Positions 1-64,000 of a stretch of 64,000 nt of DNA are shown here, piece after piece. Positions within the stretch are counted from its first letter, which is position 1; each line of letters begins with the position of its first letter. Under the pieces are notes generated by a model. The model was not told where the DNA came from and searched no databases. It was given only the letters and a program-made list of their open reading frames with translations. A program made the position numbers and the translations under genes. The DNA comes from Acidimicrobiia bacterium (GTDB lineage: Bacteria; Actinomycetota; Acidimicrobiia; IMCC26256; JAGPDB01), in contig JAGPDB010000005.1 in the NCBI GenBank assembly GCA_018057765.1, positions 1 through 64,000 of the forward strand. The letters run 5' to 3'.

Positions 1-2
1 TA

Positions 3-2690
3 GTAGTTGATCAAGACGAAAACATATACTTTGTTTCAGATTACAATTCTCCTTCAGACATGGACACAAATGACTGGCGAGTATTTAAAACAACACCGAG
101 TGGTGTAACAACACTATATTCAAATGACTATGTAACTGCAAGCTATCTAGAAATTGATAACCAAGGCGTTTTATACGCCATGGAACCAAATTCACATTAC
201 GTCAGTAGAATTGATACTAGTGGCAACGTAACACGTTTAGGTTTTAATGGCTATGATGGCGACGGGTCATTATTCTTGTCAGATAATGAACATACTTTAT
301 ATTCAATAGGTGGCCACAACACTATACATAAAACAGACACCAAAGGTAACACTACTAATCTAGTATCAGGGCTTTCAGTTGGTTTTGAAAATATAGCATT
401 AGATAAGTATGGAAATGTTTATACAGTAGCACCAAGCACTCACATAGTATCAAAAACTTCCCCCGATGGAATCACAAGCCCTTTAGCAACGGTCAACTAT
501 TTAGGTGATAGTCGTCAACTTATGCGAGTCGATAATGCTGGCAACCTTATAACTTCTTTAACAGGAAATTATCTAGCAATGGTTACACCAGAAGGTGTAG
601 TTACTCATAGCCCAATAGCTACACAAATATCAGAAGCATTAGAGCTTGATTCTTCAGGTAATGCTTATAGTATTGAATTGGACATGAGCATTTATAGCTA
701 TAAATTAGCAAAATATACTAGAAATGATATAGGAATAACATATAGCGATGGTGGCGTAAACCTTGGGTCAACGTCAAGTGATAATTCAATAAACATATTA
801 GACCACCCTGCAAGTGCATTTATAACAACATGGTCTGTATCAGGCTCGAATTCAAATACGATTACTATTCCAACTACTGGTGGTGGCTATAACTACGATG
901 TTGATTGGGGTGACGGTGTAACTACTGTTGGTGAAACGGGCGATGCTATACACGTATATTCAACATCTGGAACTTATAGTATTAGTATCTCAGGGTCATT
1001 TCCAAGAATCTATATTAATAATGCGAGTATGCGAGATGACATTTTAAGTGTTGAACAATGGGGTGAAGGCCAATGGTCTTCAATGGATAGTGCATTTTTG
1101 GGGGCTAGTAATTTAACAATACTGGCAAGCGATGCTCCTGATCTTTCAAGTACAACAGATTTATCGCACATGTTCGAAGAAGCTCCTTTGGCTAACCCTA
1201 AAGTAAGTAATTGGGATGTAAGTAATATCACTGACATGTCTTCAATGTTTTATGGCAGCACCGGCTTTAATAAATCTTTAGCAAATTGGGATGTTAGCAA
1301 TGTTATCGATATGAATGATATGTTTGGTAGTTCGTCAGGAATGACTACTAGTAATTATGACAATACACTTATTGCTTGGGATTCACTCAATCTAGAGAAC
1401 GGAATTACATTCGATGCTGGCAGTAGTACATACTGCGATGGTCTACTAGTGCGTGAAAATATCATCTCAAATGATGGTTGGACAATTAATGATGGTGGCG
1501 AAGATTGCACACCAGACGCTATAACAACAGATGGCGATGGTACTGTTGGTGATCCATATCAGATAACATCATGTTATGAGCTACAAGAAATGATTTTAGA
1601 TACCGATGCGTCTTACATATTATCTCATGATATCGATTGCTCTTCATCAACGAATTGGAATTCTGGCTCAGGATTTCAACCTATTAATTTTGAAGGCGTA
1701 TATTTTGATGGACAAAATCATATAATTTTAGGGTTAAATATCAATCGCACAGACACAGAAGTAGCGCTTTTTTCTAATATTTCACTCAATTCAATTATAA
1801 GAAATCTTTCCATAGAGGTTGCATCTATTACTAATAACTCTATTGATGTCTTACCAGGCAGAACAGGAATATTAGCAAGTACTAATGACGGTACAATTTC
1901 TAATGTTGATGTCAGCGGTTCTGTATCTCATAATGCTAGCGCAGGAGGCTACTCAGGAGGATTGGTCGGATTTAATACAGGAACAATAACAAAGAGTTCT
2001 TCTTCAGCTCTTGTGTATGTCCAATTTTCTGATAACAGTGAGAGCATTATTGGTGGACTGATTGGTTACTCTAATGGAATTGTAAACAACAGTTACTCAT
2101 CTGGAAATCTGACAGATTCCTCTACTCCGCCGGTTCAAACTACATGTGGTGGACTTATAGGAGTTTTAGATTACAACAGTCTTCCGACCTCAGCTACTTA
2201 CGCTACTGGAAATATAGAATGTGATTTTCCATCTACTAATTCAGGTGGCTTAATTGGAAAAGTTATTAACTCTGCCTCAGTTGCAGATAGTTTTGCTACT
2301 GGTCACGTAAATGGTACAGGGGCATCTATTGGTGGATTAGTTGGTTCCTTAAACGGAACAATACTGAATTCATCATATGATGTTTTCGGCACTAATCAAA
2401 CTGAATGTAATTCTTCGATACCAACTGGTTGTTCAAAAGTTAATTTTGGAAACCTAACCCCAAACATTTTTAAAAATAATATAAATACTGTTCCTTTAAA
2501 TAGTTGGGATTTCGAAAATACTTGGTCGCAAAATGCAAGCTATCCACTTTTACAAGTGGGTATAACTTCCCCAGGATCTCCACAAAATCTTGTTGCCACA
2601 CCAGACTATTCATCGGCATTGCTTTCGTGGAATACTCCAAGTAGTGATGGTGGTTCTCAAATTACTGACTATATACCATATTGGAAATAA
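3..2690 (+). CDS. Giant modular surface protein, N-terminal part (5' end outside window; ends at premature stop)
   Basis: The frame is open from base 3, so the gene starts outside the window and the first ATG at 60 is internal. Visible modules, in order: a beta-propeller-like stretch with repeated 'GNxYxxxxxxxxVxKxxPxG' units (about codons 1-240); a PKD-like segment with VDWGDG and HVYSTSGTYSI; a BspA/DUF285-type leucine-rich-like region with NWDVSNITDMSSMF repeats; a DGDGT..DPYQI entry motif; GLUG-type repeats (GGLVGFNTG, GGLIGYSNG, GGLVGSLNG); and the first half of a fibronectin type III domain. Such architectures occur in large secreted or cell-surface adhesin-like proteins. The TAA at 2688-2690 falls inside the Fn3 domain, and the same frame reopens directly after it. 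The surface role is inferred; the module assignments are moderately sure. Confidence 0.8.
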   Translation, partial: VVDQDENIYFVSDYNSPSDMDTNDWRVFKTTPSGVTTLYSNDYVTASYLEIDNQGVLYAMEPNSHYVSRIDTSGNVTRLGFNGYDGDGSLFLSDNEHTLYSIGGHNTIHKTDTKGNTTNLVSGLSVGFENIALDKYGNVYTVAPSTHIVSKTSPDGITSPLATVNYLGDSRQLMRVDNAGNLITSLTGNYLAMVTPEGVVTHSPIATQISEALELDSSGNAYSIELDMSIYSYKLAKYTRNDIGITYSDGGVNLGSTSSDNSINILDHPASAFITTWSVSGSNSNTITIPTTGGGYNYDVDWGDGVTTVGETGDAIHVYSTSGTYSISISGSFPRIYINNASMRDDILSVEQWGEGQWSSMDSAFLGASNLTILASDAPDLSSTTDLSHMFEEAPLANPKVSNWDVSNITDMSSMFYGSTGFNKSLANWDVSNVIDMNDMFGSSSGMTTSNYDNTLIAWDSLNLENGITFDAGSSTYCDGLLVRENIISNDGWTINDGGEDCTPDAITTDGDGTVGDPYQITSCYELQEMILDTDASYILSHDIDCSSSTNWNSGSGFQPINFEGVYFDGQNHIILGLNINRTDTEVALFSNISLNSIIRNLSIEVASITNNSIDVLPGRTGILASTNDGTISNVDVSGSVSHNASAGGYSGGLVGFNTGTITKSSSSALVYVQFSDNSESIIGGLIGYSNGIVNNSYSSGNLTDSSTPPVQTTCGGLIGVLDYNSLPTSATYATGNIECDFPSTNSGGLIGKVINSASVADSFATGHVNGTGASIGGLVGSLNGTILNSSYDVFGTNQTECNSSIPTGCSKVNFGNLTPNIFKNNINTVPLNSWDFENTWSQNASYPLLQVGITSPGSPQNLVATPDYSSALLSWNTPSSDGGSQITDYIPYWK
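2688..2690 (+). other. In-frame premature stop (TAA) inside an Fn3 domain
   Basis: The TAA separates two open stretches in the same frame (difference between starts divisible by three), and the frame continues as STSNIWLPYYYKLPAGQ. In the second Fn3 copy of the same protein (around 4030-4100) the aligned residues read FKQSAS, against WK-stop-STS here. The stop therefore sits where a CAA glutamine codon is found in the paralogous domain, which one C-to-T change would explain. It may be a true nonsense mutation, a base error in assembly, or readthrough. Confidence 0.85.
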
Positions 2691-2942
2691 TCTACATCAA
2701 ATATTTGGTTACCGTATTACTATAAGCTACCAGCTGGTCAAAGATCTGTACTTATTACGAATTTAACTCCAGGATTAACATATGATTTCCGATTACAGGC
2801 AAAGAATGATATTGGTTATGGAACATTTGCATACGATACAAAAACTATAGTTTTAGATGCAAGTATACTTTTTGATGGTGATGGAACGCCTGATGATCCA
2901 TATCAAATCTCAACTTGTGAAAATCTACAGGATATAAAATAT

Positions 2943-5570
2943 GTGCCTGCAAATTCATTTGCATTAACAAATGATATCGACTGCTCAACTACAAATCCTA
3001 ATAACCCAGACTTTGACGTCAATGGGATATGGGGCGACAGTAAAGGATTTGATCCTATAGGTATTTTCACTGGAGAATATCTAGATGGATATAATTTTAC
3101 AATTAATAATATATATATAAATAGATCAAATATTTTTGTCGGTGGATTAATACAAATGGTAAATTACAACTCTACAATAAAGAATTTCTCACTAAAAGGT
3201 GGTGAAATGAATTTTAATAAGGACAATACTACGACATTGGGTGGAGTAGGTACTATAGCCGGTGGTTTCTTAGGCACCTTAGACAATGTCCACTCTAGTG
3301 TAAATATATATACAAATAATATCGATGGTGTCGGTGGACTAGTTTCATCTATTGGCGATCCAGCGCTTATAAACCAAAGTTCATATAGTGGAAATATTTT
3401 TGCTAGCGGCGAGATACTTACTTATGTTGGAGGTCTAGTTGGATCTATGTCTTATGGTAATATTGCTAACTCATATTCAATTGGTGATATAACAATTGAT
3501 CCATCAATATCGTCTCAGTATTTTTGTGGTGGATTTACTGGTGTTGCATATTTTGAACAAATTTCAAAATCATATTCTGCTGGCAACATTTCTTGTCCAC
3601 AAGGATACGCTACTGGTGGTTTCGCAGGTTTTTCATCAAATGGAAATATATCCGATAGTTTTTCCGCTACTGCTTTAATTGATACACCATCAATATATAA
3701 ATCTAGTTTTATAGGTTCATCAAATGTAGACACTTTAAATTCTGACTATTTCGATGCAAGTCTATCTCAAAGTGAAGATTGCTCATATTCTCAACCTGAT
3801 ATTTGTATAGGTGTAAATAGATATCTTTCTCAACCTACATATTTCAAAAATAATATAGTTAGCGCGCCACTAAGTAGTTGGAATTTTACAAATATATGGA
3901 TAAGAGATATATCATATCCAAAACTAAAATTCTCTCCTACGGCTCCAGGAGCACCTTCGAACCTAAGAGGTACAAACTCTCCAGGTTCAATTGACTTAAC
4001 ATGGGATTCACCAACTATCGATGGTGGGTCTGGTATAACCGATTATGAAATTCAATTTAAGCAAAGTGCCAGTGACGTGTGGAATACATTCGATGATGGA
4101 ATTAGACCTGAAACTGGTGCAACAGTGACCGGATTAGATACTGGAGAAAGTTACGAACTTAGAGTGCGTGCCTTAAACATTATAGGTAATGGTTTATGGT
4201 CTCCAACACAACTTCAATTGCCCATAGTTGCGACAATAGAAGAACCTAATACAACACAATTTGATGTTGATCAAAGCATAAACTATAAAGTCATTGTCGA
4301 CAATCAATCATCTGAATCAATAGATAACTTCGATACAGAATTTGTTGCTAATGGTTTTGTTGTTGATGATATTACAGTTGAGGTTCCAGAAACCGGTACA
4401 GCACCAAGCAACTTAGGTTATTTAACCAACAATGAAGAATGGTCAGGATTACTTGAACCGAATCAGAAAGTTGTATTCTCTGTTCAAGGCACCGTTGACG
4501 GTTCACCAGGAGAACAGGGTGGTTTATCCTTTGTTGCTTCAAGTTTTTCAAACCAAGGTAATGATGTTTCTTTAAGGGATGGTTCGAAAAATATTAGAAC
4601 AGCCTCACCAAGATTTGAAATATTAAATAGCCAAACTGACTTTAGCCTTGTTACTACAATGTCAGAACAAGGTATTATAAGTACAGGCGATATTGTACAT
4701 TTAAAATACACTATCTCAAATTTAGGACCTAAGACTGGTTTCTTTAATAATTCAGCAGCCTATATATTCTTCCCGCCTCAATTAAATATTTTATCAATCG
4801 AAAATGATTTACTTTTTTGTTCTGCTCCTGTCAGTATCACTAATAACACTAACGCTGGTATTTATTCTAATTTGAGTGGCGATAGTGTTTCATTATGCTC
4901 AGCTGGAAATTCGGCTCTATTACAAAACGGCGATTCATTCGATATTGATGTTGTGGCTACAGCATCTACTAATTTTATAAAAAATGACATCATCTCTAAA
5001 GGTATTTTAATTGCTGAACAAGACATAGATAATGTAGCATTAAATGCTGCACTTAGTGCACAAGAATCTAATTCAAATTCGATCTTTGAATCATCAATCA
5101 ATAATATTTCAATATTAAAATATACTGCTAGCAATAATACGACACAACCGGTTACAACAATTCCACAAATCCCGACAACTAGAGTGTCTGAAACTCCAAG
5201 TAGTAATGAAAAAACAACAGGATCTAAAGCATCATCAACTACACCGAAGACAAAAATTGTAAATAAAGGACAAATAGTAGGTGTAAATAAAGCAAAAAAT
5301 AGCACTATTTCAGATTCTGGTTCTTATGAAGGCTTACATGATGTTAAAGCTTTAATGAAAAGTTTGGGTGATATAGATAAAGAAAATAGAAAAGCTTTAG
5401 CACTTAGCGACTTTAAGACTAAAGAAGATAGTTCATTTTCATTATTATGGCTGATGATATTGGTAACTGTCATATTAATAGCTATTACCATCCGTCAAGC
5501 ACAACAAAATTCTAAAAGTAAAAAAATGTTGTCACCTGAAAGTTCCAATTTTAAAGATTATAATATTTAA
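2943..5570 (+). CDS. Giant modular surface protein, C-terminal part with membrane anchor
   Basis: This continues the frame of the preceding gene. The GTG at 2943 is only the first start-like codon; the frame is open from 2691 and finishes the interrupted Fn3 domain. It then repeats the module order of the upstream half: DGDGT..DPYQI entry, GLUG-type repeats (GGLVGSMSYGN, GGFAGFSSNGN), an NNI..PLSSWNF segment and an Fn3 domain (PSNLRG to LRVRALNIIGNG). After that come DUF11-like beta domains (about 4250-5060), a Ser/Thr/Pro-rich stalk and one C-terminal membrane helix (LLWLMILVTVILIAITI) with a basic tail. That layout fits a surface protein anchored by its C-terminus. Without an independent start, this half may be untranslated unless the upstream stop is read through or is an error. 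Confidence 0.75.
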   Translation: MPANSFALTNDIDCSTTNPNNPDFDVNGIWGDSKGFDPIGIFTGEYLDGYNFTINNIYINRSNIFVGGLIQMVNYNSTIKNFSLKGGEMNFNKDNTTTLGGVGTIAGGFLGTLDNVHSSVNIYTNNIDGVGGLVSSIGDPALINQSSYSGNIFASGEILTYVGGLVGSMSYGNIANSYSIGDITIDPSISSQYFCGGFTGVAYFEQISKSYSAGNISCPQGYATGGFAGFSSNGNISDSFSATALIDTPSIYKSSFIGSSNVDTLNSDYFDASLSQSEDCSYSQPDICIGVNRYLSQPTYFKNNIVSAPLSSWNFTNIWIRDISYPKLKFSPTAPGAPSNLRGTNSPGSIDLTWDSPTIDGGSGITDYEIQFKQSASDVWNTFDDGIRPETGATVTGLDTGESYELRVRALNIIGNGLWSPTQLQLPIVATIEEPNTTQFDVDQSINYKVIVDNQSSESIDNFDTEFVANGFVVDDITVEVPETGTAPSNLGYLTNNEEWSGLLEPNQKVVFSVQGTVDGSPGEQGGLSFVASSFSNQGNDVSLRDGSKNIRTASPRFEILNSQTDFSLVTTMSEQGIISTGDIVHLKYTISNLGPKTGFFNNSAAYIFFPPQLNILSIENDLLFCSAPVSITNNTNAGIYSNLSGDSVSLCSAGNSALLQNGDSFDIDVVATASTNFIKNDIISKGILIAEQDIDNVALNAALSAQESNSNSIFESSINNISILKYTASNNTTQPVTTIPQIPTTRVSETPSSNEKTTGSKASSTTPKTKIVNKGQIVGVNKAKNSTISDSGSYEGLHDVKALMKSLGDIDKENRKALALSDFKTKEDSSFSLLWLMILVTVILIAITIRQAQQNSKSKKMLSPESSNFKDYNI

Positions 5571-6206
5571 GTGTCCAAATCTAAGAAAAATAAGAATGTT
5601 GAAAATTTCGGTGAAGAACCTTTTTCAGAAACATTAAACAAATGGCTAAAAAGCGAACATGTAAATAATGTTGCAAGTCTTAACGATGTATTTGGTGAGA
5701 AAACATTTGCTATAACTTTTCTTCTACTTATGTCATTTCCAGCACTACCAATTCCGACGGGTGGACTTTCACATGTATTTGAAGTAATAGTGATGTTGCT
5801 TTCACTTCAACTTATAATTGGCCGGAAAGTTCTATGGCTTCCAAATAAATGGAAGAATAAGCATCTAGGTAAGAACATGGAAGAAAAAGCTATACCAATA
5901 TTAATTAAATATATTACAAAACTTGAAAAAATTAGTAAACCTAGAATGTCTATATTCCTCGACGGCAAAGTTGGTACAAGCCTTTTTGGAATCATAATAT
6001 TTTCTTTTACATTAGTAGCACTTCTAGCCCCACCATTTTCTGGCTTAGACACACTGCCCTCAATCGGAGTAATTGTGATAGCGCTAGGAATAATTTTAGG
6101 AGATATTCTTTTTGTTATAGTTGGGATGATTATTGGAACATCTGGTGTAGCTGTAACCTATTTCATTGGAGAAATAGTAATCAATTTTATCAAAGGACTA
6201 TTTTGA
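5571..6206 (+). CDS. ExoD-like membrane protein
   Basis: A 211-residue protein matching the ExoD family (exopolysaccharide synthesis, ExoD) in length and pattern: a soluble N-terminus containing 'SLNDVFGEKTFAITFLLLMSFPALPIPTGG', then about four hydrophobic segments. The LLLMSFPALPIPTGG stretch is the most telling part. The biochemical role of ExoD proteins is poorly known; they are associated with exopolysaccharide production and envelope stress. The GTG start follows the stop of the surface-protein gene with no gap, and no clear ribosome-binding site is seen, so translation may be coupled. The stop TGA shares its final A with the next start (TGATG), indicating one operon with the following gene. 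Confidence 0.7.
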   Translation: MSKSKKNKNVENFGEEPFSETLNKWLKSEHVNNVASLNDVFGEKTFAITFLLLMSFPALPIPTGGLSHVFEVIVMLLSLQLIIGRKVLWLPNKWKNKHLGKNMEEKAIPILIKYITKLEKISKPRMSIFLDGKVGTSLFGIIIFSFTLVALLAPPFSGLDTLPSIGVIVIALGIILGDILFVIVGMIIGTSGVAVTYFIGEIVINFIKGLF

Positions 6207-7213
6207 TGGAGATGAATAAAAAATATTTAGAATTGTTAAGCCGGCCAGTAAGGTCAGTCGTACACTTTAACGATGTATTTTTTGAACATGATGTAGATCT
6301 TGATGCTGAATTAACTGTAATGTTTCGCAATTTAACTAACTTTTCTAATCTAATGTTTCCTATTGGCAATAATCCAAAAATTGCAGATTATGGAATTGTA
6401 TTACTTGATGATCTTATAGACGAGGAAAGGAGAATAATTGAGAAAATTAGAGGATTTGGTACCGAAGCAGCAAAAGATATATTTGCAAGTCGTCTAAAAA
6501 AACAAGTTTTATCAATTGTTAATTGTGCTCCTCGTAATGACGAAACAACACAGAATGGTATGAACGGCGAAGATTTCCATTTAGCAATTACAGATAACGG
6601 CTTAGAAATCTATGTTGTTCCTATAGAGAGATTACGTGGATTAGAAACTAGAAATCGCATACTAGCTTTATATAAAATACCAAATGAAGCTTTGCTTTCG
6701 ACAGATGGACGTCGAGAACAATTTAGATCATCAATAATCACAACATCAAGATACTTTCCAAAAACGTTGGAGAAAATTTTCGAATATGAAAATGTAGATG
6801 AACTATTTTCTGCCAAAGAAAATGGTACCCACCCAGATATTATACCCACCCAAGTACAACTTGCGGAACTGGCTTTTATTGATAAGTTTGGTAACGTAAG
6901 AATATCTGTAAAAAATAAAACGGAATTTTTAAGCCAAATTCATAATACAAAAATAGGGGATAAAATAAAACTGAGTATTGGAAATAGTAAAAAGATTGCT
7001 ATAAATTATGTTTCGAGTCTTAGGGAAATTCCTACAAGTGAACTAGGTATTTATCAGAATATAGCCGACCTAACAAATCCTTGGTCTAATGCTGGCTATT
7101 TTGAAATCGTTAAAAAAAGTATTAATCCAAATAAAGATGAAAGCTCCGCATCAAAAATATTAGAGGAACTTAATAAAGACTTTATGCATGAAGAATATTT
7201 TATTTCCGAATAG
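6206..7213 (+). CDS. Uncharacterised protein; C-terminus resembles SAM hydroxide adenosyltransferase barrel
   Basis: The start is placed at ATG 6206, overlapping the upstream stop (TGATG), with AAAGGA 8 nt before it; a TTG at 6203 is less likely. The protein has 335 residues and no membrane segment. From about residue 220 it reads ELAFIDKFGNVRISV ... GDKIKLSI ... SELGIYQNIADL...NAGYFEIV. This resembles the C-terminal beta-barrel of the DUF62/SAM hydroxide adenosyltransferase family, where IDrFGN and naGylEIA patterns are typical. An earlier 'AITDNGLEIYVVPIERL' is faintly like the DNGL motif of that family, but its N-terminal active-site motifs are not recognisable. Function is therefore open. 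It ends 13 bp from the convergent TrmB-type regulator. Confidence 0.6.
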   Translation: MEMNKKYLELLSRPVRSVVHFNDVFFEHDVDLDAELTVMFRNLTNFSNLMFPIGNNPKIADYGIVLLDDLIDEERRIIEKIRGFGTEAAKDIFASRLKKQVLSIVNCAPRNDETTQNGMNGEDFHLAITDNGLEIYVVPIERLRGLETRNRILALYKIPNEALLSTDGRREQFRSSIITTSRYFPKTLEKIFEYENVDELFSAKENGTHPDIIPTQVQLAELAFIDKFGNVRISVKNKTEFLSQIHNTKIGDKIKLSIGNSKKIAINYVSSLREIPTSELGIYQNIADLTNPWSNAGYFEIVKKSINPNKDESSASKILEELNKDFMHEEYFISE

Positions 7214-7226
7214 TTAGAACTTTTAT

Positions 7227-8036
7227 CTATAGTATTTCTTCACCCATATTCCACAATATTTTGAAAATTTGTTTTTCTTGATCTGCTAATTCTTGATTAT
7301 ATATTTCAACAGCAAAAGGTTCATCTCTGTTATATCCACAATAGGCTATAACGTTATTATAGATATATGTCTCTACTCGGATTTTGAAGATAGATTCATC
7401 TATGTAACATGCTTTTTGCATTCTTCCGTTTAGGCCTAACGGCGAAATCACTTTTTGCCATTTTTCATTATTTGTTAGATCAAAACATATTAGTTGTTTC
7501 TCGCAATAAAGTTTCCGCATCCGGTCAGCAAAGCTCTGTGGAATTGTTTCATGTTCGTCTAGATGCGCTAATTCGTAAACGTAAAATTCTTTGTCTGCTT
7601 TTGTTAAATTAAAATTAACTTGCTTTAGACCCGCTAATCCCCTATATTCGATAACTTTCGAGTCACTTTTATTTATATCGCTAAGTGATAGGAGTTGTTC
7701 AGTTGCATCAAATAGACCATCTCTTAATTTCTTGGTTTCTGTTTCTTTCTTAGTTACTAAATATTCAAGAGATTGTAAACTTAAAGCCTCGTAGGTTGTA
7801 CCATAATGTTTTTGGTCTACCTTGACAAGCTCTAGATCAACAAGTGATTCCAGTATTGGATAAAGCCTTGTCCTTCCACTACCTTGAGCTTTAGATAGCG
7901 ATAAGACACTTGAGCTACCTATTTGCAATAAATAGAGATATGTAGTGATTTGGTCATCATTTAATCCCAATTCGGACAGGAATAATTTAGTGTTGTCATT
8001 AATTTGTGACGATATTGAAATACTCCCTTTTACCAT
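7227..8036 (-). CDS. TrmB-family transcriptional regulator
   Basis: A 269-residue protein whose residues about 12-110 form a TrmB-type winged helix (LGLNDDQITTYLYLLQIGSSSVLSLSKAQG...RTRLYPILESLVDLELV), followed by a helical stretch (TKKETETKKLRDGL) and a C-terminal sensor-like domain. TrmB regulators bind palindromic operators and respond to small ligands, often sugars. It is divergent from the membrane protein at 8130, and a perfect 20-bp palindrome lies between their -35 boxes. It probably represses itself and that gene. The ATG is 6 nt from a TATAAT box, so the mRNA is probably leaderless. The ligand is unknown. Confidence 0.8.
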   Translation of the reverse strand: MVKGSISISSQINDNTKLFLSELGLNDDQITTYLYLLQIGSSSVLSLSKAQGSGRTRLYPILESLVDLELVKVDQKHYGTTYEALSLQSLEYLVTKKETETKKLRDGLFDATEQLLSLSDINKSDSKVIEYRGLAGLKQVNFNLTKADKEFYVYELAHLDEHETIPQSFADRMRKLYCEKQLICFDLTNNEKWQKVISPLGLNGRMQKACYIDESIFKIRVETYIYNNVIAYCGYNRDEPFAVEIYNQELADQEKQIFKILWNMGEEIL

Positions 8037-8042
8037 GACTAC

Positions 8043-8071
8043 ATTATATTATAAAGTAATAGAATTGTAAA
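8043..8071 (-). promoter_or_regulatory. Promoter of the TrmB-family regulator (leaderless)
   Basis: On the minus strand a TTTACA (-35, 8066-8071) and a TATAAT (-10, 8043-8048) are separated by 17 bp. The -10 box ends 6 nt before the ATG at 8036, which places the transcription start at or next to the start codon. The -35 box touches the palindrome at 8071-8090. Confidence 0.7.
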
Positions 8072-8090
8072 TGTCTGATATATCAGACAT
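8071..8090. promoter_or_regulatory. Perfect 20-bp palindrome, probable TrmB operator
   Basis: The half-site ATGTCTGATA is followed directly by its exact reverse complement. It sits between two divergent promoters: it overlaps the -35 box of the regulator by one base and ends 4 bp before the -35 box of the membrane-protein gene. This is the expected place for the binding site of the adjacent regulator. Binding is inferred from position and symmetry. Confidence 0.75.
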
Positions 8091-8094
8091 CATT

Positions 8095-8123
8095 TTGAAA
8101 ATAAATATTTTTGATGCTTTAAT
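8095..8123 (+). promoter_or_regulatory. Promoter of the 8130 membrane-protein gene (leaderless)
   Basis: TTGAAA (8095-8100), a 17-bp spacer and TTTAAT (8118-8123) precede the ATG at 8130 by 6 nt. No Shine-Dalgarno sequence is possible in that space, so the transcript is probably leaderless. Confidence 0.65.
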
Positions 8124-8129
8124 AGTTCT

Positions 8130-8708
8130 ATGAATGTTTTATTTGCCGTACTTTCAGCTCTGATAGTTATAATTGCTTCTATACCATACATAATTGACAT
8201 TTTCACAGGCAGAGCACAACCAGCCAGATCTACAAGAATAATGTATATGCTCCTTGTAATATTAGGGTTATTACAATCCAAAGAACTAGGTTCTGGGTGG
8301 TCATTAGCACTTATATATGGCGAGATAGCTCAAGGTTCAGCAGTATTCTTCATGTCACTGAAATATGGGTTGGGTGGATTCTCAAGATTGGATAAAATTT
8401 GCTATATTTTTTTAACTTTAGATTTAAGCGTATGGCTATTAACCAAAAATCCTCTTATTGGCATATTACTAACTCTATTTGCAGACCTAATAGCTACTCT
8501 ACCTACTATTGTAAAGACTATTAAAATACCAGAAAGCGAGACGCCAATTTATTGGTTTCTTGGCTCAATTGCAGCTATTTTTGCGATTTTTAGTGAAACA
8601 AATTATTCATTAATTAAAATAATATTTCCAATTTACATATTCGTCATAAACGCCTTTGTATTTTCACTAACACTGAAGAGGAGTAAAAGAAACATCTTAT
8701 CTCATTAG
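8130..8708 (+). CDS. Small polytopic membrane protein with internal repeat, PQ-loop-like
   Basis: A 192-residue protein with about six to seven hydrophobic helices. Two similar stretches occur: ASIPYIIDIFTGRAQPARS plus following hydrophobics near residues 15-50, and IATLPTIVKTIKIPESETP plus hydrophobics near 112-150. Each has a helix with a conserved proline, a short basic turn and a Ser/Thr before the next helix. That pattern resembles the repeated PQ-loop/SemiSWEET fold of small sugar or solute carriers, though the canonical PQ pair is absent. Its gene is controlled from the same intergenic region as the TrmB-type regulator. A solute carrier regulated by TrmB is a reasonable inference; the substrate is unknown. 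Confidence 0.6.
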   Translation: MNVLFAVLSALIVIIASIPYIIDIFTGRAQPARSTRIMYMLLVILGLLQSKELGSGWSLALIYGEIAQGSAVFFMSLKYGLGGFSRLDKICYIFLTLDLSVWLLTKNPLIGILLTLFADLIATLPTIVKTIKIPESETPIYWFLGSIAAIFAIFSETNYSLIKIIFPIYIFVINAFVFSLTLKRSKRNILSH

Positions 8709-8829
8709 ATAACAAACAAGACCTAATAATATGTGGTATTAAACATAATATATCGTAGATTTGGAAATAATATAGAGATTTTGATCATTCAATGTTAATT
8801 CTACTTACAAGCTCAAATATACTAGTTGA

Positions 8830-10089
8830 GTGTTAAATTACTATGAAATAGTTGAGGATAAACTTAATAGTCTCAAGGAATCTGGTAATTATCGCATATT
8901 CTTAGATGTTGAGAAAAATACACAAACATTTCCACATTTTCAATTTACATTAGATGAAAAACGTTATAAAGCAACCAATTGGTGTTCAAATGATTATTTG
9001 GGTATGAGCACAAACCCTGATGTTATAGAGACTGCTAAAGATGTCATCAGTATTAGTGGTTCTGGTAGTGGTGGTACTAGAAATATTTCTGGAACTACAA
9101 CACATCATAAAAATTTAGAAAATTCATTGGCCGAGCTACACAATAAAGATTCAGCACTTATTTTCGGTGGTGCTTATCTTGCAAATCTGACTACATTGAC
9201 TACTCTTGGAAAAATTTATGATGATTTAATATATTTTTCAGACGAACAAAATCATGCATCACTCATAGAAGGTATGCGAGCATCGCGTTGTGAAAAGAAA
9301 ATATTTGATCATAACGATTTAGTTCAATTAGAAGAATTACTAAAAGAACAAGATATAGATCGACCGAAGATAATTGTTTTTGAATCTGTCTACTCAATGA
9401 CCGGTACTACAGCAAACATCAAAGAGATCGTAGCTTTGGCAAAAAAATACAATGCTTTAACCTATATAGATGAGGTACATGGTGTTGGGCTTTATAATCA
9501 TGATGGTGCAGGCTTAGCAGCACAACTTGGTATTTCTGATGAAATAGATATAATCAATGGTACATTAGCAAAAGCATTCGGTGTCATTGGTGGATATATT
9601 GCTAGTTCAAGAAATATGGTTGACGCAATAAGAAGCTTTGGAAGTGGTTTTATTTTCACTACTTCCCTACCACCATCAGTTTGTGCAAGTGCAAATAAGA
9701 GTATCGAGATAGTTAGCGAAGAAAACTCGATGAGAATAGATTTGCATAATAACGTACAAATGCTCCGGTCGATACTTCGTGAATATAATATAGAGTTTGA
9801 AGATAACGATTCACATATTACGCCTATACCCGTCTGTGATTCGTTCCTTTGTAAAAAATATGGTGACGAGCTTCTATTTGAACACGGCATATATATTCAA
9901 CCCGTAAATTACCCAACAGTGCCTAGAGGCTTTGAAAGATTAAGGGTGGTAGTTACGCCTAAACACTCAGTAAACGATATGATTTCATTAGCAGCAAGTC
10001 TTTCTAAAGTTATGTCGAATTCAAAAAATAGTCAGCTGGACATTAGCAGTATTGAAAATGATGAAAAAGAAGATCAGTTAATAAAGTAA
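8830..10089 (+). CDS. hemA: 5-aminolevulinate synthase (Shemin pathway)
   Basis: A PLP enzyme of the alpha-oxoamine synthase family that condenses glycine and succinyl-CoA to 5-aminolevulinate, the first tetrapyrrole precursor. Motifs include [19 protein letters not shown] (T83, N85), [11 protein letters not shown] (H142), YIDEVHGVG (D214, H217) and NGTLAKAFG with the PLP lysine at K248, then FTTSLPP and PTVPRG.ERLR. These residue numbers coincide with those I recall for the alphaproteobacterial enzyme, which separates it from the related KBL and BioF enzymes. The GTG start lies 6 nt after a TATACT box, so it is probably leaderless. Most actinobacteria make aminolevulinate from glutamyl-tRNA, so the gene suggests transfer or a special use. 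Its 3' end overlaps the convergent gene by 16 bp. Confidence 0.88.
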
Positions 10090-11774
10090 GCAGCAATCAG
10101 TCCGTTATTACTTACTAGTGGTTCACCAAATTTATCTTTAAGACTCTTTTCAAATACAACACCATTATCAGAATAGCCACTTCGGTATACTTCAATTACA
10201 GAAAATTTATTTGACTTTAATTTTGAAATATCGTTATCGTTCAAAACAGTTCTAGTCGATAAAGACTTCTGTAATTGATCGTCTCTACCTACCATCGCAC
10301 CAAAGCTAAAATTTAAGTTGGTATCACAAAGTATTTGCATTGCTTGGTCATAATGTTTTAGATCAAATAAGTCTTCGCCTTCAGGATAAGCAATATATGG
10401 AAATTGGAAAACATTTGGTGTTTTTGGTTTTTTCTCATCAATCATTTTTATTATGTCGCAATCATTTTTTATTTTAAGTGCATTCCCTTTAGTATAAAAT
10501 AAATCTGCATTCGATGTTAGATCTAAGAACCCTAATAACAAGACTATGAGTACACCAGTTGTGTATATATATTTTATTACATCGCTTGATATTCTATTTC
10601 TAAATTTATCGATATAGTAACCAAAACACAATAATCCTATAAATGCAATTATTACAACAACCCTATTCCAAGAACGAATTTGTGTGAAACCTAAAATTCC
10701 AACTATTAATGTTGGACCACTAGAAACAGTAAACAACATGATCGCGGTTACATAGAGTGCAAAGAATTTAGATTCCGATGGAAGAGGTTTAGATTGAATC
10801 ACAGATTTTATAGTAAATAGTAATAAGAATATTATTCCAAGCGAAGCAATCATACCAATACTTTGGCCAGCTTCTGAAGATATTCCCGTCGAATATATAG
10901 TTTTTGCGATACGTGCAAAAAATGGAATCCTATGATCTGTTCTTGGGGTAAACATATCTGTGATTTGAAGACCATAAGATTCCGCATCAGCAATACTTCT
11001 TACTGCAGCTTTTGAATTGCTTCCATTTTTTAGAACAAATATGATAGTGGGGATTTGGTTAAAGATAAATACACCAGTAGATATGAAAATAAAGAAGAGT
11101 TGTTGTTTTAACATAGCTTTATTTTTGTTTAATAAATTAATAACAAAGGCGAATCCTACAAGCATTAAAGTAAATATAAAATAGTAAGCGCCTGTTGAAG
11201 CCACAACAGCTGCGAATAGCCCAATAAGCCATCTATTGTACCTTGAATTTACTGTGCATGTTTTGTATGCAAAAACCACAGCAATAGGTATAACAAAGTA
11301 CATACTTAAAAGTAAATGGTTTTCTCCTCGATAAAAATGATATGGCAGGAATGCATATAAAATTGAGATAAAATAAGAGGATAATCTCGATAACCCATAC
11401 CAACGAGCTGATCCATAAGCTGCAATTGACACAATCGCAAAACTCAAAACGAAATATAAATTCACAGTTACCACAGCTGAAGCAAAATATGAGATTGCTT
11501 TCATCATCAACCAATGGAGATTATCTCCTCCCTGTGGAACATCATATATTCTTGATGTCTTTGGAGATCCAAGTTGTGGATTTTCAAAAATCCAACCAGT
11601 TTTTTGAATGGTGCGAACCATAATAAAATGAAAGTCTGCATCTCCACCTTTGGTAAAAGGAGCACTCCAAGTTTCACCATATAACCGGAGTTGTAAAATT
11701 AGAAATACAATACTTGAGACACCTACTGATAAGTATTCGATCGGTTTTTTTAATAATTTATATGTAGTTTCCAC
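10074..11774 (-). CDS. Polytopic membrane protein, GT-C/YfhO-like
   Basis: A 566-residue protein with about 11-12 predicted membrane helices. A loop after the first helix contains [15 protein letters not shown], whose acidic residues resemble the catalytic first loop of GT-C glycosyltransferases. A soluble C-terminal domain follows (from about residue 430; [22 protein letters not shown]). GT-C enzymes transfer sugars from lipid-linked donors outside the membrane. The match is to general architecture only, and an O-mannosyl- or other glycosyl-transferase role is an inference. The apparent start is GTG. The upstream intergenic region holds two DnaA-box-like 9-mers. Confidence 0.5.
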
Positions 11775-11811
11775 GAATTTATAGTTTAACCTTTTTCATC
11801 GAGTATCCCCC

Positions 11812-11872
11812 TGTGGAAAAGATGCTTTCTAAGGGCCTTCTGTCAAGGTTTAGCCATTAAACTTGTGGATAA
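11812..11872. promoter_or_regulatory. Pair of DnaA-box-like 9-mers
   Basis: TGTGGAAAA (11812-11820) and TGTGGATAA (11864-11872) have the same orientation, 52 bp apart. The second is the exact reverse complement of the DnaA box consensus TTATCCACA and the first differs by one base. They lie between the 3' end of rimO and the start of the membrane-protein gene. There is no dnaA or dnaN nearby, so an origin is unlikely; DnaA binding as a regulator or titration site is possible, as is chance. Confidence 0.3.
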
Positions 11873-11917
11873 GTCAGTTGAAAATACTAAGCCCTAACAA
11901 GACTTAACAAACACGGA

Positions 11918-13264
11918 TTAAACAAGCTTTGCTAATCGGTCTACTCCTAAAACATCTGTAATTTCTACTTTGATAACATCACCTTTAGAAACTTCTATGT
12001 TTTCAACATAAATGACACCATCAATTTCAGGAGCAGAGTCGAAACCACGGACAGTAGCCTTAGCATCAGGAGATATCTCATCTACCAATACGCTTCTGAT
12101 TTCTCCAACACTTTCTAATAATATTCCTTGCGTTATAGAATCTTGAATTCGATTCAATTCGCGGACTCGCTCTAGCGCTAATTCATGTTCGATCTGATCA
12201 GTATAGGTAAATGCTGTAGTGTCTTCCTCATGTGAATAAGGGAAAAAACCTGTCCACAATAAATTAGCATCTTTTATAAATTCAACCAATGTATCATGAT
12301 GTTCTTCAGTTTCTCCAGGAAAACCAACAATAAAGTTTGACCTAAATACAGACTCCGGTTTTGCTTGACTTATTGTCTTAATTAGTTTTAAGAATTTTTC
12401 TGAACTACCAGGACGTTTCATATGACGAAGTAGCACAGGATGTGCATGCTGCAATGATAAATCAAAATAAGGAATTGATGTATCAAGTGTTAACATAGTC
12501 TCTAGTAGATCACCTTTTAATTCACTTGGATAAATATATACGAGCCTTTGTGTAACTAGACCATGTGATTTAAGTGAATCTATTTTGCGCATGATATCAC
12601 TCAAAGTTTTATTTTCTTGTATATCTCTTCCATACCAAGCTATGTCTTGGGCTACTAATATTATTTCTTTAACACCATTTTCAACTAACATTTTTGCTTC
12701 ATCGAAAATTGAGTCCATAGATCGAGAACGTTGCTTACCCCTAAATGTTGGTATTGCGCAAAATGCGCAGTTACGGTTGCAACCTTCAGCAACTTTTAGA
12801 TATGCCCATGGCGAGTTAGGCTTTGGTCTAGGCATATCAAGTAAGTCGCGAATTCCAACAGGTTTCTTTTTAAAACTGACTGGCATAAAATTAGTGTCGG
12901 CAATATCAAGTTGGGTAATAATGTTGCCTTCGTTTTCAAAACCAATTATTGCGTCAACTTCAGGTAATGCAGCAGTTAATTCGTTTTCATAACGTTGCGC
13001 CATGCAACCTGTTACAACAAGTTTTGCATCAGTTTTTTTTGCCTCACCCAAAGCTAGGGTTGTGTTGATTGATTCTTCGCGAGCTTGGTCGATAAATGCA
13101 CATGTATTTACCACGACTACGTCAGCTAAAGTTGGATCCGTGGTTTGTACAAGCCCATCTTCGATCATGCCTGCTATAGCTTTTTCTGAATCTACAGCAT
13201 TTTTTGCACATCCTAAAGTTTCTATATAGAAGGTTTTTTGTTTATCTTGTATTACATTTTTCAT
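11918..13264 (-). CDS. rimO: Ribosomal protein S12 methylthiotransferase RimO
   Basis: A radical-SAM methylthiotransferase that modifies a conserved aspartate of ribosomal protein S12. The N-terminal UPF0004 domain carries the cysteines for one iron-sulfur cluster (C19 in ETLGCAKNAVDSE, C55 in NTCAF, C87 in VTGCMAQR). The radical-SAM CxxxCxxC is CNRNCAFC (C162, C166, C169), and a C-terminal TRAM domain follows. The LGCAKNxVDSE signature separates RimO from the tRNA enzyme MiaB. Length 448 is normal. It follows kup by 3 bp on the same strand and is probably co-transcribed; no clear ribosome-binding site is seen. Confidence 0.95.
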   Translation of the reverse strand: MKNVIQDKQKTFYIETLGCAKNAVDSEKAIAGMIEDGLVQTTDPTLADVVVVNTCAFIDQAREESINTTLALGEAKKTDAKLVVTGCMAQRYENELTAALPEVDAIIGFENEGNIITQLDIADTNFMPVSFKKKPVGIRDLLDMPRPKPNSPWAYLKVAEGCNRNCAFCAIPTFRGKQRSRSMDSIFDEAKMLVENGVKEIILVAQDIAWYGRDIQENKTLSDIMRKIDSLKSHGLVTQRLVYIYPSELKGDLLETMLTLDTSIPYFDLSLQHAHPVLLRHMKRPGSSEKFLKLIKTISQAKPESVFRSNFIVGFPGETEEHHDTLVEFIKDANLLWTGFFPYSHEEDTTAFTYTDQIEHELALERVRELNRIQDSITQGILLESVGEIRSVLVDEISPDAKATVRGFDSAPEIDGVIYVENIEVSKGDVIKVEITDVLGVDRLAKLV

Positions 13265-13267
13265 AAT

Positions 13268-15190
13268 TTACAATTCTATTGAGATCAGTTCTAGCGAAAG
13301 TCTAGAATCACTATCTAGACCAAAATAATTATAGGCAGGTTGCGCTTGCCTAGATAGTGTCCTAAACAAAGAATAACGAAATTTTTCTAGTCCTTTAGCT
13401 TTAGTTCTCACTACAACACGTTCTTTTGCAGCATGAATTATCCATTTAGCAGGATTGTCATCAGCGGAGAGTGCTTTGATACCGGCTAATTCTTTGATCA
13501 TTCTCTCTGCATTTACATCTTGCATAAAACCAAAATTCGCTTGTATAGATAGGAGTGAACGATTATTTTTATGATCGTTATCAAATTCAATAATATCATA
13601 TTTATTTTCTGGCTCCACATACGCAGTTCCACGTTTTTGACGAACAGTTAGAAACACTAAATGACGTGGCAAATGTGAATATCGATCCTTAAATAATGTG
13701 GCTATAGCTGGAGTCTTATCATCAAGATTAGCTGGATGGTCTGCAACAAGCATAATCATTGTTCGTGGGAAATATTCCGTTTCGTTATTTTTATACAATA
13801 ATAGTTCTCCAATTGAAATATTTTCATGCTTGGAACTTGTAGCTCTAATCTGATTACGCCCCCAACGCCACGTAAACATTACCATTGCAAGTGTAAGCCC
13901 TAATATAACAGGGACATACCCACCCTTGACGAATTTTATACTATTAGAGAAAAGAAATAATGCATCGATAAAAAGAAAAAGAAAAAACAAGGGCAATTTT
14001 ATAATATTATTAAAACTACGAATTCGGGTATTTAGAAATATTAATGCAATTGAAGTATTAAGCATTACGGCACTTACGGCTAAACCATACGCTGCTGCCA
14101 AATTACCACTACTCCTAAAAGTAATTACTAAAAAGATTGTACCTATATATAAAGACCAATTTACAAATGGGATATAAAGCTGGCCCTCGTGCTCTTGGTT
14201 TGTATTTACAATTCGCATTTTAGGTACCAAGTTTAAAGCCATTCCTTGATGTGCTAATGAAAATGCACCTGTTATTAAGGCTTGCGATGCTATTACCGTA
14301 GCGCATGTTGCCAATATTACGACAGGTATCAGAAACTGTTTAGGAACTGTTGAGAAAAATATATTATGCTCAATTATTTTTTTGCCAGAAAGCAAAAAAG
14401 CACCTTGACCAAGATAATTTAATACAAGCATTGGATAGACTATAAGAATCCAAGAAATTCGTATTGGCTTCTTCCCAAAGTGACCTAAGTCAGCATATAG
14501 TGCCTCACCGCCAGTTATGACAAGTATCACTGAACCCAATAATAATAGTAAATGTGCAATATTGGAATTCTCAAAAATGTATTTGATATAGACCGGATTT
14601 AATGCACCTAATATTTCTGGATTTCTTGATATTTGAATGATTCCAATTGTCCCTATGACTACAAACCAAAGAAGCGTAATTGGACCAAATAGCTTTCCAA
14701 CTTTATGTGTACCACTTTGTTGTATAAAAAATAGTCCGGTTAAAATTATTAATGTTATTGGAATAACCAAATGCGTAAAAGAGGATGAAACAACTTCTAG
14801 TCCTTCTACTGAAGCAAGCACAGAAATAGCAGGAGTAATAATACCTTCACCTAATAGAAACCCCGCAGAGAATACTAATAGGGTCATAATTATCGCGCTT
14901 GATTTTGTTTTATACTTTCTAATCAATGAATAAAGTGAAAATACTCCACCCTCGCCTTGTTGGTCTTGTTTTAATACAAATATTATATATTTAATAGTGA
15001 TAGTTAAAGTTAATACCCAGAAAATTAATGATATGCCACCATATGCCCCGTGATGATTTAATTTAAGTGCATGTGTTTTATCATATATCTCGTTTACGGA
15101 GTATAAAGGCGAAGTTCCAATATCCCCAAAAACTACGCCTAATGCCCCCAGGGCTAAGGGTATTGTTTTCTTTTTGCCTACAGACAGCAT
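13268..15190 (-). CDS. kup: KUP-family potassium uptake protein
   Basis: A 640-residue potassium:proton symporter of the KUP/HAK/KT family. The N-terminus shows the family hallmark LALGALGVVFGDIGTSPLY, followed by GGVFSLYSLIR, about twelve membrane helices up to residue 455, and a soluble C-terminal domain. Length matches the family. A GAGG ribosome-binding site precedes the ATG. It precedes rimO with a 3-bp gap. The upstream 146 bp (15191-15336) hold no gene; it probably contains the kup promoter. Confidence 0.95.
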   Translation of the reverse strand: MLSVGKKKTIPLALGALGVVFGDIGTSPLYSVNEIYDKTHALKLNHHGAYGGISLIFWVLTLTITIKYIIFVLKQDQQGEGGVFSLYSLIRKYKTKSSAIIMTLLVFSAGFLLGEGIITPAISVLASVEGLEVVSSSFTHLVIPITLIILTGLFFIQQSGTHKVGKLFGPITLLWFVVIGTIGIIQISRNPEILGALNPVYIKYIFENSNIAHLLLLLGSVILVITGGEALYADLGHFGKKPIRISWILIVYPMLVLNYLGQGAFLLSGKKIIEHNIFFSTVPKQFLIPVVILATCATVIASQALITGAFSLAHQGMALNLVPKMRIVNTNQEHEGQLYIPFVNWSLYIGTIFLVITFRSSGNLAAAYGLAVSAVMLNTSIALIFLNTRIRSFNNIIKLPLFFLFLFIDALFLFSNSIKFVKGGYVPVILGLTLAMVMFTWRWGRNQIRATSSKHENISIGELLLYKNNETEYFPRTMIMLVADHPANLDDKTPAIATLFKDRYSHLPRHLVFLTVRQKRGTAYVEPENKYDIIEFDNDHKNNRSLLSIQANFGFMQDVNAERMIKELAGIKALSADDNPAKWIIHAAKERVVVRTKAKGLEKFRYSLFRTLSRQAQPAYNYFGLDSDSRLSLELISIEL

Positions 15191-15336
15191 TCTTTCCTCA
15201 GTATTTATTAATTTAATAAAATGAATATTATTATGAACTGAAAGTTATAACCGACAATAAGCTAGAACTAGAGACTATCCACAAAAACACCTGTCTATAT
15301 TGTACCTTTTATGGAGATTTTAAACAAATTAGGGAT

Positions 15337-17850
15337 CTAAACAGTGCCTTCTTCTTGGGCATTTTCTAGTTCTTCAATGGTCATCATAACTACACGAGCT
15401 TTAGAACCTTCACTAGGACCTACGACACCTCGACGTTCGAGAATATCCATCAACCTACCTGCACGAGAAAAACCAATACGGAGTTTACGCTGCAACATCG
15501 AAGTTGAGCCTTGACCTGCTTTAACAACTAACTCTATTGCTTCGCTTAACAATTCATCATCATCGTCATCGTGATTAGATCCTGAACCGGAGCCACTTCC
15601 CTTGCCGGTTTCTTGAATGTCACCAATATAATCAAGTTCAGTAGTTTGGCGTCTCCAAAAAGCGGCAACTTTGCGTACACAATCTTCACTAACCCAAGAA
15701 CCCTGAATACGCGAAGCCTTTGATGAACTAGCTGTAACTAACAACATATCGCCTTGTCCTACAAGTTTTTCTGCACCTGGTTGGTCAAGAATAACCCTTG
15801 AATCCTGCAAGGAAGAAACAGCGAAAGCTAAACGTGAAGGAACATTAGCTTTAATAACACCAGTAATAACATCAACACTAGGGCGCTGTGTAGCAATAAT
15901 TAAATGTATACCAACTGCACGAGCCATTTGAGCAATACGAGTAACTGATGCTTCAACATCACGAGCCGCTACCATCATTAGATCATTTAACTCATCTACC
16001 ACTACAACAATAAAAGGTAAACGATCATATCCTTTACCTGTTATAGGATCCGGATTATCTTTAGTAGGCAACATTCCTTGATCGAATGATTCGTTGTAAC
16101 TAGTTATATCGCGTACACCTATTTCGGCACACATTTCATAACGCATTTCCATTTCACGAACAGCCCACTCAAGAGCATTCGCAGCTTTTTTTGGATTTGT
16201 GACAACTTGAGTTAACAAATGTGGAAGATCGTTATACATTCCTAACTCAACACGCTTAGGGTCAATAAGGATTAAACGAACTTGTTCTGGTGTTGTCCGC
16301 ATCAATATAGAAGTAATTATTGAATTTATACAAGAAGATTTACCAGCACCAGTTGCACCTGCAATCAAAAGATGGGGCATCTTTGCAAGGTTAAGCATTA
16401 AAGATTTTCCAGAAATATCTCGACCCAATCCAACGGCTAAAGGATGTTTATCTTTTGTTGATTCAGGTGCTGCAAGTATATCTCCAAGGGTGACGAGTTG
16501 ACGATCTTTATTCGGAACTTCAACACCAATTGCACTTCGTCCAGGAATTGGGGCAAGTATTCGCACATCAGCACTGGCCATTGCATATGCAATATCATGA
16601 TTTAGAGAAGTAATTTTATTTACTTTTACCCCAGCGCCAAGCTCTATCTCATAACGCGTAACAGTCGGACCTGCGGTATAACCAATAACTCGAGCATCAA
16701 CACCAAATTCATGAAGTGTAGATTCAAGAACTTTTCCACCGTGTTTAATAAGTTCTTTATCAATTGAATGAACAGAACTTCTTTCTAATAAAGTTTTGGG
16801 AGGTAACTTCCATGCACGAGGCTTAGGAGCTGTAGAAGCCTTAATCTCTATAATCCCGTCAGCGTCTTCCTCGTCAGCGTCTTCGACTTCTTCATCTTCT
16901 TCATCTTCTTCATCTTCTTCATCTTCAGCTTCTTCATCTTCTTCATCTTCAGCTTCTTCATCATCATCGTCTTGGTCATCGTCTTGGTCATCTTGGTCAT
17001 CTTCGTTTAGGTTTTCGTCATCGTCTTGGACATCATCATCTTCTAAATCAGCCTCATCTGCATAGTCGTATTCATCATCCTCATCTGTTTCGGATTGATA
17101 ATCATCCATCCCCATTCGACGAGAGCGTGAAACATTTACATCTTCTTGTTCTTCTTCATCAACAAGGTCCAGTAAATCGACTTTGCGTCCATTTTTTATT
17201 TCGTCAAGTTTCTGATAAGCAAATTCGCGCAATTGTGTTCCAATTGCAATAAAAATACCGAGAATACCTATAGCGAATAATACAATCGATGCACCAAGAC
17301 TACGCAATCCGGCAACTAAAGGTTGCGCTAACATAGCCCCAATTAATCCACCAGCATCTTCTAATTCGGAAACAGATTTTCCTATTCGTGGATTTCCCGC
17401 TAAGACATGGATCATGCCCAATACACAGAGAAATATTAAAAAGGATCCGAATGCAACTCGCAGAGGTTCTACTTCACGATATTCAGCTTCCTCCACTTCC
17501 TCGTCATGATCTTCTTCATCTTTTGAATTACGAGAATTCCAAACAATCAAACCAGCAATTGTAAAAAAGGATATTGGAAATATTATGCGTGCTTGACCGA
17601 ACATAAAAGCGGCAATATTTCTAAAGATTGAACCAATAACGCCAACTGAGTCTGTAAAAATAGCTAAGGTAGAAATAATACCAATCAAAAAACATAAAAC
17701 TACAATTACATCATCAACATGACTAGCCATTTGATTGCTAAAAGCTTCTCTAGCTTGCCCACGTAGATTAGGTGCTTCGTGCACTTGCTTCGTATACTTA
17801 CGAGACGTTGAATTAGTTGATTTTTTTCTGGTCTTCCCTGAACTTGCCAT
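15337..17850 (-). CDS. ftsK: DNA translocase FtsK/SpoIIIE
   Basis: A septum-located DNA pump that clears chromosome ends during division and activates Xer recombination. The 837 residues comprise four N-terminal membrane helices (about 50-200), a very acidic linker (about 240-330), the motor with Walker A GATGAGKSS and Walker B VVVVDELNDLM, and a C-terminal winged-helix gamma domain (LLSEAIELVVKAGQGSTSMLQRKLRIGFSRAGRLMD) that reads polar DNA motifs. A TAACCT box ends 8 nt before the ATG, so the transcript may be leaderless. It lies next to rnj as in many Gram-positives, but a transposase element now separates them. The linker has an unusual density of Asp and Glu. Confidence 0.95.
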   Translation of the reverse strand: MASSGKTRKKSTNSTSRKYTKQVHEAPNLRGQAREAFSNQMASHVDDVIVVLCFLIGIISTLAIFTDSVGVIGSIFRNIAAFMFGQARIIFPISFFTIAGLIVWNSRNSKDEEDHDEEVEEAEYREVEPLRVAFGSFLIFLCVLGMIHVLAGNPRIGKSVSELEDAGGLIGAMLAQPLVAGLRSLGASIVLFAIGILGIFIAIGTQLREFAYQKLDEIKNGRKVDLLDLVDEEEQEDVNVSRSRRMGMDDYQSETDEDDEYDYADEADLEDDDVQDDDENLNEDDQDDQDDDQDDDDEEAEDEEDEEAEDEEDEEDEEDEEVEDADEEDADGIIEIKASTAPKPRAWKLPPKTLLERSSVHSIDKELIKHGGKVLESTLHEFGVDARVIGYTAGPTVTRYEIELGAGVKVNKITSLNHDIAYAMASADVRILAPIPGRSAIGVEVPNKDRQLVTLGDILAAPESTKDKHPLAVGLGRDISGKSLMLNLAKMPHLLIAGATGAGKSSCINSIITSILMRTTPEQVRLILIDPKRVELGMYNDLPHLLTQVVTNPKKAANALEWAVREMEMRYEMCAEIGVRDITSYNESFDQGMLPTKDNPDPITGKGYDRLPFIVVVVDELNDLMMVAARDVEASVTRIAQMARAVGIHLIIATQRPSVDVITGVIKANVPSRLAFAVSSLQDSRVILDQPGAEKLVGQGDMLLVTASSSKASRIQGSWVSEDCVRKVAAFWRRQTTELDYIGDIQETGKGSGSGSGSNHDDDDDELLSEAIELVVKAGQGSTSMLQRKLRIGFSRAGRLMDILERRGVVGPSEGSKARVVMMTIEELENAQEEGTV
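16880..17000. repeat. Low-complexity tandem repeat encoding the acidic linker of FtsK
   Basis: Short units of the type CTTCTTCATCTT and CTTGGTCAT recur on the plus strand; read on the minus strand they encode runs of Glu and Asp. Units are multiples of three, so gain or loss of units would change linker length without breaking the frame. The plus-strand serine-rich reading of this tract is only its shadow. Confidence 0.75.
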
Positions 17851-17897
17851 AGGTATATAGGTTAGCCCGAAAATACAGTAATTTGGTGTATATATTA

Positions 17898-18617
17898 CAA
17901 GGTCCGTCCCTGCTAATAATTGGCAAAAGGTACAATTTCGACTGTCCTACCCTATCGGTAGTGTATAGGTTATGCCAGCTAAAAATATTGTAAAAAAATA
18001 TTTCGAAAATCAGTATTACCATGTTTATAATAGAGGTGTTAATAAAGATTTAATATTTCGTGAAAACTCTGATAAAGATTTCTTATTAAAACTTTTCAAT
18101 CAACGGCTTTCAAAACCAACCAATATTAACAAGACAAGAATTCTGTTAAACCCATTGGGCAAGTCAGAAATTCTGAGTTTCTGTTTATTGGACAATCACT
18201 ATCATTTGCTTTTTTGGCTCAATAACGACACTAAATCAATAACAAAATTTATGCATAGTATTTTTACTTCATATACAATGTATTTTAATTTAAAATACGA
18301 CAGAGTGGGGCCTCTATTTCAAAGTCGTTATAAGGCTTCTATAATAAATAATGATCCTTATCTTATCCATATCAGTCGCTATATTCATTTAAATCCAAGT
18401 GATTATGAAAATTATAAATATTCTAGCTACCAATCTTATTTAGGTGAAAATACTTATCCTTGGTTAAAAATAAGCAAAATACTAGATCTATTTAAAAATT
18501 CAGATTATGAAGAGTTTGTGAAGCTAGGAATAAAAGATCAAGATTTGTTTAAATTTGAATAAAACAAAAATGATTCATTTTGTCCGTTTTGCTAAGAGAT
18601 TGCAGGGACGGACCTTG
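17898..18617 (+). mobile_element. Single-gene Y1-transposase element with 16-bp inverted repeats
   Basis: CAAGGTCCGTCCCTGC at 17898-17913 is matched by its exact reverse complement at 18602-18617, bracketing one transposase gene. The right repeat ends directly before the rnj stop codon (18618-18620). Just inside the right end, GTCCGT (18582-18587) and ACGGAC (18608-18613) can form a hairpin, and TTGCTAAG occurs at 18589-18596 and 18615-18622. Between the left repeat and the gene, CTACC-CTATC-GGTAG (17947-17961) can also fold. Y1 elements use hairpin ends, and REP-associated transposases are bordered by such palindromes. Whether it is still mobile is unknown. Confidence 0.7.
17972..18562 (+). 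CDS. Y1 (IS200/REP-associated) tyrosine transposase
   Basis: A 196-residue HUH nuclease of the Transposase_17/IS200-like family. Motifs: YYHVYNRGVNKD near the N-terminus, LLDNHYHLLFWL with the metal-binding HxH, VGPLFQSRYKAS, and DPYLIHISRYIHLNPSDYENYKYSSY with the probable catalytic tyrosine. RYIHLNP and SRYKA are typical of the REP-associated group. There is no tnpB. The enzyme cuts and rejoins single-stranded DNA at hairpins. It is transcribed against both neighbours (rnj and ftsK) and lies between 16-bp inverted repeats. A TAGTGT box ends 7 nt before the ATG. Confidence 0.85.
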   Translation: MPAKNIVKKYFENQYYHVYNRGVNKDLIFRENSDKDFLLKLFNQRLSKPTNINKTRILLNPLGKSEILSFCLLDNHYHLLFWLNNDTKSITKFMHSIFTSYTMYFNLKYDRVGPLFQSRYKASIINNDPYLIHISRYIHLNPSDYENYKYSSYQSYLGENTYPWLKISKILDLFKNSDYEEFVKLGIKDQDLFKFE

Positions 18618-20279
18618 CTAAGCCTCAATGACGAGAGGTATGATGGTAGGTTTTCTACCCGTCGAATCGGAGGTTGCACTTCCAACAGCTTTACGTACAA
18701 TAGCTTTTAGAGATTCAACATTACGCTCACCAGCATCAAGTGCTTTTGTGAGTTCTCTACGTACGATATCACTTGCTTTTGATAAATGTTGCGTTGAATC
18801 AGAACGTGGAACCCAGCCTCTCGTCACAACTTCAACTTCGCCCATGATTGAACCATCGCTAGAATCTACAGTAACAACACAAACAATAAGTCCATCTTCA
18901 CCGAGTTGACGGCGATCACGCAAAAGAGCATTAGTAATACCACCTACATTACCATCAACATAAAGATACGCACCAGATGCACTTTCATGATCGACATGAA
19001 CCTCATGTTCTTCAAAGATTACACTATCACCGTCATGGCATAATAAAACATGATCTTTATCCATTCCAGTTCGCAAAGCAATATCGCAGTGTGCTTTCAT
19101 ATGACGGTGCTCCCCGTGCACTGGTACAAAATATTCAGGTTGCACTAAAGATATCATTGTTGCTAGTTCATCAGCGCTAGCATGCCCCGAAACATGAATA
19201 GGTTCCATTCCATCATGTATTACAGTCGCTCCTCTTCTCATCATGCCGTTTATTATTCGGTTAACACTCATTTCGTTTCCAGGGATGGTATGAGAACTAA
19301 AAACAACACAATCAGTTTCACCAATGGTTATAAATCTTGATTGACCACTTGCTACTAGGGACAAAGCACTAAGAGGTTCTCCTTGTGAGCCAGTAGCGAT
19401 TACGCATACTTTATCAGGAGTAAAATTATCAATTTCTTCTATATCAATAACATGCTTTTTTGCTATCTCATATAGTTTTAATTTTTTTGTAACTTCTAAA
19501 TTAGTATGAAGAGATCTACCTAAGAATGCGACCTTTCTACCACTTGAAATCGCGCTCTCAACAATTTGGATAATACGGTGAATATGCGAAGCAAATGTAG
19601 AAACTATAATTCGTTTATCATGTTGTTCTAAAAATATTCTATCTATTGAAGTTTTTACACTGCTTTCTGAACCAGTGGTACCAGGCTTTTCCGCACCAGT
19701 CGAATCGCTAAGTAATAAGACAACATTCTTTGTTTTACCAATCTCTCCAAAACGAGCTAGATCTGTTCTTCTTCCATCGATAGGAGAATGGTCAATTTTA
19801 AAATCACCGGTATGAACAATAGTTCCAGCTTTAGTTGTATAACTAGCAGCAAAAGCATGAGGAACTGAATGTGTCACAGGTATGAATTCAACTTCAAATT
19901 TACCTATTTTTAAAACATCTCCATCATTAACTGGTTTGAGTTTTGACTTGCTCAACAAATTTGCTTCAAGTAATTTATTGCTTAATAATTCTAAAGAAAG
20001 CGGTGAAGAATATATTGGAGCATCAACTTCACGCAATAAAAATTGTAGACCGCCAGCATGGTCTTCATGAGCATGAGTAATTACTATTCCATCAATTTTA
20101 TCTTTACGTTCGAATAAATAATTTAAATCAGGTAATACATAATCGATGCCCGGCATATCCGCTTCGGGAAACATTATTCCGCAATCGATTACAATGCACG
20201 ATCCATCATATTCAAGAACCATGCAATTTCTACCAATGCGAGAGAGTCCGCCTAAAAATGTTACAGATAAACTTGTCAA
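18618..20279 (-). CDS. rnj: Ribonuclease J
   Basis: A metallo-beta-lactamase-fold RNase with 5'-exo- and endonuclease activity, central to mRNA decay and rRNA maturation in bacteria lacking RNase E-type decay. The HxHxDH metal motif is THAHEDHAGG (H69-H74), a beta-CASP domain follows (LSDSTGAEKPG, STFASHIHRI), then SGHAS and HGEHRH. The start is set at TTG 20279: AAAGGA precedes it by 6 nt, and this avoids the 41-bp overlap with the upstream gene that an ATG at 20330 would need. The stop codon abuts the inverted repeat of the transposase element. Confidence 0.93.
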   Translation of the reverse strand: MTSLSVTFLGGLSRIGRNCMVLEYDGSCIVIDCGIMFPEADMPGIDYVLPDLNYLFERKDKIDGIVITHAHEDHAGGLQFLLREVDAPIYSSPLSLELLSNKLLEANLLSKSKLKPVNDGDVLKIGKFEVEFIPVTHSVPHAFAASYTTKAGTIVHTGDFKIDHSPIDGRRTDLARFGEIGKTKNVVLLLSDSTGAEKPGTTGSESSVKTSIDRIFLEQHDKRIIVSTFASHIHRIIQIVESAISSGRKVAFLGRSLHTNLEVTKKLKLYEIAKKHVIDIEEIDNFTPDKVCVIATGSQGEPLSALSLVASGQSRFITIGETDCVVFSSHTIPGNEMSVNRIINGMMRRGATVIHDGMEPIHVSGHASADELATMISLVQPEYFVPVHGEHRHMKAHCDIALRTGMDKDHVLLCHDGDSVIFEEHEVHVDHESASGAYLYVDGNVGGITNALLRDRRQLGEDGLIVCVVTVDSSDGSIMGEVEVVTRGWVPRSDSTQHLSKASDIVRRELTKALDAGERNVESLKAIVRKAVGSATSDSTGRKPTIIPLVIEA

Positions 20280-20289
20280 TTTATTTCCT

Positions 20290-21618
20290 TTATTTTCCGT
20301 ACTTATATTCTGACGAATATTTATCAGCATAATTTATAGAATTTTCACCAGCTGGCATTAAATACGAAGGTTTTGTTGTTGTATACATATATATAGAATT
20401 AGGTTCAGGAACAACTCGACTTTTCGAATTTGGACCAAATTCATATGCTGGATATAATCCCTCAAAGCTTAATGTATCAACATTGCTTAAAGCTTTAGTA
20501 ACACCTTCAGGCGATAGATCACCATTTGCTACAGCTTTTTCTAAAACTTGATCCATTGCCCAAGCCTGAACATAGCCTAAGATAAAATTTTGATTAGAAG
20601 TTTGATTAGGTTTAAAAATACCAATATCTTGCATCATCTTCTTCATGCCTGGTACATTTGTATCTCCCCAAGACGCACCAGAAGATACTACATAGAAATG
20701 TTCTAAAGCATACTGTCTAGTTGCTTGATCTAAAGTCAAATCAACCTCTGGAATCCAAGAAGGTGATAAACCAATAATATCAATTTTACTTGCTTTAGAG
20801 GCAAATACTTTCAATACGCTGTTAATATCATGGAACGAACCAGTAAATAAAACTGAATCACATTTTTCAGCCACCAATTTCTCAACCTTACTAGTGATAT
20901 TTTCACCACTATTAAACTTTTGTTTCGAAGGATAATTAACATCATATTTCTTAACGACATAATCGATACCTGAATCTGCATCGTTCCCATATGAATCATT
21001 TAATGTCAATGAACAAACACGTATAATATTTGTATCTTTTTTAGACAAATAATAACCAACCCCATTTATAGCTTGAGTAGTATACGTATTAGCTACAGGT
21101 AGAACCAGAGGATTTCTAACCCAACTATTTGAAAAAGATGTAGGTACAATCAATTGCTTATTTTTCAATTGTTTGTTTTTTAAAGCTAATATTACATCGT
21201 CGCCCATAATCTGCTGAAAAGCAACGACCTCTTTTGATAATTCATCATATGCTGATATGGAAAGCTCCTTATCATAGCTAGATTCGTTAGCTGAGTCTTT
21301 TGAAATTAATTTGACTTTATATCTACCATCAACTCCGCCACTATAATTTTTCGCATCCCAATAGGTTTGGTTTCCTATTTTAATTACGTTACCCAAGTAT
21401 CCTGAGTCACCAGACTGGGGTGTTATTACACCTAAAGAAATCATTTCCCCATCAAATCCAATTGTTTTTTTGGGATCTTTACCTTCGTTTGGTCCTAAAG
21501 TAGCACGTGTGACTTCATCGTATTTAAGAATTACCTTTTTTTTCTTTTCTTCTTTTGAACATCCCGCTAATACTAAAACACATAATATTAAGATTATTAA
21601 TATATTACGCTTATACAT
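20290..21618 (-). CDS. ABC-type amino-acid-like substrate-binding lipoprotein
   Basis: A 442-residue periplasmic binding protein type I (Leu/Ile/Val receptor-like). The N-terminus is a lipoprotein signal peptide with lipobox LAGC (C20), followed by a lysine-rich linker. Core motifs are SLGVITPQSGDSGYLG, the Peripla_BP_6 type layout, and GYVQAWAMDQVLEKA near the end. The ATG at 21618 has AAAGG 8 nt upstream; two in-frame TTG codons before it are less likely. No permease or ATPase genes lie alongside, so it is an orphan in this window. It sits between dapB and rnj; the rnj ribosome-binding site lies at its stop codon. Confidence 0.82.
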   Translation of the reverse strand: MYKRNILIILILCVLVLAGCSKEEKKKKVILKYDEVTRATLGPNEGKDPKKTIGFDGEMISLGVITPQSGDSGYLGNVIKIGNQTYWDAKNYSGGVDGRYKVKLISKDSANESSYDKELSISAYDELSKEVVAFQQIMGDDVILALKNKQLKNKQLIVPTSFSNSWVRNPLVLPVANTYTTQAINGVGYYLSKKDTNIIRVCSLTLNDSYGNDADSGIDYVVKKYDVNYPSKQKFNSGENITSKVEKLVAEKCDSVLFTGSFHDINSVLKVFASKASKIDIIGLSPSWIPEVDLTLDQATRQYALEHFYVVSSGASWGDTNVPGMKKMMQDIGIFKPNQTSNQNFILGYVQAWAMDQVLEKAVANGDLSPEGVTKALSNVDTLSFEGLYPAYEFGPNSKSRVVPEPNSIYMYTTTKPSYLMPAGENSINYADKYSSEYKYGK

Positions 21619-21662
21619 CAACAATACCTTTCAAATAATTACTTCTTGGGGAGATTTTACTA

Positions 21663-22421
21663 CTAATTGTTAAACAATAGGGGCGCTATTGTGAAAAGTA
21701 CGTGTTTTTGATTTAAAACTTTTTCGATACTCATAATAACGCCCGGCATGAAACAAGATCTATCATTAGCATCATGTTCAATTCTTAATATTTCACCATG
21801 CGAAGATAACATAACTTGTTGATGAGCAACAGCACCAGATAGTCGCAAGGAATGTATTGGTATTTCTTTTGTTTCTATGCCAGCTTCCTCCCTTGCAACC
21901 TCTACCATGTTCGCTGTTGTAATTGCTGTACCAGATGGAGCATCTACTTTCCGTGTATGATGAGTCTCAACTATTTCTATTTCTTTAAAAAATGGTGCTG
22001 CTTTAGCACTAAACTCCATCATTAAAACTACACCTACTGAAAAATTTGGAGCAATGATTGCTTTTGCACTACTAGAATCAAAATCTTTCACTATTGTGTC
22101 TTTCTGACTTTGAGATATCCCTGTAGTACCTGACACAAATGAGATATTATTTTTAGCACAAAATATTGCTGCTTCAAAAGCTACTTGAGCTATCGTGAAA
22201 TCAACAACTACATTTGGAGCTTCACAGTTAGTCAATAAAGTATCAAGATCTTTTGCAACTTCTAACTTTGAAGATTGTGCTTGTATTATTTGACCTTCGT
22301 GTGCTGGAGAAATTACTCCAGTAATTATAATTTGCTTATTGTCTTTTAAGAACGAGACTAGCTCAGTACCCATCTTACCAAAAGCACCATTGATCCAAAT
22401 ATTTATATTCTCTTTACTCAT
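21663..22421 (-). CDS. dapB: 4-hydroxy-tetrahydrodipicolinate reductase
   Basis: Reduces 4-hydroxy-tetrahydrodipicolinate with NAD(P)H in the lysine/diaminopimelate pathway, supplying peptidoglycan. The nucleotide-binding motif is WINGAFGKMGTELV (usual GxxGxMG), the middle has SGTTG and APNFSVGV, and the family signature is VETHHTRKVDAPSGTA. Length 252 is normal. The promoter box TAGTCT (22428-22433) ends 6 nt before the ATG, so it is probably leaderless and begins a transcript running into the binding lipoprotein and rnj. Confidence 0.95.
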   Translation of the reverse strand: MSKENINIWINGAFGKMGTELVSFLKDNKQIIITGVISPAHEGQIIQAQSSKLEVAKDLDTLLTNCEAPNVVVDFTIAQVAFEAAIFCAKNNISFVSGTTGISQSQKDTIVKDFDSSSAKAIIAPNFSVGVVLMMEFSAKAAPFFKEIEIVETHHTRKVDAPSGTAITTANMVEVAREEAGIETKEIPIHSLRLSGAVAHQQVMLSSHGEILRIEHDANDRSCFMPGVIMSIEKVLNQKHVLFTIAPLLFNN

Positions 22422-22491
22422 ACTATAAGACTATTAAATAAGTAGACGTAAATTCTGTTTTTGGATAAGTTTTTCAAAATTAATCCAACAA

Positions 22492-23856
22492 TCAGACTCT
22501 TGGATTATCAAACTTAGATATACCTGAGTTAGCTTTTTGCAATGCTTTAAATACATTTACTCTCGGCACTTTATAACCAGCAGCTTTGTCGTAAATATAG
22601 TCCCCACTTGTAACTAATATATTTTTTATTTGAGAAGAAGTTAGACCAGGATTAACTTCTTTTAATAATGCAATAGTTCCAGAGATTATAGGAGTAGCAA
22701 ATGAAGTTCCATTTGCTGACGAAAAACTTCCAAATTCCGGTCTAACAATCATCAAATCGCTACCAGGAGCAACTACATCTAACTCTTTGGATGTTTGAGA
22801 AAAATCAGCTATAGTTTCATTTCCATTAGAGATTTTTGTTGCTCCAACAGAAATAACATTATCTAAACATGCAGGGAATAATATTTCATTTTTAGAAGAT
22901 GAATTACCACTAGAAGCAACGATTGTAACGCCAAGTTTTACAATCGAATCAATAGTTGATTTAATTTCACTTTCAACATTACAATTCGAGAATTTACCAT
23001 CACGAGGAAAACCAATTGATATATTAATTATATCTGGTGCATAAGATTTTCCATATTTTATATCAATAAGAAAGCCATTAAGTGCTTGTACTAATAACGA
23101 CTGATCTAATTCACCAGCACGATTTAAGGTTACTCTTGAAAATGAAATACTGGCACCCGGCGCCACACCACCTGTAGTTATTTTCTTGCCACCAGAAATC
23201 GTTTCGCTATATCTATTTCCTGCAGCTAAATCTGTTACTGCATTCCCATGGAAACAGCCGACATCTAATTGACTACATTCAAGAAAAGCAGGTTCATTTG
23301 TATTGCACGGAGCGACTTGGGCGATTAGTCCGTAGCAGCGTTGCTCCACTACCCTACTATTTCCGTTTTGATCTAATAAAGTGTTCAAATGCGTATTGAT
23401 TCCAGAGTCAATGACACCAATAACAACACCCTTCCCTGTCACAGGTTTTTTATTGGCGTTCAAAAACCTCAAACCGTTTATTGTTACTAAATGTTGTGGT
23501 TCTATTTTCGTATAATTGCCGCTTGATATCGGTTGGAATTTATTGCTACTAAGAATTGAGTAGTCTAGAGGTGAAAAGCTTGTTGCATTATTTGATTGCG
23601 GAACTTTTAGATATACTACATTTTCATTTTGATAATTTGTAGTAGCTACTTGATCAACTGTATTTGCTTTAACATTTTTTTCAGAACTCGCTAGTGTTAG
23701 TTTTGCTTTTGAATCTTTTATTGTAGTTTTTTGATTAACAGCAAAAGCTCCCATAGCATTTAAAGCACCAAAAATTAATCCGAGAAATAAGATTATATAA
23801 ACAAACATTTTCTTAGAAAATGATGTAGAAAAATTTGCATGGGGAGAATGGGTCAT
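22492..23856 (-). CDS. Secreted/membrane-anchored subtilisin-like serine protease (S8)
   Basis: A 454-residue subtilase with the triad D150 (VIGVIDSGIN), H203 (CFHGNAVTDLAAG) and S385 (NGTSFATPIISG), and the oxyanion asparagine in SSGN (N317). An N-terminal hydrophobic segment (residues 18-40) acts as a signal peptide or anchor, and about 90 residues of propeptide-like sequence precede the catalytic domain. Several extra cysteines (C174, C184, C194, C201) suggest disulfides in a secreted enzyme. The substrate is unknown. It stands alone, 70 bp upstream of dapB. Confidence 0.9.
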   Translation of the reverse strand: MTHSPHANFSTSFSKKMFVYIILFLGLIFGALNAMGAFAVNQKTTIKDSKAKLTLASSEKNVKANTVDQVATTNYQNENVVYLKVPQSNNATSFSPLDYSILSSNKFQPISSGNYTKIEPQHLVTINGLRFLNANKKPVTGKGVVIGVIDSGINTHLNTLLDQNGNSRVVEQRCYGLIAQVAPCNTNEPAFLECSQLDVGCFHGNAVTDLAAGNRYSETISGGKKITTGGVAPGASISFSRVTLNRAGELDQSLLVQALNGFLIDIKYGKSYAPDIINISIGFPRDGKFSNCNVESEIKSTIDSIVKLGVTIVASSGNSSSKNEILFPACLDNVISVGATKISNGNETIADFSQTSKELDVVAPGSDLMIVRPEFGSFSSANGTSFATPIISGTIALLKEVNPGLTSSQIKNILVTSGDYIYDKAAGYKVPRVNVFKALQKANSGISKFDNPRV

Positions 23857-23979
23857 TACGGCTATTATTAACCAGAATCACGCGAATAAACAGTCTTGAC
23901 AATTAACAAAACGAAAGAGGTATCTTTTTTGTACTTATATTATAAGAATATTTAAGAAAAACGTTATATTCTAGATAAT

Positions 23980-24609
23980 TTATTGAATTTTAATATCTCT
24001 TTTTGTGTTACATATATAATAAATTCCATATCCAAAAAAAAGAAATCCAGCTGTAATTGCAAGTGAATATTTAAGAACTCCTAAATATCCTCCAACTATA
24101 TTTGGATCAAGAAAATCATACGGATACCAATTCACTATTGTTCCGCGAATTAAAGAGTACGCAACAAATACTATAGGGAATATAAGCCATAACAAGGTTT
24201 TTTTATATTCGAATTTCTTAACAGGTCTATCAATTGCAAAATCTATTATTAAAACCAAGGGCATAATACGGTGCAATATTAAATTTGAGTTGGAAATAGT
24301 CAAATATTGATATCCACCACCTCGCTCTATTAAAGCATAATAGACGATTCCTACAATAATTAAATAAGTTGTATTCATGCCACGCAAGTAGTCAATTCGT
24401 GAATTTATTTTATCATTATATTTATATGCGCTCAAAATTAGAACAGTACCAGCAAATAGATTGCTTAAAATTGTAAAGAGTGAAAAATAGTCTGTTATTC
24501 GAAATCCAAAAGCTCCAATAGAACTTGCCAATTGCCAAATAATTACAACTATGGGTAAAACACCAAAGGGAACTTTATAAAGTGAATTTAGTTTTAAAAT
24601 ATTTGACAT
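23980..24609 (-). CDS. Pr6Pr-family (FAR-17a/AIG1-like) membrane protein
   Basis: A 209-residue protein with about six hydrophobic helices. Motifs typical of the Pr6Pr/FAR-17a-AIG1-like group are present: FFTILSNLFAG-like 'LFTILSNLFAGTVLI', RGMNTTYLIIVGIVYYALI, NLILHRIMPLVLIIDF and RGTIVNWYPYDFLDP. The conserved threonine/asparagine and histidine of this superfamily are visible in SNL and LHR. The function of bacterial members is unknown. It is a single gene flanked by noncoding DNA on both sides. Confidence 0.75.
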   Translation of the reverse strand: MSNILKLNSLYKVPFGVLPIVVIIWQLASSIGAFGFRITDYFSLFTILSNLFAGTVLILSAYKYNDKINSRIDYLRGMNTTYLIIVGIVYYALIERGGGYQYLTISNSNLILHRIMPLVLIIDFAIDRPVKKFEYKKTLLWLIFPIVFVAYSLIRGTIVNWYPYDFLDPNIVGGYLGVLKYSLAITAGFLFFGYGIYYICNTKRDIKIQ

Positions 24610-24654
24610 AAGGATTTATATCTTATCCTAAATCTAAAATGCGTGGTAATCTAA

Positions 24655-24891
24655 ATATTACGATTTAGGTTCATTCAAGATTGGAGCACAATAACTTCAA
24701 ACGCTCCAACATCTAGAAAAGATGTTATATCTAGAGCAACAAGTTGCAGAGATGTTGTAGAAAATGCAGCCATGGAAAGAGAGTTTGATACTACTGCCTT
24801 TATGGATGATCATGAAGCATTAAAAATACCATCGTTAATATTTTTGAAGTGTTGTACTCTTGAGGTGAACATACGCAACCGCTCGCGGTGA
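24655..24891 (+). pseudogene. Possible degraded + strand reading frame in the 24610-24923 gap
   Basis: This 314-bp gap contains a 78-codon frame without a usable start. Its middle part looks coding (SCRDVVENAAMEREF, then DTTAFMDDHEALKIPS) with G-rich first codon positions. It may be the tail of a lost gene, or chance. The same stretch has small inverted repeats (AACATC/GATGTT; CTAGA/TCTAG). Near its right end ACCG and CGGT repeats (24878-24910) can fold and may end pnp transcription, although there is no T-run. Confidence 0.25.
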
Positions 24892-24923
24892 GTACCGAAA
24901 GCGGAGCGAGTGTATAGTGATCT

Positions 24924-27434
24924 CTAGCGACGGTTATTGTTATTATTTCGTCGTTTATTATCGTTTCTAGGACGACGTGGTTCTTCTGGACCAAGATCTC
25001 CATATTTTTCTTTCATTTCTACATCTAGAAAATCTGAAAAACTAGCAAAGTCTCTGTCTTCATCATTCGAAGCTTTCGATCGAGAAGATTTAGGTTCGCT
25101 ATCTGAATCACTTGAAGAATTACCGCGAGTACGTGTGCGTGTTTCTCTATTACCTGGAGCTTTAGACTCTGAATCGCGAGATTCACGTGGTTCACGTGGT
25201 TCGCGAGCAGCTTTTGGCTCACCGCTATCTCCTTCATCATTGTTTTCGAATCCGTCACCTACTGGTGTTAGCGAAACTTTACCACGGTCATCCATATCGT
25301 CAACGCGAACATCAAAAATATCTCCAACGTTCATCACGTCTTCAACATTATTGATACGTTGTCCATTACCCATTTTTGAAATGTGTACAAGACCATCACG
25401 ACCAGGAAGTATGTTTACGAAAGCGCCGAACTTAGTTGTACCTACAACAGTACCTTCATAAACTTTTCCAATTTCAGGAATTGGTGGGTTAAGAGCAAGG
25501 TCGATCATTTCTTTAGCTTTATTGACCATCTCTGATTCAAGACCACCAATAGTTACGATACCTTTACCATCTTCTCCATCACCAACATTTATGTCACAGC
25601 CAGTTTCAGCTTGTACAAGTTGAATGTTCTTACCCTTAGGCCCAATAACTTCGCCGATCTGATCCCCTTCGATTTCAAAAGAAATAATCTTTGGAGCAGT
25701 AGTACCAACATCTTGTCGAGGAGCTGCAATAGTTGCATCCATTACATCGAGAATTGCTAAACGAGCAACTTTAGCTTGAGCGAGTGCGTTACCCAAAACT
25801 TCCGCAGGAATACCATCAATTTTAGTATCAAGTTGTAGAGCTGTAATACAATCTCGAGAACCTGCAACTTTAAAGTCCATATCGCCAAATGCATCTTCTG
25901 CACCAAGGATATCTGTAAGAGTTACATATTTCCCATCTTCGTATATTAGACCCATTGCAATACCAGCAATTGGAGCAGCAATCGGTACACCGGCATCCAT
26001 TAGCGCGAGAGAAGAACCACAAACACTAGCTTGAGATGTTGAACCGTTTGATGCAAGAACATCAGAAACAACACGCATAGTGTAAGGCCATTCGATTTGA
26101 TCTGGCAAAACACCAACAAGTGCACGTTCAGCCAAAGCACCATGACCAATTTCACGTCGTTTTGGAGAGCCAACTCGACCAACTTCACCAACAGATGATG
26201 GTGGGAAGTTATAGTGATGCATATAGCTCTTAGTTGTTGTTGTCGTAATAGCGTCAATCATCTGTTCCATACGAGGCATGCCCAAAGTAGCTACAGATAG
26301 TACTTGAGTTTCTCCACGTTGGAAAAGTCCTGATCCGTGTGCTTGGCCTAGAATTCCAACTTCTGCACTTATTGGACGAAGTTCGTCAAGTTTACGACCA
26401 TCGATTCTAGTTTCGCTATCAACAATCGATTGGCGAACAATTTGTTTTTGTAATTTACTGAATGCGTTCTTAACAAATTTTGCATCATTAACAAACTCAC
26501 CTGGAGCTTCAGTAGTTCCACAAAGTTTTTCGACAAGTTCAGCTTTGATTTCATCTAGACGCAAAGTACGATCATGCTTATCTGCAATAACCATTGCTTT
26601 ATTAGTATCATCACCAACAGCAGCTTTTACTGCTTCCATTATTTCTGGCGTGTAATCAACATTTGGAGTATAAACAATAGCCGCGATTGGGCCATTTTCT
26701 GCTTCTACTGCTATTTTTAGATCACGTTGAATTTTTATAGCAGCACTAATCCATTTTTTAGATTCGTCAAGACCTTCTATAAGTACATCTTCAGAAATTT
26801 TTGGAGCTCCAGCAGCAATTTTTTTGAAAGCTCCAGGTGTAGCACCAGCTTCAACCATCATGATTGCAACATCGCCATTGTCTAGTTCACGACCGGCAAC
26901 AACAAGTTCAAAAGTTGATTCAGCACCTTGTTGGTAGGTTGGGTTAGCAATCCATTTACCGTCGAGATGAGCTAAACGTGTAGCACCAATAGGACCTTCA
27001 AAAGGCATACCTGAAATATGTAATGCTGCTGATGCAGTATTAATTGAAATGATATCGTGTGGATTGACTAAGTCAACACCAAGAATTGTTGAAACAATTT
27101 GTACTTCATTTCTAAAATCTGCAGGAAATGCAGGACGTAAAGGTCGATCTGTTAAACGACATGTAAGAATTGCATCTTCACTTGGGCGACCTTCGCGACG
27201 GAAGAATGATCCAGGAATTTTACCTGCAGCATACATACGCTCTTCAACGTCAACTGTTAGTGGAAAGAAATCTGTTCCTTCGCGTGCAGGTGCTGTAGCA
27301 GCAGTTGAAAGAAGTTCTGTACCTTCTACTTTTGTGTGCACAGATGCAACTAGATTTGCGAAACGACCAGTTTCCATAGTCATTGTTAGACCGTCGGCGT
27401 TAATTACACCAGTGGCTGATATTGGTTTACTCAT
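24924..27434 (-). CDS. pnp: Polyribonucleotide nucleotidyltransferase (PNPase)
   Basis: A phosphorolytic 3'-to-5' exoribonuclease of the RNA decay machinery. Two RNase PH-like domains (about residues 10-225 and 320-545; DFFPLTVDVEERMYAAGKIPGSFFRREGRPSE is split over the first) flank a helical domain, then come KH (EGDQIGEVIGPKGKNIQ) and S1 (GKVYEGTVVGTTKFGAFV) domains. The 836 residues exceed the usual 700-750 because of a long charged C-terminal tail ending in Arg/Asn-rich RRNNNNNRR, as seen in other actinobacterial PNPases. AAAGGG lies upstream of the ATG. The gene is separated from rpsO by pfkB and 400 bp, unlike the usual rpsO-pnp pair. Confidence 0.96.
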   Translation of the reverse strand: MSKPISATGVINADGLTMTMETGRFANLVASVHTKVEGTELLSTAATAPAREGTDFFPLTVDVEERMYAAGKIPGSFFRREGRPSEDAILTCRLTDRPLRPAFPADFRNEVQIVSTILGVDLVNPHDIISINTASAALHISGMPFEGPIGATRLAHLDGKWIANPTYQQGAESTFELVVAGRELDNGDVAIMMVEAGATPGAFKKIAAGAPKISEDVLIEGLDESKKWISAAIKIQRDLKIAVEAENGPIAAIVYTPNVDYTPEIMEAVKAAVGDDTNKAMVIADKHDRTLRLDEIKAELVEKLCGTTEAPGEFVNDAKFVKNAFSKLQKQIVRQSIVDSETRIDGRKLDELRPISAEVGILGQAHGSGLFQRGETQVLSVATLGMPRMEQMIDAITTTTTKSYMHHYNFPPSSVGEVGRVGSPKRREIGHGALAERALVGVLPDQIEWPYTMRVVSDVLASNGSTSQASVCGSSLALMDAGVPIAAPIAGIAMGLIYEDGKYVTLTDILGAEDAFGDMDFKVAGSRDCITALQLDTKIDGIPAEVLGNALAQAKVARLAILDVMDATIAAPRQDVGTTAPKIISFEIEGDQIGEVIGPKGKNIQLVQAETGCDINVGDGEDGKGIVTIGGLESEMVNKAKEMIDLALNPPIPEIGKVYEGTVVGTTKFGAFVNILPGRDGLVHISKMGNGQRINNVEDVMNVGDIFDVRVDDMDDRGKVSLTPVGDGFENNDEGDSGEPKAAREPREPRESRDSESKAPGNRETRTRTRGNSSSDSDSEPKSSRSKASNDEDRDFASFSDFLDVEMKEKYGDLGPEEPRRPRNDNKRRNNNNNRR

Positions 27435-27838
27435 TTGTTATATCCCTTTCGATATAAAAATAAATGATCGAAACGAGATTTGATTTTCAGTGGTCAACCT
27501 AAGAATTTACACTAGGTGATATTTCTAGAGGAAATTTTTGAGATTCACAACTGACAACCGAGTATCTCGCATCGGATTTACTTTAACTCACCTCATGTGA
27601 GCTTTTTCTTTGTTTATTTACAAATACCATACTAACAGATCTACTGCCGTTTAACAGTTTTAACCAGTTGAAACAACAAAAAAGTATAGTTTTTGTGATA
27701 ATACCTTTAGACTTGACATAGATAAAAGATTCAAATTACATTGATTTACAAAATGTAGGAGTTAATATTGTCCCTGGGATCATTTTCCTGTAAGAAATAT
27801 TCGAAAAATATTATATTGAAATTAAAAAAGTAACATAA
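27435..27838. other. 404-bp intergenic region upstream of pnp
   Basis: It holds no long reading frame. An inverted repeat CTCAC-CTCAT-GTGAG near 27588-27603 is followed on the plus strand by a T-rich tract. On the minus strand it lies in the probable pnp leader, which in other bacteria is a site of RNase III/PNPase autoregulation. A plus-strand TTGACA (27713-27718), an AGGAG (27757-27761) and a TTG-initiated 21-codon frame (27768-27833) form a candidate small gene. Confidence 0.5.
27768..27833 (+). CDS. Candidate 21-residue small protein
   Basis: The TTG start has AGGAG 6 nt upstream, and a TTGACA with a weak TACATT box lies before it. The product would be short and basic (SLGSFSCKKYSKNIILKLKK after the initiator). 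It stops 5 bp before the end of the convergent pfkB gene. Nothing else supports it, and it may be chance. Confidence 0.2.
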   Translation: MSLGSFSCKKYSKNIILKLKK

Positions 27839-28783
27839 TTAGGCATCAACCCAAGGTGGCTCAGCACCGATTTGTGAACATGTATGCGTTGCCAGAGAAA
27901 TTCCAGCATCGAGCATATCTCTTAATTGTTCGAGTGTTAGTTCGCTAATTAGTTTAGTCGTTAAAAGTTCTTCATCCATTAGCCATTTCATTATGCCTGC
28001 GTTGAATGTATCTCCAGCGCCCACTGTGTCTGCCCCATCGTTTTTAATGGCAACTTGAGCAGGACGAAAAGCTACATGTTTTGAAGTGTAGGCATAAGCA
28101 CCAATACTTCCATCGCTTATAGAAACAAGCTTTGCGCCACTATCTAAAAAACGTTTTGCAACTTGTTCGATTGTAGTTTCTGGGTATAACCAAATTATAT
28201 CTTCTGTACTAGCACGAACAATACTTGACTGGCTTGCCCAACGCTCTATACGCTCAAGAGCTAGTTTTGTGTTATCTCCAATAGCATCAGCACGTACATT
28301 AGGATCAAAAACTATTAAATGATCTTCGGAAAATTTTTCAAACAATGCGTCAAATGCAGTAGCCATTGAATCCACGCCAAGAGAAAAAGACCCACAAGTT
28401 GAAATGATATCGTTAGGCAATATTCCTTTTACAATCATTTCTGGCGTCCATGTTCCTTGCGAACAACCCTCTATATAAAAACGGTAACGTGCATCACCCT
28501 GAGCATCAATAGTTGCCATTGCCAATGTCGATGGTTCTTGGACAACTTTTAATAGTGAAGTATCAACACCGGAAGATTCTAAATGTGCACGAGTTAAATT
28601 TCCAAAACCATCACTAGATATTGGAGTTAGACTCGCGACATTACAACCTTGTCGTCCTAAAGCTAGCGCTACAATTATTGAACTTCCGCCAGGAACAGGT
28701 CTGTACGATCCGTCCTTTTGAAGAATCATATCGATCGTTGCTTCACCTACTGTGATAACTCTCGGATACGATTTCGATATCAT
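27839..28783 (-). CDS. PfkB-family carbohydrate kinase
   Basis: A 314-residue ribokinase-fold sugar kinase with N-terminal VPGGSSIIVALALGRQG (substrate-binding GG), and the C-terminal ATP/anion-hole motif TVGAGDTFNAG containing the catalytic aspartate. The overall pattern (VGEATIDMIL..., GCSQGTWTPE) is closest to fructokinase-like members, but substrate cannot be fixed from sequence. Its ATG is 2 bp after the rpsO stop, so it is co-transcribed with ribF and rpsO and sits where pnp usually follows. Confidence 0.85.
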   Translation of the reverse strand: MISKSYPRVITVGEATIDMILQKDGSYRPVPGGSSIIVALALGRQGCNVASLTPISSDGFGNLTRAHLESSGVDTSLLKVVQEPSTLAMATIDAQGDARYRFYIEGCSQGTWTPEMIVKGILPNDIISTCGSFSLGVDSMATAFDALFEKFSEDHLIVFDPNVRADAIGDNTKLALERIERWASQSSIVRASTEDIIWLYPETTIEQVAKRFLDSGAKLVSISDGSIGAYAYTSKHVAFRPAQVAIKNDGADTVGAGDTFNAGIMKWLMDEELLTTKLISELTLEQLRDMLDAGISLATHTCSQIGAEPPWVDA

Positions 28784-28785
28784 GC

Positions 28786-29049
28786 TTAACGGCGAAGACC
28801 GAGCTTCGCAATAATTTCACGGTAACGTGCAACGTCAACATCTTTTAGGTAATCAAGTAAACGACGACGACGACCAACCATCATAAGCAGACCACGACGA
28901 GAGTGGAAATCTTTTTTATGCGATTTAAGGTGACCAGTTAAATGCTCGATACGGCTTGATAAAAGTGCTATTTGTACTTCTGGTGATCCAGTATCAGTTT
29001 CATGTAGTTTGTGTTCGTTAACTACGTCTTGTGTTGGTTTTAATGCCAT
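28786..29049 (-). CDS. rpsO: 30S ribosomal protein S15
   Basis: An 87-residue primary 16S rRNA-binding protein. [38 protein letters not shown] and [11 protein letters not shown] are the conserved S15 stretches. Length is standard. It has its own upstream gap of about 100 bp after ribF and a purine-rich site (GGAGCAATAAT) before the ATG. Confidence 0.98.
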
Positions 29050-29151
29050 TATATTATTGCTCCTATATTCACCGGTGAGACTGTCTTTACCGAAAATAAC
29101 GGCGTGTATCAGGCGGTGAAACCTGACAGGAAAATATTATAGTCTAAGAAT

Positions 29152-30087
29152 TTATATTTTCACAATTTGGCGAGTTTTATCGCAATCTAGATCAATCTGG
29201 CTAATCAAATCAGTTATAGATGAAAATACTAGCTGGTCTCGCAATTTCTCTTGAAATATCACAGAAATAGTCTCAAAATAAATGTCTTGATTGAAATCTA
29301 AAATATGTGCTTCGATCACTCTCACATTATCATCATGGAAAGTAGGTCTCACTCCAACAGAAATAGCACTTTTATACAATTCCCCTTTTACAATAACGGA
29401 ACCTGCGTAGACACCGTCACTAGGAATTGCAATATTGGAATCGACTTGCATATTTGCAGTTGGATAACCTAATTCTCTACCTTTATGATCTCCGTGAACA
29501 ACGATTCCCGTTATTTCATGAGGTCGACCTAAATACTTTCTTGCTACAGACACGTCACCAACAGAAATATACTGTCTGATTAGAGTTGACGAAATACATT
29601 GTTGACCTACTGTATTTTCCGCTTCTACAAGATTTACTGGAATGACTTCATAGCCATATTGATCTGACATTTCCTCTAGAAGTTGTACATTGCCTTTACG
29701 ATCGTGGCCAAATGAAAAATTTTCTCCTATACAGATAGCTTTTCCGTTTAATTGATCTACAAAAACATCCTTAATAAAATCATTAGCTTCTAGGTGGGCA
29801 ACAGCAATATTAAAATCTATTAATAATATATTATCGATCAAGCCGGTTTCTTCTAATAATTCGAGCTTCTTTTTTGTAGAAGTTAACATTTTTGGTGCAC
29901 GTTGAGGATTCAGAATACTCAATGGATGTTTATTAAATGTAACAACAGTAGTCTGCAAGCCTTTTTCTTTAGCAATATTATTAACAGTTTTTAATAGCGC
30001 TCGATGACCAAGATGCACACCATCAAATACACCTAGAGTGATTGCACTATCCGATGTTAATTTTGTCTGATCATATATTATTTCCAT
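29152..30087 (-). CDS. ribF: Bifunctional riboflavin kinase / FAD synthetase
   Basis: Makes FMN and FAD from riboflavin. The N-terminal adenylyltransferase half has the GVFDGVHLGHRALL nucleotide-binding motif; the C-terminal kinase half has GRELGYPTANMQV. Length 311 is typical. It starts 8 bp downstream of truB, in the usual truB-ribF order. Confidence 0.96.
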   Translation of the reverse strand: MEIIYDQTKLTSDSAITLGVFDGVHLGHRALLKTVNNIAKEKGLQTTVVTFNKHPLSILNPQRAPKMLTSTKKKLELLEETGLIDNILLIDFNIAVAHLEANDFIKDVFVDQLNGKAICIGENFSFGHDRKGNVQLLEEMSDQYGYEVIPVNLVEAENTVGQQCISSTLIRQYISVGDVSVARKYLGRPHEITGIVVHGDHKGRELGYPTANMQVDSNIAIPSDGVYAGSVIVKGELYKSAISVGVRPTFHDDNVRVIEAHILDFNQDIYFETISVIFQEKLRDQLVFSSITDLISQIDLDCDKTRQIVKI

Positions 30088-30095
30088 TTAATCAA

Positions 30096-31103
30096 TTATA
30101 GGTCTAAGAAAATGACACAACGAGACTTAAGTAGCTGAGTTTTATAATCGAATGGTTTGGTTTCTGGAGGTGGTGCGTCTGCGATCTCTTGTTCGACATC
30201 ATCATTATAAGGATTATCATACATTGCGATTAATTTTCTTGGAAGTTCGCCTAATCCTACAAAGTATTGATCTGATTCGGCTTGAAGTTCATTCGCCTGA
30301 GCTTCGTTTAGTCTCAATAATTGACCTTTATAAATATGATCAACTTGATTTTCATCAAAAATTAATGTTTTATAATGAGATAACGCTTTTGCTGGATCAC
30401 ACATAAACTGAAAAGGATCATCAGCTGATGCTAATTCTTCGAGTGTGATCAAATTTTCTTGAGCAATGGTGCCGCTCTTTATTCTTCTAAGGTTCGATAA
30501 GTGTGCAACTCCCCCAGCTTCAACAGCAATATCTTCTGCAAGCGTCCTGATATAAGTACCAACAGAACAAATAATTTCAAGTGTTGCATGAGATGAGGCC
30601 TCACCCAAGGGATCAGTACTCGGACCGCTTAAAATTTTTATTGAATATATTTCAACCGAACGAACTTTACGCTCGACTTCTTTTCCAGCTCGCGCATATT
30701 TATATAAAGCTTTACCATCAACCTTTACAGCACTCGTCATTGGTGGAATTTGATTTATAATGCCAACGAACTCTCTGCATGCTTTTTCCAATACTTCTAA
30801 ATTTAGTCCAGACATGTCAACTGTTTCGATGATATCGCCTTCAACATCACCAGTAGTAGTTTTTTCACCAAATTTTATCTCTGCAATATATGTTTTTATG
30901 CCAGATTGAACGTAATCTAATAGACGAGTTGAAGTACCCACACCCATTGCCAAAACGCCAGTAGCCATAGGGTCAAGCGTACCGGCATGACCTATTTTTT
31001 TAGTATTGAGAATTTTACGCATTTTTGATACAACATCATGACTTGTTATCCCATAATCTTTGTCGATAAAAAAGAATCCAGAAGGTAACAGTTTTTCAGT
31101 CAC
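30096..31103 (-). CDS. truB: tRNA pseudouridine(55) synthase TruB
   Basis: Forms pseudouridine 55 in the T loop of tRNAs. The catalytic aspartate is in KIGHAGTLDPMATGVL, followed by GTGRxxRLL-type 'VGTSTRLLDYVQSG' and the PUA-like C-terminus. The 335 residues include an acidic insertion near the end (EIADAPPPETKP). The start is GTG with AAAGG 5 nt upstream. It lies 9 bp after nrnA. Confidence 0.96.
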   Translation of the reverse strand: MTEKLLPSGFFFIDKDYGITSHDVVSKMRKILNTKKIGHAGTLDPMATGVLAMGVGTSTRLLDYVQSGIKTYIAEIKFGEKTTTGDVEGDIIETVDMSGLNLEVLEKACREFVGIINQIPPMTSAVKVDGKALYKYARAGKEVERKVRSVEIYSIKILSGPSTDPLGEASSHATLEIICSVGTYIRTLAEDIAVEAGGVAHLSNLRRIKSGTIAQENLITLEELASADDPFQFMCDPAKALSHYKTLIFDENQVDHIYKGQLLRLNEAQANELQAESDQYFVGLGELPRKLIAMYDNPYNDDVEQEIADAPPPETKPFDYKTQLLKSRCVIFLDL

Positions 31104-31112
31104 AACAACCTT

Positions 31113-32105
31113 TTATTTACTTCGTGCTAAGACAATTAAATTCTTTAGCTTGATTAAAATGTCATCGATACTGTTGGTTGATGAAAAACCTGCGGCATAT
31201 CTATGACCGCCACCTCCAAAGCTAGAAGCAATATCACAAACATCAATTTTGCCAATCGATCTCATAGATACTCTATAATCGCCGGGTTCAAATTCTTTTA
31301 TCATGCATGCTACATCAGCTTCGCGACTACGTCTCACTAATTCTATTAACCCTTCAACTTCATCGTATGAACATCCAAATTCTTCACGCATTTTTACAGT
31401 AACAAACGAATAGGCAAAATTAGTATCATTATCGTATTGCATTACATCAAGCACACGTCCCGCTAGTTTCATTAGCGAATATGAATCTTCTTCTGTAAGT
31501 GTGCGTGATAGAAAAGCTATATCAACATCAAATTCACTCAATATTTTTGCCTGTTCAAAAACTACTGGTGTTGTACTCGAGAATTGAAATCGTCCTGTGT
31601 CGGTAAGTAATGCAATATACAAGCAAGTTGCAATATCATCATTCAACGAGATACTACAAAAATCTAATATTTCTTGAACAACAGAACCAGAACTTGCAGC
31701 ATTGACATCAATAATATTGACATCACCAAAATTTTCATTTGAGAGATGGTGATCAACATTGATAAATGTTTTAGCACGAGATATTAAATCTTCGAGCCCG
31801 TTCAAACGAGATTTAGAACCGCAATCAAAAGTCATAACAATGTCAAAAGTTTTATTTGTATCAATAGTATTTGACGGCACTACCAACTTCTCTAAACCAG
31901 GAATTGTTGCATTTAGGGAATAGGACAAAACGAACGGGTCAGGAAAAGTAACAACTACTTTTTTACCGATTGAATTTAAAGCATGAGCCATAGCCATAGT
32001 CGAACCAAGCGCATCGCCGTCTGGGTGTATATGACATGTCAATAAAAAAGTATTTGAATTCTCTAAATGTTGTTTCACTTCTTCAAGCAATAAAGCATCT
32101 AGCAT
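31113..32105 (-). CDS. nrnA: DHH/DHHA1 phosphoesterase (NrnA-like nanoRNase/pAp phosphatase)
   Basis: Degrades very short RNAs and, in characterised members, 3'-phosphoadenosine 5'-phosphate. Motifs are HIHPDGDALGST (metal site), MTFDCGS, VDHHLSNENFGDVN (DHH), and the DHHA1 substrate-binding GGGGHRYAAGF. Length 330 is normal. Its ATG overlaps the rbfA stop (TAATG). The rbfA-nrnA-truB-ribF order is widely conserved. Confidence 0.94.
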   Translation of the reverse strand: MLDALLLEEVKQHLENSNTFLLTCHIHPDGDALGSTMAMAHALNSIGKKVVVTFPDPFVLSYSLNATIPGLEKLVVPSNTIDTNKTFDIVMTFDCGSKSRLNGLEDLISRAKTFINVDHHLSNENFGDVNIIDVNAASSGSVVQEILDFCSISLNDDIATCLYIALLTDTGRFQFSSTTPVVFEQAKILSEFDVDIAFLSRTLTEEDSYSLMKLAGRVLDVMQYDNDTNFAYSFVTVKMREEFGCSYDEVEGLIELVRRSREADVACMIKEFEPGDYRVSMRSIGKIDVCDIASSFGGGGHRYAAGFSSTNSIDDILIKLKNLIVLARSK

Positions 32106-32521
32106 TACTTGGACTTTCTGATTGGTTGATCATCGGCATCTAAACCATCGTCGCGTACTGCAATCTTGTCAACATGAGAATGTACTTTTTTAATTAGTAC
32201 CTCTATTTTTTGTCCTTCTTCTATTGAAGGGTCTACTTTGAAATGAATATCAGGCATATATTTTATGCGAATTTCTTGGCCCAATTTCTTCTTTATTTTT
32301 CCTTTATATTTATCTAATGCAATTAAAGCTAAATCAGTGCGAGTGTCATCTCCTAATACTGATATATAGATATCGCCATGTCGAAGATCTGGAGAAATAC
32401 TCACCCCTGTAACCGTACACAGTTCAAGATCATCATCATCTAATTCTTCTAGTTCCTGAGCAATAACTTTATGTACTAATGAATTAACTCGTGACATTCT
32501 TGAAAATGGCTTATTTGACAT
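32105..32521 (-). CDS. rbfA: Ribosome-binding factor A
   Basis: A KH-like small factor for 30S maturation. The 138 residues show the family pattern SRVNSLVHKVIAQELEEL, LCTVTGVSISPDLRHGDIYISVLG and KKKLGQEIRIKYMPDIHF. A short charged C-terminal tail follows. In most bacteria it directly follows infB; here 5.5 kb of other genes intervene. The reading frame that continues past the upstream ABC-F stop overlaps its first codons. Confidence 0.95.
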   Translation of the reverse strand: MSNKPFSRMSRVNSLVHKVIAQELEELDDDDLELCTVTGVSISPDLRHGDIYISVLGDDTRTDLALIALDKYKGKIKKKLGQEIRIKYMPDIHFKVDPSIEEGQKIEVLIKKVHSHVDKIAVRDDGLDADDQPIRKSK

Positions 32522-32684
32522 ATCTTAATTTTACTTTCCTATAAGTCGCGATTAGGAGTTCAAGTGTATCTCCTGCAATGATATAGTCATAAATTACTCT
32601 TGGCAGTTCACTATATTCATTTTTCACTTCAGCATCTGCTGCCTTATCAAATATTGCAAAATTATCTGAACTATATACAAAGAG
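32511..32684 (-). other. 57-codon open frame continuing in-frame after the ABC-F stop codon
   Basis: After the TAG at 32685-32687 the same frame stays open for 57 codons (LFVYSSDNFAIFDKAA..., ending ATYRKVKLRYVK) and stops inside rbfA. Codon composition is coding-like, with G- or A-rich first positions and protein-like alternation. There is no good independent start: a GTG at 32625-32627 lacks a ribosome-binding site. It could be a C-terminal extension reached by readthrough (UAG followed by C), a remnant, or chance. The ABC-F protein is already complete without it. Confidence 0.4.
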
Positions 32685-34295
32685 CTATTTCTCTTCTATA
32701 GAATTTACTAATTCAGGCGCAAAATGCGACACCAAACCATCAGGCAAATGAATTACTCTTGTAGGCGCTAATTGCATAACAAAATCACTATCATGTGAAA
32801 CTAAAATTATTGTTCCCTCATAAGACTGTAAAGCACCTAATAGTGCTTCTATAGAACCTGGATCAAGGTTATTCGTAGGCTCATCAAGTAATAATACGTT
32901 TGCATCACTTACCATTAATCGAGCTAATGCAAGTTTTGTTTTTTCTCCACCAGATAAAGTACCAGCAGGTTGATCAGCAATGTCTCCATATAAGCCAAAG
33001 TGTGCCAGTACAGAACGTAACTCTGCTGTAGGCATGCGAGGTGACGCTTCCACCATATGTGCTAAAACATTTTTTGTAGCGATAATATCTTCGTGTTCTT
33101 GCGCATAAAAACCTAGCTTAGCTTTTGTTCCAGGCTTAACGGTTCCACCTTCACGATCGTACATTCCCATAATCGATCTCAATAATGTAGTCTTACCAGC
33201 ACCATTTTTACCGTAGATTAAAATGAAATCTCCACGTTCAACAATTAAAGAAACATTACCGAATATTTTCTTATTTTCGAAAGATTTAGAAACATCTTTT
33301 ACTGTTAAAGCAATATCACCACATCTGATAGGTGAAGGAAAATTAAAGTTAATTGCACGAGGTTTAACTTTTGGAGCTTTATCCTTTAAAGCAGTTGCTA
33401 AATTATCGATACGACGTTGCAACATCTTTCGTTTTGCCGCATGTGATGCATTTCCTTTTGCAAACTTTGCTTTTGTATCGCTAAGCCTTCCTGCTTCTTT
33501 CATGATTACAGCACTTTGCCGTGCACGCATTTCTTCACGCTCTTCGCTTGATACTAAATACTGTGAATACGTTCCATTGTATTGCTCCATACGTCCATCA
33601 ACTAGCGCTAAAACCCTTGTTAGTGAAGTATCCATTAATGCAATATCATGACTTACAACTAAAACTCCCGATTCTGTTGATGAAAGAAAATCCATAACAA
33701 ACTTTTTTGCTTCAATATCTAAATGGTTTGTAGGCTCATCGAGTATTAAAACTTCTCCACCTTTTAATAAAAGCTTCGCAAGCTCAACCTTACGTCTTTG
33801 CCCTCCACTCAAATTCTCCAGATCATTAAGTAGCATTTCATCGTCAATGCCGACACCATGTGCCATTTTTTCAACATCAGAATTTATTTCGTATCCACCG
33901 TCATGTTGAAATTTCTCTTGCAAATCAGAATACTTATGTACGGCTTTCATTTGCTCATCTAGATCATCAACATTTGCATCGATCTCAAAATGAACTTTTT
34001 CTAACTCTAATTCCATAGGTATTAAAGGGTGACTTAAACGAATATAATCGTATACGCCTTTAGCATCTTGCGAACCCGCCCGCACTTCTTGACGCAACCA
34101 TCCATAAGAAGTACCCAGGTCTATATTTCCACTAGTTTTATCAAATTCACCTGAAATAGTTTTTAAAATAGTTGTTTTGCCAGCACCATTTTTACCAATA
34201 AGCGCTACTTTATCGCCAGGACCAACTCTAAACGAGCCGTCACGTATAAGGGTTCTATCCCCAATTTCAATAGTTAGATCATCAACAATAAGCAC
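32685..34295 (-). CDS. ABC-F family ATPase (translation factor type)
   Basis: A soluble protein of 536 residues with two ABC domains and no membrane segment. Both Walker A motifs read GKNGAGKTT; the signatures are LSGGQRRKVELAKLL and LSGGEKTKLALARLM, and Walker B are LILDEPTNHLDIEA and LLLDEPTNNLDPGS. The inter-domain linker (about residues 240-310) is positively charged, as in ABC-F factors that act at the ribosomal E site. Assignment to a subgroup (Uup, EttA, resistance type) is not possible here. The GTG start lies 6 nt after TAAACT (34302-34307), suggesting a leaderless mRNA. Confidence 0.92.
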   Translation of the reverse strand: MLIVDDLTIEIGDRTLIRDGSFRVGPGDKVALIGKNGAGKTTILKTISGEFDKTSGNIDLGTSYGWLRQEVRAGSQDAKGVYDYIRLSHPLIPMELELEKVHFEIDANVDDLDEQMKAVHKYSDLQEKFQHDGGYEINSDVEKMAHGVGIDDEMLLNDLENLSGGQRRKVELAKLLLKGGEVLILDEPTNHLDIEAKKFVMDFLSSTESGVLVVSHDIALMDTSLTRVLALVDGRMEQYNGTYSQYLVSSEEREEMRARQSAVIMKEAGRLSDTKAKFAKGNASHAAKRKMLQRRIDNLATALKDKAPKVKPRAINFNFPSPIRCGDIALTVKDVSKSFENKKIFGNVSLIVERGDFILIYGKNGAGKTTLLRSIMGMYDREGGTVKPGTKAKLGFYAQEHEDIIATKNVLAHMVEASPRMPTAELRSVLAHFGLYGDIADQPAGTLSGGEKTKLALARLMVSDANVLLLDEPTNNLDPGSIEALLGALQSYEGTIILVSHDSDFVMQLAPTRVIHLPDGLVSHFAPELVNSIEEK

Positions 34296-34352
34296 CGAGA
34301 GAGTTTAGTGCTTAAAGTATATACTCGGCGAAAAGATATTATAAATAGATTA

Positions 34353-35774
34353 TTAGTGACGGATCATCACATGCTTAAGTTCAGTGTAATGTTCAATTGC
34401 ATAGATTGACATATCTTTACCATAGCCACTTTGCTTGAATCCACCATGGGGCATTTCTGAAACTATTGGTATGTGGTCATTAACCCAAACACAACCAAAT
34501 TTTAGAGCTTTTGTCACTCTCATTGAACGACCAACATCACTTGTCCAAACAGAGGAAGCTAGGCCATAATCAACATCGTTTGCCATTTCAACACCTTGTG
34601 CTTCACCGCTAAATTTTTGTACTGAAATTACAGGACCAAATACTTCGCGTTGAACTATCTCGCTGTCTTGATTAGGGTTAGCAATAATAGTTGGTTCATA
34701 AAAATAGCCTGCGCCATCAATTTTCTTTCCACCAGCAATAACTTCTGCACCTTCGCTAACAGCACGATCAACCATAGATTCAACACGCTCTTGTTGTTCT
34801 TGTGAAATTAAAGGTCCAACGTTAGTATTCTCATCACTTGGATCACCAGTAACCAAAGCGGAAACCTTTTCCGATAATTTAGCAATCAGTTCGTCATAAA
34901 TTTTTTCGTCAGCCAAAACACGACAAGGAGCAGTACAGTCTTGACCAGAATTATAATATCCCATATCTGTCAATGTTTGTGCAGCTAATTCAATGTCAGC
35001 ATCTTCAAAAATAACAACTGGAGCTTTACCACCAAGTTCTAGATGAACACGTTTTAATGAATCTGCGGCATTTCGTGCAATTATCTTACCTGTATTTACA
35101 TCGCCAGTAACAGAAACCATTGCAACATCAGTGTGTTTTACTAAAGCATCACCAAGAGTTTCACCTTGGCCAGTTATAACATTAAAAACTCCAGGAGCAA
35201 AAATGTCTTTTGATAATTCTGCCAACTTCAAAGCACTTAAGGGTGTTAGTTCGCTTGGTTTTAAGATAAAAGTATTACCAGCGGCCAAAGCTGGACCAAA
35301 TTTCCAAGTAGCCATATTCAAAGGATAATTCCAAGGAGCTATACCAACGCATACACCTAAAGGCTCACGACGTAAATACGATGTGTGGTCTTCTAGATAT
35401 TCACCAGATCCTTGTGTCGGCATTGTTCTACATGCTCCTGCAAAAAATTTTAGATTATCTACAGTAAGATCAAATTCAAATTCAATAATTGAGATAGGCT
35501 TACCAACATTTTGTGATTCAATTTCTTTTAATTCATCCAAATTAGCTTCAACAACTTGCGCAAGAGCATAAAGTGCCTCACTTCGCTCTCGTGGAGTCGT
35601 ATTCCCCCATGTCTCAAAAGCAGCTTTGGCACAAGCAACTACATTATTTGCATCTTCTTTATTAGATGAAGGGACTTTTGCCAGGATTTGACCAGTTGCA
35701 GGATTGATAACATCATCAGTTTCACCACTAGTTGAATCAACAAATGCTCCGTTTATAAAGTTTTGATTTATCAT
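34353..35774 (-). CDS. NAD-dependent aldehyde dehydrogenase, gamma-aminobutyraldehyde dehydrogenase-like
   Basis: Oxidises an aldehyde to the acid. Catalytic residues are N149 (APWNYP), E246 (HLELGGK) and C280 (NSGQDC). The C-terminal stretch [16 protein letters not shown] with [11 protein letters not shown] is typical of aminobutyraldehyde/betaine-aldehyde dehydrogenases such as PatD, so putrescine breakdown to GABA is a plausible role. Length 473 fits. GGAG lies 8 nt before the ATG. It is divergent from alanine dehydrogenase across 52 bp and lies inside the segment that separates infB from rbfA. Confidence 0.88.
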
Positions 35775-35826
35775 CTTTTTGTCTCCAATGAATATTTTTT
35801 GTGTTTCTTGTGACTAGTCTAGAGCT

Positions 35827-36906
35827 ATGACAAAACTTAGTGTAGGCATTCCAAAAGAAATAAAGAAAAACGAAGGACGCGTTGCCATTACGCCAGATGG
35901 AGTTTCAGAACTAATTAACAACGGTATAGAAGTATACGTTGAAAAATCAGCAGGCAAGGGTGCGAGTATCTATGACGATGCTTATATTGCTTCTGGGGCA
36001 AAGATGTGTGATGCATCTACTGCATGGTCGCAAGATTTAGTTGTAAAAGTAAAAGAACCCCAAGCTAGCGAATTTCAATATTTTCGTGACGACTTAGTCT
36101 TATTCACTTATTTACATTTAGCAGCATATCCAAATGTTGCGAAAGCACTTTGTGAAAAGAATGTTACTGCATTTGCTTATGAGACCGTAACTGTAAATAA
36201 TGCTCTACCCCTCTTAGCTCCAATGTCTGAAATAGCAGGACGTCTTGCTGTACAAGTTGCATGCAGATTTCTAGAAAGTCCCCAAGGTGGCCGTGGCATA
36301 TTAATTTCTGGTGCTCCTGGCGTATCTCCTGCAAAAATTGTGGTTTTAGGAGCAGGACATGTTGGTGTTAATGCAGCATTACTAGCAAGTGCACTTGGCG
36401 CCAATGTAGAAATATTTGACATAAATCTTGATAGGCTTCGCGAGATAGATTTAATGTTTCACGGGAAAATTACTACTCGCGCATCTTCACACGGATCAAT
36501 ATCTGCATCTATTAAAACTGCTGATTGTGTCATTGGCGCTGTACTTGTTCCTGGAGGACGCGCTCCAATAGTCGTTGATGAAGATATGGTCAAAACAATG
36601 ATGCCAGGTTCAGTAATTGTTGATACAGCAATTGATCAAGGGGGATGCATATCTACAAGCCACGAAACTTCACATACAGAGCCAACTTATGTTTTACATG
36701 ATGTTGTTCACTATGCTGTAGGAAATATGCCTGGTGCAGTTAGCCATACTTCTACTTATGCTTTGACTAATGCAACGCTTCCATTTATTGTTGCAATTGC
36801 AAGGTTGGGCATTGATGATTCAATCAAAAATAAGGTAGGACTACTTGAAGGTTTAAATACTAGAGATGGCCAAGTTGTTAACAAGATAGTTAAAGCAACT
36901 TTGTAG
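35827..36906 (+). CDS. ald: Alanine dehydrogenase
   Basis: Interconverts L-alanine and pyruvate plus ammonia with NAD(H). VGIPKEIKKNEGRVAITP is the N-terminal family signature; the Rossmann motif is VVLGAGHVGVNAALLASALGA; VDTAIDQGG and NMPGAVSHTSTYALTNATLP complete the pattern. Length 359 is slightly shorter than usual (about 370). It is the only + strand gene between 18.6 and 43.9 kb with strong support. TAGTCT (35815-35820) ends 6 nt before the ATG, suggesting a leaderless mRNA. Confidence 0.95.
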   Translation: MTKLSVGIPKEIKKNEGRVAITPDGVSELINNGIEVYVEKSAGKGASIYDDAYIASGAKMCDASTAWSQDLVVKVKEPQASEFQYFRDDLVLFTYLHLAAYPNVAKALCEKNVTAFAYETVTVNNALPLLAPMSEIAGRLAVQVACRFLESPQGGRGILISGAPGVSPAKIVVLGAGHVGVNAALLASALGANVEIFDINLDRLREIDLMFHGKITTRASSHGSISASIKTADCVIGAVLVPGGRAPIVVDEDMVKTMMPGSVIVDTAIDQGGCISTSHETSHTEPTYVLHDVVHYAVGNMPGAVSHTSTYALTNATLPFIVAIARLGIDDSIKNKVGLLEGLNTRDGQVVNKIVKATL

Positions 36907-36944
36907 TTTCTCATTTTTTCTCAGACTGATTACTTCATATAGCT

Positions 36945-37928
36945 TTAACCTGTTAATCCAGAACGGATTTGATTTACCAGATAATCACGGTTAATTTCTA
37001 TGCGGACAGAACCTAAAGGTATAACAGCAAGGATTCCAGGTGCAGAAATCGTTGCGATTTGAGCAGTCCAAATCACACCAGTAGAGACTTTGTACAAACC
37101 CTTAGTTCTGAAATTATAAACTGTAAAAGGATTTGAATAAGATGATTCTTCAATTATACCACTTGCATTCGGATGCAACATTGCTAAAGTTTTCAAATTT
37201 TTCTTAGGTGAAGTTAAGTTTATTTGAACACTTGATACTAATGCTGTTGTCTTAACAGTGAATCCGCTTGGCAAAACTATGTTTCTTTGTATTGCTTGTC
37301 CATCTGGAAATTGTGCCCAAAATTTTGATGGTATTCCAGTTACACCTGGTGAAGCAGGTGCTATGTACACTCCCGAATTGGATGATGAATCTATAAAATT
37401 TTGGTTAAAAACACTATTCCATATTTGAGCATAAGTTGGTGGAATTGAATACTTAGGTGCAGGTGAGCCTGGTGTTGTTGATTTACACCACATGATGTCA
37501 CCAATTTCTTCACCTGTTGATCGAGAATACATTAGACCAGAGTGGATCAAACCTGGGGTTGTAGAAATTTCAGTTTTTGGGATAATGACAATTTCTCCAT
37601 CTTGAATTCCATCCGCATAATTAAAAGTATTCGGATTACAAGATTCTCGTCCTTCGATAGTTTGGTTCTGCTCATTGACCATATCTACTTTTGCTTCAGC
37701 TACAACATAGATAAGTGGTGAAGCTTTAGATGGGTTTGTTGAATTGTTGCCCTTAATGTGTACTCCTGGCCCAATATTGATAGATGTTGAAATTGATACA
37801 GATTTACCGTCAGCACCAGGAGCAAAATGGCTTTCTATTTTTGGATCTATATCTGCAAAAGCAACACTAGAAAATGACAGTGAAAACAGGAGAACTATTA
37901 AAAGAAAAATCTGCTTCCCTGCACTCAT
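36945..37928 (-). CDS. Secreted protein of unknown function
   Basis: The start is set at ATG 37928, because TAGATT (37936-37941) ends 7 nt upstream and the product then begins with a textbook signal peptide (MSAGKQIFLLIVLLF to SSVAFA, cut before DIDP). An in-frame ATG at 37961 would add 11 residues. The mature part, about 300 residues, is rich in Ser, Thr, Pro and beta-type patterns, with two cysteines (CNPN, WCKS). No family is recognised. It is alone downstream of infB. Confidence 0.7.
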   Translation of the reverse strand: MSAGKQIFLLIVLLFSLSFSSVAFADIDPKIESHFAPGADGKSVSISTSINIGPGVHIKGNNSTNPSKASPLIYVVAEAKVDMVNEQNQTIEGRESCNPNTFNYADGIQDGEIVIIPKTEISTTPGLIHSGLMYSRSTGEEIGDIMWCKSTTPGSPAPKYSIPPTYAQIWNSVFNQNFIDSSSNSGVYIAPASPGVTGIPSKFWAQFPDGQAIQRNIVLPSGFTVKTTALVSSVQINLTSPKKNLKTLAMLHPNASGIIEESSYSNPFTVYNFRTKGLYKVSTGVIWTAQIATISAPGILAVIPLGSVRIEINRDYLVNQIRSGLTG

Positions 37929-38014
37929 ATTTACTAATCTAGCAATCTTTTCAAAGATCATGCAAGATAAATTTACATCAAGAAGAACTCTAAAGCTAAA
38001 GGTCTACTAGAGGT

Positions 38015-40741
38015 TTAGAGTTCTCGAGCTACTTCTTTTTCATCATAAGTTTCAATGATATCGCCAGGTTTTAGATCAGTAAAGTTTTCTAGACCAATAC
38101 CACATTCGAATCCATCTTTTACTTCTTTTACATCATCTTTACCACGACGAAGAGAGATTAATTGACCATTCCAGATGACTACCCCATCGCGCAAGAAACG
38201 TACTTTCGAACCACGAGAGACTTGACCAGATTGTACGTAACAACCAGCAATCTTTCCAAGTTTAGGTACGGAGAATATTTCACGAACTTCAGCTTCACCT
38301 GTTACAAATTCTTCAACAGTTGGAGTCAACATACCGCTAAGGGCCATAGTCATATCATCAAGCACTTTATAAATAATTTCATAAAGTCGCAAATCGATAC
38401 CAGCTGACTCAGCCATCTCACGAGATTTACGATCAGGACGAACATTGAAACCAATAATTATCGCATTTGAAACTTGCGCTAAAGTAACATCACTTTCAGT
38501 GATACCACCGACAGCACGATGAACAAAAGAAATACGAACTTCTTCGTGATCTTTATCTAATTTCTTTAATGAATCAGTCAATGCTTCGAGAGAACCTTGT
38601 ACATCAGCTTTCAAAATAATATTTAAAGTTGCAACTTCACCACGTGCAACAGATGTAAATACGTCTTCAAGACGCCCACCAGCAGCAAAGCTACCAGAAC
38701 GCAAAGTATTTGCAATACGTCTACGTCGATCTCTTGCATCAGCAATAGTCCTTGCGACTCTATCATTTTGCGCAACACGCAATTGGTCGCCTGCCATTGG
38801 TACAGCTGATAATCCTAAGACTTCAACAGGCATAGATGGCGGTGCATCAATTACACTTTGGCCATCATCGGTAAACATGGCTCGAACTTTACCCCAACCA
38901 GAACCAGCAACAACCATATCTCCCACATGAAGAGTTCCACGCTCAACAATTATGGTAGAGACAGGACCACGACCTTGATCTAAATGTCCTTCAAGGACAA
39001 TAGCGCGAGCGTTGCCTTCTGGATTTGCTTTTAATTCTTCAACATCAGAAACCAAAACTATAGCCTCGAGTAGATCTTCCATACCTTGGCCTGTTTTTGG
39101 AGAAACGTCAACAAACATTGTTTGTCCACCCCACTCTTCAGGAACTAATTCATATTCAGTCATCATCTGACGAACTCGGCCTGGATCTGCATCTTCAAGA
39201 TCTATTTTTGTTACTGCAACAATAATAGGAACTTGTGCATCTTTTGCATGATGGATAGCTTCAATTGTTTGAGGTTTTACACCATCATTTGCAGCACAAA
39301 CAAGTATTGCAACGTCAGTAGCATTGGCACCACGTGCTCGCATTTGGGTAAAAGCCTCATGACCTGGAGTATCGATAAATGTTATAGCTTTATTATTATG
39401 AGTAGTTTGATACGCACCTATATGCTGAGTAATACCACCACTCTCACCGCTCACAACATTAGTTTTTCGAATCGCATCTAAAAGCGAGGTCTTACCATGA
39501 TCTACATGACCCATTACAGTAACAATTGGTGGACGAGGCACCATTTTTTCTTCATCGTTTTCACCAATATCATCAAGTAGCAAACTCATAAGTTCAAGTT
39601 CTGCTTCTTGACCAGCTTCAACAATGAGTATTTTTGCTCCCAATTCTTCAGCAATCAACTCGATCATTTCATCGGCCAAAGATTGTGTAGCTGTTAACAT
39701 TTCACCAGCAGCGAACATCATTTTTACAAGATCCGCAGTTGTTCTATTTAACATTGGTGCAAACTCTTGAACAGTTACACCAGAAGTAACAATTATTTCG
39801 CCTTCAGGAATAGGAGCATTTTCAGGTGTTAAACGATCGGTAGGAGTAATATCATCCTGACCGCGACGACCTTTTTTCTTCTTTTTCTTTCCTCCGCCAG
39901 GACCACCACGATTAAAGCCACCAGGACCACCGCGATTAAAGCCACCAGAATTAGGACGACCTTTACCTCCACGAGGAGCACCACCAGATGGTGGGAAATT
40001 TTGATTAGGAGTAGGAAAAGATATTTGACCAGCTCCAGCTCCACCAGGACCACGAGATGTACCTGAATTATCTCTGTCTGTACGATTTCCAGGAGCACCT
40101 CTACCTTGTGGTGGGATAACCATCCTTCGACCAGGTGGTGGAGGTGGAATAGCAGGTCCTCGACGCATTGTTGGGTTCGCGCCCGGCATTGAAACACGAG
40201 CTACGGCCTTTGCGATTTCTTCTTCCTCTTTTAATGTTTCGTTAATTCGGTCTTTTGTTTCAGCATCATTTCCAATAGTAACAACACCAGCAGAACGAAC
40301 AACATTTGAACGAACTGAACCAGTGTTCTTATCTGTGCTTTCTTCTTCTAGTGAAATTTCTTTTACCGGAACATCTTCTTTTTGTGCACGAATTTTTGCA
40401 ATACGCGCTTTTTCGCTCGCTATTAGATCTTTGGCTTCTTGTTCTTTACTAGCTTTTGATTTAGTCTGCATAGCAGGATTTACAATTTTTTTCGTAGGTG
40501 AAGACACCGCTACTTTTTTAGCTACAGTTGTTTTTTTAGCGGGCGCATCATCTGTAATGGGGTCTTTTCGCATACCCTTGGAATCACATAGTCGTCTAAC
40601 TCGATCAGCCGATGGCCCATCGATAGATGATGAATGACTCTTGACGCCGATTTTTAATTCACCAGCAAAGTCAATTATATCTGAGTTCTCTAAACCCAGC
40701 TCTCTAGCTAGTTCATATACTCTTACTTTTTTATTAGCCAC
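38015..40741 (-). CDS. infB: Translation initiation factor IF-2
   Basis: The GTPase that delivers initiator tRNA to the 30S subunit. The start is set at GTG 40741 (product ANKKVRVYELARELG after the initiator), with AAGGGG 4 nt upstream; a frame extension to 40765 is less likely. An N-terminal IF2N domain is followed by a long Gly/Pro/Arg-rich linker (PGGFNRGGPGGFNRGG), a second IF2N and the G domain: GHVDHGKT (G1), DTPGHEAF (G3). G4 reads VTKID where most IF-2 have VNKID. Domains II-IV follow. Length about 908, with the long linker typical of actinobacteria. The nusA-infB gap (52 bp) lacks the ylxR gene often found there. Confidence 0.97.
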   Translation of the reverse strand: MANKKVRVYELARELGLENSDIIDFAGELKIGVKSHSSSIDGPSADRVRRLCDSKGMRKDPITDDAPAKKTTVAKKVAVSSPTKKIVNPAMQTKSKASKEQEAKDLIASEKARIAKIRAQKEDVPVKEISLEEESTDKNTGSVRSNVVRSAGVVTIGNDAETKDRINETLKEEEEIAKAVARVSMPGANPTMRRGPAIPPPPPGRRMVIPPQGRGAPGNRTDRDNSGTSRGPGGAGAGQISFPTPNQNFPPSGGAPRGGKGRPNSGGFNRGGPGGFNRGGPGGGKKKKKKGRRGQDDITPTDRLTPENAPIPEGEIIVTSGVTVQEFAPMLNRTTADLVKMMFAAGEMLTATQSLADEMIELIAEELGAKILIVEAGQEAELELMSLLLDDIGENDEEKMVPRPPIVTVMGHVDHGKTSLLDAIRKTNVVSGESGGITQHIGAYQTTHNNKAITFIDTPGHEAFTQMRARGANATDVAILVCAANDGVKPQTIEAIHHAKDAQVPIIVAVTKIDLEDADPGRVRQMMTEYELVPEEWGGQTMFVDVSPKTGQGMEDLLEAIVLVSDVEELKANPEGNARAIVLEGHLDQGRGPVSTIIVERGTLHVGDMVVAGSGWGKVRAMFTDDGQSVIDAPPSMPVEVLGLSAVPMAGDQLRVAQNDRVARTIADARDRRRRIANTLRSGSFAAGGRLEDVFTSVARGEVATLNIILKADVQGSLEALTDSLKKLDKDHEEVRISFVHRAVGGITESDVTLAQVSNAIIIGFNVRPDRKSREMAESAGIDLRLYEIIYKVLDDMTMALSGMLTPTVEEFVTGEAEVREIFSVPKLGKIAGCYVQSGQVSRGSKVRFLRDGVVIWNGQLISLRRGKDDVKEVKDGFECGIGLENFTDLKPGDIIETYDEKEVAREL

Positions 40742-40793
40742 GGATCCCCTTATCGGTGTGAGCATTTAGCCCACCGTGTTTGTCTCGGTTAAT

Positions 40794-41921
40794 TTATTCA
40801 ACCTCTGTTTTTAAATCTTCTTTTTGAGCTTCAATTTCTTCCATAGCTTCTTCAATTGTTTCCACAGGAGAAGTTTGTAAAGTTTCATCTTTGATAAATT
40901 CTGCTTTGTCAATCAATAGCGAAGGTGCCTCATCTTGAGTTTTGTTACTTGCAGTATTTCCTGATTCTGCTTGAATATCAATTCTCCAACCTGTTAACCT
41001 GGCTGCAAGACGTGCATTTTGGCCTTCTTTTCCTATTGCTAAAGAAAGTTGATCATCTGGAACAATAACTGTTGCTGTACCTGTATCAAAATCACAAATA
41101 ACATTATTGATATTTTTTGCGGGTGATAAAGCAGCGCGAATATAAGCAACAGGATCTTCTGAGTAAGGGACAATATCTACTTTCTCGCCCTTTAGCTCTG
41201 TCATGATTTCTCTAACTCGAGCACCACCGGCTCCAACGCACGAACCAACAGGGTCAACATTATCGTCAGTAGACCAAACTGCGATTTTTGATCTTCTACC
41301 TGGTTCACGTGCAATGGCTCTAATTTCTACAATGCCGTTTTCTATTTCAGGAACTTCCAACATGAAAAGCCCGCCTACTAAACCTGGATGTGTACGGGAC
41401 ACGACAATCTGTGGTCCTTTTTGAGTATTGCGTACTTCAACTATATAAGCTTTTAGACGTTTCGAATGCTCGTAGCGTTCACCTTGACTCTGTTCACTTT
41501 GTGGCAATAATGCTTCAACACGACCTAAATCAATAAGTGTGTATCGTGAATCAGCTTGAGAAACAATACCAGTAACTATGTCCCCTTCACGTCCTGAATA
41601 TTCAGCAAATTTATTATCTCGTTCTACTTCTCGAATTCGTTGTGAGATAACCGCTTTTGCAGTTTGTGCTGCAATACGTCCGAAGTTTTCTGGAGTATCA
41701 TCCCATTCACGGATTACGTTATAGTCTTCGTCTAGTTCTTGCGCCATGACACGAATCTCGCCAGTGTCAGGATCGATAACAACTTCTGCTTCTTCTGCAG
41801 CTTCTGGAAAACGCTTATAGGCAGTTACCAACGCATCTGCTAACGCTTGAAGTAAAACCATTTCGTCTACACCGCGATCTTGTGCGACCACTTTTAATGC
41901 CTGCATCATTTCTGAATTCAT
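40794..41921 (-). CDS. nusA: Transcription termination/antitermination protein NusA
   Basis: Binds RNA polymerase and nascent RNA to control pausing and termination. The N-terminal domain (QALADALVTAYKRFPEAAE) is followed by S1 (GDIVTGIVSQADSRYTLIDLG) and two KH domains (VDPVGSCVGAGGARVREI; DQLSLAIGKEGQNARLAARLTGW). An acidic tail of about 55 residues ends the protein. Length 375 is typical for actinobacteria. Its ATG overlaps the rimP stop (TAATG), showing translational coupling. Confidence 0.96.
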   Translation of the reverse strand: MNSEMMQALKVVAQDRGVDEMVLLQALADALVTAYKRFPEAAEEAEVVIDPDTGEIRVMAQELDEDYNVIREWDDTPENFGRIAAQTAKAVISQRIREVERDNKFAEYSGREGDIVTGIVSQADSRYTLIDLGRVEALLPQSEQSQGERYEHSKRLKAYIVEVRNTQKGPQIVVSRTHPGLVGGLFMLEVPEIENGIVEIRAIAREPGRRSKIAVWSTDDNVDPVGSCVGAGGARVREIMTELKGEKVDIVPYSEDPVAYIRAALSPAKNINNVICDFDTGTATVIVPDDQLSLAIGKEGQNARLAARLTGWRIDIQAESGNTASNKTQDEAPSLLIDKAEFIKDETLQTSPVETIEEAMEEIEAQKEDLKTEVE

Positions 41922-42493
41922 TAGATGTTTTCACTTTCTTTTTCGGTAATACTTTTATTTTGATTTTTATCATTTTTCATTGCTTGTTCAAAATCAAATA
42001 TTGTATGAGCTTTTGTAATTGTAGAAATTCTTATTGTTGTAATCTTTGGCAAAATTTCAACTTCAGTTTTTTCTTCAATTTTAGAAATCTTTTTAATCGA
42101 TTGTGGTACTTCTTCAATGACTAATTCTTCATCATTTACATTTTTAAGAATTCCTCGAGATCTAGACAGTGTCTCATCGTCTCGAAAAGAAACAGAAATT
42201 AGCATCCCAATTGACCATTTATAATGCTCAGGTTTTGTTAAAGCTCTTTCTAAACCAGGACTCTCAACTTCTAAATGGTATTCATTTTCAAAAGAAGGAT
42301 GCTCGTCTATTACTATTGCGATTTCTTTAGAGATTTCTGCCATCTCATCAAGATTGGCTCCACCATCTTTATCTAGCGTTATGGTTACAATAGAGCGTTT
42401 TGCAGCTTTTGTTATTCCTAAATTCCAGAGACGGTACTCAGATTGAGTTATTAAAGGGGTAATCATATCTGACAGTTCGTCGACTCGTGACAT
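41921..42493 (-). CDS. rimP: Ribosome maturation factor RimP
   Basis: Needed for 30S assembly; first gene of the rimP-nusA-infB operon. The start is ATG 42493, where AAAGGAGG stands 5 nt upstream; an ATG at 42589 in the same frame would add a hydrophobic leader that does not fit the family. Family pattern: LWNLGITKAAKRSIVTITLDKDGG, LEVESPGLERALTKPEHY. Product 190 residues. A hairpin lies in the leader at 42544-42578. Confidence 0.92.
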   Translation of the reverse strand: MSRVDELSDMITPLITQSEYRLWNLGITKAAKRSIVTITLDKDGGANLDEMAEISKEIAIVIDEHPSFENEYHLEVESPGLERALTKPEHYKWSIGMLISVSFRDDETLSRSRGILKNVNDEELVIEEVPQSIKKISKIEEKTEVEILPKITTIRISTITKAHTIFDFEQAMKNDKNQNKSITEKESENI

Positions 42494-42543
42494 GTATACC
42501 TCCTTTATTAAAGATGTTAGGCCTCTACTTTCACATAAAAGCA

Positions 42544-42578
42544 CCTCGCATTTTACCGACAAAATAAAAAACGCGAGG
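42544..42578 (-). promoter_or_regulatory. Leader hairpin upstream of rimP-nusA-infB
   Basis: On the minus strand CCTCGCGTTTT and AAAATGCGAGG pair over 11 bp around a 13-nt loop, 51 nt before the rimP ATG. The single non-Watson-Crick position is a G-U pair in the minus-strand RNA but would be A-C in the opposite strand, which favours a function in this transcript. It may be an attenuator or a processing site. Confidence 0.45.
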
Positions 42579-42696
42579 GCAAAACCCACGCGAAGCTTAT
42601 TTTATTGGCTGCGGACTATAGATATTAGCACAAATTCAATTTTATTCAAAGTTGTAATAGAAACACAGATTTTATAGATAACTATCTCTAATTTGA

Positions 42697-43065
42697 CTAA
42701 TTAAGGGCAATATCAGTACTTGGCAGTACCGGTGGTTGTTCTAGCATCTTTATCCTTGACAAATCTGTACCAACTGGCTGACTATCGGACCATTGCTCAA
42801 TAAGATCTTTAAAAATATTAGATAAATCGACTTCTGGATGAAAAAAAGTGACTTTATATCCAGGACGACGACCATTTCCACCCACATCACTCGATGTAGC
42901 TAGGATTAAACCTTCTTGGTCGATTAGACCAGCATTTTTTTTCATAAATGCTGATATTTCAGAAAATGTGAAAGTGAAAAACTTTTTTACATCATCATAA
43001 TTTTCAAATCCAACAATAATTTTCCGTTTTGGGTCCGTAGTAAGAACAACCTTATTATCAATCAA
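42697..43065 (-). CDS. Unknown protein, downstream partner of the 43058 gene
   Basis: A 122-residue soluble protein with no recognised family: a hydrophobic/charged N-terminal half (RKIIVGFENYDDVKKFFTFTF), a glycine patch (SSDVGGNGRRPGYKV) and a C-terminus ending in LPSTDIALN. Its start overlaps the end of the preceding gene by 8 bp, so the two are translated together and probably act together. It lies between rimP and the murT-gatD locus. Confidence 0.6.
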   Translation of the reverse strand: MIDNKVVLTTDPKRKIIVGFENYDDVKKFFTFTFSEISAFMKKNAGLIDQEGLILATSSDVGGNGRRPGYKVTFFHPEVDLSNIFKDLIEQWSDSQPVGTDLSRIKMLEQPPVLPSTDIALN

Positions 43066-43888
43066 CAGCTACCATCCTATTTAAGTTTTTTGTATCTACC
43101 AACGATTCAAAGGTTGGTAGACAAATATCAATACCATTTCGTTCACATAAAGTATCGCACATTTCCATATAACGATCAAAAGCGTCTCGATTTAACTCCA
43201 TCCACTTACTTCTCATTTTTTCAAAATCACCCGAAAACTCTAAACCTATAGAATCAATTATTTCTTTCCTGAGCTGTAAAACAGTTTCAGGAGCTAAAGT
43301 ACCCTCTCGTGATAATGAGGCTTGTACTAGCGCACCATTTCCATATACTTGGCTACTATATCTTTCTAACAATAGTTCTCGTTCATCTAAATCGAGCACT
43401 ACTTCTATACCGAAATTAAAACCAGGAACTTCTATACCATTTATATGGCTAACTGGGATATCCACTTTTGGCAATTGGCCAATTAGATTGACCATCTGCT
43501 GAACATCCCCAAGGTCTAAAAAGCTATCGTTTAATCTTCTAGTTACTTTATTCCTAAATTTAGCAGGATCGTTTTCGATTACTAATCCAGCTTGCCGTAG
43601 TTTTGTATCACTATTTTTTCGACCTCTTGCATTATCTGAGAGAGTAGCATTAACGATAAATCTAGCGGCTACACCTTCTACTTTTATTCCTATAGTTTTA
43701 TGCCCTGCACCTGGTTCTCTATAATCGTCAATAAATATGGTTTCAGTTATTGGACGATAACCTTTTGGAAAAATAGGTTTACCTTTTAAATCTTTCGACA
43801 AATATTTTGCAAATAACTCTTTTTCTATTTTCGATTGTGCCGCCACCACTTTCCTAATATCAGTAAGTTTGTTCGAATCAAATGACAT
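43058..43888 (-). CDS. Unknown soluble protein
   Basis: A 276-residue protein with mixed charge and no signal peptide or membrane helix. Recognisable stretches such as VPGFNFGIEVVLDLDERELLLERYSSQVYG and a Cys pair near the end (CDTLCERNGIDICLP) do not match a family I know. It is divergent from murT across about 80 bp and overlaps the small gene downstream by 8 bp. No function is proposed. Confidence 0.6.
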   Translation of the reverse strand: MSFDSNKLTDIRKVVAAQSKIEKELFAKYLSKDLKGKPIFPKGYRPITETIFIDDYREPGAGHKTIGIKVEGVAARFIVNATLSDNARGRKNSDTKLRQAGLVIENDPAKFRNKVTRRLNDSFLDLGDVQQMVNLIGQLPKVDIPVSHINGIEVPGFNFGIEVVLDLDERELLLERYSSQVYGNGALVQASLSREGTLAPETVLQLRKEIIDSIGLEFSGDFEKMRSKWMELNRDAFDRYMEMCDTLCERNGIDICLPTFESLVDTKNLNRMVAVD

Positions 43889-43970
43889 ATTGTATTGTCG
43901 ACATTTACTACGATAAATTTAGCCTCTTTTTAAAGCTTTTTTATACTACTTTTAAGCTAGACTTAGCCAA

Positions 43971-45263
43971 ATGTCAAAATTGTTTTCATATTATCGCTTT
44001 AGGATTGCCCTAGTTTTGGGGAATTTCGCTAGCTACCTCTCAACAAAGTTTGCCAGAGGTAGCGGAGAACAGATAAAAGGACGAGTAATTAATGCAATAA
44101 GCAAAGATGCCCTTAAATACTGTGTGAAAGATAAAGAAATAGTAGTTATAAGTGCAACTAACGGGAAAACTTCAATGACTCGTCTAATAGCACAAGCGGT
44201 AAAGGAACAGTATGGTTCAGTTATATCTAACGCCTTGGGTGCTAATCAAAAAGCTGGTGTAATCGCTGCATTAACTTCTAAAGATAGCGTTAATGCAGAA
44301 TATGCGATTTTAGAAATAGATGAGAGATCTTTGCCGGGAATGTTTGACGATCTATCCCCTGATGTTCTAGTACTTGGTAATTTATCACGTGATCAACTTG
44401 ATAGATTTGGCGAAGTAAATTCAATTGCAACTTCGTGGAAAAAGATGTTGGTAAATTCTGATACTTATATAGTTGCGAATGCAAGTGACCCAAATATAGT
44501 TTATGCAGTAAATGAAGTGAACGAATCGAACATAGAATATGTAGATATTGAATCAAATTGGCATGATGATGCTAATACTTGCAACATTTGTGGTTCACTA
44601 CTTTTATGGACAGAATCTAATTATAAATGTAGTAATTGTGATTTTAGAAAACCGGAAAATGTTGTTTATACAAAAGTATATGATTCAATTATAGAGTCAA
44701 ATCTCGCACTACCAGGTACATGGAATGTGAGCAATGCAAAACTGGCATTATGTGCTTTAGTAAAAATTGGTGTAGATACAAATAGTATAAAAAAATCGTG
44801 GCCTAATGTTAAAGAAGTTGCTGGTCGTAATGCAATATTTAATATTGGTAAAAATAAAACTTTGCAACTATTTTTGGCTAAGAATCCTGCAGGATATAAC
44901 GTGATGTTAAAGCATATTTCTAACGAAATATCAAAAACCGGTCTTGATGATAAATGTTCTACAATATTTGCTTTTAATTGCAATATAGCTGACGGTAAAG
45001 ATCCTTCTTGGCTTTATGATGTGCGTTTTGAAGAATTCAGTATTGGCGATTGTTTTACTTTTGGTCAGCGTGCATTAGATATAACTTTGCGCTTAAAGAT
45101 TGCAGATAAAAACGTAAAAAAAGTTGATAATTTAAAACAAGTATTTGAAATCGTTAGTGACACCGATAAATACTATTTGATAGCAAGCTACACACAATTT
45201 CATAGATTATCTAAATCATTAGCTAAACAATACAGTTATGCTGAGACAGAAAAGGATAATTAA
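43971..45263 (+). CDS. murT: Lipid II isoglutaminyl synthase, Mur-ligase subunit MurT
   Basis: With GatD it amidates the alpha-carboxyl of D-Glu in lipid II to D-isoglutamine, a modification of Gram-positive and actinobacterial peptidoglycan. The ATP-binding motif is SATNGKTSMTRL; a four-cysteine zinc ribbon (CNICGSLLLW...CSNC) interrupts the central domain as in known MurT; PGTWNVSNAKLAL and the DUF1727 C-terminal domain follow. Length 430 is typical. TAGACT (43958-43963) ends 7 nt before the ATG, so it is probably leaderless. gatD follows within 2 bp. Confidence 0.95.
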   Translation: MSKLFSYYRFRIALVLGNFASYLSTKFARGSGEQIKGRVINAISKDALKYCVKDKEIVVISATNGKTSMTRLIAQAVKEQYGSVISNALGANQKAGVIAALTSKDSVNAEYAILEIDERSLPGMFDDLSPDVLVLGNLSRDQLDRFGEVNSIATSWKKMLVNSDTYIVANASDPNIVYAVNEVNESNIEYVDIESNWHDDANTCNICGSLLLWTESNYKCSNCDFRKPENVVYTKVYDSIIESNLALPGTWNVSNAKLALCALVKIGVDTNSIKKSWPNVKEVAGRNAIFNIGKNKTLQLFLAKNPAGYNVMLKHISNEISKTGLDDKCSTIFAFNCNIADGKDPSWLYDVRFEEFSIGDCFTFGQRALDITLRLKIADKNVKKVDNLKQVFEIVSDTDKYYLIASYTQFHRLSKSLAKQYSYAETEKDN

Positions 45264-45264
45264 A

Positions 45265-45999
45265 ATGTCGATTTCTATAGCAATTATTTATCCAGAAATT
45301 TTAGGAACATATGGTGATCGCGGCAATGCTCTATCTCTGGCATACCGAGCAAAACAACGTGGCATCGATTGCGAAATCATAAATGTTATGGCCGATGATT
45401 CATTGCCCCAGAGTTGCGACATTTATATGTTGGGTGGTGGTGAAGACAATGCACAAACACTCGCAACGTCTTTGCTAGAAAAACAGAGGGTAACTTTAGA
45501 TAATATCGTTGATAATTCAATTATTTTGGCGATTTGTGCTGGCTTTCAAATTTTGGGTAAACAATTTCCAACAACTGGTGGAAAACTCAACAACGGTTTA
45601 GATATTATTGATGTAACTACAAAAAGAGGAACACCTCGAATTATTGGTGAAGTCACATCACAATGTCAGATCCCTGGAATTGGAAGACTTAGCGGTTTTG
45701 AAAACCATGGTGGTCGAACAATATTGGGACCCAACGTAACTCCACTTGGAAAAGTGCACATTGGTAACGGAAACGGAATTGGATATAATCGCGATTCAAA
45801 TACCAGCGAAATAACTTATGTTGACGGATATTTTTCTAAAAATATTATTGCGTCATATATGCATGGTCCATTATTAGCTAGAAATCCCAAATTATGCGAT
45901 TATTTGATATCTAAGATTACTGGAATTGAGACTTTGAGCACAATTAATGATGATACTGCTGATTTTTTACATCGCGACCGTTTAAAAACAGTTAAATAG
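45265..45999 (+). CDS. gatD: Lipid II isoglutaminyl synthase, glutamine amidotransferase subunit GatD
   Basis: Class I (CobB/CobQ-like) glutaminase that supplies ammonia to MurT. The catalytic cysteine is C91 in AICAGFQILG; YMLGGGEDN and GFENHGGRT are further family motifs, and the histidine of the dyad is in YMHGPLLARNP. The start is ATG 45265, just after the murT stop with AAAGGA upstream; an earlier in-frame start inside murT is unlikely. Product 244 residues. Confidence 0.94.
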   Translation: MSISIAIIYPEILGTYGDRGNALSLAYRAKQRGIDCEIINVMADDSLPQSCDIYMLGGGEDNAQTLATSLLEKQRVTLDNIVDNSIILAICAGFQILGKQFPTTGGKLNNGLDIIDVTTKRGTPRIIGEVTSQCQIPGIGRLSGFENHGGRTILGPNVTPLGKVHIGNGNGIGYNRDSNTSEITYVDGYFSKNIIASYMHGPLLARNPKLCDYLISKITGIETLSTINDDTADFLHRDRLKTVK

Positions 46000-46030
46000 C
46001 CAACTATCACATAATCTAGATATTGTCGAT

Positions 46031-46060
46031 TTGACCGTTTTAGGTGCAATATGCTACAAT
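46031..46060 (+). promoter_or_regulatory. Promoter of the 46069 gene (leaderless)
   Basis: TTGACC (46031-46036), an 18-bp spacer and TACAAT (46055-46060) end 8 nt before the ATG. The start codon would be at or within two bases of the transcription start. Confidence 0.6.
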
Positions 46061-46068
46061 AGTTTACT

Positions 46069-46902
46069 ATGCGTAATGGAGAAATAGATAATAAGCCAAT
46101 TGGTGCCAATAAACCAAAACAACAATCATTGAGCGAAGATGATAAAAGAGTTTTACGTGATTATTTAGCAGCTAAAACCACGATAATTGATGCAGATATT
46201 GTATTTTTAGGAGATGAGTCTAATGTCGATTCTCATTTTAGTTTGGGTATTGGTGCAGATAAGATATTTGAAACGCCTCACCATCCTATTGCAGATCTAC
46301 GAGCTACTCTGTTAATAAATGGAAAGTCACGTTTCAAATTAAAAAATCTAATAAGCCATGCAATTAAAAGTATAAAATCAGATAATGGCCATTACATATT
46401 TTCACAGCCAAGTCCACATACTGCAAAAGCAGGCATATTGATGGGTGAGTTTAATAATTATCTTGATGAACTTGGAAAAGCAAACTGGAATAACTTGAAA
46501 CGTGAACCAGCATATGAATACTTAGCGTCATTATTGGAACCTTATGCCCTCCTTACAGTAAGAGGAAATAGACGAGAATTAGTCGATGAAGGTAGAATTT
46601 TTGTGTCTGACAAAAAATATACTCGAGAAGAAATAATTGTAAGGGATACTGCGAAAGACCCTAAAACTGCTTTTGCTAAAGATCTAGATTCAATAGTTCG
46701 AAAACAGTTAAAACATCTTCCTAAACATATTCTATTTCCAAAAACACGAAAAGTTATAGTTAATGCAACAGATACAGTTGAAGGTATCGCAACTGGTGTA
46801 TATAACAATACTCCAGGATTATTAAGACCGGCAGTCGGTTTTCTTACAGGTGCAGTAATTGGTGCAGCTAGGGAAACCAGTGGCGCAGTTATGGGAAGAT
46901 AG
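46069..46902 (+). CDS. Unknown protein with glycine-rich hydrophobic C-terminus
   Basis: A 277-residue protein, soluble for the first 235 residues (patterns such as DADIVFLGDESNVDSHFSLG and GHYIFSQPSPHTAKAGILMG). It ends in a Gly/Ala-rich hydrophobic tail (LLRPAVGFLTGAVIGAA) that could lie against or in a membrane. No family is recognised. It has its own strong-looking promoter although it follows murT-gatD on the same strand, and it converges on tgt with 1 bp between stops. Confidence 0.6.
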   Translation: MRNGEIDNKPIGANKPKQQSLSEDDKRVLRDYLAAKTTIIDADIVFLGDESNVDSHFSLGIGADKIFETPHHPIADLRATLLINGKSRFKLKNLISHAIKSIKSDNGHYIFSQPSPHTAKAGILMGEFNNYLDELGKANWNNLKREPAYEYLASLLEPYALLTVRGNRRELVDEGRIFVSDKKYTREEIIVRDTAKDPKTAFAKDLDSIVRKQLKHLPKHILFPKTRKVIVNATDTVEGIATGVYNNTPGLLRPAVGFLTGAVIGAARETSGAVMGR

Positions 46903-46903
46903 C

Positions 46904-48013
46904 CTAAGTATAAACAGCAATAATCTTTTGCTTCAAATCAAATAGTGCTTGTTCGCCCGTTTCTATAGCATTACGTATTGCTCTGATATATTGATGCATC
47001 CACGAGATATTATGCAGTGTACACAAATATCCTGCTGTCATTTCTTTTTGTGTGACTAAATGACGCAGATATGATCTTGAATAGGTTGAACAAACTTCAC
47101 ATTCACAATTATCATCGATTGGTTTATCGCTTAATTTATTTTCTTCGCGTTTTATATGAACTTTTCCTTGCCAAGTTAACAATACGCCATGTCTGGCTAA
47201 ACGTGATGGCAATACACAATCGAACATGTCGATACCGCGCATTATTGATTCAATGATCCCGATAGGGTCACCAACACCCATCAAATATCTAGGTTGGTCT
47301 TTTGGTAAAGAATCATTCTCGGCCAACACATCTAACATGGCTATCATTGATTCACGTGACTCCCCCACACTTAAACCACCAATTGCATAACCGTCAAAAT
47401 CTAATTCTCTGGTGCGTTTTGCTGATTCAATTCGAAGCGCTAAATTATCTCCACCTTGAACAATACCAAATAATGCTTGGTCATCTTTACGCTGATGTGC
47501 AGCCTTTGCACGTTTAGCCCAATTATGAGTTCTAATCATTGCATCATAAAGTTCATCGTAACTTGCAGGCAATGCGGAACATACGTCAAGCACCATCTGT
47601 ATATCTGCACCTAATTTTTCTTGGACTTCCACTGCATTTTCGGGAGTAAAATTTATATTAGTTCCATCATATGTTGATTTAAATTTAACACCCTCATCTG
47701 TCAATTTTGGTTTCAAAGAAAAAACTTGAAAACCACCAGAGTCAGTAAGTGTTAGCCCATCCCATGAGGTAAATTTACCAAGACCGCCCATGGCTTCGAC
47801 TACATCTGCGCCTGGACGAATCATTAAATGATAGGTATTGCCCAAAATTATTTCTGAACCCAATTTTTTATAATTGTGAGCTGCAATAGTTTTTACTGGC
47901 CCTCTTGTTCCGACAGGCATAAAAACAGGTGTTTGAAAAGTACCTCGTGAAGTTGTTACAGAACCTCTGCGAGCACCTAGTTGTTCATGTGTTTTATTAA
48001 TATTTAATTTCAT
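46904..48013 (-). CDS. tgt: tRNA-guanine transglycosylase
   Basis: Exchanges G34 of GUN-anticodon tRNAs for a queuosine precursor base. Motifs: TPVFMPVGTRGPVKT, LTDSGGFQVFSL, FGIVQGG, GGLSVGES, and the zinc site CECEVCSTYSRSYLRHL. The start is ATG 48013 (product KLNINKTHEQLGARRG after Met), where AAAGGG stands 8 nt upstream; an upstream frame extension to 48049 is not typical. It overlaps the end of queA by 17 bp. Product 369 residues. Confidence 0.95.
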   Translation of the reverse strand: MKLNINKTHEQLGARRGSVTTSRGTFQTPVFMPVGTRGPVKTIAAHNYKKLGSEIILGNTYHLMIRPGADVVEAMGGLGKFTSWDGLTLTDSGGFQVFSLKPKLTDEGVKFKSTYDGTNINFTPENAVEVQEKLGADIQMVLDVCSALPASYDELYDAMIRTHNWAKRAKAAHQRKDDQALFGIVQGGDNLALRIESAKRTRELDFDGYAIGGLSVGESRESMIAMLDVLAENDSLPKDQPRYLMGVGDPIGIIESIMRGIDMFDCVLPSRLARHGVLLTWQGKVHIKREENKLSDKPIDDNCECEVCSTYSRSYLRHLVTQKEMTAGYLCTLHNISWMHQYIRAIRNAIETGEQALFDLKQKIIAVYT

Positions 48014-49034
48014 TAAAACGACCCTTTGATACGAGCATTGCATCACCAAAACTCAAGAAACGATATTTTGATTCTATTGCATGTTTGTAGAGATCTTTCC
48101 AGCGTGAACCAATGAATGAATCTAAAAGAACTAACAAGGATGATTCGCTTTGATGAAAATTTGTAAGCAATAGATCTACAATTTTGAAATCAAAATTTCC
48201 ATAACAATAGATATCGGTACTTCCCTTTAAAACATTTGTTAGTGCAACGCTTTCTAATGTACGTAGCGATGTAGTTCCAACAGCAATAATTTTGTTCCCT
48301 TTTGCTTTTGATTCTTCAATCTTTTGCCATACAGTTTCAGATATTTCGTATATTTCACTATGCATATTATGATCTTCAATATTTTCAGTCATTATTGGCC
48401 TGAAGGTTCCAACTCCAACATGTAAAGTAATTTCAAGTATTTCGTTTCCACTATTGGCTAATTTTTCTTTTAGGGATTTAGTGAAATGTAAACCAGCGGT
48501 TGGAGCTGCAACACTTTTTTCCTCTAATGCAAACATTGTTTGATATCTATCTAATGTAATATCTACTTCACCTAAATATGGCGGCAGCGGGGTTTGGCCA
48601 ACTTCGTGAATTATATCTAAATCAGATTTATTATTACTTAAATCAAATGTGACTATTCGATGGCCTTCACCATTGTTTTGACCAATAATCAATTTTATAT
48701 CTTCATTTAAGACAGTTACTTCTTCATTTTCTTTTATCTTTGCACTCGGTTTTACAAGAGCTTCCCATATGCCAGAAGAAATACGGTTTAATAAGAAGAT
48801 CTCACCAATGCCGCCAGAACCGCGAACTATTTGTATTCTTGCTGGCAAGACTTTGGTATTGTTAACAACTATTAAATCACCTTTCTCTATGTACGATGAT
48901 AAATCATTAATATGAGAGTCGATAATTTCATTAGAGTTCCTACTTACCAACAGTCGTGCACTATCTCGAGGTTCGATAGGAGTTCGTGCAATCAGCCCAT
49001 CTGGAAGTGGATAAGAAAATTGTGAAGTAAGCAT
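47997..49034 (-). CDS. queA: S-adenosylmethionine:tRNA ribosyltransferase-isomerase
   Basis: Adds the cyclopentenediol precursor from SAM to preQ1 in tRNA, the step after Tgt in queuosine synthesis. Motifs: FSYPLPDGLIARTPIEPRDSARLLV at the N-terminus, NNTKVLPARI, AAPTAGLHF, VGVGTFRP and LTNFHQSESSLL. The start is ATG 49034: TAGAAT (49042-49047) ends 7 nt before it and the homologous N-terminus begins there; a TTG six codons upstream lies inside the promoter box. Product 345 residues. Overlaps tgt. Confidence 0.95.
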   Translation of the reverse strand: MLTSQFSYPLPDGLIARTPIEPRDSARLLVSRNSNEIIDSHINDLSSYIEKGDLIVVNNTKVLPARIQIVRGSGGIGEIFLLNRISSGIWEALVKPSAKIKENEEVTVLNEDIKLIIGQNNGEGHRIVTFDLSNNKSDLDIIHEVGQTPLPPYLGEVDITLDRYQTMFALEEKSVAAPTAGLHFTKSLKEKLANSGNEILEITLHVGVGTFRPIMTENIEDHNMHSEIYEISETVWQKIEESKAKGNKIIAVGTTSLRTLESVALTNVLKGSTDIYCYGNFDFKIVDLLLTNFHQSESSLLVLLDSFIGSRWKDLYKHAIESKYRFLSFGDAMLVSKGRFNEIKY

Positions 49035-49132
49035 TTCCATAATTCTAGACAATAAACTTTAATGCAGCATTACCCAGGACAGAGCTACTATAAGCATATT
49101 TAAATATATTAAGCAATAATAAAAATGACTCG

Positions 49133-49419
49133 TTAACAACCCAGATCGCGAAACGCATTAAATTCGATGTAGCAACTCTTGGAGAGATATTGATTATCAT
49201 AGATATTCGTTACTGAACCTAGAACTTTTTCTGTATTGTCCGAATCAAAATCAATAGTTGCTGTAACCCAGGATTAAATTTCATAACAATATTTAGACCG
49301 GGCGCAAATATCGTTATGCTATCTGTGCCTATACCATCGACGGAATCAGAAAGTATAAAGTTTCGTTGCGTAGTTCGATATTCATAGACCTTGTCATAAC
49401 AGTCATTATATTTTGCTCT
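49133..49419 (-). pseudogene. Frameshifted gene relic upstream of queA
   Basis: About 95 coding-like codons are split between two frames. The first part includes DCYDKVYEYRTTQRNFILSD and IFAPGLNIVMKFNPG; the second includes VTATIDFDSDNTEKVLGS and ends YIEFNAFRDLGC-stop. Adding one base to the CCC run at 49267-49269 (GGG on this strand) joins them into one frame. The 5' end has no start codon and meets a stop at 49420-49422, so the N-terminus is missing too. No family is recognised. The stretch 49035-49132 before it holds only the queA promoter. Confidence 0.6.
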
Positions 49420-49444
49420 CTAAAAATTTAACAAACAATAGTGT

Positions 49445-50092
49445 TTAATCAAAACTATTTATTCTATATAGAAACCTTGCATCAGAACTCGAGAACCCAT
49501 CCCAAGCTTTTTGAAAAAGTTCACGTTCAACATATAAATTTGTTTGTTGAGGTAAGCCTGGATCATTTAGATATAATCCCTTATCATCACAACCACGTAT
49601 CACGACGAAATGGCCTATGTAGCCTTCTTTACCATATATAATTTCTGAGTTTATTGAACACATTACAGGATACTTTTCAAGAGAATTGAGAATATCGACA
49701 TATTGAGGATTACGATATTCAATTTTTGCACTAGGTAATAAATTAGCTATTTTTTCCATATCGGATTTAAGATCATTATTTTCATCTTGCCATTGTGCAA
49801 TCTCATCGCCATATTCTTTGCGAATATATTCAACACCATCTTTCGCAAATTCTTCATAACTAAAAGGTGTAATAAGTGTTGTATCAATCCCAATAGCTCT
49901 AAGATATTCTAGGCCCTGTAATGGCCAAGTGCCTTTACCTGGATCATGATCTGTTACTAAATCTAACTCATCTAGAGTAGGTTTAAATTCTGGTTTAAAA
50001 AACTGAATGATCATTGAAAGGCAAGCTTGATAACAATGTGTATCAGTTTCAGAATCTGGAACAAAAGGAACATCATAATTAATAACTGTCAT
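49445..50092 (-). CDS. C39-like papain-fold cysteine peptidase
   Basis: A 215-residue cytosolic protein resembling the Peptidase_C39_2 group: cysteines in DTHCYQACLSMI supply the nucleophile, and GHFVVIRGCDDKGLYLNDPG carries the histidine and the Asn/Asp of the triad. There is no signal peptide. The ATG at 50092 lies 1 bp after the ispG stop with AAGGT upstream; an upstream extension into ispG is not credible. The substrate is unknown. It may be the last gene of the dxr-rseP-ispG transcript. Confidence 0.75.
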   Translation of the reverse strand: MTVINYDVPFVPDSETDTHCYQACLSMIIQFFKPEFKPTLDELDLVTDHDPGKGTWPLQGLEYLRAIGIDTTLITPFSYEEFAKDGVEYIRKEYGDEIAQWQDENNDLKSDMEKIANLLPSAKIEYRNPQYVDILNSLEKYPVMCSINSEIIYGKEGYIGHFVVIRGCDDKGLYLNDPGLPQQTNLYVERELFQKAWDGFSSSDARFLYRINSFD

Positions 50093-50093
50093 A

Positions 50094-51302
50094 TTAACCT
50101 TCAATAAGATCGTGTATTTTATCGATTTTATCAGATGATTTGTTGGCATCAACACCTTGAATTTGAATGAGTTCATCGCGCGCTTGTTCTGCTTCTTTTG
50201 CTGCATTTACATCGGCTTTCGCAATTCGTGCTTCAATTCCTTCTTCCATAATAGCTTGGGCTTCATCAATTAAGGCTTGAACCATTTCAGATTCCGGGAC
50301 AACTCTAACAACAGTTCCTTTTACGAATAGATGTCCTTTACCTCGGCCTGCTGCAATACCAAGATCAGCCTCACGAGCTTCACCCGGACCATTAACAACA
50401 CATCCCATAATTGCTATTTGCAGAGGAATATTTTTTCCTTCAAGAGCCTTTTGTGCTTTAGCAGCAACATCGATAACATCTATTTCTGTGCGTCCACAAG
50501 AAGGGCAAGCTATAAGATCTAATCCAGTACGTTCGCGCAATTCTAAAGCTTCAAGTAATACACGAGCAGCTTTTGCTTCCTCAACAGGATCTGCAGTTAA
50601 AGAAAAACGGATAGTATCTCCAATACCCTCATTTAATAAAGTCGCAATTCCTGCAACAGATTTAATTAGACCATTGGGCATAGGGCCAGCTTCTGTAACA
50701 CCAAGATGTAAAGGATAATCAACTGTCTCACTTAACAAACGATAGCTCTCAACCATAAGACGAATATTTGAAGCCTTTACAGAAATTTTCACATCATCAA
50801 AACCAACATCCTCAAAATAATGCAATTCTTTTAAGGCAGACTCAACAAGAGCTTCGGGGGTTGCACCACCATATTTTTCATAAAGTGCAGGATCAAGAGA
50901 ACCAGCATTAACACCAATACGAATTGGAATACCACGATCTCGCGCTTCACTGGCAACAATTTTGATCTGCTCAGGTTTACGAATATTTCCAGGATTCAAA
51001 CGCAATGCATGTACGCCAGCTTCCATTGCAGCCAAAGCTAATTTATATTGAAAATGAATATCGGCAACAATAGGCAAAGGCGAACGTGGAATAATTTGTG
51101 CTAAACCTTCAGCAGCCTCAACTTCATTACACGTACAGCGAACAATATCGCAACCAGCTCCACGTAGCGCATAGATTTGTTGAAGTGTAGCTTCAACATC
51201 GGAAGTTTTCGTTGTAGTCATTGATTGGATAGATACTTGTGCATCTCCACCAACAGCAACTTTACCGACCTTAACTTGACGAGTTTTTTTACGTTTGATC
51301 AC
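50094..51302 (-). CDS. ispG: 4-hydroxy-3-methylbut-2-en-1-yl diphosphate synthase
   Basis: The iron-sulfur enzyme of the MEP isoprenoid pathway that converts MEcPP to HMBPP. The TIM-barrel part has VQSMTTTKTSDVEAT and ADIHFQYKLAL; the cluster cysteines are in CPSCGRTEIDV and MGCVVNGPGEA. Length 402 is normal. The GTG start is 6 nt after TAGAAT (51309-51314), so it has its own leaderless promoter. An unusually long charged tail (about 40 residues) follows the core. Confidence 0.96.
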   Translation of the reverse strand: MIKRKKTRQVKVGKVAVGGDAQVSIQSMTTTKTSDVEATLQQIYALRGAGCDIVRCTCNEVEAAEGLAQIIPRSPLPIVADIHFQYKLALAAMEAGVHALRLNPGNIRKPEQIKIVASEARDRGIPIRIGVNAGSLDPALYEKYGGATPEALVESALKELHYFEDVGFDDVKISVKASNIRLMVESYRLLSETVDYPLHLGVTEAGPMPNGLIKSVAGIATLLNEGIGDTIRFSLTADPVEEAKAARVLLEALELRERTGLDLIACPSCGRTEIDVIDVAAKAQKALEGKNIPLQIAIMGCVVNGPGEAREADLGIAAGRGKGHLFVKGTVVRVVPESEMVQALIDEAQAIMEEGIEARIAKADVNAAKEAEQARDELIQIQGVDANKSSDKIDKIHDLIEG

Positions 51303-51514
51303 ATGACTATTCTAGCATTAGATCTTTTGCCATTGTGAGCGCAGTGAAGAAACACCTGCACAATTTCTGCACATTTCGAGGATTCGTGTTTTCTTGAATG
51401 CTCTGGAGCGCTATCTTCTTCTTGAGGATTCCATTGTCATAAAACGAACAATCGCAGCTTTAGAACCAAAGCGAGAAGTGAGGACGCAGAGTGGAAGTAT
51501 GGTGGGTCTGAAGA
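51303..51514. other. Intergenic segment between rseP and ispG, hairpin-forming
   Basis: This 212-bp stretch looks richer in G+C than its surroundings. An imperfect long inverted repeat pairs GAGC...AAGAAACAC (51337-51355) with GTGTTTTCTT...GCTC (51386-51403), and TGCACA is repeated within the loop. A plus-strand frame from 51394 runs into the end of rseP but has codon use unlike genes here, and it was not accepted. It may be the rseP 3' untranslated region with a structured end. Confidence 0.35.
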
Positions 51515-52753
51515 CTAAGAAGTCGCCTGTAATATATCCAACCAAATTGAACTCAAAGCCAATACTGCAAAAGCACCTATTACTATTGTTGCTATTGGGA
51601 TTAGTTTTTTGAAATTGGCAACAACTGGTCGTCCTTTTATTTTTGAACCAATACCTTCATATATTGCTACTGCTGCATGACCGCCATCTAGAGGTAGCAA
51701 AGGCAACACATTAAATAGAGCCAAAAATATGTTTACAATCGACATTATATAAACGAGATACCAAATATCTTGATTTACCAAACTACCGCCAGTATCAACA
51801 ATTCCGACAATAGAACTTGGTCTATCTTGTTGTTCGTAATCTCCTTTTACTACAGTATTAGAATATTTTTTTAATCCAGAAAAACTAAAAGTTTTGCCAA
51901 GTGCACCAATAGAAGTATCTGTAACTCTATACATAGATTTGCCCGATTGAGAAAGTGCACTAATTGGATTTACTTTTTTATAACTTGAAGCTTGTGAAAT
52001 TCCTAAAATTGCTCTTTGCGTCTTTTTGCCATTTATATCAAGTGCAGCTTCTAATGTCACGTTCTTCGAAATAGTTTTTGAATCTCTTAAAACTATAAGA
52101 GATACTTTGTCGCCAATCTTTTTTGTATCTAAATATTTTACAAGGTCTCCAAAAGTGGCTATTTTCTTGTTATCTATTTTAATAATCTGATCATCTGGCT
52201 TTATGCCAGCTTTATCTGCTGGTGAATTCGGTGAAGCTAGCTCAATTTTAACTTTAGAATCTATTGCACTCTCTGGCACTCCCCTAAAAACTAAAGATGA
52301 AAATATTAACACGTATGCCAGAATTAGGTTAACTGTTACACCTGCCATAATCACTATCAGTTTTTTCCAAGTATGGCTTGCGCGATAAGTACGATGTTCA
52401 TCTTCCTCGTCTATTTCATCGATGCTTGTCATACCAATAATTTTTACATAACCACCAAGAGGTATAGCTTTAATACCATATTCAGTTTCACCTTTTTTAA
52501 AAGACCAAATACGCGGTCCAAAACCTATAAAAAATTCCGTAGCTTTCATTTTTGTTTTTTTAGCTGCTATAAAGTGGCCAAATTCATGCATCATTATTGT
52601 AAACATTAAGGCAATAGCCATTAGCGCATAACCTCGCGAAGTTGGCATGATAACTAGAAATATCAAAAACAAAGTAATTGCCGAAATAGTTATTCTGGAA
52701 CGAATTTTAGACCAGTGTGTTTTTTCTTCTAAATGATCTCCAGAAAATGTCAT
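51515..52753 (-). CDS. rseP: RIP zinc metalloprotease RseP (site-2 protease)
   Basis: An intramembrane protease that cleaves membrane-bound regulators or signal-peptide remnants. The zinc motif is MMHEFGHFIAAKK (H56, E57, H60), one PDZ domain follows (SPNSPADKAGIKPDDQIIKID), and the second metal motif is NVLPLLPLDGGH near the C-terminus. Length 412. Its ATG overlaps the dxr stop (ATGA), in the usual dxr-rseP-ispG order. Confidence 0.95.
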   Translation of the reverse strand: MTFSGDHLEEKTHWSKIRSRITISAITLFLIFLVIMPTSRGYALMAIALMFTIMMHEFGHFIAAKKTKMKATEFFIGFGPRIWSFKKGETEYGIKAIPLGGYVKIIGMTSIDEIDEEDEHRTYRASHTWKKLIVIMAGVTVNLILAYVLIFSSLVFRGVPESAIDSKVKIELASPNSPADKAGIKPDDQIIKIDNKKIATFGDLVKYLDTKKIGDKVSLIVLRDSKTISKNVTLEAALDINGKKTQRAILGISQASSYKKVNPISALSQSGKSMYRVTDTSIGALGKTFSFSGLKKYSNTVVKGDYEQQDRPSSIVGIVDTGGSLVNQDIWYLVYIMSIVNIFLALFNVLPLLPLDGGHAAVAIYEGIGSKIKGRPVVANFKKLIPIATIVIGAFAVLALSSIWLDILQATS

Positions 52754-53871
52754 TTTTGTCTCTCTCTTATCATTTCACTTGCACGCATTCTAGCTTTAGT
52801 ATCAGCAGCATATAACTCATCTTCTGTATCGACATTCCCAGTACCAAACTGTAAAACTTCGTTTACTATTGAATATATATCAACCCATTTAATTTGTCCA
52901 TCCAAAAAGGCAGCTACTGCGATTTCATTAGCTGCGCTTAATATAGCAGGCGCATCCCCTCCAGATTTACCAGCTTCATAAGCCAATTTTAGGCTAGGAA
53001 ACACATCAAAACGAGGTTTTTCAAAATCAAGTTGAATTTTCTCAGTAAAATCTATTTTTCCAAACGATTTATTTAATCGGTATGGCGCACCTAAAGCTAG
53101 CGAGATAGGAAGTCGCATATCTGGGTTAGAAAGTTGAGCAATAGTTGCACCATCAACATAGGTTACCATTGAGTGAATAATTGATTGAGGGTGAATAACA
53201 ACTTTTATTTGATCGTAAGCTATATCAAAAAGCTCATGTGCTTCAATAACTTCTAATCCTTTATTCATTAATGTAGAAGAATCAATTGTAATTTTATCGC
53301 CCATAGACCATGTTGGATGATTTAGGGCATCAGTAATTGTTGCATTTTCTAATTCTTCAGTAGTTTTATTTCGAAACGGTCCTCCGCTTGCAGTAAGTAC
53401 AATTTCATCAACTTCATTTCTATTACCTGATTTCAAACATTGCCATATTGCACTATGTTCAGAATCAACAGGAATAATTTCGCCAGAAAAATTTGGATTA
53501 GATGTTATCTTTCTAACTAGAGGTCCTCCAGCAATCAGGCTTTCTTTATTTGCTAATGCCAAAGTTTTATTAGCTTTTAAGCTGGCCAAGGTTGCTTTAA
53601 AACCTGCGAAACCTACAACACCATTAACGACAATATCTACATTTGAACTACTAGCAATCTCCATTAAAGTATCTTCATCATCAAAGACAGAACGTGCTGT
53701 ATCTGTAGTTAAATTCCACTCTTTTCGTTGTTTTTCAATGAGCTCAGTATTTTTTCCACCAGCAATATAAGTTACCTCAAATAAATCTTTAAAATTAGAC
53801 AATACATCTAAAGTCTGTGTACCTATCGAACCTGTTGATCCAAGTACCGCTACTTTTTTACGTGTTTGCAT
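52750..53871 (-). CDS. dxr: 1-deoxy-D-xylulose-5-phosphate reductoisomerase
   Basis: First committed enzyme of the MEP pathway. NADPH motif VLGSTGSIGTQTLDV, metal/substrate motifs IPVDSEHSAIWQ, LTASGGPFR and MGDKITIDSSTLMNKGLE. Length 373 is normal. TAGAAT (53878-53883) ends 6 nt before the ATG, so dxr-rseP probably starts as a leaderless transcript here. Confidence 0.97.
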   Translation of the reverse strand: MQTRKKVAVLGSTGSIGTQTLDVLSNFKDLFEVTYIAGGKNTELIEKQRKEWNLTTDTARSVFDDEDTLMEIASSSNVDIVVNGVVGFAGFKATLASLKANKTLALANKESLIAGGPLVRKITSNPNFSGEIIPVDSEHSAIWQCLKSGNRNEVDEIVLTASGGPFRNKTTEELENATITDALNHPTWSMGDKITIDSSTLMNKGLEVIEAHELFDIAYDQIKVVIHPQSIIHSMVTYVDGATIAQLSNPDMRLPISLALGAPYRLNKSFGKIDFTEKIQLDFEKPRFDVFPSLKLAYEAGKSGGDAPAILSAANEIAVAAFLDGQIKWVDIYSIVNEVLQFGTGNVDTEDELYAADTKARMRASEMIRERQK

Positions 53872-53949
53872 AACTATATTCTAGTTAATTTGAATATTAA
53901 ATACAGTTTGCAGAAATCCATGATTATATAGGCTAATTATAGAGAAATT

Positions 53950-55458
53950 TTAACTTAGTGCTACTGCTAAAAAATACACAATCGGCATTGCAAATAATAA
54001 CCCATCGAATCTATCCATCAAACCGCCGTGTCCTGGCATGATAGTTCCAAAATCTTTTATTTTACAATCGCGTTTTAGCATTGATTCAACTAGGTCTCCA
54101 ATAAAAGCAAAAGCTGCGGCTACAAAACCCAATAGTACAGCACTTGGCACACCTTGAAAAAGATCGTTTAGTCCAGAAACTATGAACACACTCACTAATA
54201 GTGCAGCAACAATCCCAGCTGTTGTTCCTTCCATAGTTTTATTTGGAGATATTTTAGGGGCTATAGGCGTACGACCAAAATATTTACCTGCTAAATATGC
54301 TGTTGTATCATTTGCAGCAACGAGCAAGATAACTGAAAATAATACTGAAACTCCGATAGATTTACCTGTACTATCTTTTAAAGCCAATATCATTCCTGCA
54401 AAAGAACCAAGTATACCTACATAGACAAATACTAAGGATGATATAGCCATACCAATAACCGGCCTTGCTTTTTGTACTCCTAAAAGATACCAAGCACCAG
54501 CAAACATAATAAATACTGTTGAGGAGATTGCTATGGCAGAATCACCTACTAAATATCCAGCAATAACACTAAACATTGACATTACGGCAACCAGAATAAC
54601 TGCTGGCTTTGAGCCAATTGCTCTGAACGCATTTGATAATTCAACACTCATATAACCGATTAAGAGTGTTACTAATATTAATGTTGGAATTCTCCCAAGA
54701 TACATACAGATACCTGCAAGAAATGCAAGTGCAAGCGCAGAAATTGTTCTTTGTATTAGAGCTGAAATTTCTGACTTGATCTCATCTTTTGTTTCTTCAT
54801 CATTTTTAATTGCTTTTTTTTCACCTTTATAATCACTACGAGATTTTCTTGGTGAACGAGCTTTTCTTTCAGTAACTATTTCTTTTTTCTCTAGTTCGAG
54901 TTCCGGTTCAGGTGAACGATCAATACTTGTTTCATTCTGAACTTTTGCCATGTCTGGTACTGTAGATATTTTTTTCACAACAGGTGTAGATCCGATATCC
55001 ATAATTGATCCAGTTGGCATTGCCCTTTTTTGAGCAACATTTTTATTAAATTCATCATCTGATTCATTAAAAGAAATATGGTCGTTACCCAATGCGCCTA
55101 CATTTAGGGAATCATCATTCAATGATAAACCTGGCTCATAATCGCTTTCTTTCCAATGAGCTGAATCTACTCTTATACGTGGTTGCGAACCTGTTAGCGC
55201 TTCCCAACCATCTTTATAATCTTTATCGTTATCATTATTGGATCTAGTATCTTTAACAATTTGTACTTCACCAGTAGGTGCTTCACTCCAATGTGGAAGT
55301 TCTATATTTCCAGATTTAGTGCTAGGCATCACAACAGATTTTGTATCATGATCGTTTGTTGAATCATCAGTAGCGCTTTTCGCCCCGATTATACGCACAC
55401 CTTCTATCTCTGTTGAGTCTTGCGCCATTTTTTCCCCCGAATGATCTTTATCTGACAT
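53950..55458 (-). CDS. cdsA: Phosphatidate cytidylyltransferase with long hydrophilic N-terminus
   Basis: Makes CDP-diacylglycerol for phospholipid synthesis. The C-terminal 270 residues have about eight membrane helices and the family signature SMLKRDCKIKDFG...PGHGGLMDRFDG. The first 220 residues are hydrophilic, acidic then basic (KARSPRKSRSDYKGEKK), with no recognised domain; long N-terminal extensions occur in other actinobacterial CdsA. An ATG at 55428 with GGGGG just upstream is an alternative start. It precedes dxr and follows frr. Confidence 0.93.
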   Translation of the reverse strand: MSDKDHSGEKMAQDSTEIEGVRIIGAKSATDDSTNDHDTKSVVMPSTKSGNIELPHWSEAPTGEVQIVKDTRSNNDNDKDYKDGWEALTGSQPRIRVDSAHWKESDYEPGLSLNDDSLNVGALGNDHISFNESDDEFNKNVAQKRAMPTGSIMDIGSTPVVKKISTVPDMAKVQNETSIDRSPEPELELEKKEIVTERKARSPRKSRSDYKGEKKAIKNDEETKDEIKSEISALIQRTISALALAFLAGICMYLGRIPTLILVTLLIGYMSVELSNAFRAIGSKPAVILVAVMSMFSVIAGYLVGDSAIAISSTVFIMFAGAWYLLGVQKARPVIGMAISSLVFVYVGILGSFAGMILALKDSTGKSIGVSVLFSVILLVAANDTTAYLAGKYFGRTPIAPKISPNKTMEGTTAGIVAALLVSVFIVSGLNDLFQGVPSAVLLGFVAAAFAFIGDLVESMLKRDCKIKDFGTIMPGHGGLMDRFDGLLFAMPIVYFLAVALS

Positions 55459-55526
55459 TTAACAATAATTTCTTACACTATAGACTTTCCTTGAATTAAG
55501 GCTTACCCAATAGCCTAATCTAGACA

Positions 55527-56084
55527 CTATACTTCCATCAATTCTGCTTCTTTATTAGCAAGTAAGTTGTCCACTTCAGCTACACAATCATTGGTTATTT
55601 TATCTAAATCTTTTTCTACTCTTTCAACATCATCTTCTGATATTTCGCCATCTTTCTCAAGTCTTTCTATGTCTTGACGTGCTTGTCTACGGGCGTTTCT
55701 AGCTGATATTTTTGCATCTTCCGCTTTTGTTTTGGCTACCTTGACTAAGTCTCTTCTTCTCTCTTCGGTCAGAGGTGGGAAGTTTAACCTTATGTTATTC
55801 CCATCATTACTTGGATTAACTCCCAGGTCAGATGTTTGAATAGCTTTTTCAATAGCACTCAAAGATCCTTTGTCAAAAGGTACTATTAATAGTTGTCTAG
55901 CTTCTGGTACAGAAAAACTTGCTAATTGTTGTAAGGGCATTTCACTTCCATAATATTCGACCAAAAGTTTGTCGACCATAGCTGGATTGGCTCTTCCTGA
56001 ACGTATTGAATTGAAATCATCTCGTAAATGTGATATCGCTTTAGCAACTTTTTGGTTTATATCTTTTGTTACGTCTTCTATCAT
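55527..56084 (-). CDS. frr: Ribosome recycling factor
   Basis: Splits post-termination ribosomes with EF-G. The 185 residues match the family from end to end: FNSIRSGRANPAMVDKLLVEYYG, VPEARQLLIVPFDKGSLSAIEKAI and LNFPPLTEERRRDLVK. AAGGA precedes the ATG by 5 nt. It follows pyrH in the standard order. Confidence 0.97.
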   Translation of the reverse strand: MIEDVTKDINQKVAKAISHLRDDFNSIRSGRANPAMVDKLLVEYYGSEMPLQQLASFSVPEARQLLIVPFDKGSLSAIEKAIQTSDLGVNPSNDGNNIRLNFPPLTEERRRDLVKVAKTKAEDAKISARNARRQARQDIERLEKDGEISEDDVERVEKDLDKITNDCVAEVDNLLANKEAELMEV

Positions 56085-56170
56085 TGTTTTCCTTATTATA
56101 TTTCGTGTTGCTATTGTAATGTACGAAAAGCAGTGGTTACAACTACCAACAAAACTAAATGTTATTAAAA

Positions 56171-56902
56171 TTATTCGAGCTCAACTGTTGTACCTATTTT
56201 ATCACCCATTACAACTTTTTCTATATTACCTGGTGTCTCAACATCAAAAACAACTATTGGTAAATGGTTATCCATACAAAATGTTAATGCTGTTGAATCC
56301 ATAACTTTTAGACCTTTATTAATAACGTCTAAATACGTAGTTTGATCAATCTTCGTTGCTGTTTTATCTTTTCGTGGATCTGCAGTATATATTCCATCCA
56401 CACCGCTATGAGTCCCTTTGAGGACTGCTTCCGCACCAATTTCTGCGGCACGCAATGCTGCTCCTGTATCAGTTGTTATAAATGGCATACCTGTACCAGC
56501 CGTAAAAATAACCACACGACCTTTTTCCATATGTCTAATTGCACGAAGTGGGATATAGCTTTCTGCAACTTGTGCCATTGTGATCGCTGATTGAACACGA
56601 GACTCTTGGCCGATTGCTTCGAAAGCATCTTGTAGTGCGAGGCCATTTATAACTGTGGCTAACATACCCATATAATCTGCTCGTGCACGATCCATTCCTC
56701 TTGAAGCACCTGCCATACCTCTGAATATATTTCCTCCACCAACAACAATAGCGATTTGTACGTTCGTATCGCTAAGAACTTTTGATATTTCTTGAGCAGT
56801 TTTAGCAACCTTTTCAGCATCAATGCCGTAACCAGTGTCATTCGGGGCGAAAGCTTCACCTGAAAGTTTCAATAAAATACGTGAATACTTTGGTTTCGAC
56901 AT
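56171..56902 (-). CDS. pyrH: Uridylate kinase
   Basis: Phosphorylates UMP to UDP; amino-acid-kinase fold. Motifs: [76 protein letters not shown]. Length 243. A 14-bp palindrome (CTAGTTATAACTAG, 56923-56936) lies just upstream, in the probable promoter region after the tsf terminator. Confidence 0.97.
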
Positions 56903-56922
56903 AAAAGATTGCCCACTTTCAA

Positions 56923-56936
56923 CTAGTTATAACTAG
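56923..56936. promoter_or_regulatory. 14-bp perfect palindrome upstream of pyrH
   Basis: CTAGTTATAACTAG is self-complementary and lies 21 bp before the pyrH ATG. It contains TATAAC- and TAGTTA-type boxes, so it may be an operator over a promoter, or an AT-rich coincidence. Confidence 0.3.
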
Positions 56937-57045
56937 ATATATTAATTAATTCGTATCTATAATCTAGAGCTTTTCTTAATAGAATTTCATATTATCGATT
57001 TTAATTTTGGATAACTATGCTTTTGAGGACAGACATCCTTTAAAT

Positions 57046-57075
57046 AAAAAAACCTTTCTTACGAAAGGTTTTTTT
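57046..57075 (-). terminator. Intrinsic terminator after rpsB-tsf
   Basis: Thirteen-base arms AAAAAAACCTTTC and GAAAGGTTTTTTT flank a TTAC loop. The T-run follows the stem on both strands, so it can work in both directions. It ends the rpsB-tsf transcript and separates it from pyrH. Confidence 0.9.
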
Positions 57076-57125
57076 ATTCTTACTTTTGAGATCGTATTAT
57101 TGATTTACGAAACATCTGCAGGGAG

Positions 57126-57171
57126 CGATGAGACCTAAGACTCATCGTGTCCGCTTAGGTGGCGCGAAGCC
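57126..57171 (-). ncRNA. Structured element in the tsf 3' untranslated region
   Basis: Two interleaved 7-bp complementarities occur: CGATGAG (57126-57132) with CTCATCG (57141-57147), and ACCTAAG (57133-57139) with CTTAGGT (57154-57160). They can form alternative hairpins or, with slight trimming, a pseudoknot. A small GGC/GCC hairpin (57161-57171) adjoins it. The element is richer in G+C than its surroundings and lies between the tsf stop and the terminator. No known RNA family is recognised. Confidence 0.4.
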
Positions 57172-57197
57172 GTGTAGCAATCAACAAAACGATCGAC

Positions 57198-58037
57198 CTA
57201 TTCTTCACCAATTTTAATTCTTGTAAAGTTAGCAATAGTTGCTTTTTCTCCAAGAGATTCCACTAATTGTTTTATAGTCATCTTGTTATCTTTAACAAAA
57301 GCTTGCTCTAACAAACAGCTTTCTTTAAAATAGCCAGTTAAACGACCTTCAACAATTTTATCCCATGCTGCTTCTGGCTTACCTTCATTTTTTGTAAGTT
57401 CTAGAAATACTTCACGTTCACGTTCTATAGCTTCAGTCGGAACCTCATCACGTGATATATAACGAGGCGCGCCAGATGCAGCGTGTAATGCTATATCATG
57501 AGCTACTTCACGAGATCTCTCGTTGTCCTCTACACCTTCAAGTTGAACCAAAACACCAATTGTTCCACGTCCAGATTGCATATGCTTATATGCATCAACA
57601 ACACCTGTTGTAGTTTCAAAGCGAGAAATTCTTCCCATTGAAACATTTTCGCCAACTAATGCACCAAGATTTACAATTTCATCAGCTACTGTTGAATCTT
57701 TAAATGTTAAACCTTCAAATTGGTCTACACCTTGTTTTGCAACCAGGTAAGTAACTTCACGAACAAATGTCGTAAAGATTTCGCCTTTAGCAACAAAGTC
57801 TGTCTCGCAGTTAACTTCTGCAAGTGCAACTACATTGCCATCAATAAGTACATCGATTGTTCCTTGATCAGCAGCACGACCAGCACGTTTTGCGGCAGAA
57901 CTAATACCTTTTTTACGAAGCCAGTCTTTAGCTGCTTCCATATCTCCGTCTGTCTCAACAAGAGCATTTTTACAATCCATCATACCAGCACCGGTAGCTT
58001 TACGCAGTGTAGCAACATCACTTGGTGTATAACTCAT
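57198..58037 (-). CDS. tsf: Elongation factor Ts
   Basis: Nucleotide exchange factor for EF-Tu. The N-terminal UBA-like stretch SDVATLRKATGAGMMDCKNALVETDGDM and the EF-Tu-contacting ETDFVAKGE are conserved; the dimerisation domain follows. Length 279. AAAGGA lies 4 nt before the ATG. Co-transcribed with rpsB, with a strong terminator downstream. Confidence 0.97.
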   Translation of the reverse strand: MSYTPSDVATLRKATGAGMMDCKNALVETDGDMEAAKDWLRKKGISSAAKRAGRAADQGTIDVLIDGNVVALAEVNCETDFVAKGEIFTTFVREVTYLVAKQGVDQFEGLTFKDSTVADEIVNLGALVGENVSMGRISRFETTTGVVDAYKHMQSGRGTIGVLVQLEGVEDNERSREVAHDIALHAASGAPRYISRDEVPTEAIEREREVFLELTKNEGKPEAAWDKIVEGRLTGYFKESCLLEQAFVKDNKMTIKQLVESLGEKATIANFTRIKIGEE

Positions 58038-58084
58038 AATTTCCTTTCAAATTAATCTTTCCAAGGTTGAACCTTGGATATGTA

Positions 58085-58999
58085 TTAAGCCTTTTTAATA
58101 GCAGGTTTTTTAGCCGGAGCTTCATCAGCTTTAGCTTGTGTAGTTTCAGCTTTAACTGTTGACGCTACTTTTGCATCAGCCGCAATTCGTTCTTCACGAG
58201 CTTTTAACTGTGCAGCAGCTTGGCTACGTGCGCGCAATTGTTGTTGAGCTTTTTCTTGCAATTCTTCTTTACTAACTGAAGGTTTAGCAACCGCAGTTTT
58301 TATACCTTTTTTATTAGCAATTTCTTGACCATTTTTAATAGCATCAGCAATAACTCTACACATTAGTTCTGAAGAACGAATTGCATCATCATTTCCAGGA
58401 ATAATGTAATCAATAACATCAGGATCACAATTTGTATCAACAATAGCAATTACAGGAATGCCTAATTTTCGTGCTTCGGTAACTGCGATATGTTCTTTTT
58501 TAGTGTCGATAACAAAAACTGCACTTGGCATTTTTTGTAGACCGCGAATACCACCAAGGTTACGGTTAAGTTTGTCTAATTCACGTGTAACTTTTAGAGC
58601 TTCTTTTTTAATCATTAAAGCTGTTTCGCCAGTTCGCACAAGACGTTCTAGTTCAGCCATTTTTTCGATACGCTTTTTCATAGTTTCGAAGTTTGTGAGC
58701 ATTCCACCCAACCAACGGTTGTTGACATAAGGCATGCCAACACTTACTGCATAATCTTTAACGGGTTCTTGTGTTTGTTTTTTAGTACCAACAAAAAGCA
58801 CTAGTCCACCATCAGCAACCGTGTCGCGAACAAAGCGATATGCTTCATCAATTTTTGTAAGTGTTTTCTCAAGATTTATAACATGGATACCATTTTTTTC
58901 GCCGAAAATAAATCGTTGCATTTTCGGATTCCAACGGCGTGTTTGATGTCCAAAGTGAACACCAGCTTCGAGCATTTGTTTCATAGTGACTACAGCCAC
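58085..58999 (-). CDS. rpsB: 30S ribosomal protein S2
   Basis: The start is GTG 58999 with AGGAGG 4-5 nt upstream. [39 protein letters not shown] and [13 protein letters not shown] are conserved. The 304 residues include a C-terminal tail of about 70 residues rich in Ala, Lys and Gln, longer than in many bacteria but common in actinobacteria. First gene of the rpsB-tsf transcript. Confidence 0.97.
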
Positions 59000-59047
59000 A
59001 TTTCCTCCTTAGGTTGTACTTCTATATAGACGGATTCTCATTTTCAT

Positions 59048-59070
59048 GCCTAATTGTTAAACAATTTGGC
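59048..59070. promoter_or_regulatory. Inverted repeat upstream of rpsB
   Basis: GCC-T-AATTGTT and AACAATT-T-GGC flank a single base, with one T-T mismatch. It lies upstream of a TATATA-type -10 sequence (about 59023-59030) in the rpsB promoter region. No T-run follows on either strand, so an operator is more likely than a terminator. Confidence 0.35.
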
Positions 59071-59220
59071 GGAGCACCTAGGACATCTATATATGTTTAT
59101 TTTGTAAGTTTATATAATAGTTGAAATCACAGCAATTCTAGAATTCATCTCACAAATAGGAATTTATGGAAGATATAACAACACATTTTCCTAATTATTT
59201 TGATTTAAAAGGTGTCAATA

Positions 59221-61260
59221 TTAAATACCAAGCGCTGAAAGGTTTGTTTCAAACATATGAACAGTAGTTGAGCTAATACTAAATTTTGCTACTGTTGCCA
59301 AAGAAGGACAGGCTACTTTTTTATCAGCCAAGATTCTTTGAGTTTGAGAAACTGAATTATCAGAGGTCACTGTACTCGAATGTGAGTTAGCTAGATCCTT
59401 CCAATCTTCCCCCAGTACAACATTTTCAACACCATCAACAGGTACAGTAGCAGCAGAAACAACATAATCACTGCCATATTGTAAATCATAGATTTTATAT
59501 TTTTTTGTTACACCTGAAGCCTTAATAATATCTGAGACATATCCACCTTCACTTAATTGCTCAAGAATCGTTGATTTAGATGGTGGCAGTAAACCTTTCG
59601 CTACCGTTAATGACAAAATATCCTGAACATTGGACCCTGCTATAGTGTTGTCTATTTCTTGTAATACATTCGCGGCTGATGTTCCACCCAATGGGACAGC
59701 ATAAAATATGATCTTGCCAAGTTTAGGATAACTTTTATCATTTGCATCGTAATATTTCGCTAACCACACTGAAGCCACTGCCCCACCTAATGAGTGAGCT
59801 ATCAAATCCATTTTTTCGCCAGGGTGTTTTTTTGTAAATAATTTTATTTGTTGATCCATTAACTCTGCAGATAGGTTTATGTCTTGATAAGTGTCTTGTT
59901 CATCAAAAGCTTGATTATTACCGGCATAAGAATAGAAATCTACATCATCATCACTATAACCAAGTTTTTTATATGGAACAGCAATAGGTTTTGTTCCTCC
60001 AGGAGTGAAATCACCCTTCGTATTTAGACCAGAAACAAAAAATACAGTGTTACCCGAACCTTTATATCCATCAGATTTAGTAGATATTTCATTATCTTTA
60101 GCACGAATATCACAAGCGACTTCAATAGGCAATCCACAATTACTACGCAATAAACAAGATATAGGATCATCTTTCCATTTGTCGCTAATATTATAAAATT
60201 CATCTAATAACTTTTTTGATGAATTAAGTAGAGCCATAATAGGATCTAATAATGCTTTTACATACGAGCTTATGTATTCTCGCGCACTTTGGATTTTTTC
60301 TTTGAGCTGAATTACTGTCCAATCACCAAATTCTTTAGAAATGCTATATGCCTTCTCAACAACGCCGATTAGGAAATCGTCAATTTTATCTATAGCTTGA
60401 ATGGCATTATTGCCCAATTTATATAATTCATCACTCAATTTATTGATTTTATTCATTGTTGCTTTATATAGATCAGTCAATCCTCTCTCAAGGTAGCTTT
60501 TGGCTTTAATTGTTAGATTTTTTACTTTGTCATAAGTATCTATCCATTTACCCCAAGTGCTTCTCCCAGTTTTTATTAGACCATCATAAATATTTCCTCC
60601 ATCGTCCATCATCCAATCGTAAAGATTCTGTGTATTATTCATAGCAATATCTAGAACATAATTATTGCTAGATAATCCGGTTTTTATCATCTGATAGCCC
60701 AACTTTTTTAGCTTTTCTAAAAGTGAAGGTGATGAATCACTAATTTCTGTTAGTGAAATTTCCCTAACAGGAATTTTTCCTGAGATATATAACATAGGGT
60801 CGACATACTTTTCTGCAATTCGCATCGATAAATGAAAAGTATTCTCTGAATCTTTAGTCAAAGGCTTCCCGACATTACCTATCTTTTGACCTTTTTTAAC
60901 AATATCCAAAACCTTCAACGATTTGATGCCAACAGAATAAGTAGTAACAAAATTATTTCCATGATCAATAGAGATGAAAAGATGGTTGTTGACTTGTCCA
61001 GAAAAAGTAACTTGACCATCTGCTACTGCGTATATAGGGGTTCCTATTGTTGCTTCAAAGTCAACACCTAGATGTGATCCTGATGAATATATAGAGGTCG
61101 ACTTAGAAAAGCCCCTTACTATTTTTGTACTTTTTAAAGGGTACCCAAAATTCTCATTCTCGCTTTTACTATCCGATATTGCAAAAGCAGATGTAGTGAA
61201 TGATAAGAATATCAAAATGAGCGATACCAACATTTTTATATGAGAATTAATTCGAAGCAT
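59221..61260 (-). CDS. Secreted LytM/M23-like domain fused to a lipase-type alpha/beta-hydrolase
   Basis: A 679-residue exported protein with signal peptide MLRINSHIKMLVSLILIFLS to SAFA. Residues 40-150 are a LytM/M23 fold (GSHLGVDFEA with H63 and D67; VADGQVTFSG), but the HxH motif reads HLS (H143-S145), so one zinc ligand is lost and peptidase activity is doubtful. Residues 180-360 are helical, coiled-coil-like. Residues 400-600 are an alpha/beta-hydrolase: FVSGLNTKGD, the nucleophile elbow IAHSLGGA (S490), YAVPLGGTSAA; this resembles PGAP1-like lipases. Such a fusion may tether a lipase to the cell wall. The gene stands alone between dus and rpsB. Confidence 0.8.
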   Translation of the reverse strand: MLRINSHIKMLVSLILIFLSFTTSAFAISDSKSENENFGYPLKSTKIVRGFSKSTSIYSSGSHLGVDFEATIGTPIYAVADGQVTFSGQVNNHLFISIDHGNNFVTTYSVGIKSLKVLDIVKKGQKIGNVGKPLTKDSENTFHLSMRIAEKYVDPMLYISGKIPVREISLTEISDSSPSLLEKLKKLGYQMIKTGLSSNNYVLDIAMNNTQNLYDWMMDDGGNIYDGLIKTGRSTWGKWIDTYDKVKNLTIKAKSYLERGLTDLYKATMNKINKLSDELYKLGNNAIQAIDKIDDFLIGVVEKAYSISKEFGDWTVIQLKEKIQSAREYISSYVKALLDPIMALLNSSKKLLDEFYNISDKWKDDPISCLLRSNCGLPIEVACDIRAKDNEISTKSDGYKGSGNTVFFVSGLNTKGDFTPGGTKPIAVPYKKLGYSDDDVDFYSYAGNNQAFDEQDTYQDINLSAELMDQQIKLFTKKHPGEKMDLIAHSLGGAVASVWLAKYYDANDKSYPKLGKIIFYAVPLGGTSAANVLQEIDNTIAGSNVQDILSLTVAKGLLPPSKSTILEQLSEGGYVSDIIKASGVTKKYKIYDLQYGSDYVVSAATVPVDGVENVVLGEDWKDLANSHSSTVTSDNSVSQTQRILADKKVACPSLATVAKFSISSTTVHMFETNLSALGI

Positions 61261-61426
61261 AACTTATCCAAAACAAATATTTCGTTAAGGGAAGAAATAT
61301 ACTGAGACAAAAGGTACATCATCGCAATTCAATACAAAATTTATTCTTGCACACTTTTTATACAAAGTAAATAGCTAGATATAAGTTTTTAAAGACCTGA
61401 CAATAACGTATAAATATTCGCTGGTA

Positions 61427-62371
61427 CTATATGAAAGACTGGATAATTTTCTTCATCCCAGAAATATTTACCTCACGCATTACTGCATTACGGACCTCTT
61501 GAGCATGTTCAAAATCTGAAATATATATCTGCGCATACTTTTTTAAAACATCGGGGTTTTTGCTGTTTTCCCAAGTTTGGTCAAATAGTTCTACATGTTT
61601 TAGATATAAGCTAATTTTTTGTTCTGGTGTATATGCATTCCAGTTACTTTGTCTAGAAAAAAAATATGGGTCATCAAAAATAGCACGTCCAACCATTATT
61701 CCATCGACAGCATACTTATTAGCGAGATCACAACCATGTTGTCTCGAAGTAACATCACCATTTAATATTATTTTTGTATTTGGTGAAATTCTATTTCGCA
61801 TATCTAAAATTTCTGGCAACACTTCAAAATGATTTGGTACATTCGATTTTTCAATAACGGTTCTCGCGTGCACAGTAATACAATCAATATTTTGTTGTAA
61901 TAAAAACTCTATCCACGATAAATCTATATTGTCATATCCGATACGCGTTTTAATACTCAATGGAGTATCACCAGCACCATTCTTTGTCGCATCAATAATT
62001 TCTTTAGCTAATTTACGATCATTAATTAATGAGGAACAAGCACCATTTTTTATGATTTTAGCTACAGGACAACCCATATTTAAATCAACTCCAGCGAATC
62101 CTTTTTCTACTAATATTTTTGTTTCTAAGAGAAAGTTTTCTGGATGTATCCCCCACAATTGAACAATTAGTGGCTTTTCAATATTTGTAAAATATAATTT
62201 ATTGCTCATCAATTCTTTATCTGTACTAGCGAGAATATCAACAGATATAAATTCAGTAAAATATACATCAGGTCTAGCGCAAGAATCAATAACTTGGCGA
62301 AATACGCTATCTGTAACCTCATTCATTGGAGCTAAAACAAAAAAAGGTTTTTTAAATGAGTCCCATATCAT
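61427..62371 (-). CDS. dus: tRNA-dihydrouridine synthase
   Basis: FMN enzyme that reduces uridines in the tRNA D-loop. Motifs: FVLAPMNEVTDSVFRQ, VDLNMGCPVAKIIKNGA with the catalytic cysteine, SIKTRIGYD, ITVHART, ILNGDVTS and DGIMVGRAIFDDP. Length 314 is typical. The subfamily cannot be fixed. It follows the sigma factor gene by 12 bp and so is likely co-transcribed with it. Confidence 0.9.
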   Translation of the reverse strand: MIWDSFKKPFFVLAPMNEVTDSVFRQVIDSCARPDVYFTEFISVDILASTDKELMSNKLYFTNIEKPLIVQLWGIHPENFLLETKILVEKGFAGVDLNMGCPVAKIIKNGACSSLINDRKLAKEIIDATKNGAGDTPLSIKTRIGYDNIDLSWIEFLLQQNIDCITVHARTVIEKSNVPNHFEVLPEILDMRNRISPNTKIILNGDVTSRQHGCDLANKYAVDGIMVGRAIFDDPYFFSRQSNWNAYTPEQKISLYLKHVELFDQTWENSKNPDVLKKYAQIYISDFEHAQEVRNAVMREVNISGMKKIIQSFI

Positions 62372-62383
62372 CGAGAACGAAAA

Positions 62384-63427
62384 TTAACTTACTCGAGGTG
62401 GTTCAGCCAAACGTGATTTAAGTTGCAAAATAGCTTTAGTATGAATCTGACATACTCTTGATTCCGTAACTTCTAGTACATCGCCTATTTCTGCCAATGT
62501 GAGTCCTTCGTAATAGTAAAGTGTCAATACTAAACGTTCTCTATCTGGCATACGGTTAATTGAATCAGCTAATAACTGTTTCATTTCATCGACTTCAAAG
62601 TTAACAACGGGATCATGTTCTGAATTTGCAGGTAATGTATCTTTTATTGTTGTAACATTTCCACGATCCCCACCAATATCAATAACTTCGTCAAGAGCAA
62701 CAAGTCCAACAAAAGAAATTTGGGCCATCATAGTATTTAGATCATCCATAGATATGCCCATGGCTTTAGCGATTTCGCTATCTTCGGGTGTTCGTTTTAA
62801 GTCTGACTCTAAAGAAGAATATGCTCTTTCAAGGGCACGTGCTTTTGCACGTAGTGAACGTGGAACCCAGTCTATAGTTCTAAGCTCATCAATTATTGCA
62901 CCTTTAATTCTAGAGATTGCATATGTTTCGAACTTAAAGCCACGTTCTGGTTGAAATTTTTCTATAGCATCAATCAAACCAAAAATACCATAACTCATCA
63001 AATCTGTTTGTTCAATATTTTGAGGTAAACCTGAAGCGACTCGAGAAGCAACGAACTTTACTAAAGGTGAATAGTGAAGGATTAAACGATCACGTGAATC
63101 TGAACTTGGGTCTTTACCGTAATCACTCCATAGCTCAGAAACAACTCTACGATTTTTTATTGTTGCTACCTGTTTAGTTATTATTTCTTCAGCTTTAATT
63201 TTTGCTTTCGACTTTGGTTTAGTTTCCGCAGGTTCTTTTAGAATCTTCTCTTGACTCGCTTTGACATTAACACTTTTTTTAGCCAAGTCTTTTTTAGTAT
63301 TTTTCTTTTCACTTGACACACCTTTAGATACTGCTGCCTTCTTTTTAGCAATCGCACTTTTCGATACGGCTGCTTTCTTTTCAGTTGTCTTTACTTTTGA
63401 TGTTTTGTCTGGTTTAGCTTTAGGCAC
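62384..63427 (-). CDS. whiG: WhiG/FliA-family RNA polymerase sigma factor with basic N-terminal extension
   Basis: A group 3 sigma factor. Region 2 (ILHYSPLVKFVASRVASGLPQ, SYGIFGLIDAIEKFQPERG, FETYAISRIKGAIIDELR), region 3 (WVPRSLRAKARALERA) and region 4 (LTLYYYEGLTLAEIGDVLEVTESRVCQIH) are all present. The first 95 residues are Lys/Ala/Ser-rich low complexity and absent from ordinary WhiG/FliA proteins. The GTG start overlaps the end of the Xer recombinase gene by 8 bp. WhiG-like factors control sporulation or motility in relatives; no such genes are visible here. Confidence 0.9.
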   Translation of the reverse strand: MPKAKPDKTSKVKTTEKKAAVSKSAIAKKKAAVSKGVSSEKKNTKKDLAKKSVNVKASQEKILKEPAETKPKSKAKIKAEEIITKQVATIKNRRVVSELWSDYGKDPSSDSRDRLILHYSPLVKFVASRVASGLPQNIEQTDLMSYGIFGLIDAIEKFQPERGFKFETYAISRIKGAIIDELRTIDWVPRSLRAKARALERAYSSLESDLKRTPEDSEIAKAMGISMDDLNTMMAQISFVGLVALDEVIDIGGDRGNVTTIKDTLPANSEHDPVVNFEVDEMKQLLADSINRMPDRERLVLTLYYYEGLTLAEIGDVLEVTESRVCQIHTKAILQLKSRLAEPPRVS

Positions 63428-64000
63428 GTGGATGAGTCTCTTTATATACTGACCTTAAATGGTCATTGGTTATGTGTGTGTATCGCTCGGTTGTTGTAAC
63501 GCTTGAATGTCCAAGTAACTCTTGAACACTTCTTACGTCTGCTCCGCCGACCAACAAATGTGTTGCATAAGCGTGTCGAAGCTGATGCGGATGCAATTTA
63601 GTACCGTCGCTAAGAGGATATTTATCTAATATTCTCCTAACATCGCGTGTTGTCAAAGCACGTGAAGTTTCTTTGATAAAAACTTTAGTTGAAATAGAGC
63701 TCTCCGACAGGTATCTTTGGCGCGTTTTAAGATATTTTTGTAATGCCATAAGAGCAACTTCTCCTAAAGGAATGGTTCTATACTTAGATCCTTTACCTAA
63801 AACTTCAATAGTACGCACGCCTAAGTTGATATCTCTTATTTCAAGACCGCAAAGTTCAGACACTCGGATACCTGTACCATATAACAATTCAAGGACTACC
63901 CTATCTAAATCTAAGTTTTCTTCTATATTCTTTAGATTGATATCGGACCCATCATTTAGATGTTTAGAATTTAACATTGTGCCTATTTCTTCGATAGAGG
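63420..64000 (-). CDS. Tyrosine recombinase XerC/XerD-like, C-terminal part (5' end outside window)
   Basis: The frame stays open to the right edge (SIEEIGTMLNSKHL...), so the N-terminal part lies outside. The catalytic domain is complete: Arg in YGTGIRVSELCGL, Lys in VLGKGSKYRTI, HxxR in HPHQLRHAYATHLL, His in LLGHSSVTTTERYTH, with the nucleophilic Tyr in that last motif. Xer recombinases resolve chromosome dimers with FtsK, which is also encoded in this window. XerC versus XerD cannot be told from this part. It overlaps the sigma factor gene by 8 bp. Confidence 0.9.
   Translation of the reverse strand, partial: SIEEIGTMLNSKHLNDGSDINLKNIEENLDLDRVVLELLYGTGIRVSELCGLEIRDINLGVRTIEVLGKGSKYRTIPLGEVALMALQKYLKTRQRYLSESSISTKVFIKETSRALTTRDVRRILDKYPLSDGTKLHPHQLRHAYATHLLVGGADVRSVQELLGHSSVTTTERYTHITNDHLRSVYKETHPRA

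Follow-up and report, generated by a model that had tools for sequence, protein, structure and literature searches.

A TrmB-type winged-helix regulator and a small PQ-loop-like membrane protein are encoded back to back in the window (the whole 64-kb stretch of DNA analyzed here), on either side of a perfect 20-bp palindrome that is very probably the regulator's own binding site. The reading we favor, with a probability of about 0.62, is that the two genes form a local, autoregulated regulator-transporter pair, in which a regulator dimer on the operator would repress both genes until released by a solute. The circuit would be small and self-contained, with one regulator, one operator, two promoters and one transporter-like protein.

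Promoters and palindrome between the two genes

The start codons at 8036 (minus strand) and 8130 (plus strand) enclose 93 nt, inside which ATGTCTGATATATCAGACAT at 8071-8090 forms a perfect 20-bp palindrome (Table 1). An earlier note on this DNA had described two divergent promoters, TTTACA-17-TATAAT and TTGAAA-17-TTTAAT, in both of which 6 nt separate the -10 box from the ATG, and the sequence bears this out: both are sigma70-type and represent the top-scoring promoter-like pair in their direction. The regulator promoter matches the consensus at 11 of 12 positions and is the best pair of the region, while the membrane-protein promoter reaches 10/12 and carries a T instead of an A at position 2 of its -10 box, so that a stricter scan missed it. 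The same note placed the palindrome exactly between the two -35 boxes; the palindrome itself stands but the exact centering does not, as it shares one base with the minus-strand -35 box and lies 4 bp from the plus-strand one. Its center falls at -44.5 and -49.5 (with the A of each ATG as +1), just upstream of the -35 boxes. The leaderless starts, presented as a special trait, turned out to be ordinary in this genome, since 18 of the 48 window genes display a TANNNT 6-8 nt from the start of their longest ORF, versus an average of 5 when the position is shifted, and leaderless genes are reported to exceed 20% of actinobacterial genes (PMC3160421).

Table 1. Features of the divergent locus in window coordinates
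Feature	Position	Strand	Remarks
TrmB-type winged-helix transcriptional regulator, 269 aa	7227..8036	-	PF01978 at residues 20-86; orthologue in G001 (49% identity)
Regulator promoter, -10 box TATAAT	8043..8048	-	6 nt from ATG (8036); same geometry in G001
Regulator promoter, -35 box TTTACA	8066..8071	-	overlaps operator by 1 bp
Probable operator ATGTCTG-ATATAT-CAGACAT	8071..8090	none	10/10 pairing; arms kept in G001
Membrane-protein promoter, -35 box TTGAAA	8095..8100	+	4 bp from operator
Membrane-protein promoter, -10 box TTTAAT	8118..8123	+	6 nt from ATG (8130)
7-TM SWEET/PQ-loop-like membrane protein, 192 aa	8130..8708	+	seven predicted helices; weak fold/profile matches

No other perfect palindrome in the window exceeds 16 bp. 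For random sequence of this composition, perfect palindromes reaching 20 bp or more are estimated at 0.13 per 64 kb, and one arose in 124 of 100,000 shuffles of the 93-nt intergenic region (about 1 in 800); its occurrence by chance is locally unlikely, not astronomically so. At the scale of a 1.76-Mb genome of this composition, about 3.5 are expected, which speaks for a chance feature, or for an RNA hairpin and nothing else. We regard either as very improbable, because position and arm sequence are kept at the orthologous locus, because both predicted start sites are downstream of the palindrome, which leaves it outside both predicted mRNAs, and because no terminator-like feature was found. 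It is conservation, rather than the odds against chance, that makes the palindrome convincing.

Conservation of the probable operator at an orthologous locus

Orthologues were searched for in 60 relatives, then across the order (58 genomes) and the phylum (397 genomes). A single orthologue of the regulator was recovered, with 49% identity, in the same-genus genome G001 (contig CALMUU010000176.1, from an uncultured actinobacterium); the order and phylum searches yielded none outside the genus. A single-protein search of genome contigs gave no match to the regulator, an alignment-based search of contigs recovered the G001 record alone, and no relative was encoded on the plasmid records searched. 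The gene is perhaps of horizontal origin.

The G001 regulator adjoins an orthologue of the membrane protein (48% identity) in the same divergent arrangement, and the region between them holds ATGTCTGAAGCAACAGACAT (ATGTCTG-AAGCAA-CAGACAT), with the same 20-bp span. All 14 bases of the arms are kept, while 4 of the 6 central bases differ, both centers being read in the same orientation. A site bound by a dimer would be expected to vary in just this way, its arms being contacted and its center left free. The operator lies 34 and 39 nt from the start codons in the window and 34 and 38 nt in G001, the regulator side being the constant one, and the flanks aligned on the operator agree at 15/34 and 15/38 positions (about 40% identity). 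None of 20,000 shuffled region pairs had an inverted repeat in common, even with 7-bp arms. Conservation of the palindrome upstream of orthologues was a check set beforehand, and G001 returned the same half-sites, the same span and a near-identical spacing; the case, as read from these sequences, comprises two orthologous loci and hence one comparison.

On the regulator side, the G001 promoter (TTGACG-17-TATTAT-6-ATG) has the exact geometry of the window, whereas the membrane-protein side (TTGTAC-16-TAGATT-6-ATG) scores 7/12 and is poorer than its window counterpart. The outer neighbors differ between the two loci, with a 5-aminolevulinate synthase gene in the window and a recA-like one at the G001 locus, which makes the pair itself the conserved unit.

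Neighboring genes in the window

The 5-aminolevulinate synthase gene (8830-10089; TIGR01821, 514 bits for a cut-off of 338) adjoins the divergent pair and has a -10 box of its own, TATACT, 6 nt from its GTG start. A link to the pair was rejected on account of this box and of the absence of the gene from the G001 locus. Positions 5571-6206 encode an ExoD-family membrane protein (113.6 bits), followed at 6203-7213 by a 336-aa gene with a faint, below-cut-off match to the C-domain of SAM hydroxide adenosyltransferase.

Uniqueness of the site

The exact motif ATGTCTG-N6-CAGACAT occurs once in the genome of the window (G000) and once in G001, at the divergent pair in both cases, and none of a further 59 genomes, drawn from the order and class, contains it. 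In another genome of the genus, G002, both the motif and a detectable regulator orthologue are missing. The search for further copies elsewhere in G000 found no site with one mismatch and nine with two, eight of these within genes; the site is thus essentially unique, in line with a self-contained unit. The remaining two-mismatch site, C30:10094, stands 175 bp ahead of a gene for a secreted-looking protein of 806 aa and was judged a chance occurrence. The motif is missing from all of eight other upstream regions of PQ-loop-like paralogues that were examined in the genus. Because the exact motif is unique, one-mismatch sites are lacking and the paralogue upstream regions are devoid of it, the circuit would be local and single-site.

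These counts also weigh on the idea that another, unlinked transcription factor controls the divergent pair from the palindrome. It is left room by the fact that binding of the adjacent regulator is a prediction from sequence, yet the site of a wider regulator should recur in the genome, where no second exact or one-mismatch copy was found, and the motif is absent from G002, where the regulator is undetectable as well. Moreover, local divergent regulators typically bind the intergenic region common to both genes. We consider an unlinked factor improbable.

The TrmB-type regulator

The earlier assignment to the TrmB type holds for the DNA-binding domain, which matches PF01978 over residues 20-86 (E=1.4e-9; 38.1 bits for a cut-off of 25.6), and does not extend to the C-terminal half, which lacks a match to the TrmB effector domain. 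Neither PF11495 nor any other Pfam family was found in this half with E up to 10, whether the full length or residues 125-269 alone were searched, and the NCBIfam TrmB/TrmBL1 models scored far below cut-off. We did not file the protein as a sugar-sensing TrmB because of this lack of a C-terminal Pfam match. The G001 orthologue scores 33 bits against PF01978, and these two genes are the only ones above the cut-off in their respective genomes.

The helix-turn-helix segment GRTRLYPILESL is identical in the two orthologues, within an invariant SVLSLSKA..(x)GRTRLYPILESL, as a conserved operator would require. The recognition helix of Pyrococcus TrmB carries Tyr50 (PMC4158304), of which Tyr59 of the regulator may be the counterpart. 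The structure model, with a pLDDT of 43.8, is usable for the HTH domain alone.

The PQ-loop-like membrane protein

The guess that the membrane protein belongs with the PQ-loop proteins gained weak support from sequence and fold and none from the curated SWEET/PQ-loop family models of Pfam and NCBIfam, which gave no match above cut-off, hence our wording 'PQ-loop-like' in place of a family assignment. Seven helices, ordered 3+1+3, are predicted both by hydropathy and by a low-confidence structure model (pLDDT 58), for which two alignment rows were usable. Foldseek searches with this model returned the KDEL receptor first, as a weak match (KDELR, E 0.021, TM 0.60), then AtSWEET13 (E 0.18) and the eukaryotic SWEET 5ctg (E 0.41), with cystinosin sixth (E 0.96), all of them PQ-loop proteins. 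A profile built from the paralogues matches 4x5m, which we take to be the E. coli SemiSWEET, weakly (E=0.012) and over its proline motif. Proline motifs are conserved in both halves (IPYIxDIxxGRxxPARSTR and PTIxKTIxxPxSETP), and an internal repeat in the expected register was scored at P=0.11. Taken together, a PQ-loop-like transporter is moderately likely on these predictions.

Matches to the membrane protein number five in G000, six in G001 and one in G002, which suggests that the family expanded in the genus, with 1 to 6 copies per genome; one G001 member is a tandem duplicate (L021:6139-7340). Several families of the class also contain relatives, and distant ones are found on Burkholderia-type and Rhizobium replicons. 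In the class, their divergent neighbors are non-TrmB genes, often thioesterase-like as judged by eye. Within one actinobacterial family (loci L054-L077), the relatives repeatedly adjoin a divergent gene bearing the motif FLFGGCGLAAGLVALE, thioesterase-like by eye, and this pairing looks conserved.

Elsewhere in the genome of the window (L022:6418-7706), a PQ-loop-like paralogue immediately precedes a TetR-type regulator gene (PF00440) in one apparent operon, just before which stands an imperfect 23-nt inverted repeat (7714-7736/7745-7767). These genes are perhaps a second regulator-transporter pair.

Proposed mechanism

We propose that the TrmB-type regulator dimerizes and binds the single ATGTCTG-N6-CAGACAT site via its winged-helix domains. 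At each of the two divergent promoters, the bound dimer would cover the -35 edge and the alpha-CTD region upstream of it, so that the regulator's own gene and that of the membrane protein would be repressed together. Release would come from a small solute, probably the membrane protein's substrate or a product thereof, which would bind the C-terminal half of the regulator and weaken its hold on DNA, turning both genes on. That this half matches no Pfam ligand domain counts against the scheme. Binding of the regulator at this site, repression over activation and a transport-linked ligand are what we infer, and repression of both genes is favored because the window promoters are near-consensus.

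The position of the operator is by itself compatible with activation on the membrane-protein side: it lies upstream of the core promoter, not over it, and activators too sit just upstream of the -35 box, where its center lies. The regulator could then activate the membrane-protein gene through a sigma or alpha-CTD contact from -49.5 while repressing its own, and TrmB proteins have been described that repress, that activate or that do both (PMC4158304). The poor membrane-protein promoter of G001 (7/12) fits an activated promoter and counts against repression of both genes. Activation nevertheless seems unlikely to us, given the near-consensus promoter of the window gene (10/12) and a spacing that is not strictly kept on the membrane-protein side (39 versus 38 nt), the regulator side keeping 34 nt in both genomes.

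Knowing the ligand that frees the regulator from the operator would point to a likely substrate of a family of small bacterial membrane proteins without known functions, with paralogues across the genus, relatives in other actinobacterial families and distant ones on Burkholderia-type replicons. More tentatively, and with the odds rather against it, the TrmB-type regulator may have an undescribed effector domain and sense the substrate of an uncharacterized bacterial family of 7-TM SWEET-like transporters; if so, the regulator would be a handle on what this widespread family carries.

Relation to known systems

The closest parallels for the regulator are the archaeal sugar regulators TrmB, TrmBL1 and Tgr, which likewise combine a PF01978 winged helix with palindromic inverted-repeat operators near the promoter and local control of transport genes, autoregulation having been proposed for Tgr (PMC4158304). 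The present system differs by its bacterial host, by a C-terminal half (about 145 aa) without a PF11495 match and by an operator unlike the archaeal TACT-N3-AGTA, TATCAC-N5-GTGATA and TACT-N7/8-GAGTA (PMC4158304).

With the SWEET/SemiSWEET/PQ-loop superfamily, the membrane protein has in common its seven predicted helices in 3+1+3 order, its proline motifs and its best fold matches, whereas it lacks a Pfam match, and these fold matches, of which the best reaches E=0.021, are weak and come from a low-confidence model. In bacteria, the relatives of SWEETs are mostly SemiSWEETs with 3 TM helices, from which the predicted 7-TM topology also sets it apart.

Our literature search found no paper combining TrmB with PQ-loop proteins, nor any joining SemiSWEET with a transcriptional regulator and an operon. 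The layout is that of the divergent local regulator-transporter pairs of TetR, MarR and other types, with back-to-back genes and one operator for both promoters; the difference is that the regulator is here of the TrmB type and its putative target PQ-loop-like. Judging from the sequences compared, the unit is real, conserved and functional-looking, a familiar kind of arrangement with an uncommon pair of players.
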